44,232 nucleotides of DNA from Chitinophaga pinensis (GTDB taxonomy: Bacteria > Bacteroidota > Bacteroidia > NS11-12g > UBA9320). Position 1 is the first letter of the stretch, and every line of letters begins with the position of its first letter. The stretch spans positions 1 to 44,232 of the forward strand of contig CAMDXE010000005.1 of NCBI GenBank assembly GCA_945878925.1. Direction: 5' to 3'. This document shows, in pieces, positions 1 to 44,232 of the stretch. Position numbers and translations under genes: made by a program. Under the pieces are notes generated by a model that was not told the origin of the DNA, searched no databases, and saw only the letters and a program-made list of their open reading frames with translations.

Positions 1-19
1 TAAGCAAATATCAAAAGAA

Positions 20-295
20 ATGAATTTCGAAGATTTGGCTACAAAATTTGACCTGACAGAAATGGAAAAAAGAATCTTTACAAGGTTAAAAGATATACTT
101 AATGGCAAATCGGATGCAAAAGAATTCTATTCTCCTAAAGAATTTGGCAAAATAACCGGATTAAAATATTCAACGATAGCCTACAAGTGCCTTGTTGGGA
201 AATTAAAAGCAAGACAAGATGCCCCTGGATGTTCCTGGCAAATTTATGCTTCTGAAATAGAACGGTTAAAAGATGAAGCAATTCAAAACTTTTAA
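20..295 (+). CDS. Excisionase-like helix-turn-helix protein
   Basis: A small protein (91 codons from the first ATG) with a C-terminal MerR/excisionase-type winged helix: the stretch reading YSPKEFGKITGLKYSTIAY, then a basic segment and SWQIYASEIERL, is the usual pattern of the HTH_17 DNA-binding fold. Such proteins in Bacteroidota are usually encoded on integrated elements and act as recombination directionality factors or small regulators; that role is inferred here. The frame is open upstream of the ATG to the window edge, so the true start could lie outside. It ends 94 bp before a tRNA-Arg that looks like an integration site, which supports a mobile-element origin. Confidence 0.6.
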   Translation: MNFEDLATKFDLTEMEKRIFTRLKDILNGKSDAKEFYSPKEFGKITGLKYSTIAYKCLVGKLKARQDAPGCSWQIYASEIERLKDEAIQNF

Positions 296-359
296 AAGGG
301 AAATCCCCAAAAACTTTGATAGATAATTTCCCTAAATTTCCCTTTCTTTGTACTTACTA

Positions 360-384
360 TTTTCAGAATATAAACCTCTGAAAA
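360..384. repeat. Perfect hairpin just upstream of tRNA-Arg
   Basis: TTTTCAGA (360-367) and TCTGAAAA (377-384) are perfect 8-bp inverted arms around a 9-nt loop, six bases before the tRNA. No T-run follows on the plus strand, so it is not a classic terminator for the HTH gene. The preceding 60 bp also hold two ATTTCCCT copies complementary to AAGGGAAAT near 296-304. They could be protein-binding sites of the integrated element. Confidence 0.4.
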
Positions 385-389
385 TCAAT

Positions 390-464
390 GGCCCCGTAGT
401 TCAATGGATAGAATAGTTGTTTCCTAAACAATTGATGTGAGTTCGATTCTCGCCGAGGCTACCA
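390..464 (+). tRNA. tRNA-Arg (anticodon CCT)
   Basis: A cloverleaf can be drawn by eye: acceptor GGCCCCG (390-396), D stem GTTC/GAAT, anticodon stem GTTGT/ACAAT with loop TTCCTAA (CCT at 423-425), T arm with loop TTCGATT, and an encoded CCA (462-464). The acceptor has one C:A mismatch (C5 against A68). The displaced 3' half at 678-721 carries CGGGGCT, which would pair perfectly. The gene may therefore be a chimera in which an integrating element supplied the 3' half. The anticodon stem, however, pairs only within this copy. Confidence 0.88.
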
Positions 465-504
465 GTATTTTAGAAGGATTTATTAATTTTTCTTTTTAAG
501 AAAC

Positions 505-591
505 CTCACAAAAAATCTCACAATTTTTGGGATAGAAAATTAACTTCACAAAAAACGAGATTATGACTCTGGTCTCACAAATATCTCACAA
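505..591 (+). repeat. Paired CTCACAA direct repeats (integrase arm-site-like)
   Basis: CTCACAA occurs at 505-511, 517-523, 574-580 and 585-591, with a degenerate copy (CTTCACAA) at 544-551. The pairs are spaced 12 and 11 bp, about one helical turn, as arm-type binding sites of tyrosine recombinases often are. They lie between the intact tRNA-Arg and the tRNA 3' remnant, where an attachment-site arm is expected. No integrase gene remains between the two. Confidence 0.5.
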
Positions 592-677
592 ATTGAATTT
601 TAGAGTGTTTTAAAAATAATTTAATTGTATTGATTTTAAGATAGATACAAAAAAGTTATTAAGGATAAAATAAAGAC

Positions 678-721
678 TTCCTAAACTTTAGATATGGGTT
701 CGATTCCCGTCGGGGCTACCA
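678..721 (+). pseudogene. tRNA-Arg 3' half (att-site remnant)
   Basis: Starting at the shared core TTCCTAAAC (678-686, same as 421-429), the sequence continues as a tRNA 3' half: the 3' anticodon strand ACTTT, a T arm with TTCGATT, acceptor CGGGGCT, discriminator A and CCA. There is no matching 5' half; the bases before the core do not pair with ACTTT. This is the usual mark left when an element integrates into the 3' part of a tRNA gene. Confidence 0.75.
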
Positions 722-722
722 C

Positions 723-752
723 AAACCCACTTCAATGGAGGAGGGTTTTTTT
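723..752 (+). terminator. Rho-independent terminator after the tRNA remnant
   Basis: AAACCC (723-728) pairs with GGGTTT (743-748), extended by CTTC/GAGG inside one mismatch around loop AATG. A run of seven T follows (746-752). It probably terminated the original tRNA-Arg transcript. Confidence 0.7.
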
Positions 753-1049
753 ATGGTCTTCCGATCTTCAGCATTAGCCACAGATTGAAGTCATGCACTC
801 CTTCTTGTTTAATTTGGGTCAATTTCAGAAAATTATCTTATCCTTTGATTTATAATAGTTTTCAAATATATTTGAATATAAATAGGCGAAACTTGATAGT
901 GCATATCTACCCATTATGAGGCATTTTACATGACGACGTAGTGGACTCTGACAGACTCGAGAATCGCCAAGAATTTTCATTGACAACACATCGTGACAGC
1001 AATTTTCGACAGTGTACAAATTTAAACTTACAAATAACTTAAAATCAAA

Positions 1050-1829
1050 ATGAAATCAATTAAGCAATTTTCGTTCATCAGCTTGGCAATCATGTTCGTT
1101 CTGACTTCCTGCACTATGGAAAAACGCGTTTATAGGTCTGGTTACCACATCGAGTGGCTAAACGGTAAACATAATCGCAACAAAAATGAATTGGCGAGCA
1201 AGGACAATATAAAAAAATCAATCGAGAATAAAACCGAGATAGGCTATCAAACAGAGCAACCAAATATCAACAGTAACACAACAATTGAAACGGAGACTGT
1301 TTCAACTGACAATTCAATAATATTCGTAACTCCAAAGCCAATTTCCTTACCTCAAAAAGAAATTTATACTACTACAAAATTAAATCCCCGTCATATTAGT
1401 TCCAATGAAGATTGTGATATTTTGACACTTAAAAATGGAGAAGAATTAAAAGTAAAGGTGCTGGAAATTGGGCAATCTGAAATAAAATATAAGAAATGTG
1501 ATAATCAAAATGGTCCGACTATTTCTATTAGAAAATCAAAAGTATTTAGCATTAAATATCCCAATGGCTCCAAAGACATTATTACTACAAATAGTTCATC
1601 AATTATTCCAACAAGTACATCTGGAGACAGAAGCTTAATAGTGGCAGTTTTGCTTTGGTTCTTTTTAGGGCTTATTGGAATTCACCGTTTTTATTTAGGG
1701 CATATTAGTATGGGAGTTTTATATTTACTTACAGGAGGATTGTGCGGAATCGGTTGGCTAATAGATGGTATCTTATTTTTGACTGGTGGACTGAAACCAA
1801 AGAACGGAAATTATACGGATAATTTTTAA
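1050..1829 (+). CDS. TM2-domain lipoprotein
   Basis: 259 residues. A signal peptide ends in a lipobox (VLTSC, Cys21), so the mature protein should be a lipoprotein. A polar, low-complexity middle (residues 22-110) is followed by a short beta-rich part with CDILTLKNGEELKVKVLEIG, resembling conserved N-terminal segments of other Bacteroidota TM2 proteins. The C-terminus (about 192-250) is a TM2 domain: two hydrophobic helices with the GIHRFYLGH and GGLCGIGWLIDG motifs. TM2 domains are widespread with no agreed biochemical role. The next gene starts 3 bp downstream on GTG, so the two are probably co-transcribed. Confidence 0.8.
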   Translation: MKSIKQFSFISLAIMFVLTSCTMEKRVYRSGYHIEWLNGKHNRNKNELASKDNIKKSIENKTEIGYQTEQPNINSNTTIETETVSTDNSIIFVTPKPISLPQKEIYTTTKLNPRHISSNEDCDILTLKNGEELKVKVLEIGQSEIKYKKCDNQNGPTISIRKSKVFSIKYPNGSKDIITTNSSSIIPTSTSGDRSLIVAVLLWFFLGLIGIHRFYLGHISMGVLYLLTGGLCGIGWLIDGILFLTGGLKPKNGNYTDNF

Positions 1830-1832
1830 CAA

Positions 1833-2135
1833 GTGATTTCAAAAAAAATATTCCTTATTTTATATGTCATCGTGTTATTATTGATTCCATTGGTGTTGCT
1901 AATTTTAGGCGCAGACTTTTTTGACAACGGACAATCTGTTTGTTTATCTGTGTTACTGTTTGACACAAAGTGCTACGGCTGTGGAATGACAAGGGCTATA
2001 CAGCATCTCATTCATCTTGACTTTGGAACAGCAATCACTTTGAATAAAATATCAATTATAGTTTTGCCTCTCTTGACAATTGTGTGGTTTGTTGAAGTGA
2101 GACGGACATACAGAAAAATTAAAAACGCCCTATAA
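1833..2135 (+). CDS. DUF2752 membrane protein
   Basis: 100 residues with two long hydrophobic helices (about 7-27 and 70-88) and the diagnostic DUF2752 motif KCYGCGMTRA (Cys47, Cys50) between them. The function of the family is unknown; the CxxC pair could bind metal or be redox active. The start is GTG, 3 bp after the preceding stop, which suggests translational coupling. TM2 and DUF2752 genes are often found together in Bacteroidota, so the pairing looks meaningful rather than accidental. Confidence 0.75.
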   Translation: MISKKIFLILYVIVLLLIPLVLLILGADFFDNGQSVCLSVLLFDTKCYGCGMTRAIQHLIHLDFGTAITLNKISIIVLPLLTIVWFVEVRRTYRKIKNAL

Positions 2136-2518
2136 CACGGGCATAGCGTTAGTGGGCTGACGGTGCGAATAGAAACATTTGAGCAATTAATAAACGTTAG
2201 GTATCTTGACAGATTGGTGCTCCGAAAGCCCCGTCTTCGGGTAGCTGCAAAACGTTACTATCAACCCTAAGCGACCTGCAGCCTTACATCAACGTACATT
2301 AAAAAACCAAAGGCAACCAAACATTTTAGCACATTTGGTTTTGCCACACCAACTTGACCAATGAAGTTTATAAATTAAGAAACGAAACAAATCCAATAAA
2401 ATTAGCAATGTAGTTGGTAAAACTTTCGAGAAAATACAATTCCAAAATAGAGCTATAGGCGAAAAAGGAAGTAGAACCCTTGCCGCCTAAAATTATCATT
2501 TCAGAGCATTTGTGTAAA
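2136..2518. other. Hairpin-rich, cassette-like intergenic DNA
   Basis: A 383-bp spacer with several inverted and direct repeats but no gene. AACGC...GCGTT with nested CCC/GGG overlaps the DUF2752 stop (about 2124-2150). AAACGTTA-n-TATC occurs twice about 60 bp apart (about 2192 and 2249); the first contains GTTAGGT, which fits the GTTRRRY core of integron attC sites. CCCCG-TCTT-CGGG forms a small hairpin (about 2229-2240). GGCAA-CCAAA (2312-2321) pairs with TTTGG-tt-TTGCC (2334-2345). A canonical partner RYYYAAC was not found. Confidence 0.4.
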
Positions 2519-3577
2519 ATGGAAACGAAACAATTAAAAATCAATAATGCGGAATTTGAACATATTTTAATCCTCATTCAAGAGGCAAAATACCGCGTGT
2601 ATGCTAAAGCAAATACTGAATTAGTTTTATTATATTTTAATGTAGGTAAGATAGTTTCAGAAAAAGTAAATGTTGGCAATTGGGGCGAAAATACAGTTCA
2701 GGAATTAGCTGATTTTATCGCTTCAAAACAACCTGGGCTTTCAGGTTTTAACCGAAGGGGCTTGTATAGGATGAAACAATTTTATGAAACTTATTCAAGT
2801 CCTCAAATTGTGTCATCGGTGATGACACAATTGCAATTAACTGAAAATGAAGCTAATAATTTTGTGTCATCTGCAATGACACAAATTAACTGGACACTAC
2901 ATTTGGTATTACTTTCGAAAGTAAAAAAGATAGAGGAGCTATTTTTTTACATAGAGAAAGTCATAAGCGAAAAACTTACCGTTAAACAACTGGAAAGAAC
3001 TATAAATACAGGTACTTACGAAAGAACGCTATTAGGTAACCAAATTGTGCCGCTACCTGTGGCACAATTATCTCAAAATATTTTCAAAGATCCATACATT
3101 TTTGAATTTCTCAACTTACTGGATGGGCACTCTGAAAAAGACTTTGAAATGGCTATTATACTCAACCTTCAAAAATTCATTTTGGAGGTAGGCAAAGGAT
3201 TTACTTATATGGGTAATCAGTTTCGCTTGCAGGTTGGAAATAAAGATTATTACACTGACTTGTTGTTTTATCACAGAGATTTACAATGCCTTGTTTTGTT
3301 TGAATTGAAAATTCAGGAGTTTGAACCTGAGTTTTTAGGAAAGCTCAACTTTTATCTGGAGGCATTGGACAGGAACGTGAAACGCCATAATGAAAATCTG
3401 AGCATAGGTATATTGCTATGTAAAGGAAAAGATACAGAAGTGGTCGAATATGCAATGGCGCGAAACACAAGCCCTGCAATAATTGCCGAATACGAAACCA
3501 AATTGATTGACAAAAAATTATTGGCTGATAAACTGCACCAATTAGCCGAAATATTAAACAAAGACATTGAATTATGA
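2519..3577 (+). CDS. DUF1016 (YhcG-type) PDDEXK nuclease-domain protein
   Basis: 352 residues from the ATG at 2519; an upstream in-frame TTG (2480) is possible but less likely. The N-terminal part (about 10-90: YFNVGKIVSEK, NWGENTVQELAD, GFNRRGLYRMKQFY) is the YhcG_N region. The C-terminal part is a PDDEXK fold with Asp247 (YTDLLFYH) and Glu262-x-Lys264 (FELK), followed by GKLNFYLEALD. Family members often sit beside restriction-modification genes, and here an ATGA overlap leads into a possible R-M stub. Three perfect DNA palindromes lie inside the frame. Relative to E. coli YhcG as I recall it, the peptides they encode (residues about 96-105, 115-122, 175-184) look like insertions. The biological role is unproven. 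Confidence 0.85.
   Translation: METKQLKINNAEFEHILILIQEAKYRVYAKANTELVLLYFNVGKIVSEKVNVGNWGENTVQELADFIASKQPGLSGFNRRGLYRMKQFYETYSSPQIVSSVMTQLQLTENEANNFVSSAMTQINWTLHLVLLSKVKKIEELFFYIEKVISEKLTVKQLERTINTGTYERTLLGNQIVPLPVAQLSQNIFKDPYIFEFLNLLDGHSEKDFEMAIILNLQKFILEVGKGFTYMGNQFRLQVGNKDYYTDLLFYHRDLQCLVLFELKIQEFEPEFLGKLNFYLEALDRNVKRHNENLSIGILLCKGKDTEVVEYAMARNTSPAIIAEYETKLIDKKLLADKLHQLAEILNKDIEL
2806..2832. repeat. In-frame palindrome 1 of the DUF1016 gene
   Basis: AATTGTGTCATC (2806-2817) and GATGACACAATT (2821-2832) are perfect 12-bp arms with a 3-nt loop. The encoded peptide is about QIVSSVMTQL. The TTGTGTCAT half is shared with palindrome 2. Confidence 0.9.
2861..2885. repeat. In-frame palindrome 2 of the DUF1016 gene
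   Basis: TTTGTGTCAT (2861-2870) and ATGACACAAA (2876-2885) are perfect 10-bp arms with a 5-nt loop. The encoded peptide is about FVSSAMTQI, clearly similar to that of palindrome 1. Confidence 0.9.
3043..3069. repeat. In-frame palindrome 3 of the DUF1016 gene
   Basis: AATTGTGCC (3043-3051) and GGCACAATT (3061-3069) are perfect 9-bp arms with a 9-nt loop. The encoded peptide is about QIVPLPVAQL, again I-V-(S/P)-x-(V/A)-x-(T/A)-Q. It lies some 170 bp from palindrome 2. Confidence 0.9.
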
Positions 3578-3675
3578 CAGAAATTGAAATAAAAAATAAT
3601 CTCGAATGCCCATATAATAGAACTGAATGGAAAGGCTTTTTGCAAACAGTCGTGCTTTTAATCCCTTTTTTTTAA
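3574..3675 (+). pseudogene. 33-codon stub resembling the N-terminus of a type IIG-like R-M enzyme
   Basis: An ATG overlaps the DUF1016 stop (ATGA at 3574-3577) and opens a frame that starts MTEIEIKNNLECPYNRTEWK, then GFLQTV, and ends after a hydrophobic tail. The pattern PYNRTEWKGFL resembles the N-termini of Eco57I-type methylase/restriction proteins, which fits the usual company of DUF1016 genes; this is recognition by eye, not an alignment. The stub breaks off in a short direct repeat (GCTTTTAATCCCTT at 3654-3667 and GCTTTTTTAATCCCTT at 3677-3692), which may be the deletion joint. Confidence 0.4.
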
Positions 3676-3699
3676 AGCTTTTTTAATCCCTTCCTATTT

Positions 3700-4362
3700 A
3701 TGCAAAATAAAATACCAAGTCAAATGCATCCATCCATTTTAACCCACTTATCCAGTTCGCTTGGACGGAGGGATGAGGGGCCAAATATTGAATTAGCCGC
3801 CCGTCTTGTGGCCAATAACGATCAGGAGGCCATCAAATGTATGGTAGACAACTTATGGACTCGCACCTATCAAAACAATTGTATAAAGGTAATTTATGAA
3901 ATTGGCGAAATCAAACCTTCTCTCATTGTTGCTTATACCAACGAATTCATAAACTTATTGGATAGCCCAAATAACCGTATGGTTTGGGGGGCCATGTCGG
4001 CTCTCAATCGGCTAACGTTGTTAAATCCTCATCCCATTTATTTGTCCATTGTTAAATTGTGCCAAACAGCCGATAAGGGTACTGTAATCACTCGCGACCA
4101 AACAGTGGCTATATTAACAAAACTATGCACTTTTGAGGCCTATAAAGACGCGGCTTTTTCACTACTCATCGAGCAAATGTTGAACTGCGCGGCTAATCAA
4201 TTGCCTATGTATGCCGAAAATGCATTGCCTATAGTGGCGCTTGAAAATAAAGAGGTGTTTTGTTCTGCTCTAATGTCGCGATTGGGCGATATGGATAAAC
4301 CAACCAAAATAAAAAGGGTTGAAAATGTATTGAAGCGTTTGAATAAGCTACCTCAAAAATAA
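3700..4362 (+). CDS. HEAT-repeat-like alpha-helical protein
   Basis: 220 residues, no signal peptide and no membrane segment. The sequence is a series of amphipathic helices (EAIKCMVDNLW, CIKVIYEIGEI, RMVWGAMSALNRLTLLNP, QTVAILTKLCT) typical of HEAT/ARM-type solenoids, probably a protein-binding scaffold. No catalytic motif is seen. It is the first backbone gene after the accessory junction and converges with the wbqC-like gene, overlapping it by 10 bp. Confidence 0.6.
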   Translation: MQNKIPSQMHPSILTHLSSSLGRRDEGPNIELAARLVANNDQEAIKCMVDNLWTRTYQNNCIKVIYEIGEIKPSLIVAYTNEFINLLDSPNNRMVWGAMSALNRLTLLNPHPIYLSIVKLCQTADKGTVITRDQTVAILTKLCTFEAYKDAAFSLLIEQMLNCAANQLPMYAENALPIVALENKEVFCSALMSRLGDMDKPTKIKRVENVLKRLNKLPQK

Positions 4363-4922
4363 TCTTTGGCCATTGGCCCTTCGTTAAAGATGAGATCGAG
4401 GATGCTCAAATTGGCAATAAAGCCGCTTTTTTCAATAAAAACTTGATTGTACGTTTCCGAATTTATTGTAAATTGAGTTTGGTTGGTTTGGCATTTGTTA
4501 AAATTTAGGCTTAAATCGTCCGGCTGTTTTATGCACTTTAAACAACTTTTAAGAGCTTCCAAATTCCAATCGGCCAGTAAAAAATAATGATTTTTGAATA
4601 GGGATTCAAAATGGTGCGCATAATATTCGAAAAATGGCGCTTTATTATAAGCCGTCTCAATGCTTCGCCAATGCTTAATGTTCCAGGGTTGAGCGTAATC
4701 TAATTGGACATCACACATCGCTGAATGACAGCTGGCATGAACCAATGGAAGACTTAGGCGTTGCAATCCATTGGGACCGGCGATTGTAAATCGGCTTCGG
4801 TTGCTTTGTTTTTCAAACTTTTCGCCCAAGGTGAATTGGGCATTATCGGCCTCTGTAAAGGCCCTTAAAAAGCTAAGGGACGGCAAACAATACAGTGGAA
4901 ATGCGTTTAATTGGCTTTCCAT
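4353..4922 (-). CDS. WbqC family protein
   Basis: 189 residues matching the WbqC-like family: an LPSLSFLRAF start, FEKQSNRSRFTIAGPNGLQRLSLPLVH, the core WNIKHWRSIETAYNKAPFFEYY and a conserved hydrophobic C-terminus. Members occur in surface-polysaccharide loci and in many Bacteroidota core genomes; no reaction is firmly established. It is the last gene of a four-gene minus-strand operon and overlaps folK by 16 bp, so it is very likely translated from the same mRNA. Confidence 0.8.
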   Translation of the reverse strand: MESQLNAFPLYCLPSLSFLRAFTEADNAQFTLGEKFEKQSNRSRFTIAGPNGLQRLSLPLVHASCHSAMCDVQLDYAQPWNIKHWRSIETAYNKAPFFEYYAHHFESLFKNHYFLLADWNLEALKSCLKCIKQPDDLSLNFNKCQTNQTQFTINSETYNQVFIEKSGFIANLSILDLIFNEGPMAKDYF

Positions 4923-5401
4923 ACGTTTACCTCAAGTTTATCAGAACACATTTCCAGAAGTTCACTTATGTTTTTTTTAAAAACTGGATGTATAAATTGG
5001 GGACAAATTTCATCAAGGGGCCTTAGCACAAAATTGCGCTCGTGCATGAGCGCATGAGGAACGATAAGCATTGGGGTATTAATAATATTGTTTTCATAAA
5101 ATATAATATCAATGTCCAATTCGCGTTCTTGCCAATGAGCTCTTGATTTTCGTCCTACTTTTATTTCCAAATTTTTAAGCTTTTCTAATATGGCATTGGG
5201 GGCTTGATTGCAATTGAAAAGGACGGCCATATTCAAAAATTTTGCCTGATCGGTATTGCCCCAAGCCTTGGTTTCATAAATTTTCGATTGGAGGGCAGGT
5301 TTTCCAAATTCTAATTCCAATCCCTCAATGCCTTTTGACAGATTGGCAAATCGATCACCCATATTAGATCCCAGATGCAAAATGAGACGATTGGTGTTCA
5401 C
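4907..5401 (-). CDS. folK: 2-amino-4-hydroxy-6-hydroxymethyldihydropteridine diphosphokinase
   Basis: 164 residues, the usual length for HPPK, the enzyme that transfers pyrophosphate from ATP to hydroxymethyldihydropterin in folate synthesis. Signature motifs are present: LHLGSNMGDR at the N-terminus, FLNMAVLF, the family signature RELDIDIIFY around residue 94, and PHALMHERNFVLRPL. It begins 10 bp after gtrA ends and overlaps wbqC at its own 3' end, so it sits inside the ldc-gtrA-folK-wbqC operon. Confidence 0.95.
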   Translation of the reverse strand: MNTNRLILHLGSNMGDRFANLSKGIEGLELEFGKPALQSKIYETKAWGNTDQAKFLNMAVLFNCNQAPNAILEKLKNLEIKVGRKSRAHWQERELDIDIIFYENNIINTPMLIVPHALMHERNFVLRPLDEICPQFIHPVFKKNISELLEMCSDKLEVNVWKAN

Positions 5402-5411
5402 CCTTAATAAA

Positions 5412-5906
5412 TTAGGAAACTGAAGATATTTTATTACGAAACTTGGCTATTAACGAGATGTTTGAATTAAAAACCCAAAGTTTTTGACCTAAAAAATTAA
5501 CAACAACACTCAATCCCGTTGCGAATAAAAAGGCTGAATCTTTTATTTTAACCATTGGCACCAATTCATCGGGCCAGGTTAATGCCCATTTATTACCCAA
5601 AATATTGATAACAAACGAAATGGCATAAAGTGCAAAAAATCGCACCAAACGTCGGTTGTTTCGGTCATTTTGTTTCCAAGTAAAGCGCTTGTTCATATAG
5701 TATGTGTAAAATGAACCGCACATAAACCCAATGGCTTTGGCCACATCCGCGCTGTTAAAATTTAAGAAATAATGTTTAAAATTGGCTTCGTTGGCACATC
5801 CAGGGCACAACAAATCGAGCACGTTATTATACACCACAAAATCGATGGCCACTGCCGAACAGCCAATCACAAAAAATACAGCAAATTGTTTTAATGCTTT
5901 TTTCAA
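5412..5906 (-). CDS. GtrA family membrane protein
   Basis: 164 residues with four predicted hydrophobic helices (near 8-28, 51-70, 90-108 and 125-148) and the GtrA hallmarks FVIGCSAVAIDFVVYN, AKAIGFMCGSFYTYYMNKRFTW and LSVVVNFLGQKLWVF. GtrA-like proteins are thought to flip or position polyprenyl-linked sugars for polysaccharide or lipid glycosylation. It begins 3 bp after the peptidase S66 gene and lies upstream of folK in the same direction, so it is operonic. Confidence 0.85.
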   Translation of the reverse strand: MKKALKQFAVFFVIGCSAVAIDFVVYNNVLDLLCPGCANEANFKHYFLNFNSADVAKAIGFMCGSFYTYYMNKRFTWKQNDRNNRRLVRFFALYAISFVINILGNKWALTWPDELVPMVKIKDSAFLFATGLSVVVNFLGQKLWVFNSNISLIAKFRNKISSVS

Positions 5907-5909
5907 ACT

Positions 5910-6821
5910 CTAGTTTAAAGCACCAAAAGTAAGGCAATTATTTTCAATTTTCACCTCTAACCCAAATATTAAAGGGTGGTTAAGTTTCAAATGACCTGCC
6001 TCAAAACCGAAGTACAGCGGGATGCCTAAATCGCAAGCGTGCTCCTTGATAATTTCTTCGGCCGTTTTGCCAAATGGGGTCCCGCGGTTATGCATATCGC
6101 TCATATGGCCAACGATAATTCCGTTTAAGGCTTTTAGTTTTCCAGCGCGTTTGAGGCATACCATCATGCGATCGATATGATACAAATACTCATCCAGATC
6201 TTCTAAAAACAAGATGGCATTATTGGTGTCGATTTCCGAAACCGAACCCATAGTGGAATACATAACCGACAAATTTCCTCCAACCAATACCCCATTGCAA
6301 GGGCCAGGATCATTAAGCGGATGTTGAGGAAGTTGGTAAACTGGCCATGCGCCTTGCAATACTTCAAACATTTCCTTAAAAGATTGCACGACCTCTGGCG
6401 GGCTCTCTGTTTTTAAAAATGCTGGCATGGCAGCGTGAAGAGTTGCTTGTTTTAAACTGCCGTTAATATGATTATGTATGACCGTAAAATCGCTAAAGCC
6501 AATAAGCCATTTGGGGTTAGTTGAAAATTTAGAAAAATCGATGCCATCTATCATTCTTGCTGTGCCATATCCGCCTCGAGCCGCTATTATGGCCTTTACG
6601 TCAGGCGAATCGAGCCAATATTGAAAATCGGAAGACCGGGTTTGATCGGTTCCAGCAAACTGCCTTTCTTCGTCAAACAGCTGGGGCGAATACACAATTT
6701 CGAATCCAGCTTGTTCGGCAAGGCCCATAAACGGAGCCAACTCTTCTCGGTTGGTTTTGCGTGCTGTGGCCACAATGGCAATTTTATCGCCTTTTGTTAA
6801 AAAAGGAGGGTGGCTAAACAT
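5910..6821 (-). CDS. LD-carboxypeptidase (peptidase family S66)
   Basis: 303 residues, full length for S66. These serine peptidases cut the L-D bond of peptidoglycan tetrapeptides in the cytoplasm (LdcA), or confer microcin C self-immunity (MccF). The triad is visible: Ser110 in IGFSDFT, Glu207 in LFLEDLDEY, and His277 in EAGHLKLNHP. AARGGYGTARMID marks the substrate pocket and the N-terminus PPFLTKGDKIAIVATARK is typical. No signal peptide is seen, consistent with cell-wall recycling. It is the first gene of the operon that continues with gtrA 3 bp downstream. Confidence 0.9.
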   Translation of the reverse strand: MFSHPPFLTKGDKIAIVATARKTNREELAPFMGLAEQAGFEIVYSPQLFDEERQFAGTDQTRSSDFQYWLDSPDVKAIIAARGGYGTARMIDGIDFSKFSTNPKWLIGFSDFTVIHNHINGSLKQATLHAAMPAFLKTESPPEVVQSFKEMFEVLQGAWPVYQLPQHPLNDPGPCNGVLVGGNLSVMYSTMGSVSEIDTNNAILFLEDLDEYLYHIDRMMVCLKRAGKLKALNGIIVGHMSDMHNRGTPFGKTAEEIIKEHACDLGIPLYFGFEAGHLKLNHPLIFGLEVKIENNCLTFGALN

Positions 6822-6887
6822 GCAACAAAAATAAGGGGGAATTTAGGTATACTAAAGTTAAACTTTATCTCCTACGTGTTTAGGCCC

Positions 6888-8435
6888 CTAAGCCAAAGAA
6901 ACACTTGACTGATATTGGGCCATAAAATTGGTCCAATCTTCAAGTTTTTCATTTTTCAACACCCGAGGAAATTTGGTTTGAGCATTAAATTTTCCATTTT
7001 TTTCCATCCACTCTATGAAAAGGTTGTTGGGAATTAATTGGACATATATGTCGCGAAGAGCTGCGGTTCGTTCAATTCGATAATCGTCGTTGAGTTGTTT
7101 TAAATGAAAATCTAATTTCTGTTTTACTTGCTCCGAATCCAAGGCATGGCCATCGTAACCAATATACCACTGGTGGGCAAAATAGCCACTTTGATGCGGA
7201 ATGCCCGCAACTGTGTATTCGCTAAAGATTACCGACAGGTCGTTGCTGGTCAACTCTATGGCTCTATTCATATTATCTACACTTAAGTGTTCGCCACATA
7301 AGCTTAAAAACGATTTAGTTCGGCCTGTAATTTCAATTTCACAATTTTTAAGATTCGTAAATCGCACCACATCGCCTACCAGATAACGCCAAGCACCCGA
7401 GCATGTGCTAATTAAAAATGCATAATGCGTTTTTTCGTCTACTTCTTCCAAAGTAAGCGCCTTTGGATGGCCAATCAATTCGCCATTTTCATTAAAGGTT
7501 GTATCGTTGAAAGGAACAAATTCGAAATATATGCCGTTGCGAAACAGCAACCTCATACCGCTAGCGTCTTCGCGATGCTGAAAAGCCATAAAACCTTCGG
7601 ACGCCAAATAATTTTCGAAATATTTTATGGGGCGACCAAGCAATTTATCAATGCTTTTTTTATAGGGTTTTATCGACACGCCTCCATGAATATAAACTTC
7701 TAAGTTTGGCCAAATTTCATGAATATTCGAAATTTTGTAATGGCTCAAAATGTTTTCAAAAAGCATTTGGACCCATGCCGGAACCCCCGCAATAATTCCA
7801 ACATCCCAATTGATGGCCTCACGGGTCATTCTCTGTATTTTTTCGTTCCAGTCGCGTTCTTGTTTTATTCTTGGTTCGGGTTTGCTAAACCATTGGGCAA
7901 AAAAGGGTATTTTTTTGGTGGTAATGCCACTTAAATCGCCATAATGATATACGCCGTTATATTCTAAATCTGTGCTTCCTCCCATCATCAACCAATTTTT
8001 CATTAAATGATCCTTTGGGGCATCGGTTCTAACCACAGCCATCAACTGACGAAGACTTCCTCGGTGTATAGCTCGGGTCATTTCTTTTGATACCGGAATA
8101 TATTTGCTGCTATTGTCGGTAGTGCCACTGCTTACAGCATAATTTTCGATTTTGCCTGGCCAAGTAACGTTAGCTTGCCCTTGTTTTGAACGCTCCCACC
8201 AAGGCAACATGTGAATATAATCGCCTAAAGGAACAGCATCTCTATATTCTTGGCTTAATTGATCCGAATGAACCAAGTTTTCAAAATTATAGGTTTTGCC
8301 AAAGTCGGTAAACTGAGCCTTTAACAGAAGTTTTTTTAAGGTTTTTAGTTGAAGAATATGCCCCCTTTTGGCACTAATATTTCTTTGAAATTTTAGGTTC
8401 TTGGTTTTTTCGATAAGGGATTTAAAAAAAGGCAT
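6888..8435 (-). CDS. GH3 family (auxin-responsive-type) adenylate-forming protein
   Basis: 515 residues, close to other bacterial GH3 proteins. GH3 enzymes are acyl-acid-amido synthetases of the ANL superfamily that adenylate a carboxylate and join it to an amino acid. Visible motifs: YAVSSGTTDNSSKYIPVS (ATP-binding loop), PNLEVYIHGGVSIKPYKKSI, YLASEGFMAFQHRED, LISTCSGAWRYLVGDVVRFTN and ITGRTKSFLSLCGEHLS. GH3 genes are common in Bacteroidota but the bacterial substrate is unknown. It is read in the same direction as the S66 operon, 66 bp upstream, and may be co-transcribed with it. Confidence 0.88.
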   Translation of the reverse strand: MPFFKSLIEKTKNLKFQRNISAKRGHILQLKTLKKLLLKAQFTDFGKTYNFENLVHSDQLSQEYRDAVPLGDYIHMLPWWERSKQGQANVTWPGKIENYAVSSGTTDNSSKYIPVSKEMTRAIHRGSLRQLMAVVRTDAPKDHLMKNWLMMGGSTDLEYNGVYHYGDLSGITTKKIPFFAQWFSKPEPRIKQERDWNEKIQRMTREAINWDVGIIAGVPAWVQMLFENILSHYKISNIHEIWPNLEVYIHGGVSIKPYKKSIDKLLGRPIKYFENYLASEGFMAFQHREDASGMRLLFRNGIYFEFVPFNDTTFNENGELIGHPKALTLEEVDEKTHYAFLISTCSGAWRYLVGDVVRFTNLKNCEIEITGRTKSFLSLCGEHLSVDNMNRAIELTSNDLSVIFSEYTVAGIPHQSGYFAHQWYIGYDGHALDSEQVKQKLDFHLKQLNDDYRIERTAALRDIYVQLIPNNLFIEWMEKNGKFNAQTKFPRVLKNEKLEDWTNFMAQYQSSVSLA

Positions 8436-8463
8436 TGACTTAATTTAAAAAGGAAATAATTCA

Positions 8464-8497
8464 ATTGCAATATTAATCAATTTAATGAGTAGTTTTG
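8464..8497 (+). promoter_or_regulatory. Promoter of the VOC gene
   Basis: ATTG (8464-8467), a 22-nt spacer and TAGTTTTG (8490-8497) fit the Bacteroidota sigma pattern TTTG-N17-23-TAnnTTTG. The start codon follows 43 nt later. Confidence 0.6.
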
Positions 8498-8539
8498 ATT
8501 TTTACAAAGCATTAGCATTCTCTAAAATCTCATACAAAC

Positions 8540-8920
8540 ATGAAGAAAGTAACAGGTCTTGGCGGTATTTTTTTTAAAGTTGCCGATCCTGCAAAAACCA
8601 GAGATTGGTACAAAAACCATCTTGGGATTGAATCGGAAAGCTGGGGCGCTCAGTTTAATTGGCGATTAATGGATGAACCGCAAAAAACCGCCTATTCGGT
8701 TTGGAGCCCATTTTCGAAAGATACGGATTACTTCAATCCTTCGGCAAAATCGTTTATGATTAATTACCGTGTTGACAATCTCGAAGCCTTGCTTGCCCTT
8801 TTAAAATCGGAAGGTATCGAAATAGTTGGCGAAACAGTAGAAGACGATTTTGGTAAATTTGCCTGGATCATGGATCCCGATGGGAATAAAATTGAACTTT
8901 GGGAGCCTAAAGCTTCTTAG
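8540..8920 (+). CDS. VOC superfamily (glyoxalase/dioxygenase-like) protein
   Basis: 126 residues, a single vicinal-oxygen-chelate domain of two beta-alpha-beta-beta-beta halves: VTGLGGIFFKVADPAKTRDWYKNHLGI, and SFMINYRVDNLEALLALLKSEGIEIV with the typical end FAWIMDPDGNKIELWEP. The terminal Glu matches a usual metal ligand; the N-terminal ligand position is less clear. The substrate cannot be told. It has its own promoter, is divergent from the GH3 gene and overlaps the 3' end of nadD by 4 bp. Confidence 0.85.
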   Translation: MKKVTGLGGIFFKVADPAKTRDWYKNHLGIESESWGAQFNWRLMDEPQKTAYSVWSPFSKDTDYFNPSAKSFMINYRVDNLEALLALLKSEGIEIVGETVEDDFGKFAWIMDPDGNKIELWEPKAS

Positions 8921-9504
8921 GCCGAAACCATTGCTTGCACCGAGTTAAGCGAGATTAAATAATCGTTTACTTCGTCGGGCACCAAATAGCGAACCGATTT
9001 GTTCATGCGCATCAATCCTCTAATATAGGTAGCAGATACTTGAATTGCAGGTGCTTTGTAAATTTTTACTTTTTGATTTTTAGAAAATTCACCTCCTGTT
9101 GCTCCCTCACGTTGATACGATAATATTTTATAGTTCATCAAAATGTGCTCATAATCTTTCCATTTATCAAGATGTTGAAGCGCGTCGGTACCCATAATTA
9201 GTTCAAACTCAAAGTCTGGAAATTTTGTGTGCAACGCCTTAAGGGTATTGGAAGTATACGATGGTCGTGAAAGCGAAAATTCAATGTCGCAATTTTTTAT
9301 TTTGCTATGCTTTCCTATGGCTAATTTTACCATTTGGAGGCGATCATTTTCGGGAAAAAGATCCTTAGCAGATTTTAATGGATTTTGAGGAGAAACTACA
9401 AACCAAACTTCATCTAATCCTGCCTGATTTAACATAAATTGGGCAACCATTAAATGGCCAGTGTGAATGGGGTTAAACGATCCGAAGTATAGGCCTATTT
9501 TCAT
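8917..9504 (-). CDS. nadD: Nicotinate-nucleotide adenylyltransferase
   Basis: 195 residues. NadD joins nicotinate mononucleotide to AMP from ATP, the penultimate step of NAD synthesis. The nucleotidyltransferase motif is GSFNPIHTGHL (His14, His17), followed by VSPQNPLK and the second ATP-binding motif in the variant form VSATYIRGLM near the C-terminus. It lies downstream of yicC and gmk in the same direction, a common arrangement in Bacteroidota, but the 74-bp gap contains a separate good promoter. Confidence 0.95.
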   Translation of the reverse strand: MKIGLYFGSFNPIHTGHLMVAQFMLNQAGLDEVWFVVSPQNPLKSAKDLFPENDRLQMVKLAIGKHSKIKNCDIEFSLSRPSYTSNTLKALHTKFPDFEFELIMGTDALQHLDKWKDYEHILMNYKILSYQREGATGGEFSKNQKVKIYKAPAIQVSATYIRGLMRMNKSVRYLVPDEVNDYLISLNSVQAMVSA

Positions 9505-9534
9505 CTAGTATTAGTCAGTAACAACACAAGTCAA

Positions 9535-9566
9535 CAAAAGTATAACAAATTTTTAATGATAACAAA
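9535..9566 (-). promoter_or_regulatory. Promoter of nadD
   Basis: On the minus strand TTTG (9566-9563), a 20-nt spacer and TACTTTTG (9542-9535) match the Bacteroidota consensus in full. The nadD start lies 30 nt downstream, so nadD can be expressed apart from gmk. Confidence 0.7.
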
Positions 9567-9578
9567 ACATAAAAGCAT

Positions 9579-10145
9579 CTAAATGGATAAAAATAATTTA
9601 ACCTCCATTTCTGCATCCATCAATGTTTGGCTTAATATATTGTTAATGATTACTTTATCGAATTTAGATTCGAACTCGAGTTCGAAATTGGCTTTATCAA
9701 TTCGTTCTTGTAAATGATGTTCTACCTCAGTATCGCGTTTTCGAAGGCGGTCCATTAATACTTCAATGGACGGCGGTCTTAAAAAAACGGCCAAGGCCTG
9801 TTGGCCAAATTGTTTTTTTATGGCTAAGCCCCCCAACACGTCAACATCAAATACTACGGCTTTTCCAGTAGCCCAAATTCTTTCGATTTCGGCAAATAAA
9901 GTGCCATAATACAGCCCTTTATAGACCTCCTCGTATTCCAAAAATTCGAGATTTTCTATTTTATTTCGGAACACCATTTCGTCCAAAAAATAATAATCTT
10001 TTCCCTCGGTTTCTGATTGTCGTTTTTTGCGGGTAGTGGCCGATACCGAAAAGGACAATTCATCTTGCATCACCTCAAGCAGATGTTTTACAACTGTGGT
10101 TTTGCCTGAGCCTGATGGGGCCGAAAAAATAATAAGTTTTTTCAA
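9579..10145 (-). CDS. gmk: Guanylate kinase
   Basis: 188 residues, normal for the enzyme that phosphorylates GMP to GDP. The P-loop SAPSGSGKTT is at residues 8-17, the GMP-binding region contains FSVSATTRKKRQSETEGKDYYF, and EYEEVYKGLYYGT plus VFDVDVLGG complete the guanylate kinase signature. It starts 26 bp after yicC and is probably co-transcribed with it. Confidence 0.95.
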   Translation of the reverse strand: MKKLIIFSAPSGSGKTTVVKHLLEVMQDELSFSVSATTRKKRQSETEGKDYYFLDEMVFRNKIENLEFLEYEEVYKGLYYGTLFAEIERIWATGKAVVFDVDVLGGLAIKKQFGQQALAVFLRPPSIEVLMDRLRKRDTEVEHHLQERIDKANFELEFESKFDKVIINNILSQTLMDAEMEVKLFLSI

Positions 10146-10171
10146 ATCCTTAATTCAATAGTGCTTTATTT

Positions 10172-11047
10172 TTAAAGAACATTTAAAACCTGTTCTTTAA
10201 TCCGTTCTAATTCCTCCTTCATTTTCACCACCGTTTTTTGCATAGCCGCATGTCCGGCTTTCGACCCCATGGTATTAATCTCTCGGCCCATTTCTTGAGC
10301 AATAAAATTTAATTTACGACCATTTTGCTCTTCGTTTAGGGTTTCGATGAAATGATCGCAATGCGATATTAATCGATTTTTTTCTTCGGTGATATCGAGT
10401 CGCTCCAAATAATAAATCATTTCTTGCTCAAAGCGGTTCTTATCATATCCTTCTTTTGAAATAAGTTCACTTAGGTTTTTTTGTAGCCTTTGTTTGGTTA
10501 ATTCAAAACGCTCAGCCTCGTGCATTTCAATTTCGGGAATAAGGTGTTTAATAACCTTGCAATGCTCGGTTAATACTGTAAACAATGTCTTCCCTTCGTC
10601 GACACGAAAAGCCTCAAAATTTTGAAACGCTTTTTCAAAGGTTAGCATCAGCTGATTCCATTCGCTCTCTTCATACTTTTGATTTTCGGTTTCAATAAGA
10701 TCGGGATTTGCCATTAAAACACTAAAGATTTCCTTGGTTTCGGCGCCTAATGAAACAGCCAACTCTATCCAATTTTTATAATATTCGCTAGCCAACGCCT
10801 TATTTATCACCAAATTTCCACTCTCCGAATTTTTTTGTTTTTCGATATTAATAAAAATGCTTACCGAGCCTCGAATCACCTGTGTGTTTATATAGTTCCT
10901 AAAACCCAATTCCTTGTCGCCAAAGCGCTTTGGCATCCGTAGGTTTAATTCCAAAAATTTACCATTAAGCGATTTTAATTCTACCTTATATTGATATGTT
11001 TCGGTAGCTGTTTCGGCACTGCCGTAGCCCGTCATAGATTTAAGCAT
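10172..11047 (-). CDS. yicC: YicC/YloC family endoribonuclease
   Basis: 291 residues, full length. YicC-type proteins are endoribonucleases; the E. coli member has been linked to small-RNA turnover. The N-terminus LKSMTGYGSAE is the family signature, KSLNGKFLELNLRMPKRF follows, and the C-terminal DUF1732 part contains GRKLNFIAQEMGREINTMGSKA. It overlaps the upstream transporter gene by 8 bp and precedes gmk. Confidence 0.92.
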   Translation of the reverse strand: MLKSMTGYGSAETATETYQYKVELKSLNGKFLELNLRMPKRFGDKELGFRNYINTQVIRGSVSIFINIEKQKNSESGNLVINKALASEYYKNWIELAVSLGAETKEIFSVLMANPDLIETENQKYEESEWNQLMLTFEKAFQNFEAFRVDEGKTLFTVLTEHCKVIKHLIPEIEMHEAERFELTKQRLQKNLSELISKEGYDKNRFEQEMIYYLERLDITEEKNRLISHCDHFIETLNEEQNGRKLNFIAQEMGREINTMGSKAGHAAMQKTVVKMKEELERIKEQVLNVL

Positions 11048-11957
11048 TTCGTGTTTTTGATTTATTAACTAAATATACCCCTGTAAAAATTAAGGCTGCA
11101 AAGATACCTTTTTCATAAGTAAGCCACTCTTTTCCGGCCAATACTGCTATAAGTGTTGCTAAAACCGGTTGCAAATAAATATAAGATCCCACCGTTGAAG
11201 GGCTCGCGTGTTTTAGAGCCCAAGCATTGAGCAAATACGTAAGAAAGGTTGTTCCAATGATTACAAACGCTATACCTATCCAAATTGGATTCGGAATACT
11301 CGAAAAATCAGTATCCATTAGTTGCGCAAACCCAAAAGGCAAAACTAAAATACCCCCCATGACAAAGGTATAGGTGGATACTGTTAAAGGATTGTATTTG
11401 AGCATGAGTGATTTAACTTTAACTAAATAAACGGCATATAAAATGGCATTGGCTGTAATCATCAAATCGCCCCAAACCGTTTGGTGACTAAAGGTTAGGC
11501 TGGTGCCTCCTATTAATAATATACCTCCTAAGGTAGCAATCAGCAATCCAATAATTTTCCATAATCGAAAGCCTTCTTTTAAGACAAAGCCTGAAATAAT
11601 TGCCGTAAATATTGGCGTAAACATCATTAAAACTGCGCCATTTATTCTCTGGGTATAGCTTAATCCTTTAAAAAAGAGAAGCATGTTAAATAAGGTACCA
11701 AAAAGTGTACAAATAAATACGCGTTTTAAATCGTCGCGGTTGCTGATACGTTGGCGGATAAAAATGGTATGAAGAATTAAAAATAAGAGTGCCGAAATTA
11801 AAATTCGAAGGGTAACAAATGCTTCGGCCTTTAGCCATTGAGGCATAATTTCTTTGGCAATAGTAAAGGTTGCAGCATACAACAACGCCACCATAAACAA
11901 TGAAATATGTACAAATATTGGGGTAGATTTCAGAAGTGCAAACATACAGCATCGCAA
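11040..11957 (-). CDS. DMT-superfamily EamA transporter
   Basis: 305 residues with about ten hydrophobic helices in two EamA repeats, a drug/metabolite-type exporter or permease of unknown substrate. Repeat 1 includes ALLYAATFTIAKEIMP and GTLFNMLLFFKGLSY; repeat 2 includes GDLMITANAILYAVYLVK and SPSTVGSYIYLQPVLATLIA. An internal Met at 11945 is an equally good start, since the first residues MRCC are unusual. The 3' end overlaps yicC by 8 bp, so it heads the eamA-yicC-gmk stretch. Confidence 0.85.
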   Translation of the reverse strand: MRCCMFALLKSTPIFVHISLFMVALLYAATFTIAKEIMPQWLKAEAFVTLRILISALLFLILHTIFIRQRISNRDDLKRVFICTLFGTLFNMLLFFKGLSYTQRINGAVLMMFTPIFTAIISGFVLKEGFRLWKIIGLLIATLGGILLIGGTSLTFSHQTVWGDLMITANAILYAVYLVKVKSLMLKYNPLTVSTYTFVMGGILVLPFGFAQLMDTDFSSIPNPIWIGIAFVIIGTTFLTYLLNAWALKHASPSTVGSYIYLQPVLATLIAVLAGKEWLTYEKGIFAALIFTGVYLVNKSKTRNA

Positions 11958-12142
11958 AGCGATTTGCTAAATAAAGGTTGAGGCTAAGGATGAGATTTAG
12001 GTTTCGCTTTTTGGTGAAACCAATCTTAAGCTCAAGCATTAATTTTTTTCCTTTTTGGGCCCCAAAAACTTAATTTTCAGTACTCACGTCCTTCCGATGA
12101 AATATTTACTTTAAATTTCCGTATTATTACAAATTAACACAA

Positions 12143-12150
12143 TAATTTTG
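12143..12150 (+). promoter_or_regulatory. -7 box of the DUF2911 gene
   Basis: TAATTTTG fits TAnnTTTG, with TTTC 23 nt upstream (12116-12119). The box ends 8 nt before the first ATG, so the mRNA would be (nearly) leaderless or start translation at one of the next two in-frame ATGs (12165, 12171). Confidence 0.55.
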
Positions 12151-12158
12151 CAGACGAA

Positions 12159-13025
12159 ATGCCCATGCTTATGAAACCCAAAAATTTGATCCTTCTAATT
12201 TTGATAAGTATATTAGTAGGGCCTCTGGCCTTAGCACAAATTAATACTCCTAAATTGAGCCCTCATTCAATATTGGTTCAAGAAATTGGGTTCAACGAAA
12301 TTGTGATCGATTATAGCCGACCAAGCGTTAGAGGGAGGGTTATTTTTGGCGACCTTGTGCCTTACGGAAAACTTTGGCGCACCGGGGCCAATGCTTCCAC
12401 TAAACTGAAATTTAAAGACGAAGTTATTATTGAAGGCCATGAAGTACCTGCGGGCGAATATGCCCTTTACACCATCCCCGACAAAGACGAATGGACCATA
12501 GTGCTGCACACTGTTACAACATATTGGGGCGTAGGAAAAGAATACAAAGCATCCGACGATCTCATTCGGTTTAAAGTAAAACCCAAAACCATAAACCATA
12601 AAATTGAAACCATGGCCATCGAACTCTCGGATATGGCGGCTCAATCGTGCAATTTGGAAATAAAATGGGACCATACTTTGGTGAAAATAAATATTAAGCT
12701 CGAAACCGACACCAAAGTAATGGCCGAAATCGATGATAAAATGAAAGGCATTAGCCAAGCTACCTATTACCAGTCGGCTATATATTATTTAGAAAACGAC
12801 AAAGATTTGAACAAGGCCCTCGAATGGATTGATAAAGCCCTTTACCAAAACGAGCAATTTTGGATATTGCGCCAAAAAGCATTGATATTGGCCAAACTTG
12901 AGCGGTATAAAGAAGCAATTGCCATTAGCGAGCGTGCTTTGGCCTTGGCCAAGGAGGCCGAAAATACGGATTTCAAAAAACACGATGAAGAATTATTGGA
13001 AGTTTGGCGTGCGCGTCTCAAATAA
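12159..13025 (+). CDS. DUF2911 domain protein with TPR tail
   Basis: 288 residues. A signal peptide (MKPKNLILLILISILVGPL up to ALAQ) is followed by a DUF2911 domain (about 30-170) with the hallmarks VDYSRPSVRGR-type DYSRPSVRGRVIFGDL, YGKLWRTGANASTKL and PAGEYALYTIP. Residues 205-280 form helices of the TPR kind (YYLENDKDLNKALEWIDKAL, ALILAKLERYKEAIAISERA). DUF2911 proteins are secreted or periplasmic proteins common in Bacteroidota with no known activity. Three ATGs lie close together; 12171 places the Met right before the basic n-region and could be the real start. Confidence 0.85.
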   Translation: MPMLMKPKNLILLILISILVGPLALAQINTPKLSPHSILVQEIGFNEIVIDYSRPSVRGRVIFGDLVPYGKLWRTGANASTKLKFKDEVIIEGHEVPAGEYALYTIPDKDEWTIVLHTVTTYWGVGKEYKASDDLIRFKVKPKTINHKIETMAIELSDMAAQSCNLEIKWDHTLVKINIKLETDTKVMAEIDDKMKGISQATYYQSAIYYLENDKDLNKALEWIDKALYQNEQFWILRQKALILAKLERYKEAIAISERALALAKEAENTDFKKHDEELLEVWRARLK

Positions 13026-13083
13026 TATGGCCTATTAATCAAATTTCACAGCTTTAGTGCACAAAACCTCTGCTTCTTTGTAA

Positions 13084-14106
13084 ATGCAAAAAAAATACCT
13101 CTTACTGTTATTCATAATTATGGCCGGCTTAGGGGCTTGGTACTTTCTAAAACCCATAAAAACTGGAACTTCCGATAAAACTAAAACCGACTTTTCGATT
13201 AAAAATACCGAATCCATTACTAAAATATTTATCTCTAATAAATTTGAAGGCCATGTTGTGCTCGAAAAAAAGAAGGGTGTGTGGTGGGTAAATGAAAAAT
13301 ACGAAGCCTCCATCCCGCTCATGAATTTTTTTTTAGAGGAAACCCTCAAGAAAGTACGCGTAAGAGGTCCTGTGGCTTTGCCTGCCAGGCAAAATGTGAT
13401 AGCAAGTATGGCTACATTGGCTTCGAAAGTAGAGGTGTATTGCAACCATGAATTGTACAAAACCTTTTATGTTGGTAGCCCCACAAGCGATATGAGCGGA
13501 ACCTATATGTATTTGCAAGGCAGCAAAGACCCATACATTACGCACATTCCAGGGTTTGATGGATTTTTGAGCACCCGTTTTCCTATAGCCGAACATGAAT
13601 GGGTGAGTAAACTGGTTTTCGATTACCAGCCCGACGACATTCAATGCGTTGATGTTTTTTATCCTGCCAACCCTAATGAATCGTTTACGGTAAAACGCCG
13701 CAATAAAAACAACGATTTCGATATTATAGCTTCGGTAAATGCCTTAAAGGGTCAGCTCAATTATGCTGCCGTAAAGTCGTATTTTGGGATGTTTAAAACT
13801 AAAACATGTGAAGGATTTATTTCCTTAAAACAAGCTCAGATGGATAGCCTTCGCCTTCAAAAGCCCTTGTGTGAAATAAGCGTAACTGATTCGAAAAAAA
13901 TTGTTAAGAAATTAAGAATTTATCTGCGCCAATCAAACGAGCGCGACCATAGTCTTTTTGACTCACATGGCAACCAATTAACCCACGACCCTTCGCGATT
14001 TAACGCTTTTTTAGATGCTAATCCTCGATGTTTTGTAATTCAAGACATCGTTTTTGCTAATGTGATGATTAAATATTCCGACTTTTTTATTAAACCCACC
14101 AAGTGA
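13084..14106 (+). CDS. DUF4340 domain protein, membrane anchored
   Basis: 340 residues. One N-terminal hydrophobic helix (about 5-22, LLLLFIIMAGLGAWYF) anchors a large periplasmic part. The sequence ITKIFISNKFEGHVVLEKKKG...WWVNEKYEAS matches the start of DUF4340 domains, which in other organisms lie in gliding-motility/ABC-type gene clusters. The function of this stand-alone copy is unknown. Its stop overlaps the next gene's GTG start (GTGA at 14103-14106), so it is coupled to the DjlA-like gene. Confidence 0.75.
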   Translation: MQKKYLLLLFIIMAGLGAWYFLKPIKTGTSDKTKTDFSIKNTESITKIFISNKFEGHVVLEKKKGVWWVNEKYEASIPLMNFFLEETLKKVRVRGPVALPARQNVIASMATLASKVEVYCNHELYKTFYVGSPTSDMSGTYMYLQGSKDPYITHIPGFDGFLSTRFPIAEHEWVSKLVFDYQPDDIQCVDVFYPANPNESFTVKRRNKNNDFDIIASVNALKGQLNYAAVKSYFGMFKTKTCEGFISLKQAQMDSLRLQKPLCEISVTDSKKIVKKLRIYLRQSNERDHSLFDSHGNQLTHDPSRFNAFLDANPRCFVIQDIVFANVMIKYSDFFIKPTK

Positions 14107-14876
14107 TTAAATTTGTTTGTGCTTTAATTGGGTTTGCCGTTTTCAAATTTCCTGGCGCCATTATTGGCTATCTCCTTGGTTCGTTTTTCGAAAACATGTC
14201 GGTAAGCACCTCTACCCATTCCGAATCGCCTTTTTCGTCGGGTTCAGAATTTCGAGTCGACTTTAGCCAATCGTTCCTAGTGCTAACAGCGGCCGTGCTT
14301 CGTGCCGATGGAACCGTTACCCGCAACGAGCTTGACTTTGTGAAAGAACTGTATAAACAAAATTTTGGCATCGAAAAAACCAAGTCTGATATGCTTATGC
14401 TTCGTGATATTTTGCAGCAGCAGCGTATAGGTTGGGAAATAGCCTGTCAAGGCATTAAGCAAAATATGATTCAATCCGAAAGGGTAAAACTTATACATTA
14501 TTTATTTGGCGTAGCCAAAGCCGATGGCGACCTTAGCCAAAATGAACTGCTGATTATAAAGAATATTTCTTTAGGTATAAATCTATCGCTTTGGGATTTT
14601 GAAGCCATTAAGGCAAAGTTTAGCGGAGCCTACTCCCAAGATTGGAGGTCGGGACGGCCCACGTCCTATCAAAAACGAATAGACCATTATAAAACTTTAG
14701 GTTTAGATAGCGAAGCCACTAACGAACTTATTAAATCGACCTACCGAAAATTGGCTCGCCAACATCATCCCGATAAACACGCCTCCAAAAGCGAAGAAGT
14801 AACCAAGGCGGCCGAAGAAAAATTCAAGAAAATTCAGGAAGCCTATACCCACATAAAAAAGGAAAGAAATCTTTAA
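14103..14876 (+). CDS. TerB/DnaJ co-chaperone, DjlA-like
   Basis: 257 residues with a GTG start. An N-terminal glycine-rich membrane segment (about 3-29) is followed by a TerB-like helical domain (about 54-175, repeated KADGDLSQNELLII-type pattern) and a C-terminal J domain (about 193-257) with the HPD motif at 222-224 (ARQHHPDKH). This order is that of DjlA, a membrane-anchored partner of DnaK. Coupled to the DUF4340 gene; its 3' end overlaps convergent trmB by 4 bp. Confidence 0.87.
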   Translation: MIKFVCALIGFAVFKFPGAIIGYLLGSFFENMSVSTSTHSESPFSSGSEFRVDFSQSFLVLTAAVLRADGTVTRNELDFVKELYKQNFGIEKTKSDMLMLRDILQQQRIGWEIACQGIKQNMIQSERVKLIHYLFGVAKADGDLSQNELLIIKNISLGINLSLWDFEAIKAKFSGAYSQDWRSGRPTSYQKRIDHYKTLGLDSEATNELIKSTYRKLARQHHPDKHASKSEEVTKAAEEKFKKIQEAYTHIKKERNL

Positions 14877-15505
14877 AGTTGAAAGCGCAAATATTTAATG
14901 GTTTTGCCTTTTTCTAACCATTTTTGTTCGTAATAGGTTTTTATCTTTAACTCATCTGTTATACCCGCCCATGCATAAATATCGTCTTGATTTTCGAGCA
15001 GTGTATATTTTTTTTCATTAATCAAATCGAGGGTAAACCTATACAAGTGATCATCGTCGGTTTTGAGATGTATAAGTCCGTTGGGTTTTAAAAACTGTTT
15101 ATAGCGCTCCAAAAACATGGGGTGAGTCAGCTTTTTGCGGTCCTTATTGGGTTGTGGATCGGCAAACGTAATCCAAATTTCATCCACCTCATTAGGCGCG
15201 AAATGAAGGGCACAATGATCGATTTGTATACGCATGAATGCCGCATGTGTTAGGTTTTCGTCTAAAGCTGTTTTGGCTCCTTTCCACATTCTGGCTCCCT
15301 TGCGGTCGATGCCAATAAAATTTCTATTTTCAAACAATCGGGCCAATCCAACTGTATAGGCCCCGTGTCCACAGGCCAATTCTAAGGTTAAGCCATTGGT
15401 GTTTCCAAAAAATTCATTCCATTTGCCAGCCATAGATTCGGGCAATTGTACCATATTTTTGAAGCCTAGGTTTTGTTCGAATCGTTCCAGTTTGTTTTTT
15501 CCCAT
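14873..15505 (-). CDS. trmB: tRNA (guanine-N7-)-methyltransferase
   Basis: 210 residues. TrmB methylates G46 in the variable loop of tRNAs using S-adenosylmethionine. Motifs: LELACGHGAYTVGLA (SAM-binding loop), NFIGIDRKGARMWKGAK, the family signature ITFADPQPNKDRKKLTHPMF, and LIHLKTDDDHLY. The start codon lies only 5 nt beyond a perfect -7 box, so the message is likely leaderless. Convergent with the djlA-like gene, divergent from the glycosyltransferase. Confidence 0.93.
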   Translation of the reverse strand: MGKNKLERFEQNLGFKNMVQLPESMAGKWNEFFGNTNGLTLELACGHGAYTVGLARLFENRNFIGIDRKGARMWKGAKTALDENLTHAAFMRIQIDHCALHFAPNEVDEIWITFADPQPNKDRKKLTHPMFLERYKQFLKPNGLIHLKTDDDHLYRFTLDLINEKKYTLLENQDDIYAWAGITDELKIKTYYEQKWLEKGKTIKYLRFQL

Positions 15506-15533
15506 TGCCGCAAAGGTAAGTTTTGTAGTTTTG
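15504..15533 (+). promoter_or_regulatory. Promoter of the glycosyltransferase gene
   Basis: ATTG (15504-15507), an 18-nt spacer and TAGTTTTG (15526-15533). The ATG follows 13 nt after the -7 box. It overlaps the trmB promoter on the other strand. Confidence 0.6.
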
Positions 15534-15542
15534 TGCTACAAA
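15511..15542 (-). promoter_or_regulatory. Promoter of trmB (leaderless)
   Basis: Minus-strand TTTG (15542-15539), a 20-nt spacer and TACCTTTG (15518-15511), a full consensus match. Only five bases separate the -7 box from the trmB ATG. Confidence 0.7.
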
Positions 15543-15546
15543 ATAA

Positions 15547-16305
15547 ATGAACGGTATAAAACTTTCGGGGGTCGTTATAGCCTTCAATGAAGAGAAAAAA
15601 ATTGAGCGATGTATTCGTTCACTGTTTATGGTTTGCGACGAAGTAGTGGTTCTTGATTCCTATTCGAACGACCAAACTTGCGATTTGGCAAAAGCTGCTG
15701 GCGCTCATGTTGTTCAACACGAATTTGATGGCCATATACAACAAAAAAACAGAGCCCTTACTTATGCCAAATTTCCTTATATCTTATCTTTGGATGCCGA
15801 TGAAGAATTAAGCGAAACGTTAGTAACATCGATACTTAAAATAAAACAACACTGGTTGTGCGATGCGTATAGCATGAACCGACTGAACCGTTATGGGTCC
15901 CAATGGATTAGGCATGGGGCTTGGTATCCAGATAAAAAAATTAGACTTTGGAAACAGGATGTTGGACAATGGGGTGGCGACAACCCACACGATAAATTTA
16001 TTGTAAACCCTTCGGGTAAAATAGGCCATTTACGCGGCAACCTCTTGCATTATACCGTCAATGGATTGGAAGAATTAAAAACACAAACCGAAAAATTTTC
16101 AAGCATTGCAGCGCAAGCCATGAATGAAAAAAACATGAGAATATCAAGGGGTGCTCTTCTATTTAAAGCACTTTTTCGATTTATAAAAGAATATATAGTT
16201 TTAATGGGTTTTTTAGACGGCAAGGCGGGGATGAATATTGCCATCATGAATACTAAATATGTTTGGCTCAAATATTCAAAACTGTCGAAATTAGCAAAAA
16301 AGTAA
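15547..16305 (+). CDS. Glycosyltransferase family 2 (WaaE/KdtX-like)
   Basis: 252 residues. A GT-A fold glycosyltransferase: LSGVVIAFNEEKKIERCIRSL, then VVLDSYSNDQT and the metal-binding DxD region SLDADEEL (about residues 78-85). RHGAWYPDKKIRLWKQ and PHDKF are typical of the WaaE/KdtX-like lipopolysaccharide-core branch. A hydrophobic amphipathic C-terminus may bind the membrane. It probably adds a sugar to a lipid-linked acceptor or LPS core; the exact sugar is unknown. Confidence 0.88.
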   Translation: MNGIKLSGVVIAFNEEKKIERCIRSLFMVCDEVVVLDSYSNDQTCDLAKAAGAHVVQHEFDGHIQQKNRALTYAKFPYILSLDADEELSETLVTSILKIKQHWLCDAYSMNRLNRYGSQWIRHGAWYPDKKIRLWKQDVGQWGGDNPHDKFIVNPSGKIGHLRGNLLHYTVNGLEELKTQTEKFSSIAAQAMNEKNMRISRGALLFKALFRFIKEYIVLMGFLDGKAGMNIAIMNTKYVWLKYSKLSKLAKK

Positions 16306-16307
16306 GC

Positions 16308-17117
16308 CTATTTTAATTTGGCGCTAAACGTATTTTTAAGCCCCTTATAGCTTGTTAAATCTACCTTGAGAGAGCCAACCGCTAAGGCAGCCTCAATGCG
16401 AATGGGGATTTTATTTTCATCATCGCTTACCCAAAGGGTAATGGATTTATCATCTTTAAACACACGATCGGCCACAACCTTTGGCTTAATTTTTATACAT
16501 TTTACTTTTCCAATGTCGCTTTTTATGGTTTCCTTGCCCAAATATTTAAACTCTAAATTATAAATTTGCTGATCGAGGTAAACATCAATAGGAAAGGTTT
16601 GCCCTTTGCGGGCCGAATTATAGTCGATGGTTCGTGCGTAATAAATGGCTCCAATTATATCTTGAACATAAACCGGACATTCCATATTTTTCTTTTTCCC
16701 TTTTATTCGTTTTTTATCGTGATCGAAAAAAACCCAGTCCACATCGCTATATGAATCTTCTTTAACTGTTTTAACATATTTGATGGGCGCCATATACTCC
16801 ATATCCAAATACGATTCGAAACGGTCTCTAACTTTAAACATCCAATCGAAGGTGCTTATGGTTCGCCCGTCGGCCACTAAATGATATGTGGGCCTTTCGT
16901 GAACATAGATTGTTTCGGCATTTACCTTCAACTTTATTTTGGCTGCATTAATAAATCCATAGTGTACACGGTAATTAAGCTCTTCGCCATAGGTAAATGC
17001 GCTGTTCAATTGTGTGCGATGCGCATTGGGCTTAGGCTCCAAATTCAATTGTTGTAACGGTAAATAGCTAAAACTACTTGAAATAAAGGCTAAAATAATT
17101 GGGATTGCGATTTTCAT
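16308..17117 (-). CDS. DUF3108 secreted protein
   Basis: 269 residues. A signal peptide (MKIAIPIILAFISSSFSYL) precedes a DUF3108 domain beginning FTYGEELNYRVHYGFINAAKIKLKV and ending with KSITLWVSDDENKIPIRIEAALAVGSLKVDL. Such proteins are predicted beta-rich periplasmic or outer-membrane-associated proteins of unknown function. Convergent with the glycosyltransferase (2 bp apart) and divergent from the barrel gene that follows. Confidence 0.8.
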   Translation of the reverse strand: MKIAIPIILAFISSSFSYLPLQQLNLEPKPNAHRTQLNSAFTYGEELNYRVHYGFINAAKIKLKVNAETIYVHERPTYHLVADGRTISTFDWMFKVRDRFESYLDMEYMAPIKYVKTVKEDSYSDVDWVFFDHDKKRIKGKKKNMECPVYVQDIIGAIYYARTIDYNSARKGQTFPIDVYLDQQIYNLEFKYLGKETIKSDIGKVKCIKIKPKVVADRVFKDDKSITLWVSDDENKIPIRIEAALAVGSLKVDLTSYKGLKNTFSAKLK

Positions 17118-17166
17118 AGAGTTGTTTTTTTAAAAGCAAATTGTATTCCAAATTGCTTTGCTATAG

Positions 17167-17196
17167 ATTGGTTCACTTTTAATTACGCTATATTTG
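17167..17196 (+). promoter_or_regulatory. Promoter of the barrel gene at 17210
   Basis: ATTG (17167-17170), 18-nt spacer, TATATTTG (17189-17196). The TTG start codon follows 13 nt after the -7 box, which supports that start. Confidence 0.6.
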
Positions 17197-17209
17197 ACGT
17201 TTTATCCAG

Positions 17210-18316
17210 TTGAAAAATTACATAATACTCGCCATTTGTTTAGGTATTGGCCAATTAAGTTATTCGCAACTTAATAATTCTTTGTTATTTAACGCAAATC
17301 CCGACAGTTTAATATCAACCAAAAAAAAATTTGGGTATATGGTTGACAATCTTAACTATATGCGCAATACAGAATATCGCAGCAATATAGAACAAGGAGC
17401 CACCTGGGCCGGCACTCAATTGTGGCCTTCGGCCTTTTATCGATACAACAAAGCCCTTAGTTTTAGAGCAGGCCTTTTTATCCAAAAGGATTTTGGATCA
17501 AACGATTTCCGCAAATTGATCCCCACCTATACGCTAACGTATTCTAAAAAAAATATAAAAATAAATTTTGGAACCTTAGACGGAAGTTTAGACCATAAAT
17601 TAATTGAACCGCTTTACGCCACCGAAAATTTTATAGATAAACGGATTGAAAATGGCTTACAAGTTAAAGCAAAATTCAAACGCTTGACTTTCGACCACTG
17701 GGTAGACTGGGAAAAAATGATTTATCGAACCTCCACCTCTCAAGAGCGGTTTACGGTTGGATTTAGTGGAAACATTAAATGCATCGATAAAACTAATTTT
17801 AAACTCAAAATTCCAATACAGGTGATTGGGCGGCACGAAGGTGGCGAAATTTACGCACAACCTCATTTGCCCTTAAAAACCCAATTTAACTTTGCCTATG
17901 GCGTGCATATTACCCAAAAGATGCCTAACAGTTTTATTGATAAAATTGATTTCCAAGGCTTCGTTGTCTTCTACGAAGATTTGATTTCGGCAAAAGCCGA
18001 TTCATTTATCGATGGAAACGGGCAATACCTTACGCTGTCGTTGCACCACAAATATTTGGGATTAATGTTTAACTACTGGGATGCCCATCAATTTATTTCG
18101 CCCCTAGGCGAGCCATACTATCTAAGTAAAAGCCGCGAATATCCTGGCGATTATCGCCAATATCGCAAAATGTTTATGGCTCGGCTATTGTATGAGCGAC
18201 GCATTTGGAATCATGCCTCTTTTGTAGGCAGACTAAATATTATTTATGACGTTTCCGAAAAACAGATGAATAATGTAGCCGAGGTCTATTTTAAATTTAA
18301 CATCGGCAACAAATAA
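17210..18316 (+). CDS. Putative outer-membrane beta-barrel protein
   Basis: 368 residues with a signal peptide directly after a TTG start (KNYIILAICLGIGQLSYSQ). The rest has alternating hydrophobic/aromatic strands and many Tyr, Trp and Phe (QLWPSAFYRYNKALSFRAGLF, LTLSLHHKYLGLMFNYWDAH), the pattern of an outer-membrane barrel of about 14-16 strands. It ends in NVAEVYFKFNIGNK rather than a terminal Phe. No specific family was recognised; a porin-like or surface-structural role is possible. The TTG start is supported by the promoter 13 nt upstream and by the signal peptide. Confidence 0.6.
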   Translation: MKNYIILAICLGIGQLSYSQLNNSLLFNANPDSLISTKKKFGYMVDNLNYMRNTEYRSNIEQGATWAGTQLWPSAFYRYNKALSFRAGLFIQKDFGSNDFRKLIPTYTLTYSKKNIKINFGTLDGSLDHKLIEPLYATENFIDKRIENGLQVKAKFKRLTFDHWVDWEKMIYRTSTSQERFTVGFSGNIKCIDKTNFKLKIPIQVIGRHEGGEIYAQPHLPLKTQFNFAYGVHITQKMPNSFIDKIDFQGFVVFYEDLISAKADSFIDGNGQYLTLSLHHKYLGLMFNYWDAHQFISPLGEPYYLSKSREYPGDYRQYRKMFMARLLYERRIWNHASFVGRLNIIYDVSEKQMNNVAEVYFKFNIGNK

Positions 18317-18330
18317 GCGGCTGCTTTTCC

Positions 18331-18338
18331 TATATTTG
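18331..18338 (+). promoter_or_regulatory. -7 box of the NifU-C gene
   Basis: TATATTTG lies 11 nt before the ATG at 18350. It sits inside a small inverted repeat CCTAT...ATAGG (18329-18344). No clear TTTG -33 box is seen. Confidence 0.5.
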
Positions 18339-18349
18339 CATAGGCAATC

Positions 18350-18592
18350 ATGATTGAAACGGGCAAAGACTTACGCGCAAAAATTGAATCAACACTTGAA
18401 ACGGTTAGGCCCTATTTGCAAGCCGATGGTGGGGATGTTGAATTTATTGACGTGTCGGCCGATATGGTTGTTAAATTAAAATTATTGGGTACATGTAGCA
18501 CATGCACCATGAGCCGTTTTACCATGAAAGCCGGCATTGAAGATAGCCTAAAAAAAGCAATTCCAGCCATAACAGCGGTGGTGGCAATCTGA
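18350..18592 (+). CDS. NifU C-terminal domain protein (Fe-S carrier)
   Basis: 80 residues, a stand-alone NifU-C/Nfu domain: VRPYLQADGGDVEFIDV and the cluster-binding CxxC in LLGTCSTCTMS (Cys49, Cys52). Nfu proteins assemble or carry a 4Fe-4S cluster at a dimer interface and pass it to apo-enzymes. It has its own promoter. The hscA gene in the same window belongs to the same pathway but is 11 kb away. Confidence 0.92.
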   Translation: MIETGKDLRAKIESTLETVRPYLQADGGDVEFIDVSADMVVKLKLLGTCSTCTMSRFTMKAGIEDSLKKAIPAITAVVAI

Positions 18593-18753
18593 TTTTAAAA
18601 AATCAATTCACTTAATTTCAGGCATTTAAAAAAAATTTGCACCCCTATGCAACTTTTTTTATTTTATTAATGTCTATCCTTTTGTAAATTCTTATGTTGT
18701 TAGGTACATTATTATTTACAATAGTCATATACGTTTTTCAGAGGTTTAGGTGA

Positions 18754-18786
18754 AATCCCATTCTTAATTAGGATGGGATTTTTTTT
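18754..18786 (+). terminator. Strong Rho-independent terminator, 160 bp past the NifU-C gene
   Basis: AATCCCATTCT (18754-18764) pairs with AGGATGGGATT (18770-18780) with one G-T wobble and a 5-nt loop, followed by eight T (18779-18786). It is far from the NifU-C stop. TTTG-N20-TACATTAT (18681-18712) just upstream could drive a short RNA of about 70 nt that ends here. Confidence 0.8.
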
Positions 18787-18873
18787 GGCTTAACATTTTT
18801 TCGAACCCTAAAAATAATTTTAAACTATATGCAGATAATTAATAAATTGCGCTGCTTAAATGGTCAATTTTAA

Positions 18874-19728
18874 ATGATTAGCTTTAAACGTGGTATTATC
18901 CTTTTTGTTTTTATAGTTTGGTGCGCCTTGTGTTGGCATCGGTACACTTGCACTCTTAAAGGATTTTGCTACCAAAGTACTTTGGCCAACGAAAAACCTA
19001 AGGCTAACTTTCATGGAAACGCCTTTCTATTTGAATCGTCATCGTATAGCGCTGTTCAACAAAAAGGTTTTCAAGCGTATTGCGATTCGATGCAAAGTAT
19101 CCTCAAAAAAGAGCATTTGGTGCAAATTATTGGAATTTATTACGCATCCGAAAAAAATTCATCACCCTACAAAAATTTAGGATTGGCAAGAGCCAATGCC
19201 ATAAAAAATTGCTTAGGCTCCAATTTAGACACTTCGCTGTTTATAGTTCGTTCTAAGCTTTCGACTGCCGCACAGCCTTCTGGCTTTTTCAAAGCTTGCG
19301 AAACCCATGTAGAGTTGAAAACTAATTCATCATCCGAAGGCATTGCGAATAACTCTGTTAAACCATCGTCGCCAATTTTGCTCGCACAATCTTCAAGCAA
19401 AGTGAGTATCGAGCCAAATCAGCTTATTGTTATTCCGTTTGAAGCCAAAGCTGTGCATAGAATCGAAAGTGACAAAACAAATGATCAATTATCGCAAATA
19501 GCCAAACTTATAAAAACCAATGGAAAATCGGTTTCGATAATTGGGTTTAGCAGTAAAAATGAAGCCATTGAGCTAGGAAGAATAAGAGCCTGGGTTATTA
19601 AAAAAGAATTATTAACGCATGGCATTCCTTCGGCGCAATTAATGACCTCAAGTGAGGTATCGGATGAAAAAAATTCAACTCAAATATATACACCCATCCA
19701 TTCACAAAAAGTAATAATACGCTATTAA
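18874..19728 (+). CDS. Membrane-anchored protein with two OmpA-like repeats
   Basis: 284 residues. One N-terminal helix (about 8-24) is followed by a Cys-rich stretch (CWHRYTCTLKGFC), then two OmpA-like alpha/beta units. The first is FHGNAFLFESSSYSAVQQKGFQAY...LVQIIGIYYASE...NLGLARANAIKNCL (about 48-110); the second is LIVIPFEAKAVHRIES...VSIIGFSSKNEAIELGRIRAWVIKKELL (about 190-250). Both keep the RA helix but the usual peptidoglycan-binding Asp is not obvious, so binding is doubtful. I recall similar Trp/Cys-rich N-termini in Bacteroidota OmpA-family proteins. A small coiled-coil protein follows 12 bp downstream. Confidence 0.65.
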   Translation: MISFKRGIILFVFIVWCALCWHRYTCTLKGFCYQSTLANEKPKANFHGNAFLFESSSYSAVQQKGFQAYCDSMQSILKKEHLVQIIGIYYASEKNSSPYKNLGLARANAIKNCLGSNLDTSLFIVRSKLSTAAQPSGFFKACETHVELKTNSSSEGIANNSVKPSSPILLAQSSSKVSIEPNQLIVIPFEAKAVHRIESDKTNDQLSQIAKLIKTNGKSVSIIGFSSKNEAIELGRIRAWVIKKELLTHGIPSAQLMTSSEVSDEKNSTQIYTPIHSQKVIIRY

Positions 19729-19740
19729 TCTACACCCCTC

Positions 19741-20133
19741 ATGTTTTACCTAACTATCACAAAACCATACAATTTGAGCGATGCAAGTATTGAAATACTT
19801 ATCATGTTACTGGTAGCCTTTATTTTGGGATACTTGTTCTGCTATTTTATACTGCCTACTAAAAAAGAAAATAATTTGGATGAGGCAAAATCGTTTGAAC
19901 ACCAGATAAAGGTTTTAAACGAACGACTGAATGCCGCCAATGGAGATAAAGTTGCACTAAAAAAATCAATAACCATAGAGTATGGCACCAAACTCGATAA
20001 ACTTAAAACAAAACTTGATCATGCAAGAGCTGATTTAGAAAAGTGCTTAAGTTCGAAGGCCGATAACACAAATTTAGCTTCCTTGCCCAAGGCGGCACTC
20101 ACGGTAAAGAAAAAGCCTGCCAAGTCCAAATAA
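19741..20133 (+). CDS. Small membrane protein with coiled coil
   Basis: 130 residues. A hydrophobic helix (about 18-40, EILIMLLVAFILGYLFCYFIL) anchors a cytoplasmic or periplasmic coiled coil (about 50-105, heptad pattern in HQIKVLNERLNAANGDKVAL and KLKTKLDHARADLEK), then a lysine-rich tail (VKKKPAKSK). I do not recognise a family. It is only 12 bp after the double OmpA-like gene and on the same strand, so the pair may form one envelope complex. Confidence 0.6.
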   Translation: MFYLTITKPYNLSDASIEILIMLLVAFILGYLFCYFILPTKKENNLDEAKSFEHQIKVLNERLNAANGDKVALKKSITIEYGTKLDKLKTKLDHARADLEKCLSSKADNTNLASLPKAALTVKKKPAKSK

Positions 20134-20204
20134 TAATTGTCTGGATAGCAAACTGTTATTAGGGCTAAATTTCGTTAAGAACATCAAAAAAATCATGCTA
20201 AAAT

Positions 20205-20237
20205 TTTCGTGGAATAAAACAAAACTCGATACCTTTG
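20205..20237 (+). promoter_or_regulatory. Promoter of bshA
   Basis: TTTC (20205-20208), 21-nt spacer, TACCTTTG (20230-20237). The -7 box ends 9 nt before the ATG at 20247, so the leader is at most a few bases. The TTG at 20235 lies in the box and cannot be the start. Confidence 0.65.
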
Positions 20238-20246
20238 CATTCCCTC

Positions 20247-21380
20247 ATGAACATAGGCATCGTTTGTTATCCAACCTTTGGCGGAAGTGGCGTAGTAGCT
20301 ACCGAACTGGGTAAATTATTGGCCATTGAGGGTCATTCGGTTCATTTTATATCCTATGATCAACCTGCGCGCCTCGATTATTTTTCACAAAATTTATTTT
20401 ACCACGAGGTAAGTGTTTCCACCTACCCTTTGTTTCAATATCCGCCCTATGAGTTGGCCTTGACCGGAAAAATTGTGGAGGTGGTGCAAACCGCCAAATT
20501 GGATGTGCTTCATGTTCATTACGCCATACCTCATGCAGCAGCAGCAATTATGGCCAAAAAAATATTACGGGATATTAATGGCATAACAATTCCTGTTATT
20601 ACGACCCTTCATGGAACAGATATTACCTTGGTAGGCAATGATCCAAATTACGAAGGCGTCGTTTCGTATTCGCTCAATCAAAGCGATGCAGTTACTGCAG
20701 TATCGGCTAGTTTGCGAGACGATACTTATAAATATTTTAAAATTAATAAGACCATAGAAGTTATTCCTAATTTTATTGATTTGGCCAAATATAGCCGACA
20801 AACCAATTTAACCTTTCGCAACGCCTTTGCCAGCGATGAAGAATCTATTTTGATGCACACATCAAATTTCAGAAAGGTAAAACGGATTGAAGATGTCATT
20901 CATATTTTTAGCGCAGTTATAAAAACAAAAGCTTGCAAATTGATATTGGTTGGCGATGGACCCGAACGGCGAAACATAGAATTGTTATGCGCCAAATTAA
21001 ACCTTAGCAATCAGGTAATTTTTATGGGAAAACAAGATGCCATCGAAAAATTACTTTCCATTGCCGATGTGTTTATCATGCCTTCGGAAACCGAAAGCTT
21101 TGGCTTGGCAGCTTTGGAGGCTATGGCCTGCGGGGTGCCTGTAATATGCACTAATACAGGTGGCTTGCCCGAACTAAATATTCATGGTTACTCGGGCTAT
21201 ATTGCCAATGTTGGCGATACCGATGCCATGACAGAATATCTATTAAACATTTTAGAGTCCGAAACGAGTTTAGCCATTTTTAGATCCAATGCACGTCAAA
21301 ATGCTTTAAAATTTGGTATCGAAAAAATTGTGCCTTTGTACGAATCCTTGTATAAAACGTTGCTTTTACCAAAGCCATAA
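20247..21380 (+). CDS. bshA: N-acetyl-alpha-D-glucosaminyl L-malate synthase
   Basis: 377 residues, GT-B glycosyltransferase family 4. BshA joins GlcNAc from UDP-GlcNAc to L-malate, the first step of bacillithiol synthesis. The N-terminus MNIGIVCYPTFGGSGVVATE is diagnostic, with HVHYAIPHAAAA, TTLHGTDITLVG, and the donor-binding region MPSETESFGLAALEAMACG. Start set at ATG 20247 because the upstream TTG falls in the promoter. It implies bacillithiol as the low-molecular-weight thiol; bshB and bshC are not in the window. Confidence 0.95.
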   Translation: MNIGIVCYPTFGGSGVVATELGKLLAIEGHSVHFISYDQPARLDYFSQNLFYHEVSVSTYPLFQYPPYELALTGKIVEVVQTAKLDVLHVHYAIPHAAAAIMAKKILRDINGITIPVITTLHGTDITLVGNDPNYEGVVSYSLNQSDAVTAVSASLRDDTYKYFKINKTIEVIPNFIDLAKYSRQTNLTFRNAFASDEESILMHTSNFRKVKRIEDVIHIFSAVIKTKACKLILVGDGPERRNIELLCAKLNLSNQVIFMGKQDAIEKLLSIADVFIMPSETESFGLAALEAMACGVPVICTNTGGLPELNIHGYSGYIANVGDTDAMTEYLLNILESETSLAIFRSNARQNALKFGIEKIVPLYESLYKTLLLPKP

Positions 21381-21395
21381 ACTTTGATAATTGTA

Positions 21396-22136
21396 TTACA
21401 ATTTTAGCAACTGCCCTTTCCCGCTATGGGCGGTAAGCTCTTTTTTAATTAATGGCTCGGCCAAATAAAATACATTGCCTTTGTTAAAAATTTTAGCTGA
21501 AAGCTTATTCTTGGGGTTCACAAAACAATCTAAGGGAGTATGACTGTCGATATAAATATCGTCACATAAGAGTTTGCGAGCATCAAGCACCGTAATCTCC
21601 TCAATGCTACAACTCAAAATATTGGCAAAGCCTTCTAAAAAAACATTGCCCGAATTCATCGTTTGTACATCTAAAATGCCTGCATTTATTTTCAAATCAA
21701 CAGTCCCCAATCCTAGGTTTTTTAACTTTACAGTTCTTAGTTCGAAATGCAAGGTATCGATGCTCTTGATGTTTGCTATTGAATAAATTTGAATATCGTC
21801 AAGAAACCTAACCCTTATTTCGAGGCTTATTTTACGATCGTAACTTCTCACAAAGTTGCATTTATTCGAATTTTCAATTCTTAGGGTACCGTTTTTTATG
21901 GAGCCTTTTATTTGATTTATAATGTTTCTACCTGCCGTGATGGTTAGTTGTTCGGGAAGCATGGTGTCCTGAATTAATATAACATCATATTTTTCGCCTA
22001 TGTAAAGTTTTGTAAAGGGTTCGAGGGAGCGCGATACCGTAATGTCATCGCCGGTGCCTTGAAAACAATCGTTCCATTGGTCTTTTTTGCATCCGCTAAG
22101 TACCCCTATCATGAATATTATAACGAGGACTCTCAT
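21396..22136 (-). CDS. Head GIN domain (DUF2807) lipoprotein
   Basis: 246 residues. A lipobox (IGVLSGC, Cys16) precedes a DUF2807 right-handed beta-helix-like domain: SRSLEPFTKLYIGEKYDVILIQD, LTITAGRNIINQIKGSIKNGTLRIENSNKC, and the repeating short strands to the C-terminus. These putative adhesin-head proteins are abundant in Bacteroidota; function is not established. Its start overlaps the stop of the PagL-like gene by 4 bp, so the two are one transcription unit. Confidence 0.82.
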   Translation of the reverse strand: MRVLVIIFMIGVLSGCKKDQWNDCFQGTGDDITVSRSLEPFTKLYIGEKYDVILIQDTMLPEQLTITAGRNIINQIKGSIKNGTLRIENSNKCNFVRSYDRKISLEIRVRFLDDIQIYSIANIKSIDTLHFELRTVKLKNLGLGTVDLKINAGILDVQTMNSGNVFLEGFANILSCSIEEITVLDARKLLCDDIYIDSHTPLDCFVNPKNKLSAKIFNKGNVFYLAEPLIKKELTAHSGKGQLLKL

Positions 22137-23236
22137 TTTTTAAATTTATTAAAGGTATATCCTAAGCCCCATTCAAAATAATCGGCCGTACCAAAATGTA
22201 TTTTTAGAGTAGTGTTTAAAAACAAATTTTTACTAAGGCTGTATCTAAACCCAAGTCTCTGATAGGTAAAATACTTGGTTTGGTATGGGTTTAAAAGATA
22301 AAAGCCTATATCGCTCAGCATCGAAAATTTTCCTAAATCGAATCTGTGCCCAATAAGCACTCCCAGCTCGGTACTATTGTCGATGCCAACTCTTGGATTA
22401 GGATCGCTTAAAAAGTATGAATACGGATGAGTTGGATCCCAAACAAGGTCGGTGCCCAGATACCATTGCCGAATAGGATTTATTGATTTATTATACCTAT
22501 AAGCCGCATTAAAGATATGAAAGGTGCGTGGATTGGCAAAAAACTTTTCTTTATAGGCATAGTTTAAAAGTAACTCATGGCGTTTTCTCTCTGGTTTGAT
22601 TATCGAAGAGGTGTCGAGCCCCGATTTGCTTAATTTAATAATTCCTGTTTGAAGCCCAACAAACAAACTTGGCACATTGATTCCTAGGTTTGGAGTGCGA
22701 ATACTGCCGTTGGAATAATGTGTAATGCCCAATCCTGTTTTTAAATTAATTTTGGGTGTTAATTGTGCATTGTAGAGTAAAGCCAATTGTATGTTTCCAT
22801 TCCAATTACTTCCAATAGCCATGTTCTGCCTATTGGTTTCGATATCAAATTTTTTGGTTAAATATCCTACGCCAGTGCCTAGTCTTAAGGCCAAGTGATT
22901 GGTTTTTCGTCCCGCAATTTTAAACTGAAAATTGGTGCCAAGGCCATACACTTTTCCAGAGAGTTTTGGCTGTCCTAAATCTAAATATATAAATTCGAAG
23001 CCTACTTCGGCGCGCTTATAATATTTGGAAAAATATTTAGTTGAATGGTCAAGCTTTGAGATGGATATTTCGAATCCTTGGGTGTGTGCTTCTAAATTTC
23101 GAGAATCATCGCGATGGCCAAATACAAAGCCTGGAAGATACATGGCTCCTGCAGCCCATTTATATTGTGCATGAACCGTATAGGTTCCCAACAAAATAAT
23201 CAGAAAGAATAGTTTTCTTTTAATTGACGTGCACAT
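22133..23236 (-). CDS. Acyloxyacyl hydrolase (PagL-like lipid A 3-O-deacylase)
   Basis: 367 residues. A signal peptide ends at VHAQ (residue 24); the rest is an outer-membrane barrel. The catalytic His-x-Ser is in GITHYSNGSIRTPNLGIN (His173, Ser175), the pattern of PagL, which removes the 3-O acyl chain of lipid A. It is longer than Pseudomonas PagL because of a C-terminal extension of about 150 residues with further barrel-like strands and no terminal Phe. That extension is common in Bacteroidota members and untested. Operonic with the head-GIN lipoprotein. Confidence 0.82.
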   Translation of the reverse strand: MCTSIKRKLFFLIILLGTYTVHAQYKWAAGAMYLPGFVFGHRDDSRNLEAHTQGFEISISKLDHSTKYFSKYYKRAEVGFEFIYLDLGQPKLSGKVYGLGTNFQFKIAGRKTNHLALRLGTGVGYLTKKFDIETNRQNMAIGSNWNGNIQLALLYNAQLTPKINLKTGLGITHYSNGSIRTPNLGINVPSLFVGLQTGIIKLSKSGLDTSSIIKPERKRHELLLNYAYKEKFFANPRTFHIFNAAYRYNKSINPIRQWYLGTDLVWDPTHPYSYFLSDPNPRVGIDNSTELGVLIGHRFDLGKFSMLSDIGFYLLNPYQTKYFTYQRLGFRYSLSKNLFLNTTLKIHFGTADYFEWGLGYTFNKFKK

Positions 23237-23346
23237 TTATCTTATGCAAAAAAAAGGAAAATAGTGCAATCATAATGACATATTTTTTTGAAGCTGGTAT
23301 TTACTCTTCATTTTAAGAGCACCTAGCCATCAAAATATTAATACTT

Positions 23347-23381
23347 ATTGTTCCGTTACTTTAAAAATCAACTTAATTTTG
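23347..23381 (+). promoter_or_regulatory. Promoter of the lipoprotein operon
   Basis: ATTG (23347-23350), 23-nt spacer, TAATTTTG (23374-23381); the ATG at 23393 is 11 nt past the -7 box. This rules out the TTG at 23348 as a start. Confidence 0.6.
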
Positions 23382-23392
23382 ACCAGTATATC

Positions 23393-24061
23393 ATGCTTTT
23401 AAGAATCAGTTTATTTAGTTTTCTGCTTGTGAGTTTATGCTCATGTTTTGAAATAGTTGAAGATGTTAATTTAAATAAAAATGGGTCAGGCGTATTTAAG
23501 CTTAGCCTTAATTTAAGTCAAAGCAAAAATGAAATCAATACCCTCATGCGCCTCGATAGCTCATCGGGATACCACATCCCAAAAATTAAAGAAATTGACG
23601 CCGCTTTGAATACGACCATAGCCACACTTAAAAAAACAGAAGGCCTAACAAACATTAGCATTCAACGCGATTTTAAAAACTGGATATTCGAATTAAAAAC
23701 GGATTTTAAAACTACTAAAAATCTGGAAACGGGATTAAAAAACATATACGCCGTATTTTTGGATGACCCCTCAAAATCGCTGAAAAACAAGTTAGCTTAT
23801 GATGGCAAAATTTTAAAAAGAGAAAGCGCTCCATTGGATGCAGCCATGCGCAAACGCTTGAATAATCCAACTGAAAAACGAATATTTGCGAAAGCAAAAT
23901 ATACCACCATCTACCATTTCGAAAACAAAATTGCCACTTATACCAACAAAAGGTCCAAAGTTTCATCAAGCAAAAAAGCCATTATGCTTCAGAGCTCCGT
24001 TTTAAATATCATCAATCAAAAAGAAACCATAGCAAATCAAATTAAATTACATGAACCATAG
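23393..24061 (+). CDS. Putative lipoprotein of unknown function
   Basis: 222 residues from the ATG at 23393. The signal peptide ends in a lipobox (VSLCSC, Cys at about 16-18), then FEIVEDVNLNKNGSGVFKLSLNL, a beta pattern seen in small Bacteroidota lipoproteins. Much of the rest is Lys-rich with helical character. No catalytic motif is visible. It overlaps the next gene by 11 bp, so the two are translated from one message. Confidence 0.6.
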   Translation: MLLRISLFSFLLVSLCSCFEIVEDVNLNKNGSGVFKLSLNLSQSKNEINTLMRLDSSSGYHIPKIKEIDAALNTTIATLKKTEGLTNISIQRDFKNWIFELKTDFKTTKNLETGLKNIYAVFLDDPSKSLKNKLAYDGKILKRESAPLDAAMRKRLNNPTEKRIFAKAKYTTIYHFENKIATYTNKRSKVSSSKKAIMLQSSVLNIINQKETIANQIKLHEP

Positions 24062-26099
24062 ACTCTTTATCGCTTTTATCTTGTTGTTTCCTTTAACAGG
24101 GAATGCCCAACTTGCATTAGAAAAAAAAATACCCAAACAAGCCACATTTGTTATGGGTTTTAATTTTTCGACCCTTTCCACAAAAATTAATTTTAACGAT
24201 TTAGGGAATTACACGTTTCTTAAAAAACTCGATTCAGAGCAATCGATTCAAGCCAATGCCATGCTTAAAGAATTGTTTAGATTGCCCGAAAAAGCTGGGG
24301 TAAACCGTGTTGGAAAATTATTTATTTTTTCTGAAAATCACGACAGCATTTCCGCCCTTACGTATTTAATCCCCCTAACGAACGCCAAGGCTTTCGAAAG
24401 TCGGATTTTGGATATACTAAAAACTAAATCCAATAATACAACCTTTAAAAAAGATGGAAAGACTAAAGTTTTGCAGTTCGATCACAAGCAATGTTATACA
24501 ATAGCAAAAGATTACGCCATCATTTCGTTATGGAATCAGCCCTATTATTCGGTATACGATTACGATGAATACAACGAAGAGCGAAATAATTTAATTCATA
24601 TAATCGATAGCATTACTGCCGAAAGCCTTCCGGCAGACTCGGCTTTGGTTGAAGTGGAGGTACCAATGATAGACACTTTAGCTGCACCCGATACTCTTGA
24701 AGAAAACAGTGAGCCTGAAATAGACACCGTTTATGAAGATAGTGTGATGGCGGTAGAAGCTACACCTTACCCCGAATCGAACTACGACAACAACCCCCTC
24801 ATGTTGCAATTTGAAAGCAAGTGGATAGAGTTGCGCAAGCAAAGAGAGGATTTGTTTTATGTCAAACATGATCGAAACATGGCTAAAAATCACAAATTTT
24901 TAACAGAACTAAAGCTTACCGAAAGCCTAATTTCTAATGCAGCGTTTGCCAAAGTTTTTTCTGCAAAGGATGATATTATCTACTGGTTTAATTACGATAA
25001 CTACTCACAACAACTTATCGATTTGATGGGCGATAATTATTCGTACCGCTACAATGCAGATACAGCCGCCCTTCGGCTATTGTTAGCTTCAAAGCCGGCC
25101 AATAAACTTGCCGAACTGCTTTCGAATAACACGATGTATGGCCTGGGTAATCTTGAAAAAGGAACTATAAAAATGACGTTTTATAATGTGTTCAACGACC
25201 TTCTTAAACCTTATATAAAGCAAATTTATTCAAACGATATAAATCCTGATTTTTTTAAATATGTAAAAAAAGAAAATCTTATAGGAATGCTTGGGCTTAG
25301 TGTAAACACCGAAGCTTCTATGAATTTATATTACGAAATTTTGCGCCGCGCAATCGCAAGCAATGCTGTTCCAAATAAGTATGCTGTGGCAGCTATCGAA
25401 CTAAGTGACTTATTTTTGGATAAAAATGTCATCCACCATTCGTTTAAAGGCGATGCCTTAATTGCATTTACAGGTATCAAATCATATCTGTCAAACTATA
25501 CCAGTTTCGAATATGATTCGATTTCGCTAGAAAATAGAAGTGTCGAAAAAACTAAAACCAAATACATTCCCGAATTTATATCCATGTTCACAATTGATAA
25601 CCATGCAAACGTCAAGCGAATTATTAAATTAATAGAACGTTTGGGTGGCTTAACCGAACTTTCTCCTAATATCTATGCTTTTAAATCGCCAAAAAATGAA
25701 ATAGATGGACAATTTTTTGTGGTTATTAAAGACCGTCTTTTATTTATAACCAACGACAAAAATTTAGCCACCTCTGAAATTACCCTTGGTTTGAGCCCTG
25801 AAAAAACGGTAGGAAATGATTACAATGCGTATGTAAAATACCCTTCTTTTGGATTTTTAGATGCAACAAAGTTATTTAAACTAATGGACGAGGTGAACGA
25901 CGACAAGGTATTAAAACCTAAAGAAATTGAAATTTGGAGCAAAAAAATTAATCAAGGATTTTTTGTGTGCAAACCTATGGAAGCCAATACCGTAAATATG
26001 GAAATTACCCTTGAAATGAAAAACCGCGAAAATAGCAGCATACTCGAGCTTTTAACCATGTTTGATGAATTGTATATTTTAAATCATTTTCGAAACTAA
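24051..26099 (+). CDS. Secreted DUF4836-like protein
   Basis: 682 residues. A signal peptide (MNHRLFIAFILLFPLTGNAQ) precedes KKIPKQATFVMGFNFSTLSTKINF, which resembles the start of DUF4836 proteins of Bacteroidota. An acidic, proline-containing insert (about 180-250: SLPADSALVEVEVPMIDT and similar, then YPESNYDNN) splits two alpha/beta halves. No active-site motif is recognised. It overlaps the preceding lipoprotein gene and is followed 33 bp later by a shorter relative with the same N-terminal logic. Confidence 0.55.
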   Translation: MNHRLFIAFILLFPLTGNAQLALEKKIPKQATFVMGFNFSTLSTKINFNDLGNYTFLKKLDSEQSIQANAMLKELFRLPEKAGVNRVGKLFIFSENHDSISALTYLIPLTNAKAFESRILDILKTKSNNTTFKKDGKTKVLQFDHKQCYTIAKDYAIISLWNQPYYSVYDYDEYNEERNNLIHIIDSITAESLPADSALVEVEVPMIDTLAAPDTLEENSEPEIDTVYEDSVMAVEATPYPESNYDNNPLMLQFESKWIELRKQREDLFYVKHDRNMAKNHKFLTELKLTESLISNAAFAKVFSAKDDIIYWFNYDNYSQQLIDLMGDNYSYRYNADTAALRLLLASKPANKLAELLSNNTMYGLGNLEKGTIKMTFYNVFNDLLKPYIKQIYSNDINPDFFKYVKKENLIGMLGLSVNTEASMNLYYEILRRAIASNAVPNKYAVAAIELSDLFLDKNVIHHSFKGDALIAFTGIKSYLSNYTSFEYDSISLENRSVEKTKTKYIPEFISMFTIDNHANVKRIIKLIERLGGLTELSPNIYAFKSPKNEIDGQFFVVIKDRLLFITNDKNLATSEITLGLSPEKTVGNDYNAYVKYPSFGFLDATKLFKLMDEVNDDKVLKPKEIEIWSKKINQGFFVCKPMEANTVNMEITLEMKNRENSSILELLTMFDELYILNHFRN

Positions 26100-26132
26100 A
26101 AAAATGATATAAATTAGTAGCCAGCTAATTAC

Positions 26133-27395
26133 TTGAAACGTTATTTAAAATATGGACTAATCATTATTTCTGTTTTAGCAGTGATAGCCTTCGTATTTTA
26201 TTTTCTTAACAAGCCAAAAAGCACGGTTCTAAAACATATTCCTTCGGATGTAACGTATTGTTTTACGATTAATAAAGGTCAGTTTTTTAAAGAGTCCGAA
26301 TTTTTGGAATCTGTCAAAAAGGACCCATTTTTAACGGCCTTAAAAAACAAAATGCCCCATAAAGCATCTAAAATTTACAAGGCCATAGGTTTAAGCTCCT
26401 TGGGCGACTTAGCCATTTTTGGTGAAAAAACCTCTGAAATAAATATGGCATGGATAGGGAAAAATGAAGAGGCCATAGCTCAATTAATTAAAAAAAATAA
26501 ATGGCGCGAAACCTCATTCAAAAATTTCAAACAGGTTAAAATAAGCAATCGCTTATACCTTAATTATAAGTGGCCATTAGTCGTCTTAAATTCAACCAAA
26601 GTTGATGCGAATTATGATGTTTTTAATCCATTAATAAAGAAATTGACTGCCACTGATTTGCAACATCCAAAAATTGACGATTGCCTTCTTTATGGGTTCA
26701 TTATTGTGGATCGCAACTTTATTATCAATTATCCCTATATCCCCTTGTATGGGAAAGCATTTGTAGGCCTCAAAAAAGGGCCTAAAAAAACCGAATTATA
26801 CTTTATTCAGCGCAGGATGAAACTTATAGGCAAACTAGGTTTGCCAAAACACGCCCTTAAAAATATTGCCGTATTGAGTTGGCCAATTGACAGTCAGCCA
26901 GTTTCAAAAATTAAATTTATTCCCAACCTGCTTATGGATAGCATCAACGGTATTATCAATAAGCCGGTAGTTCATTTGTTTGCCGAAGTCTTAGATACAT
27001 TTTCAACCTATCAAGAAATTGTTAGATACAATTTGGATGCAGAGTTTAAGTTGACCCAAAAAATTATTCATCAGTATCAAACATTTCCAGGTTTGCGTTT
27101 CGAATTTGTCAAAAAAAATAAGGATATAAGCCAAATTACAAGGCCTACAACCTTGGGTATGGATGTTTTAAAATTGACGATAAACGAAACGAATGCCTCC
27201 TATGTGATAGCATCCAAACACTCAATGCCTACGCTTTCGACTCAAGCAATTCCTGATTATTATATTTACGCCAACCTCGATCGCCTAAAAGCAGATCAGT
27301 TTTGGGAGCCATGGATAAAAACAAATTATCACAGCCTAGAAATGCATGCCGAAAATTATGGAAAAGGTTCAATTTTTATTTTAACCCTAGAATAA
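26133..27395 (+). CDS. Membrane-anchored protein related to the preceding one
   Basis: 420 residues from a TTG start (26133) immediately before a basic n-region and hydrophobic helix (KRYLKYGLIIISVLAVIAFV). After the anchor comes LKHIPSDVTYCFTINKGQFF, parallel to KKIPKQATFVMGFNFSTLST of the upstream protein: both open with an IP-x-[AV]-T-[FY] strand. It is probably a divergent paralogue of the first half. It ends in ENYGKGSIFILTLE. No enzymatic motif is seen. Confidence 0.55.
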   Translation: MKRYLKYGLIIISVLAVIAFVFYFLNKPKSTVLKHIPSDVTYCFTINKGQFFKESEFLESVKKDPFLTALKNKMPHKASKIYKAIGLSSLGDLAIFGEKTSEINMAWIGKNEEAIAQLIKKNKWRETSFKNFKQVKISNRLYLNYKWPLVVLNSTKVDANYDVFNPLIKKLTATDLQHPKIDDCLLYGFIIVDRNFIINYPYIPLYGKAFVGLKKGPKKTELYFIQRRMKLIGKLGLPKHALKNIAVLSWPIDSQPVSKIKFIPNLLMDSINGIINKPVVHLFAEVLDTFSTYQEIVRYNLDAEFKLTQKIIHQYQTFPGLRFEFVKKNKDISQITRPTTLGMDVLKLTINETNASYVIASKHSMPTLSTQAIPDYYIYANLDRLKADQFWEPWIKTNYHSLEMHAENYGKGSIFILTLE

Positions 27396-27410
27396 TATTA
27401 CTGCTGAGTT

Positions 27411-28670
27411 TTAAGCAGATGTATGTTTCTTTATAAGAAACTGCTCAATGCCTTTGGCCGCCAAAAATCCGCTCGTCCATGCGGCTTGAAAATTAAAGCC
27501 ACCCGTGATGGCATCTATATTTAATACCTCGCCACCAAAGAACAGACCTGGATGCAGCTTGCTTTGAAAATTTTTAAAATCAATTTTTTGCAAGGCAAGC
27601 CCTCCTGCCGTTACAAATTCATCTTTAAACGTGCTTTTGCCTGTAATTTCTATGGGATATGCGGTTAGAGCGGTAGCTATTTTTTCGTAAAGTAAGTGGG
27701 GCAAGTCGGCCAATAATCTTTCTTCATTTCCAAGAGTATTGATAATTAAGCTATGCCAAAATCGGGTTGGAAGCTCGGGATTAATGGTTGCTAATTTTTT
27801 CTTTGGGTGATGTTTCTTAACATCCATCAACCAATCGAAAGCCTGATGCTTATTCCATGTAGGTTTCCAGTTAACCGTTATTGAAAACTGATAATCCTTC
27901 TCGTTTAGCCATCGCGCGCCCCATGCGCTAAGTTTCAATATGGCTGGACCACTCAAACCCCAATGGGTTATTAAAACTGGGCCTGTGCTCACTAGCTTGC
28001 TATTGTTAATTTTTACTTCCGCATTTTGAATGGCAACCCCCGACAGGTTTTGAAATAAATTTGCTTGCGTATTAAAGGTAAATAATGACGGTACGGGCGC
28101 TACAAAACTATGGTTTGTAGCATGGCCTAGGATATTCCAAAATTGTTGGCTACTCCCTGTTGCCACCATAATGGCGTCGGCTTCAAATTCTCCTTTATCG
28201 GTGCTGATGAACCATCTATTATGCGCGAAGTTAAATTGCTTAACCCCGCAACGTGTTTTTAAGGCCACGCCTTTTAAAACCGTTGCTTTCCAAAGGCAGT
28301 CAATAATGGTTTGCGACGAATCGGATATTGGAAACATTCGGCCATCGCTTTCTGTTTTTATAGATACGCCTTGTTTGTTAAACCATTCTGTTGTATTCGA
28401 AGTGTCGAAAGTATAAAATGGGCCCAATAATTCTTTGGTTCCCCGAGGGTAATTTTTAACCAACTCCTTGGGATCGAAACAAGCATGGGTAACGTTGCAA
28501 CGCCCTCCTCCTGAAATTTTTACTTTTTGAAGCACATTTTCGGCTCTTTCGAAAATGGTTATATTATGGGCATCTATGGTTTCGGCAAGCATGGCAGCGC
28601 AAAAAAAACCTGCAGCACCCCCTCCAATAATAGCTACCTGCCTTTGTCCATCTGCCTTTATTTCCGCCAT
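27411..28670 (-). CDS. HI0933-type FAD-dependent oxidoreductase
   Basis: 419 residues. An N-terminal FAD-binding Rossmann motif (VAIIGGGAAGFFCAAMLAE, ending FERA), followed by the family signature KVKISGGGRCNVTH, and VATGSSQQFWNILG in the middle. The C-terminal ITGGFNFQAAWTSGFLAAKG completes the flavin site. Members are annotated as aminoacetone oxidase-like or BaiN-like flavoproteins; the substrate here is unknown. Convergent with the DUF4836-like cluster and downstream of the PorT-like gene. Confidence 0.9.
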   Translation of the reverse strand: MAEIKADGQRQVAIIGGGAAGFFCAAMLAETIDAHNITIFERAENVLQKVKISGGGRCNVTHACFDPKELVKNYPRGTKELLGPFYTFDTSNTTEWFNKQGVSIKTESDGRMFPISDSSQTIIDCLWKATVLKGVALKTRCGVKQFNFAHNRWFISTDKGEFEADAIMVATGSSQQFWNILGHATNHSFVAPVPSLFTFNTQANLFQNLSGVAIQNAEVKINNSKLVSTGPVLITHWGLSGPAILKLSAWGARWLNEKDYQFSITVNWKPTWNKHQAFDWLMDVKKHHPKKKLATINPELPTRFWHSLIINTLGNEERLLADLPHLLYEKIATALTAYPIEITGKSTFKDEFVTAGGLALQKIDFKNFQSKLHPGLFFGGEVLNIDAITGGFNFQAAWTSGFLAAKGIEQFLIKKHTSA

Positions 28671-28684
28671 TTAAAAGACCTGCC

Positions 28685-29338
28685 TTAAAATGAAATTGTG
28701 GTTTCCCAAGTGAAGTTTCGTATGGTGCCTAAATCGTTGGTTGGCCCCAAATGATGCCCATCGTCGTCGTAAATATTGAGCCCTCTATTAATATTGGTCA
28801 ACCCTATTTTAAAAACCGACTGTATTCCATACACTCTGCTATTATAATGGTAGCCTACCAAAACAAATACGTCCATGCCATTAAGCTTAATATCGCGTGA
28901 TGCCGGCGATAATAAATAATATGAATTATAAAGCCACGATTGGATTAATACCGATGGTTGAATACCTGCAATGGCGCAATGGGTATGGCTTCCTTTAACA
29001 AGATCCTTTACCAATATTTGAGCAAAATCGATATAAAACAAGCTAATTTTGGTATAGCCGGTATCGGAGGTGTTCGAAAATTTTGTGTTGCGAATAGATG
29101 GACTAATTTCGGTTTGAAAATGGAATCCATTTTTTAATTTATTTTTATAATACAATCCGCCGTTAAATCCATTGTCAACAATTGGCTTAGTTAATGCTGT
29201 TCCCAAAAGCATTCCAAAATTTGGGCCCGCTTTGAGGCCTACTCTAAATTTTTCGCCGTCCAAATAATCTTGGGCATACGATTGTTGAACACACAATAGT
29301 CCAAGCAAAATAATAATATGGGTTTTAATTATCCTCAA
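28685..29338 (-). CDS. PorT-like outer-membrane beta-barrel protein
   Basis: 217 residues from a TTG start at 29338. A signal peptide follows directly (RIIKTHIIILLGLLCVQQ to SYAQ), then an eight-stranded-barrel pattern (FRVGLKAGPNFGMLLG, GFNGGLYYKNKLKNGFHFQTEISP, TSDTGYTKISLFYIDFAQIL). This is the outer-membrane beta-barrel family (PF13568-like) of Bacteroidota. The start lies 14 bp inside the end of hscA, so it is translationally linked to it. The longer frame to 29422 would put 28 non-signal residues before the signal peptide and is less likely. Confidence 0.7.
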   Translation of the reverse strand: MRIIKTHIIILLGLLCVQQSYAQDYLDGEKFRVGLKAGPNFGMLLGTALTKPIVDNGFNGGLYYKNKLKNGFHFQTEISPSIRNTKFSNTSDTGYTKISLFYIDFAQILVKDLVKGSHTHCAIAGIQPSVLIQSWLYNSYYLLSPASRDIKLNGMDVFVLVGYHYNSRVYGIQSVFKIGLTNINRGLNIYDDDGHHLGPTNDLGTIRNFTWETTISF

Positions 29339-31205
29339 TTGTTTTGCCTTTAAGAGCCATAACAATGGCTTTGTCCATAAGCCTTTCGGCATACGATTTT
29401 GTGAAATCATTAAGTTCGTCATGGGCTTTCAAAATTTGATCTTTATCTTCGATGCTAATGGCTGTTTTTAAGTGTTCAATATAAATTCCTGTTTTTTCTA
29501 ATTCAAATTCCGATAATTCTTCTTTGTTTTTTTTAATAAAATTTTGGGTGGCATAGCACAAATTTTGGGCCTCGGTTATGGCTTCCTTTAGCGAACGGTA
29601 ACTCATATCCTCTTTGGCATGAACTAGCGAATCGAGTAACATTTGTTCCAACTCTTTATCGCTTAGTCCATATTGGGGTTTTACTTCTATATGCTGCTCT
29701 ACTTGACTTCTCAGCTCTTTTGCGCGAACTTTTAAGATTCCATCGGCATCGAGCATAAATGTTATTTCGATTTTGGGCATTCCGGCCGGCATACCTGGTA
29801 TTCCCGATAAAAAAAATTCTCCTAATTTTCGATTATGGCTAATATTATCGCGTTCGCCTTGATAAATACAAATTCGCAAGGTGCTTTGCCCGTCAACTGA
29901 TGTGGTGTATTGCCTTGCCGCCCTTTGAGGCACTTTCGAGTTTCTGGGGATAATAACGTCCATCAAACTCCCCAAGGTTTCGATGCCTAGAGATAGTGGT
30001 GTAACGTCAACCAATAAAATATCTTTTCTGTTTCCTGCCAAAATATCGGCTTCGACGGCAGCACCTAAAGCTACCACTTCATCTGGATTTAGGCTTGTGT
30101 TAAGCACCGATTTATTAAAAAATTGCTTTACTTCATCTTGCACAAATTGGATTCGGGTGCTTCCCCCAACCATAATAATTTCATCAATTTCGGAGTGGCT
30201 CAAGCTGGCATCTTTCATAGCATGTTTGCACGATGCTATGGTTTGATCGACCAAAGGTTTTATCAATTTTTCGAAATCAAGTCGGCTTAATTTTAAGGAA
30301 ATGGACATCTTTTCGATGATCAAATCCGTTTCAAAATTCATGGCTGAAGAAAGGTGTTTTTTTGCTTCTTCGGCCAGTAGCCTTAATTTTTGTAAAATTA
30401 GCGAATGCATTTGTGCTTCCTCTCTTAGTTCGATATAAATATCGAGCCAATGGCGTACAATGGCATTGTCAAAATCGTCGCCCCCCAGCTGGGTATTGCC
30501 GTGGGTTGATAATACTTCAAATATTCCTTGATGGATTTTTAGAATAGATATATCGAATGTTCCACCACCCAAATCGTATACAGCTATGGTTTTTGTTTCC
30601 GAAGGGTCCAATCCCAAACCATAGGCCAAACTTGCGGCAGTGGGTTCGTTTACGATGCGCAATACGTCCAAATCTGCCAATTTTCCTGCGTCACGCGTGG
30701 CTTGCCTTTGGGCATCATTAAAATACGCAGGCACCGTTATTACCGCTTTAACAATTTTGGCACCTAATTGCTTTTCGGCTCTATTTTTTAGTTCTTTTAA
30801 AATAAAGGCCGACAGTTCGATGGGCGTATAAAACTTGCCTCCCGATTTTATTTTTATGAGGCTTTCAGAATTATCATCTATTAATTTATAGCCTAATACC
30901 GAACCATTTGTGTCCACATCCGAATAGGTTTTTCCCATTAAGCGTTTTACCGAAAATATGGTATTCGCAGGATCGTTGAGCAAAAAAGGTTTGGCTTGGT
31001 GGCCAATTAAAATTTCGCCATTGGGATTTAAGTAAACAATCGAGGGCACAATAACCTCGGCATTGTGGCCTGCAATAGCTATTGGTTTTCCGGTTAATCG
31101 ATCTATAATAGCCACCAAACTGTTGGTTGTTCCGAGGTCGATTCCAACAATATATTCCTCTAATTTTAGCGTTCCTTCTTTAATATTTATTGGAATTATA
31201 GCCAT
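29325..31205 (-). CDS. hscA: Fe-S cluster assembly Hsp70 chaperone HscA
   Basis: 626 residues, Hsp70 family. The N-terminal extension MAIIPINIKEGTLKLEE before IVGIDLGTTNSLVA is the form seen in Bacteroidota HscA, and the length is shorter than DnaK. The ATPase domain has VPAYFNDAQRQATRDAG, IVNEPTAASLAYGLG, AVYDLGGGTFDISIL and IIMVGGSTRIQFV; the substrate domain has SLGIETLGSLMDVIIPRNSKVP. HscA helps pass Fe-S clusters from the scaffold IscU. hscB and iscU are not nearby. It overlaps the downstream barrel gene. Confidence 0.87.
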   Translation of the reverse strand: MAIIPINIKEGTLKLEEYIVGIDLGTTNSLVAIIDRLTGKPIAIAGHNAEVIVPSIVYLNPNGEILIGHQAKPFLLNDPANTIFSVKRLMGKTYSDVDTNGSVLGYKLIDDNSESLIKIKSGGKFYTPIELSAFILKELKNRAEKQLGAKIVKAVITVPAYFNDAQRQATRDAGKLADLDVLRIVNEPTAASLAYGLGLDPSETKTIAVYDLGGGTFDISILKIHQGIFEVLSTHGNTQLGGDDFDNAIVRHWLDIYIELREEAQMHSLILQKLRLLAEEAKKHLSSAMNFETDLIIEKMSISLKLSRLDFEKLIKPLVDQTIASCKHAMKDASLSHSEIDEIIMVGGSTRIQFVQDEVKQFFNKSVLNTSLNPDEVVALGAAVEADILAGNRKDILLVDVTPLSLGIETLGSLMDVIIPRNSKVPQRAARQYTTSVDGQSTLRICIYQGERDNISHNRKLGEFFLSGIPGMPAGMPKIEITFMLDADGILKVRAKELRSQVEQHIEVKPQYGLSDKELEQMLLDSLVHAKEDMSYRSLKEAITEAQNLCYATQNFIKKNKEELSEFELEKTGIYIEHLKTAISIEDKDQILKAHDELNDFTKSYAERLMDKAIVMALKGKTIEDN

Positions 31206-31215
31206 AATTGTGTTG

Positions 31216-31223
31216 CAAAGATA
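31216..31223 (-). promoter_or_regulatory. -7 box of hscA
   Basis: Minus-strand TATCTTTG, 10 nt before the hscA ATG. The -33 region is not convincing. The leader would be very short. Confidence 0.5.
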
Positions 31224-31333
31224 ACCGTATTTTAGAGTGCTAGTTTTTAAAAGCTACGCTTTAAAATTTAATCCGTCGATTTATCCAAAAAAACAACAAA
31301 TAATTATCAATAACGTTTGATATTTGCGGTAGC

Positions 31334-33139
31334 ATGAAATTTATCGGGTTTTTACTTTTGTTTAGCATGCCCTTGGCCGCATTATGCCAAGGAAATGAGG
31401 AGGAATTGGCAGCCGAATTTTTAAATAATAAAGAATTCGACAAGGCCGTAATTCTTTATGAAAAGCTATTAAAAAAGGATTTCACTTCGCCATACTATTA
31501 TCAAAATTTAATGACCTGCTACCTTGAACTGAAGGATTACAGTGAGGCTGAGAAAATGGTAAAACGACAGTCGAAACGGTTTCAGGATAATTATTTTTAT
31601 AAGGTTGATTTAGGGTTTTTATGGCAGCAGCAAAATAGAAATACCGAAGCATTCGAAATTTATAATTTGCTGATCGAATCCCTTAATAAAAACCCAAGCC
31701 CCTGCCTACAGTTGGCCACTGCATTTTTGCGTCGCGATTTGCCCGATTTGTCCATTAGTTCGTATATAGCGGCACGAAAGTCTACAAAAAACGAAACCCT
31801 TTATGCCGAAAATTTATTGGATTTGTATGTACTAACCAAGCGCAATAAAGCCCTCATACTCGAATGTTTTGCTATAACCAAAACCTCCGACGAGAACCTC
31901 GAAAAAGCCAAAGGCTATTTATATAGAGTTTTTGAAAACCAATCGGATATTGAGTATTTAAAAGAAAATTGTCTTTTGGCTATTCAAAAATTTCCGAACC
32001 GCCCAATTTTTGACGATTTATTTATTTGGACTTTTATTCAAAACAGGGATTTCGAAGGCGCTTTTCGCCAAAGCAATGCCATTGATAAGCGAGAGCGAGG
32101 CGATGGAAATCGCCTGATTGATTTGGCCGAGATTTGCTTAAGCAATCAAGATTTTGAAACCGCCGTTAAATGCTATAATAATGTAATCCTTTATGGCCAA
32201 TCGGGTGCAAATTTTGCAAATGCCAATTATGGCCTACTAGATATCAAATATCAGATTATCACATCAGGCTATAACGACAGTGCTTCGTATGTGAATGAAA
32301 CCGTAGCCCAGATTATTCAATTTTTAGCCACCTTTGGCAAAACAAGCAATACCTCACTTTATATTAAGGAATTGGCCGATTTATATATGTTTTACCAACA
32401 TGATATATCCAAAGCCATTTCATTTTTAGAGGAAATAAACACCATTCCAGGGGTTCAAGCTCGGTTTTTGGCCGAAACTAAACTCCAATTGGCCGACGCC
32501 TATTTGGTTAGCGGCGATATTTGGGAGGCCCAATTATTATATAGCCAGGTTGACAAAGACTATAAAGAAGACCCGCTTGGCCAAGAAGCAAAATTGAGAA
32601 ACGCGCGTCTTTCCTATTTTAATGCTGATTTTGACTGGGCTAAAGAGCAATTGGATATTTTAAAAACCGCTACTTCACAACTCATTTCGAACGATGCCAT
32701 CGAATTAAGTTTAATGATTCAAGAAAATACAGGATTTGATAGCACTACCGACGCCCTAAAAGAATTTGCCAAGGCCGATCTATTAATTTTTCAAAATAAC
32801 TTAACAAAAGCTATGGAATTGTTAAACCTGTTTCCTTATAAATTTCCAAAACACGAGCTTGACGATGATATTTTATTTGCCAAAGCTCGTACTATGGAAA
32901 AACAAAAAAATTTAACACTGGCCATAAAATTTTATGAAACTGTGGTAGCGCAATATGGATATGACATTTTAGCCGATAATGCCTTGTATCACCTCGCTCG
33001 AATCTATGATTTTAAGCTCAAGGATAAACAAAAAGCCAAGGAAACCTACGAAAAATTAATCTTCGAATATACAAGCAGTTTGTTTTCGGTGGAAGCCCGC
33101 AAACGACAGAAAATTCTCAAGGATGAACTTGGGAGTTGA
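31334..33139 (+). CDS. Secreted tetratricopeptide-repeat protein
   Basis: 601 residues. A signal peptide (MKFIGFLLLFSMPLAALC) precedes TPR helices along the whole chain, for example AEFLNNKEFDKAVILYEKLL, YLELKDYSEAEKMVK, ICLSNQDFETAVKCYNNVIL, and C-terminal LAIKFYETVVAQYGYDILADNALYHLARI. It is a periplasmic protein-interaction scaffold; no enzyme domain. Divergent from hscA; the candidate -7 box GATATTTG (31318-31325) is one base off consensus. Confidence 0.85.
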   Translation: MKFIGFLLLFSMPLAALCQGNEEELAAEFLNNKEFDKAVILYEKLLKKDFTSPYYYQNLMTCYLELKDYSEAEKMVKRQSKRFQDNYFYKVDLGFLWQQQNRNTEAFEIYNLLIESLNKNPSPCLQLATAFLRRDLPDLSISSYIAARKSTKNETLYAENLLDLYVLTKRNKALILECFAITKTSDENLEKAKGYLYRVFENQSDIEYLKENCLLAIQKFPNRPIFDDLFIWTFIQNRDFEGAFRQSNAIDKRERGDGNRLIDLAEICLSNQDFETAVKCYNNVILYGQSGANFANANYGLLDIKYQIITSGYNDSASYVNETVAQIIQFLATFGKTSNTSLYIKELADLYMFYQHDISKAISFLEEINTIPGVQARFLAETKLQLADAYLVSGDIWEAQLLYSQVDKDYKEDPLGQEAKLRNARLSYFNADFDWAKEQLDILKTATSQLISNDAIELSLMIQENTGFDSTTDALKEFAKADLLIFQNNLTKAMELLNLFPYKFPKHELDDDILFAKARTMEKQKNLTLAIKFYETVVAQYGYDILADNALYHLARIYDFKLKDKQKAKETYEKLIFEYTSSLFSVEARKRQKILKDELGS

Positions 33140-33158
33140 ACGATTCGAGAAATTATTC

Positions 33159-35624
33159 CTAAAATAGCAGCTCAACTTTAGCCAAATAATTAAGTCCAGC
33201 TTGAGGATATACAAAATTAAAATCCCTTCGTTCGTCGCTTACTATGCCGCTAAAAGTATAGCCATTGGAAGCATACTTTTGATTGCTTAGGTTATTTATC
33301 ATAAACGCTACCGAGCACATTCTAAAATATTTGGACCTTACTTGATAGTTCACTATAATATCGTGAATTAAGTAGGGGTCAAGGCTTCGGCTTTGGGTTT
33401 GGGTATTGTCGAGGTATTGTCGGCCAACTCCTTTTGAAAGCATATGTATGCTTAGGTTTTCAGTAGGTTTAATGCTAAAGTTTGACCCTAGAATTTTATT
33501 AGGCGACAAAGCCAAATCTGTTTTTTTCCACTCCTTGGCCAATTGTCCGCCATTGCTCCAATCGTCAACGTATTCGGTAAATTTATTTATCTTATTTAGG
33601 CTAAGTGTTAGGTTGATACCCCATTGAATCCATGCCGATATTTTACAAACCCCTTCGGCTTCGATACCGGCTCTATAGCTTTTTGGAATGTTAATGCGCG
33701 AATATCCTCCTACATCATTAATTTTTCCAGACAAGGCCAGCTGGTTTTTATAACCCATATAAAATCCCGTGAACGTAAAATTTAGGTCGCCATGCGAACT
33801 TTTGAATGCCGCTTCAACATTGTTCAAAAATTCGGGTTTAGGAATGCTTTGGGGCGAGGCATTAATAAAATCATCGCGCACTGGCTCTCTGCTTGCTCTG
33901 CCATATGTAAGATAAATTAATTGATTGCTCCTTGGTTGATACTGCATGCCAGCTTTGGGGTTAAAAAATAAATAAGATTGTATATGTTGGCTTGGCACAC
34001 CCTGAGCAATCCCCGATACCGAAGGGCCAAACCAAGAATAATCTATATGCCTTAATTGCAAATCGGCAAATGCTGAAATCGTTTTAGATATTTTGTATTG
34101 AATTTTCCAAAAAGCACTGGCGTCTGTTTTTCGGCTATGGTTGTTGTAGTAATTAAATGGGCCTGATTGTGCATTCATAAACTCGTACCAAACTACCTTT
34201 CCAAAATGCTTGCCTTTATAAACATTAAACGCAGCGCCAAACGTTTGGTCTAGTCTGGCCTTATGCGTCATGTAGGATAAAATGGCTCCCGCAAATTGAT
34301 TATCCAACCAGCGTTGCCTAATCAAATCAGACTGAAAATGCGAAAGTCCATAGCGAACTACCGGTGTATCCATATAGTTTATTAGGTTAGTTTTTGATTC
34401 AAAATTCTCATAATAGCCTTTGCCCAATGTGCCATGAACGACCAAATTAACAATGCTATTTTTTCTTAAACTTCGATTAAAAACAAGCTGAATATGGCTT
34501 TGTTTATAATTGTCGGTTTCATTTTTATAGGTATAATAATTGTATTTTGAAGGATCGGCCGTCCTGAGTTGTTGAGCCTTACTGCTATCGTACCACAATA
34601 AATCAATTAATGAATTTACGCCCGTTGTATCGTCATTGTACTTAACCATTGGAACCCCATTCCAAGCTTGATAGGTTTTTTCGTGGCCCGAAAATACATT
34701 GACTTGAAACAAGCTTTTGGCCGTTTTGTGACCGGTCGAAAAATACCAAGCCTGTAAATTGGAAGCAGCCCGGTCGATAAATCCATCCGAATGTATCCAC
34801 GACATCCGGCCTTCGGCATACCAATTATTTTGCATTCGGCCTGTTCCCAATTTTATAGATTGCTTGTTGGTATTATAGCTGCCCACGGTAGTACTTATTT
34901 GAGAAAAAGGCTTTTCCGAATATTTGTCAGTTTTTATATGAATACTCGCGCCGAAAGCTCCCGCCCCATTGCTTGAGGTTCCTACACCGCGCTGAACCTG
35001 AATATTTTCGACCCCACTAGCAAAATCAGGCATATTTACCCAAAATACAGATTGCGATTCGGCATCATTTAATGGCACACCATTAACGGTTACATTAATT
35101 CTGCTTGGGTCTATACCTCGAATACGAATTCCGGTATATCCAATACCTGCGCCGGCATCGCTCGACGATACAGCCGAAGGCATAAATTGCAACAATACAG
35201 GAATATCTTGGCCAAAATTACGAAGCCCCAATTCTTTTTTTGAAAATTGAGAATAAGTCGCCAAACTTGATTGACCAGCTCGGGTGGCCGATACCATTAC
35301 TTCTTCGCCATCGTAAACCAAAGGTTTTAAATAAACAGTTAGTTCGCTTGGCGCCTGATTTAGTTTGTAAAATATGGGTTTAAATCCATCTTTCGCAATC
35401 GCCAAATAAAACGGTTCGGCTGAAACTAAATTCAGATTGATGGTTCCATTGGTATCCGTTTCCCCTTTAATTTTTCGAAGAGGTTGGGTGATAAAATTGA
35501 CCTCAACTTTAGCCATACCTATTGCCGACGAATCGTACAAATTTTTAATAAAAATCCTAGTAACGGTTTGTCCCGAAACATTTAATCCACTAAGGACCAA
35601 TAACATTATAAATAGTTTTTTCAT
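33159..35624 (-). CDS. TonB-dependent receptor under TPP riboswitch control (thiamine-type uptake)
   Basis: 821 residues from the ATG at 35624; a further in-frame Met 45 bp upstream is not needed. A signal peptide (MKKLFIMLLVLSGLNVSGQ) is followed by a carboxypeptidase-regulatory-like beta domain (about 20-105), a plug (EEVMVSATRAG, IRGIDPSRINVTVNGVPLND, NIQVQRGVGTSSNGAGAFGA) and a 22-strand-type barrel ending in LNYLAKVELLF. No SusD partner is next to it. The THI-box riboswitch directly upstream makes thiamine, or a phosphate or pyrimidine/thiazole precursor, the likely substrate. THI-regulated outer-membrane receptors have been predicted in Bacteroidota before. Confidence 0.88.
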   Translation of the reverse strand: MKKLFIMLLVLSGLNVSGQTVTRIFIKNLYDSSAIGMAKVEVNFITQPLRKIKGETDTNGTINLNLVSAEPFYLAIAKDGFKPIFYKLNQAPSELTVYLKPLVYDGEEVMVSATRAGQSSLATYSQFSKKELGLRNFGQDIPVLLQFMPSAVSSSDAGAGIGYTGIRIRGIDPSRINVTVNGVPLNDAESQSVFWVNMPDFASGVENIQVQRGVGTSSNGAGAFGASIHIKTDKYSEKPFSQISTTVGSYNTNKQSIKLGTGRMQNNWYAEGRMSWIHSDGFIDRAASNLQAWYFSTGHKTAKSLFQVNVFSGHEKTYQAWNGVPMVKYNDDTTGVNSLIDLLWYDSSKAQQLRTADPSKYNYYTYKNETDNYKQSHIQLVFNRSLRKNSIVNLVVHGTLGKGYYENFESKTNLINYMDTPVVRYGLSHFQSDLIRQRWLDNQFAGAILSYMTHKARLDQTFGAAFNVYKGKHFGKVVWYEFMNAQSGPFNYYNNHSRKTDASAFWKIQYKISKTISAFADLQLRHIDYSWFGPSVSGIAQGVPSQHIQSYLFFNPKAGMQYQPRSNQLIYLTYGRASREPVRDDFINASPQSIPKPEFLNNVEAAFKSSHGDLNFTFTGFYMGYKNQLALSGKINDVGGYSRINIPKSYRAGIEAEGVCKISAWIQWGINLTLSLNKINKFTEYVDDWSNGGQLAKEWKKTDLALSPNKILGSNFSIKPTENLSIHMLSKGVGRQYLDNTQTQSRSLDPYLIHDIIVNYQVRSKYFRMCSVAFMINNLSNQKYASNGYTFSGIVSDERRDFNFVYPQAGLNYLAKVELLF

Positions 35625-35679
35625 AAATAATACCTCAACATTAAAATCTTTTGAAGTGGTGACAGGCATATTTCTAAAC

Positions 35680-35763
35680 CTTCAAAAATCCCTTCGACGG
35701 CATTATCCGCATCAGGTTCATTGGGTGTAATCTCAGCCTAATTATTACATTAAGCACCCCTTA
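35680..35763 (-). promoter_or_regulatory. TPP riboswitch (THI element)
   Basis: Read on the minus strand, the conserved blocks occur in order: GGGGTGC (35760-35754), CTGAGA (35736-35731), ACCTGATGCGGATAATGCCG (35717-35698) and GAAGGGA up to TTTTTGAAG (about 35694-35680). That is the standard THI-box layout. It ends 55 nt before the TonB receptor start. TPP binding is expected to shut expression off. TTTTGAAG at its 3' end can also pair perfectly with CTTCAAAA at 35656-35649. Confidence 0.95.
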
Positions 35764-35773
35764 AAAGATGATG

Positions 35774-35806
35774 CAAAAATAATATTAAGTTGGTTAGAAT
35801 GGCAAA
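35774..35806 (-). promoter_or_regulatory. Promoter of the riboswitch-TonB receptor mRNA
   Basis: Minus-strand TTTG (35806-35803), 21-nt spacer, TATTTTTG (35781-35774), a full match to the Bacteroidota consensus. Transcription would start at about 35767, just before the riboswitch. Confidence 0.75.
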
Positions 35807-35857
35807 TAACTTTTTGCGGCTTGGAGAAGGTGGCGTTTTTTATAAGGATTGGGTTTT

Positions 35858-36275
35858 TCATGATATGGTTATCACAGCGTTAGTTTTAAATACTTTGTGT
35901 TCGTTTTGCCGCACATTCCATTCTTTTTGCGGACTCTTGGAAATCCAAAGGGTGCTGAAAATGAGGTTGACGTTTTGTATAGGAATAATTTGGTTGTTAA
36001 CAAAAAAAAACATTGTGTCGTATTATCTAATACAAAGGATTTTTTACATGTTTCAAATCGTAATGATAATATTCATAATTGCCGGGAAGTCAATACACGG
36101 TTTGAAAATTATCGGACAAATAATCAATAAAACCTTCATGTTGAGGGAGAATTACAAAAGGAACTATATCTCCTGCAGGCACAAGTATTTCTACCACTGG
36201 TTCAATTGGTTTTCTGTAAAGGAAGGTTTTTGTTTGCCCCGAACTCTTAATGCAAGTCAGAACAGTATAGTATTT
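35858..36275 (-). pseudogene. Degraded reading frame downstream of the DUF2490 gene
   Basis: On the minus strand a frame without a start codon runs from 36275 (containing FLYRKPIEPVVEILVPAG then DIVPFVILPQHEGFIDYL), is broken by TGA (36092-36090) and TAG (36029-36027), and is shifted by one base in a run of nine T (36010-36002). It then reads on through NQIIPIQNVNLIFSTLWISK to a TGA at 35860-35858. The protein-like character on both sides of the lesions suggests a decayed gene; the family was not recognised. Plus-strand frames over the same stretch look non-coding. Confidence 0.35.
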
Positions 36276-36974
36276 TCATTTGTTTTTTCTTAAATCAACA
36301 TTGTAAAAAACAGCTGTTTGCAAATAGTATTTTGTTGTTGTATTAACTGTTTGGGTAAGGTAGCCGAGTTGAATATTCAAGTTGGGTAAAAACTGATAGC
36401 CTATTGCACCATACAAACGGTTTCGATCAAACGGGGTGGATGAAAAATGAATAAACAGTTCATCATAAAAAGTAAGGAACACGGTTTGTTTTTCAATTAC
36501 CTTTTTATTCAGCGGAACTGTAAGTCTTAAAAGGTATCGTATTCTGTTGAGGTATTTATCGCCATTGTTAGATTGTAACCATCGCTGCTCAAGGCGATAA
36601 CGGTGTTCAAAATTTACACGCCCTAAATTATTTCTCATTAAAAATTGTTGCCAGGTTCGGTTTTCGGAAACCTGAACGCCTTTCAAATTTTCTTTGTCAA
36701 AAGCGAAATTCGGGACATAGGCATAACCCGCACTTGCTGAATAGTTGTTGTTGATATGATAGTTAGCCCCAACACGTAACATTATTTGGTCTGTGTTTGG
36801 AGTAATTTCAAAACTGCGGTATTGTGCTTCTGTATGTATGCTCCATTTTTCATGAAATCGGGCTTGATTAAAAAACATGAGCCAACTACCTGTGGTGCCT
36901 GATGGGGATTGGGAAAAAGAAGGCAGGTTTCCTAATAAAAGCAGAAACAATAAATATAACTGTCTGCTATTCAT
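36276..36974 (-). CDS. DUF2490 outer-membrane protein
   Basis: 232 residues. A signal peptide (MNSRQLYLLFLLLLGNLPSFSQ) precedes a DUF2490 barrel: GSWLMFFNQARFHEKWSIHTE, LMRNNLGRVNFEHRYRLEQRW, YLNRIRYLLRLTVPL and strands to the end. The family is predicted to form outer-membrane barrels and its cargo is unknown. Its start overlaps the carbonic anhydrase stop by 8 bp, so it is made together with the anhydrase. Confidence 0.82.
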   Translation of the reverse strand: MNSRQLYLLFLLLLGNLPSFSQSPSGTTGSWLMFFNQARFHEKWSIHTEAQYRSFEITPNTDQIMLRVGANYHINNNYSASAGYAYVPNFAFDKENLKGVQVSENRTWQQFLMRNNLGRVNFEHRYRLEQRWLQSNNGDKYLNRIRYLLRLTVPLNKKVIEKQTVFLTFYDELFIHFSSTPFDRNRLYGAIGYQFLPNLNIQLGYLTQTVNTTTKYYLQTAVFYNVDLRKNK

Positions 36975-37626
36975 TTACCCCATGTGAACCTAAATTCTTT
37001 GTCTCTGGATAAAATGTTACTTCTCCAGTTGTAATATCATGTGAGCCACCAACAATTCCAATCTGCCCGCTTTCAATCAATTCTTTTAGGATTGGGCTGC
37101 GTTCCATTATTGACTTAACTGTTCGCTTAACATTAATGGTGGCAACGTTTTCTACAAAAACAGAGTTATTGGAATTTCGGTTTTCAGTGGTAGTAGTTTC
37201 ATCGTCAACGGCTGGTCTTATTTTAGATAGCAAAACTGTGAGGTTGCCCATTTCCACATGGTCGCAAGCACCTTTTACTGCACCGCATTTTGTGTGTCCA
37301 AGCACCACTATTATTTTTGAACCCGCCACTTTGCAGCCAAATTCCATGCTGCCCAAAATGTCCTCGTTGAGGATATTTCCTGCAATACGAATACTGAATA
37401 CATCTCCTAATCCCTGGTCAAAAACCAGTTCGGCAGATGTGCGGCTGTCAATACAACTGAGGATCACGGCAAAGGGGTGTTGCCCGTCTGATGTTTCGTT
37501 TGCCTGTTGCAATAGGTTTCGGTTTATTTTCAGATTATTTACAAATCTTTTATTGCCTTCTTTTAATAAGTCTAACGCCATAACAGGCGTAATGGCTTCC
37601 TGCATTTCTTTGGTTAATGTTTTCAT
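36967..37626 (-). CDS. Beta-class carbonic anhydrase
   Basis: 219 residues without a signal peptide, so cytoplasmic. It interconverts CO2 and bicarbonate. The zinc ligands and the Asp-Arg dyad are visible: Cys58-x-Asp60-Ser-Arg62 (LSCIDSRTS), His111 and Cys114 (GHTKCGAVKGA). SIRIAGNI and VGGSHDITTGEV are further family landmarks. It lies downstream of sulP and the SPFH gene, and overlaps the DUF2490 gene. With a SulP transporter in the same cluster, a role in bicarbonate supply is likely. Confidence 0.93.
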   Translation of the reverse strand: MKTLTKEMQEAITPVMALDLLKEGNKRFVNNLKINRNLLQQANETSDGQHPFAVILSCIDSRTSAELVFDQGLGDVFSIRIAGNILNEDILGSMEFGCKVAGSKIIVVLGHTKCGAVKGACDHVEMGNLTVLLSKIRPAVDDETTTTENRNSNNSVFVENVATINVKRTVKSIMERSPILKELIESGQIGIVGGSHDITTGEVTFYPETKNLGSHGVNE

Positions 37627-37648
37627 TTTTATTGCTATTTTAAATTGT

Positions 37649-37711
37649 TTATGAATTAAGTGGTTCTATAAATTTGATTTTCCTTTTGCTACTGTAATTC
37701 TTTGCATAATT
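37649..37711 (-). pseudogene. Scar resembling the 3' end of a sulP gene
   Basis: In the gap before the carbonic anhydrase the minus strand reads KRKIKFIEPLNS-stop, matching the SulP C-terminus EKINFIEPLYS-stop, and most bases agree over about 33 nt. The likeness continues past the stop into the start of the next gene (ATGAAAACA after each). It is either the end of a lost second sulP or a duplicated junction around the SPFH gene. Confidence 0.6.
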
Positions 37712-37739
37712 ATTTTTTTAGGTTAACTACTTTATTTCA

Positions 37740-38507
37740 CTATTCGATTAAAAAGGGAACTTTCCCATTGGTAATAATTATTTTAGTATTGGGTGATTTT
37801 GACAATTCATTAAACGCTTCAATACTTCTTATTTTAATAATTTGATCGGTCAAGCCTTCGGATAGAATTTTTTGGGCATCCTTAGTTCCGGTAGCTTCAA
37901 TAATTTTTCTTTCCGCCTCCAATTTTTCTTTTTGTAAAACAAATACCATCCTCATTGCATCTTGTTCTGCTTGTAGTTTTGCTTCAATAGAACTTGATAA
38001 ACCGGCTGGCAATTGAATGCTTTTCATAAGTACTGCTTCCACAATAATTCCTCGTTCTGTCAAGGTTTCTCCCATTTTAAGTTTAATGGCTTTCTCAATT
38101 TCTGCTCTCATGCCCGAATGCATATCCTTAGCAAAATACTTTGCACACACATCAGCCGAAGCGGATCTAAATACATTGGAAATTATAGTTTCGTATTGGA
38201 GACCTATGTTTCTGATCACTTGAGCGACACTATCTTTATTTATTTTATAAAGTATAGATATTTGTGCTACAACACTCAGTCCTTCTTTACTTGGCAAGCT
38301 TAGAGAAAGTTCAATATCATTTATTTGAATGGTTGTTTTTACAACTTTGGATATAAACGGATTATACCAAATAACGCCTTGAATTTTAGCTTTGTCAGAT
38401 AGCTTACCGAGTTTTTGTTTTACACCAATTTCACCGGGTTTGATTATAGCACAACTGCTCAATAATAAAATTATTGATGTTTTCAAAATGAGGTTATGTG
38501 TTTTCAT
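37740..38507 (-). CDS. SPFH/prohibitin-like lipoprotein
   Basis: 255 residues. A signal peptide with lipobox (LLLSSC, Cys19) is followed by an SPFH (stomatin/prohibitin) domain: KPGEIGVKQKLGKL, GVIWYNPFISKVVKTTIQIND, SLPSKEGLSVVAQISILYKI, and the long helical tail EAKLQAEQDAMRMVFVLQKEKLEAERKIIEA. SPFH proteins oligomerise on membranes. Here lipid anchoring replaces the usual transmembrane helix. It starts 5 bp after sulP and so belongs to its operon; a link to the transporter is likely but its nature is unknown. Confidence 0.8.
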   Translation of the reverse strand: MKTHNLILKTSIILLLSSCAIIKPGEIGVKQKLGKLSDKAKIQGVIWYNPFISKVVKTTIQINDIELSLSLPSKEGLSVVAQISILYKINKDSVAQVIRNIGLQYETIISNVFRSASADVCAKYFAKDMHSGMRAEIEKAIKLKMGETLTERGIIVEAVLMKSIQLPAGLSSSIEAKLQAEQDAMRMVFVLQKEKLEAERKIIEATGTKDAQKILSEGLTDQIIKIRSIEAFNELSKSPNTKIIITNGKVPFLIE

Positions 38508-38512
38508 TTTAT

Positions 38513-40066
38513 TTATGAATAAAGAGGTTCTATAAAATTTATTTTTTCAACGGTGATGTTTTTTGATTTGGCATTCACTTCATATTCTTTGATTAGTTCA
38601 ACTACATCGTAAGCAATTGATTTTGAGTTGGAGCAATCAATGATAACTTCCGAATTGGATGGAATATCACTCAATGCCTTTACAACACTTGCTTTATTGA
38701 AAAATGAGACTTCTTCAGCCAAAACAAGGTGATGAATCTCATGACCTTCTTTATGCGTTTTAATATCCTTCATATGATAGGAGTTTCGGTAACTATGTCG
38801 TAAGGTATAAAAGAGACCAAAAATCAATCCTGTACTGATGCCTTTTAATAAATCGGTGGCAAGTATTGCCACAACCGTAACTGTAAATGGCACGAACTGC
38901 TCCCAACCTAACTTATACATTTGTTTGAAAAGTGAGGGCTTCGCTAATTTGTATCCTACCACTAATAAAATAGCGGCTAAACTTGCCAAGGGTATCCTAT
39001 TTAATACGCTTGCTATTGTTAAGGCGCTTATCAAAAGAAAAAATCCGTGAAAAATGGCGGACATTTTTGTTTTGCCTCCGAAGTTGATATTTGCAGAACT
39101 GCGAACAATAACCTGCGTTACAGGTAGTCCACCGATTAAGCCCGAAATAACATTGCCTAATCCCTGTGCTTTTAATTCTCGGTTTGTGGGGGTTATTCTT
39201 TTGTCGGGGTCCATTTTGTCGGTGGCTTCCACACAGAGCAGGGTTTCTAAACTTGCGACGATGGTTAACACAATTGCAATTTTCCAAACCTCAAAATTTG
39301 AGATTGCAGAAAAATCAGGGAAAGTGAATTGGCTGAAAAAACCTGCTAAATTTTCAGGAACGGGAATTCTTACAACCTGGTCGGCAGCCAAACTGAAATT
39401 TAATATTCCGTTTTGGAAAATGTAATTCATTGTAATTCCTAATACAACAACTACAAGAGGTCCGTTTATCATTCCGAAAATCTTGTGTTTTTTGATGAGC
39501 ACGGTGTCCCACAAAATCAAAACAGCTAATGACATTGCAGCTATAAGCACTGCTCCCGGTGTGAGAAAGTCAAAGGCTCTAAAAATTTCTGAAAAGGTAT
39601 TTTGTCCATCGGGTTGATAGAACGCAACTTCTCCAAAGGCATCATTGTCCCATCCCAAGGCATGGGGAATTTGTTTGAGAATGATTAATAGCCCTATGCC
39701 TGTGAGCATTCCTTTTATAACAGATGAAGGAAAGAAGTAGGCAATAAAACCTGCTTTGGCGTAGCCCAAAATGAGTTGGATAATACCTGCTAAAACAACA
39801 GCCATTAAAAATGCTTCCCAAGAACCATTAAGGGTTGCAATGGAAGTAAGAACGATAACGACTAAACCCGCTGCGGGTCCGCTAACTCCTAATGGTGAGC
39901 CGCTAGCAACACCTACAACAATACCACCTACAATACCTGCAATAATTCCCGCAAATAGTGGTGCACCCGATGCTAGTGCAATACCCAAACATAAAGGGAC
40001 TGCAACAAAAAACACGACCAAGCTGGCTGGCAAGTCGTGCTTTATTTCTTTGAATAAATGTTTCAT
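38513..40066 (-). CDS. SulP family anion transporter (probable bicarbonate transporter)
   Basis: 517 residues with about 12-14 hydrophobic helices and the SulP signature LPASLVVFFVAVPLCLGIAL, SGPAAGLVVIVL, ECIS-type LETLLCVEATDKMDPDKR, and GLIGGLPVTQVIVRSSANINFGGKTK. The C-terminus (about 440-517) is a compact STAS-like domain (SFFNKASVVKALSDIPSNSE, IIDCSNSKSIAYDVVELI). SulP proteins move sulfate, bicarbonate or other anions. The carbonic anhydrase in the cluster favours bicarbonate, as in BicA. First gene of the cluster, under the TetR operator. Confidence 0.9.
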   Translation of the reverse strand: MKHLFKEIKHDLPASLVVFFVAVPLCLGIALASGAPLFAGIIAGIVGGIVVGVASGSPLGVSGPAAGLVVIVLTSIATLNGSWEAFLMAVVLAGIIQLILGYAKAGFIAYFFPSSVIKGMLTGIGLLIILKQIPHALGWDNDAFGEVAFYQPDGQNTFSEIFRAFDFLTPGAVLIAAMSLAVLILWDTVLIKKHKIFGMINGPLVVVVLGITMNYIFQNGILNFSLAADQVVRIPVPENLAGFFSQFTFPDFSAISNFEVWKIAIVLTIVASLETLLCVEATDKMDPDKRITPTNRELKAQGLGNVISGLIGGLPVTQVIVRSSANINFGGKTKMSAIFHGFFLLISALTIASVLNRIPLASLAAILLVVGYKLAKPSLFKQMYKLGWEQFVPFTVTVVAILATDLLKGISTGLIFGLFYTLRHSYRNSYHMKDIKTHKEGHEIHHLVLAEEVSFFNKASVVKALSDIPSNSEVIIDCSNSKSIAYDVVELIKEYEVNAKSKNITVEKINFIEPLYS

Positions 40067-40097
40067 TTATGAGTTTCTGATTTTAATTTGTCGGCGG

Positions 40098-40105
40098 CAA
40101 AGATA
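40098..40105 (-). promoter_or_regulatory. -7 box of sulP
   Basis: Minus-strand TATCTTTG (40105-40098), 31 nt before the sulP ATG. It overlaps the outer GATAGTA half-site (40102-40108), so a bound TetR-type protein would block this promoter. Confidence 0.6.
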
Positions 40106-40137
40106 GTAATAGTTTTTATAAAGATAGTATTACTATC
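40102..40137. promoter_or_regulatory. TetR-type operator, three GATAGTA half-sites
   Basis: GATAGTATTACTATC (40123-40137) is a perfect 15-bp palindrome. A third copy of the half-site, GATAGTAATA, stands at 40102-40111 and forms a 10-bp inverted repeat with TATTACTATC (40128-40137). The set lies between the divergent sulP and tetR genes and overlaps the sulP -7 box. Confidence 0.75.
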
Positions 40138-40163
40138 ATAAATAATTGTAAAATTATTTTGTT

Positions 40164-40171
40164 TACATTTG
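40164..40171 (+). promoter_or_regulatory. -7 box of the tetR gene
   Basis: TACATTTG, 36 nt before the ATG at 40208 and 26 bp beyond the operator palindrome. The operator would cover its -33 region, which suggests autoregulation. Confidence 0.55.
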
Positions 40172-40207
40172 CTGCCTGTTTCAGAAACAAACTTAAATAC
40201 AGCAGTT

Positions 40208-40885
40208 ATGAAATTACAGTTACAGATAAAAATGAATGAAGCATTGTTTCTTCGCAATCCCGAAAGTTCGGTATTGGGAAAAAAGATTATACAGCACAGC
40301 ATTCAATTGATTTACAAAAACGGTTTCGAGACGTTTACTTTTAAGAAATTAGCCGAAGATATTGGCACAACCGAAGCGGGTGTTTACCGCTACTTTGAAA
40401 ACAAACACCGATTGTTAGTTTACCTGACGGCTTGGTATTGGGGCTGGCTTGAATTTCAAATTACATATCATACCAACAACCTTCAAGACCCATCGGTAAA
40501 ATTGAAACGAGTAATAAAGCTATTGGCAACAACCATTGAAGATGATGAGCAAACAAGCCATGTGAATGAAGGTGTTTTACATCAAATAATAATTTCGGAA
40601 GGTTCAAAAGCTTACCTGACCAAACATGTTGGAGACGACAACAAGCAACTCTTTTTTAAACCCTACAAAGACCTTTGTGCTGTGGTAGGAAACATTATTC
40701 TGGAATGTAATCCGAAATACAAATACCCGAAATCATTAGCATCCACCATAATTGAAATAGCACATTTTCAAAACTTCTTTATGAATAATTTGCCATCACT
40801 TACCGATTTCGGTGAAGCTAAAGAGGAAAGCGTAATAATTGCCTTCCTCAATGATTTGGTCTTTAACAGTTTGGAGAAAAGTTAG
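40208..40885 (+). CDS. TetR/AcrR family transcriptional regulator
   Basis: 225 residues from the ATG at 40208; the TTG at 40169 lies in the -7 box and is not used. The N-terminal HTH is typical: LGKKIIQHSIQLIYKNGFETFT, FKKLAEDIGTTEAGVYRYFENKHRLL. The C-terminal helical domain (about 75-220) should bind an effector or mediate dimerisation. It is divergent from sulP with a clear palindromic operator between them, so it most likely represses the sulP cluster and itself. The effector is unknown. Confidence 0.88.
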   Translation: MKLQLQIKMNEALFLRNPESSVLGKKIIQHSIQLIYKNGFETFTFKKLAEDIGTTEAGVYRYFENKHRLLVYLTAWYWGWLEFQITYHTNNLQDPSVKLKRVIKLLATTIEDDEQTSHVNEGVLHQIIISEGSKAYLTKHVGDDNKQLFFKPYKDLCAVVGNIILECNPKYKYPKSLASTIIEIAHFQNFFMNNLPSLTDFGEAKEESVIIAFLNDLVFNSLEKS

Positions 40886-41246
40886 ATGTCATAAATTTGT
40901 AAGTCAGAAGTCCTCAAAAGGCCTAGACCTGTGCTGAGAAAAATTTAGCACTTTTGGGTTTGCGAAGAGTCGGCATGTGAATAGGGCAAAACCCAATGCG
41001 ATAAATATTCGGTTGATTTTTCATCTTTTGACCGATAAATTGAAGAAGGCACTGTCGGTCGGTCAGGGTTTAACCTAACTTTTGTACCCAATAGGTTTAA
41101 AACTTGAAAAAAACCTGTGATCAAAGCCACGATTAAGACATTTAGCCTTCTAGTGTTCCCTTAAGAAAAATCAATACCTAGGTCGTTCGGTAGGCAGTTA
41201 GGTTGGTTGAAATAATTACAAACACTCGTAAAGTGCCTGAATTAAT
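40886..41246. other. Non-coding gap after tetR
   Basis: 361 bp without a credible gene. GTGCTGA (40931-40937) and TTAGCAC (40945-40951) form a 7-bp stem with one wobble followed by TTTT, a weak terminator for tetR. A 61-codon minus-strand frame (40945-41130) has no recognisable features. The gap separates the SulP module from backbone genes. Confidence 0.5.
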
Positions 41247-41945
41247 TTATTTCCTGCTTCCAAATAATCGGAGCAGTAAAAGAAACAAATTAATAAAATC
41301 GAGGTAAAGCGTTAAAGCGCCCATGATGGCTTCTTTTTTATCTTCGTCGGTTCCCTCGTTTCCTATAATATTCATTTCCTTTATTTTTTGAGTATCATAG
41401 GCTATAAGTCCTGTAAAAATAAGGATTCCGGCATAGGTGGTTATCCAATAGAGGGTTGAACTTTGCATAAAATAATTGACCAAGGATGCAATAATTAAGC
41501 CCACTAAGGCCATCATCATTATACGGCCAAAACTGGTTAAATCGGTTTTTGTAAAATATCCAATAATGCTCATTGTAGCAAAAGTACCTGCCGTAATAAA
41601 AAATGTAGAGGCAATGGAGCTCATGGTATATATTATAAATATCATTGAAAATACAAATCCGGTGACCATGGAGTATAAGATAAATGCGCCTATGGCTACA
41701 TTGGCCGACATTTTGTTGATGCGCGCCGAAAGAAAAATTACCAAACCTATTTGAATTCCAAAAAGTATCCAAAATCCATAACTGTTCGAAAAAATCAAAC
41801 CCCAAATCAACGGACTTTGAGCCGAATAAAACGCTACTACTCCTGTAAGCGCCAGGGCAAATGCCATCCAGCCATATACTTTGGTAATAAATCGAGATTG
41901 TTCGCTAAGGCTTTGTTCGTCGTATAAATGTAAATCGTTGTTCAT
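41247..41945 (-). CDS. Bax inhibitor-1/YccA family membrane protein
   Basis: 232 residues with seven hydrophobic helices. After a polar start (residues 1-20, EQSLSEQSRFITKVYGWMAFA) come GVVAFYSAQSPLIWGLIF, IGLVIFLSARINKMSANVAIG, TGFVFSMIFIIYTMSSIASTF and ITTYAGILIFTGLIAYDTQKIKEM, the BI-1 signature with the late AYDTQ. BsYetJ-like members are pH-sensitive calcium leak channels; E. coli YccA modulates FtsH. Which applies here cannot be told. Single gene. Confidence 0.9.
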   Translation of the reverse strand: MNNDLHLYDEQSLSEQSRFITKVYGWMAFALALTGVVAFYSAQSPLIWGLIFSNSYGFWILFGIQIGLVIFLSARINKMSANVAIGAFILYSMVTGFVFSMIFIIYTMSSIASTFFITAGTFATMSIIGYFTKTDLTSFGRIMMMALVGLIIASLVNYFMQSSTLYWITTYAGILIFTGLIAYDTQKIKEMNIIGNEGTDEDKKEAIMGALTLYLDFINLFLLLLRLFGSRK

Positions 41946-42102
41946 TTTAATAGTTTTTGATACGCAAATTAAACGGAAGTTTTTTAATTGTAATAATAGT
42001 TTTTAAAATTTTTGACGACAAGACTCAAAAATTCGAAAAAAACAATTTGAGTATTCAATTTTTTATGAAATAGTGTAGCTTGCGACTTATAATAATGAGC
42101 AA

Positions 42103-42588
42103 TTGGCAAAACCCAAACTTAACATTATAGGATCAACCGATTGTATTGATTTTGTAGAGGCTGATATCGAAAATTTGCCTTGTAAAATTGATACAGGAGC
42201 TGCTATTTCGGCTATTGATGCACATAGAATTCGAATCATAGAAAAAAATGGAGTAGAGCATTTAGCCTTCAAACTGTTGTACAAAAAGCATCCACAGTTT
42301 AAGAATAAGGAAATTGTTACTTCTAAATTTACCGAAAAACGTATTAAAAACAGTTTTGGTGTGGCCGAAAATCGCTATTTGGTAAAATTAAAAATTAAGG
42401 TGCTTGATAAAATTTATAATACATCCTTCACCCTAACCAATCGTCAGCAAATGGCTTATCCCGTTTTGCTTGGAAAAAAATTTTTAAACGGAAAATTTTT
42501 GGTGGATGTATCCAAACATAATCTTTCGTTTAATGCCAAAAACGATGCATTTAGCGTGGCCAAACCAACTAAAAAAGTGCTTATGTAA
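42103..42588 (+). CDS. RimK-associated retropepsin-like zinc protease family protein
   Basis: 161 residues. The fold is that of the putative ATP-dependent zinc protease family (PF05618 type): CKIDTGAAISAIDAHRIRII carries the retropepsin-like DTGA, and NRQQMAYPVLLGKKFLNGKFLVDV is the second conserved block. In pseudomonads a gene of this family lies in the rimABK operon and influences RimK. Start set at TTG 42103, since the nearby ATG (42095) is out of frame. It precedes rimK by 53 bp and is surely functionally linked. Confidence 0.8.
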   Translation: MAKPKLNIIGSTDCIDFVEADIENLPCKIDTGAAISAIDAHRIRIIEKNGVEHLAFKLLYKKHPQFKNKEIVTSKFTEKRIKNSFGVAENRYLVKLKIKVLDKIYNTSFTLTNRQQMAYPVLLGKKFLNGKFLVDVSKHNLSFNAKNDAFSVAKPTKKVLM

Positions 42589-42641
42589 TACACACTAACA
42601 TTGATAACACTAAGCTATAAACAACAAACAACTAAAAAACT

Positions 42642-43544
42642 ATGAATATTGGTATTTTATCTCGAAACGGCAACTTGGTTTCTACACGTCGCTTGCTTGA
42701 AGCGGCCATGGAAAGAGGCCACGATGCAAGGGTCATAAATTTTACAAAATGCTACGTTTCCATTGAGCATTTTAATTCAAAAATATTTTTAGGCGATCAC
42801 GAATTAGAGCCTTTGGATGCTATTATACCAAGAATTGGGGCATCGGTTACGTTTTATGGAGCTAATATTATTCGACAATTTGAAGTAAAAAAAATATTTA
42901 CAACCACCACATCCGTAGGGTTGATGCGCAGCCGCGATAAATTGCGGAGTTTGCAAATATTGGCAAGTGCAAACGTTAACATCCCAAAAACGGCATTTGC
43001 AAAATATCCTGGAGACATTAAACATCTAATAAAAATTGTTGGGGGAGCCCCATTGGTTATAAAACTATTGGAAAGCACCCAAGGCAAAGGCGTGGTATTG
43101 GCCGAAACAAGCAAAGCGGCCGAATCGGTTATTGAAGCTTTTTATGATTTAGATGAAAATATTATTGTGCAAGAATTTATAAAAGAAGCCAAAGCCGAAG
43201 ATATACGTGCTTTTGTGGTGGATGGCGAAGTGGTGGGTGCTATGAAACGAAAAGGCGTTGAAGGAGAATTTAGAAGCAATTTGCACAAAGGAGGTTCCGC
43301 CTCTATTGTCGAACTTACCAAGGAAGAAGAAACTGCAGCGCTCGTGTCGGCAAAAGCAATGAATTTGGGCGTGGCAGGTGTTGATATGTTGCGTAGCGAA
43401 AGAGGCCCTCTCGTGATTGAAGTAAATTCATCGCCCGGCTTGGAAGGGATTGAAAAAGCAACCGGAAAAAACATAGCCGGCAAAATTATTGAATACGTAG
43501 AACGAAATTATAAAAAAGGGGCGCCTGACTTGAAACAAGGATAA
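42642..43544 (+). CDS. rimK: ATP-grasp ligase RimK
   Basis: 300 residues, the length of E. coli RimK. RimK adds glutamates to the C-terminus of ribosomal protein S6. The N-terminus [37 protein letters not shown], the ATP-grasp loop [30 protein letters not shown] and the metal-binding [18 protein letters not shown] are all present. It follows the retropepsin-like gene in the same direction. Some RimK-type enzymes use other acceptors, so the S6 role is by family. Confidence 0.92.
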
Positions 43545-43631
43545 GGGTTATTGTCCTAAGAAAAGAATTACCTTATTAAGATTTTTCGTGACTCAAAATG
43601 ACAAAATAGAAGCCATAATTTAAAATTAAAC

Positions 43632-44232
43632 ATGTCACATTTAACCGATAGCTACCGCCAATTTTTTATCGATTTGGCACCCAATAACCATTCCGAATGG
43701 TTTAACGCCAACAGAAAACGTTATGAGAATGACGTAAAAATACCTTTTAGAAACTTAGTAGCCGATCTTATTCCTCAGTTGGCAAAACTGGATAAGAACC
43801 TGATAGGCGTAAATCCTTCGGATTGTATTTTCAGAATAAACCGCGACATACGGTTTAGTAAAGATAAAACGCCATATAAACTCAATATGTCGGCTGCTAT
43901 AGCGCCAGGTGGTCGAAAAAACACAGCCTATCCGGGTTTTTATTTCGAAGCCACTCCCGAAGGAATTAATATTTATGCCGGCGTATATACCGCCGAAAAA
44001 GCACAAATAGACGCTATTCGACACCTAATAGCCACTAACCTAAAACCCTTTGAAACCTTAATTACAAACTCAAATTTTATTAACAAATTTGGCGGCCATA
44101 TTTTAGGCGAAAAGCAAATTCGACTATCGCCCGAACTGAAAACCGCCGCCGAAAAACAACCCCTCATCTATAACAAGCAGTTTTATTATAAAGCCGAAAT
44201 GGATGAAAGTTTTATTATCAAAGAAAACCTTA
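43632..44232 (+). CDS. DUF2461 domain protein (partial, runs off the window)
   Basis: At least 200 codons from the ATG at 43632 with no stop before the window end. It reads DSYRQFFIDLAPNNHSEWFN, DVKIPFRNLVADLIPQLAKLD, FRINRDIRFSKDKTPYKLNM and GFYFEATPEGINIYAGVY, the pattern of the DUF2461/TIGR02453 family, whose function is unknown. Family members are about 220-230 residues, so only the last 20-30 codons should be missing. Confidence 0.88.
   Translation, partial: MSHLTDSYRQFFIDLAPNNHSEWFNANRKRYENDVKIPFRNLVADLIPQLAKLDKNLIGVNPSDCIFRINRDIRFSKDKTPYKLNMSAAIAPGGRKNTAYPGFYFEATPEGINIYAGVYTAEKAQIDAIRHLIATNLKPFETLITNSNFINKFGGHILGEKQIRLSPELKTAAEKQPLIYNKQFYYKAEMDESFIIKENL

Follow-up and report, generated by a model that had tools for sequence, protein, structure and literature searches.

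DUF1016/YhcG proteins, the nuclease domain of which was recognised in 2005, are common in bacterial genomes and on mobile elements, with the E. coli K-12 gene yhcG among them. Repressor sites within the coding sequence of a target gene are familiar from the lac system, where the auxiliary operator O2 lies in lacZ. Reported phenotypes of E. coli yhcG are synthetic lethality in combination with weak dnaB, dnaN and parE alleles and an association with restriction and recombination enzymes (PMC2672614); they point to DNA metabolism without deciding on a mechanism. ParB and Noc read a palindrome (parS and NBS, respectively) with two-fold symmetry by means of a recognition helix, and few residues sufficed to switch their specificity (PMC7383237). 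I-TevI, a nuclease with a separate DNA-binding domain, can bind its own operator while cleaving it little, and acts as an autorepressor (PMC2988022). Finally, Rickettsia palindromic elements, which are in-frame palindromes in coding DNA, measure ~100 to 150 nt and are dispersed over many genes (PMC4316617).

The DUF1016/YhcG gene studied here, located in a 44,232-nucleotide stretch of DNA (the window), can be compared with several of these systems. The modelled N-domain of its product has its best fold matches, not significant by E-value, in the DNA-binding domains of ParB and Noc, but it is attached to a nuclease domain rather than to a CTPase domain, and the sites that it putatively reads are longer, odd-centred, located in its own gene and different from gene to gene. 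Comparable to I-TevI would be a nuclease that doubles as a repressor; the I-TevI operator, however, is found upstream, at the promoter, and resembles the homing site, whereas the DUF1016 sites are intragenic, and there is no known homing site for this family. As with lac O2, a putative repressor site is situated within coding sequence, but here in the regulator's own gene, and in 96% of the family over several phyla. In the literature found on DUF1016, YhcG, COG4804 and the candidate defence family PDC-S02 (open-access full text), there was no mention of palindromes, nor was a DNA-binding role described for PDC-S02. The present analysis supplies DUF1016/YhcG proteins, that of K-12 included, with a predicted target of defined sequence, with residues predicted to contact it and with a half-site code open to testing; it also points to coding sequence, in several phyla, that is constrained for a DNA site predicted to be read by its own product, a constraint invisible to protein alignments. 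The many helix/site pairs constitute a natural data set on how DNA-binding specificity changes.

The gene, its product and three palindromes

Both Pfam domains of the window protein, DUF1016_N (PF17761; residues 18 to 169, E = 1e-29) and YhcG_C (PF06250; residues 186 to 339, E = 5e-54), exceed their curated cut-offs, and the protein also matches the PADLOC HMM of PDC-S02 (E = 2e-114). The C-domain shows a fold match to EndoMS/NucS nucleases (E = 1e-5) and contains the PD-(D/E)XK catalytic residues (Table 1). Since D247 and K264 were identical in all 213 family genes in which catalytic residues were inspected, while position 262 was always E or D, the nuclease evidently matters and may act at the sites described below. 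In the AlphaFold model (pLDDT 88.8; 91 for the N-domain modelled alone), helices 57-70 and 79-92 are arranged as a helix-turn-helix, and the top solved structures in a Foldseek search with the N-domain were the DNA-binding domains of ParB, Spo0J and Noc (probability up to 0.99; TM 0.54 to 7o0n). Because the corresponding E-values were 0.2 and above (0.2 to 0.5), we treat the ParB/Noc-like fold as a lead, not as proof. A search for a sequence relation between the DUF1016 N-domain and ParB/Noc found none, and Pfam detected no N-terminal CTPase (ParB/Srx) domain in the window protein. The gene is preceded by a 380-bp spacer (2136 to 2518) with short repeats around GCGTTAG/AACGTTA, which is single copy in the genome (80-base query).

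Table 1. Positions, in the window, of the DUF1016/YhcG gene, its predicted DNA-reading and catalytic parts and the palindromes that it contains
Feature	Position	Strand	Remarks
DUF1016/YhcG-family gene	2519..3577	+	352 aa; candidate ParB/Noc-like helical N-domain and PD-(D/E)XK nuclease domain
Predicted helix-turn-helix, helix 1 codons	2687..2728	+	Residues 57-70; AlphaFold model and mutual information
Predicted recognition helix codons	2753..2794	+	Residues 79-92; AlphaFold model and co-variation
R80 codon	2756-2758		Co-varies with half-site position 7
Y83 codon	2765-2767		Co-varies with half-site positions 8-9
R84 codon	2768-2770		Co-varies with half-site position 5
Intragenic palindrome 1	2806..2832		AATTGTGTCATC-GGT-GATGACACAATT; arms 12, loop 3; half-site GTGTC
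Palindrome 1 centre	2819		First base of codon 101
Intragenic palindrome 2	2861..2885		TTTGTGTCAT-CTGCA-ATGACACAAA; arms 10, loop 5
Palindrome 2 centre	2873		First base of codon 119, where family sites are most often found
Intragenic palindrome 3	3043..3069		AATTGTGCC-GCTACCTGT-GGCACAATT; arms 9, loop 9
Palindrome 3 centre	3056		First base of codon 180, second-domain linker; 40 family sites map there
PD-(D/E)XK nuclease domain	3074..3535	+	D247, E262, K264

The three inverted repeats that the initial annotation of this DNA had reported were recovered at the same places and with the same arms: all are perfect and 25 to 27 nt long, and each has a first codon base at its centre. No other short-loop palindrome in the 44-kb window is as strong as palindromes 1 and 2; palindrome 3 is absent from this ranking because the scan covered loops of up to 8 nucleotides. 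The look-alike peptides of the form I-V-(S/P)-x-(V/A)-x-(T/A)-Q that all three had been said to encode need correction to IVSSVMTQL, FVSSAMTQI and IVPLPVAQL, respectively. Similarly, a location between the N-terminal and nuclease blocks applies to palindrome 3 alone, around which the model falls below a pLDDT of 50 (residues 176 to 183), while palindromes 1 and 2 fall within DUF1016_N, a short way past the predicted recognition helix. A search of the gene's own genome (92% complete) for the hairpin in other genes, as proposed earlier, returned only the first two sites of this gene; the core of palindromes 1 and 2 occurred nowhere else. A second DUF1016 copy in the same genome (L222, contig C165), with an in-frame stop just before the helix, contains the palindromes GATAGTCTCTACATTGTGGAGACAATT before and GATTGTCGTATCACTGATACGACAATT after the helix.

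Symmetry conserved at the DNA level across the family

Homologues were collected from 197 relatives of the genome, a public genome collection, a phylum sample and plasmid, phage and E. coli records, yielding 242 distinct DUF1016 genes, 208 of which were used for site counts. Under a strict criterion, 233 of the 242 contained a strong inverted repeat that occupied the same linker regions and kept to one codon phase; only 35 and 23 sites, across all genes together, fell into the two remaining phases. Perfect or near-perfect repeats were encountered at the same places down to ~31% protein identity, with differing letters (e.g., GTGTCAACAGTGTTGACAC, CTCTCACCAGTGGTGAGAG, CTCGCCACACTGTGGCGAG, GTGCAACAAGCTGTTGCAC and AATTCTGCCGTTGCCAACGGCAGAATT), and statistically the symmetry is clearly conserved. 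The refuting condition named in the initial annotation, homologues that keep the residues while freely varying codons fail to preserve the palindromes, turned out the other way, with codons and residues varying and palindromes staying. Family sites are 19 to 39 nt long, and their centres cluster at a few places in the protein, mainly residues 101 to 106, 119 and 180. One site was counted in 112 genes, two in 77 and three to five in 19, so that 96 of the 208 contain several. Examples were drawn from Bacteroidota, Pseudomonadota, Actinomycetota, Cyanobacteriota and Wolbachia phage WO and, going by the unchecked labels of metagenome bins, Bacillota and Campylobacterota.

Sites within one gene tend to be alike: 81 of 150 such pairs were identical at positions 5 to 9 from the centre (the half-site), versus 7.8% of pairs between genes, and the half-site was still identical in 26 of the 56 same-gene pairs more than 120 bp apart. 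Among the spacings in multi-site genes, 39, 54 and 183 bp dominate, and an examination of helical phasing revealed no common turn multiple among them.

The initial annotation had offered small mobile palindromic elements, inserted in frame as Rickettsia palindromic elements are, as one explanation. Copy number does vary, from one to five per gene, and the O157 allele of E. coli yhcG lacks precisely the 78 bp containing sites 2 and 3 of K-12. Against this, the core, searched for in the gene's own genome and in the 197 relatives, has no further match in the own genome, codon phase is constant at the same few, ancestral positions in 96% of family genes, and the letters track a helix of the host protein (see below). 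Moreover, neither a length of ~100 to 150 nt nor dispersed copies were found for the window palindromes, and the family sites are confined to one gene family. We therefore give insertion of this kind hardly any credence.

When synonymous codons were shuffled within each gene, preserving protein and codon usage, repeats with a score of at least 11 were present in 0.4 to 0.7% of the shuffles, compared to 44 to 49% of the real genes. The earlier judgement that chance is a very unlikely origin is borne out by this comparison, and because codon-shuffled copies almost never reach such repeats, the amino acid sequence does not suffice as an explanation either. Coding bias or a shared peptide was ruled out by these shuffles together with the changing peptides. 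In a set of 58 diverged sites, each the best of its gene, complementary pair cells amounted to 90.4%, against 53.2% after shuffling, and the covariation score was 0.876, against 0.194 for shuffled and at most 0.177 for slid versions. All 11 pairs of the arms change on both sides, and all four base pairs are used. The absolute pairing values are inflated, since sites were chosen for pairing, whereas the diversity of pair types is not.

A second explanation put forward earlier, control of the gene's expression by hairpins in its mRNA, predicts that G-U mismatches should exceed A-C mismatches in the arms. The mRNA stretch does fold more stably than shuffled versions (z = -6.0), as expected of any transcribed palindrome, and a structured-RNA test found the pairs to be kept. 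Nevertheless, with a criterion blind to mismatch type, 52 G-U, 95 A-C and 134 other mismatches were counted; the lack of a G-U preference places the constraint on the DNA and not on an mRNA hairpin. An Rfam search returned no family above its cut-off and, as set out below, the letters of the site follow the predicted DNA-contact residues of the protein, rendering mRNA hairpins a very improbable explanation.

Co-variation of half-site and predicted recognition helix

Mutual information was computed between half-site letters and all protein columns, with residues encoded by the palindrome itself excluded from the ranking. R80 ranked first for position 7 (0.53; next, 0.22), Y83 for positions 8 and 9 and R84 for position 5, and in the model these three residues occupy one face of helix 79-92. 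R80 is accompanied by G at position 7 in 116 of 118 genes, while other residues are in 7 of 95, going with C or T instead. R84 goes with C at position 5 in 96 of 110 genes, and Y, L, N or Q at residue 84 with A; at position 9, W83 is paired with C and Y83 with G, and E83 coincides with C at position 8 in 13 of 15 cases. At each level of protein identity from 20 to 75%, base 7 was the same in 88 to 98% of gene pairs sharing residue 80, versus 15 to 19% of pairs differing in it.

Common descent was accounted for by counting independent pairs of changes on a tree built without the region. Residue 80 and position 7 changed together in 17.2 of 20 such pairs, with none opposite (P = 1.5e-5), followed by residue 84 with position 5 (10 to 0; P = 0.002) and residue 83 with position 9 (9.3 to 1; P = 0.02); control columns were not significant. 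A strong raw association between residue 66, in helix 1, and position 6 was discarded, since it was not significant in the tree control and is thus not independent of phylogeny. Predictions trained only on genes less than 45% identical were correct for base 5, from residue 84, in 89% of genes (majority baseline, 8%) and for base 7, from residue 80, in 81% (62%); for positions 8 and 9, prediction from such genes was no better than the baseline. Helix and sites also change together in near relatives L211 and L212, which are 97% identical elsewhere, and between near relatives L181 and L191 an L84R exchange accompanies a change at positions 5 and 6. The window gene itself obeys the code, combining R80, Y83 and R84 with GTGTC in its first two sites. 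In E. coli, the Nord58 allele has another helix (STRNLWQFKNFY versus SAKNLRQMRLFY) and other sites in a gene otherwise similar to that of K-12. The code is not strict, as position 7 is mixed between C and G among the sites of multi-site E. coli alleles.

Because the half-site co-varies with the recognition helix, an association that the statistics establish across the family, the protein very probably binds the palindromes of its own gene. Recognition by the protein itself, the last of the possibilities raised in the initial annotation, is hereby strongly supported. Template-switch repair of near-palindromes, a known mutational process, could keep the arms matching without any function and thus maintain palindromes neutrally, without selection. 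It would, however, leave unexplained both why, on independent branches, the sites co-vary with residues 80, 83 and 84 and why half-sites more than 120 bp apart are equal, and we assign such neutral upkeep only a minimal chance.

Possible functions and variation in E. coli

What binding would achieve is less certain. With roughly even confidence, we propose from the sequence comparisons that the palindromes are operators for the protein encoded by the same gene, most likely serving a promoter-independent negative autoregulation. The helix-turn-helix of the N-domain, presumably as a dimer, would read two half-sites, with AATT-type flanks lying outside them. The sites would be placed in coding sequence at loops and linkers that tolerate them and, being written into coding sequence, would travel with their reader as one cassette whenever the gene moves. 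Bound protein, on the assumption that binding represses, would form a roadblock inside the gene and stop transcription through it, exerting negative feedback on a dangerous nuclease whose gene comes under new promoters and into new operons time and again. We favour autoregulation because such a roadblock would work behind any promoter, suiting a gene that moves between contexts, restriction operons included, and because two genes carry copies upstream, in the usual operator place. These copies, in L023 and L130, lie 47 and 49 bp before the ATG. They were the only matching palindromes upstream of any of the 208 genes when at least 12 of 14 letters and palindromic symmetry were demanded (a third upstream match was not a palindrome), and downstream, only E. 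coli had one. Copies at promoters or terminators were therefore rejected as the rule, and classical promoter operators are the exception. Their rarity counts against autoregulation, as sites at the promoter would have been the simpler choice for a repressor.

The invariance of the catalytic residues also speaks against mere autoregulation and keeps alternatives involving cleavage or its restraint in play. In one of these, which we regard as rather unlikely, the protein would bind the palindromes of its own gene and its nuclease would act there, or on further copies of that gene on DNA entering the cell, so as to control copy number, exclude other copies or behave in a homing-like way. Such self-targeting would be in line with the active site, invariant in all genes examined, and with known sites that are nearly unique to the gene itself; the nuclease domain has also been likened to Holliday-junction resolvases (PMC1189080). 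Furthermore, specificity diversifies fast among near relatives and same-genome paralogues, as if copies of the same type excluded each other. On the other hand, the gene would be cleaved by its own product, nothing that might protect it was seen beside the solitary genes, and most E. coli genomes retain gene and sites without harm. Nor could avoidance between paralogues be demonstrated: 1 of 54 same-genome pairs had a common half-site, versus 2.7% between genomes, and the idea that paralogues avoid each other's half-site was dropped as indistinguishable from background. Regarding paralogues, two head-to-tail DUF1016 genes (L057, 413-1432 and 1501-2520) differ in recognition helix and in half-site (CGCCA and GTGTC), and a single 2.8-Mb genome (G371) contains eleven YhcG_C matches.

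Alternatively, the sites might serve as a DNA tether or decoy that holds the nuclease inactive, loss or destruction of the gene setting it free, as in addiction or infection sensing. The several sites per gene in 96 of the 208 genes, the invariant nuclease residues, the match to PDC-S02 and the location on mobile elements and beside type I restriction genes would fit this idea. Still, no evidence of toxicity was found, one or a few sites per cell would titrate only a few molecules, and E. coli yhcG deletions are viable (PMC2672614), which makes a tether improbable. In three loci (L246, L247 and L249), the DUF1016 gene was located directly between a DNA methyltransferase or transposase gene upstream and type I restriction S or helicase genes downstream.

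Going beyond autoregulation, it is conceivable, though we advance it tentatively, that DUF1016 proteins are self-recognising nucleases, with an address that diversifies along with its reader, like an immunity type, and tells own copies from other DNA. That reading, to which we would commit no further, would cover exclusion, copy control or a sensor of gene loss rather than mere control of expression.

Regarding variation among E. coli alleles, K-12 yhcG (L245) has sites centred at 4143, 4182 and 4221 and a fourth just after the gene, at 4983. This downstream palindrome differs from its counterpart in O157 (L261, 2133) only in the central base (CAGTG versus CACTG), as expected from a flip of the palindrome; flips of the centre are frequent in the family. 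In several strains (L257, L258, L259 and L265), yhcG is broken by IS remnants or replacements. In H10 and MB06233, the 3' end of palindrome 3 is precisely where homology to K-12 stops. A role of the palindromes as recombination borders was nonetheless rejected, as the apparent breaks at site 3 turned out to be IS1/IS629 remnants or other insertions. All E. coli alleles rejoin the backbone at one common point, near nanQ.
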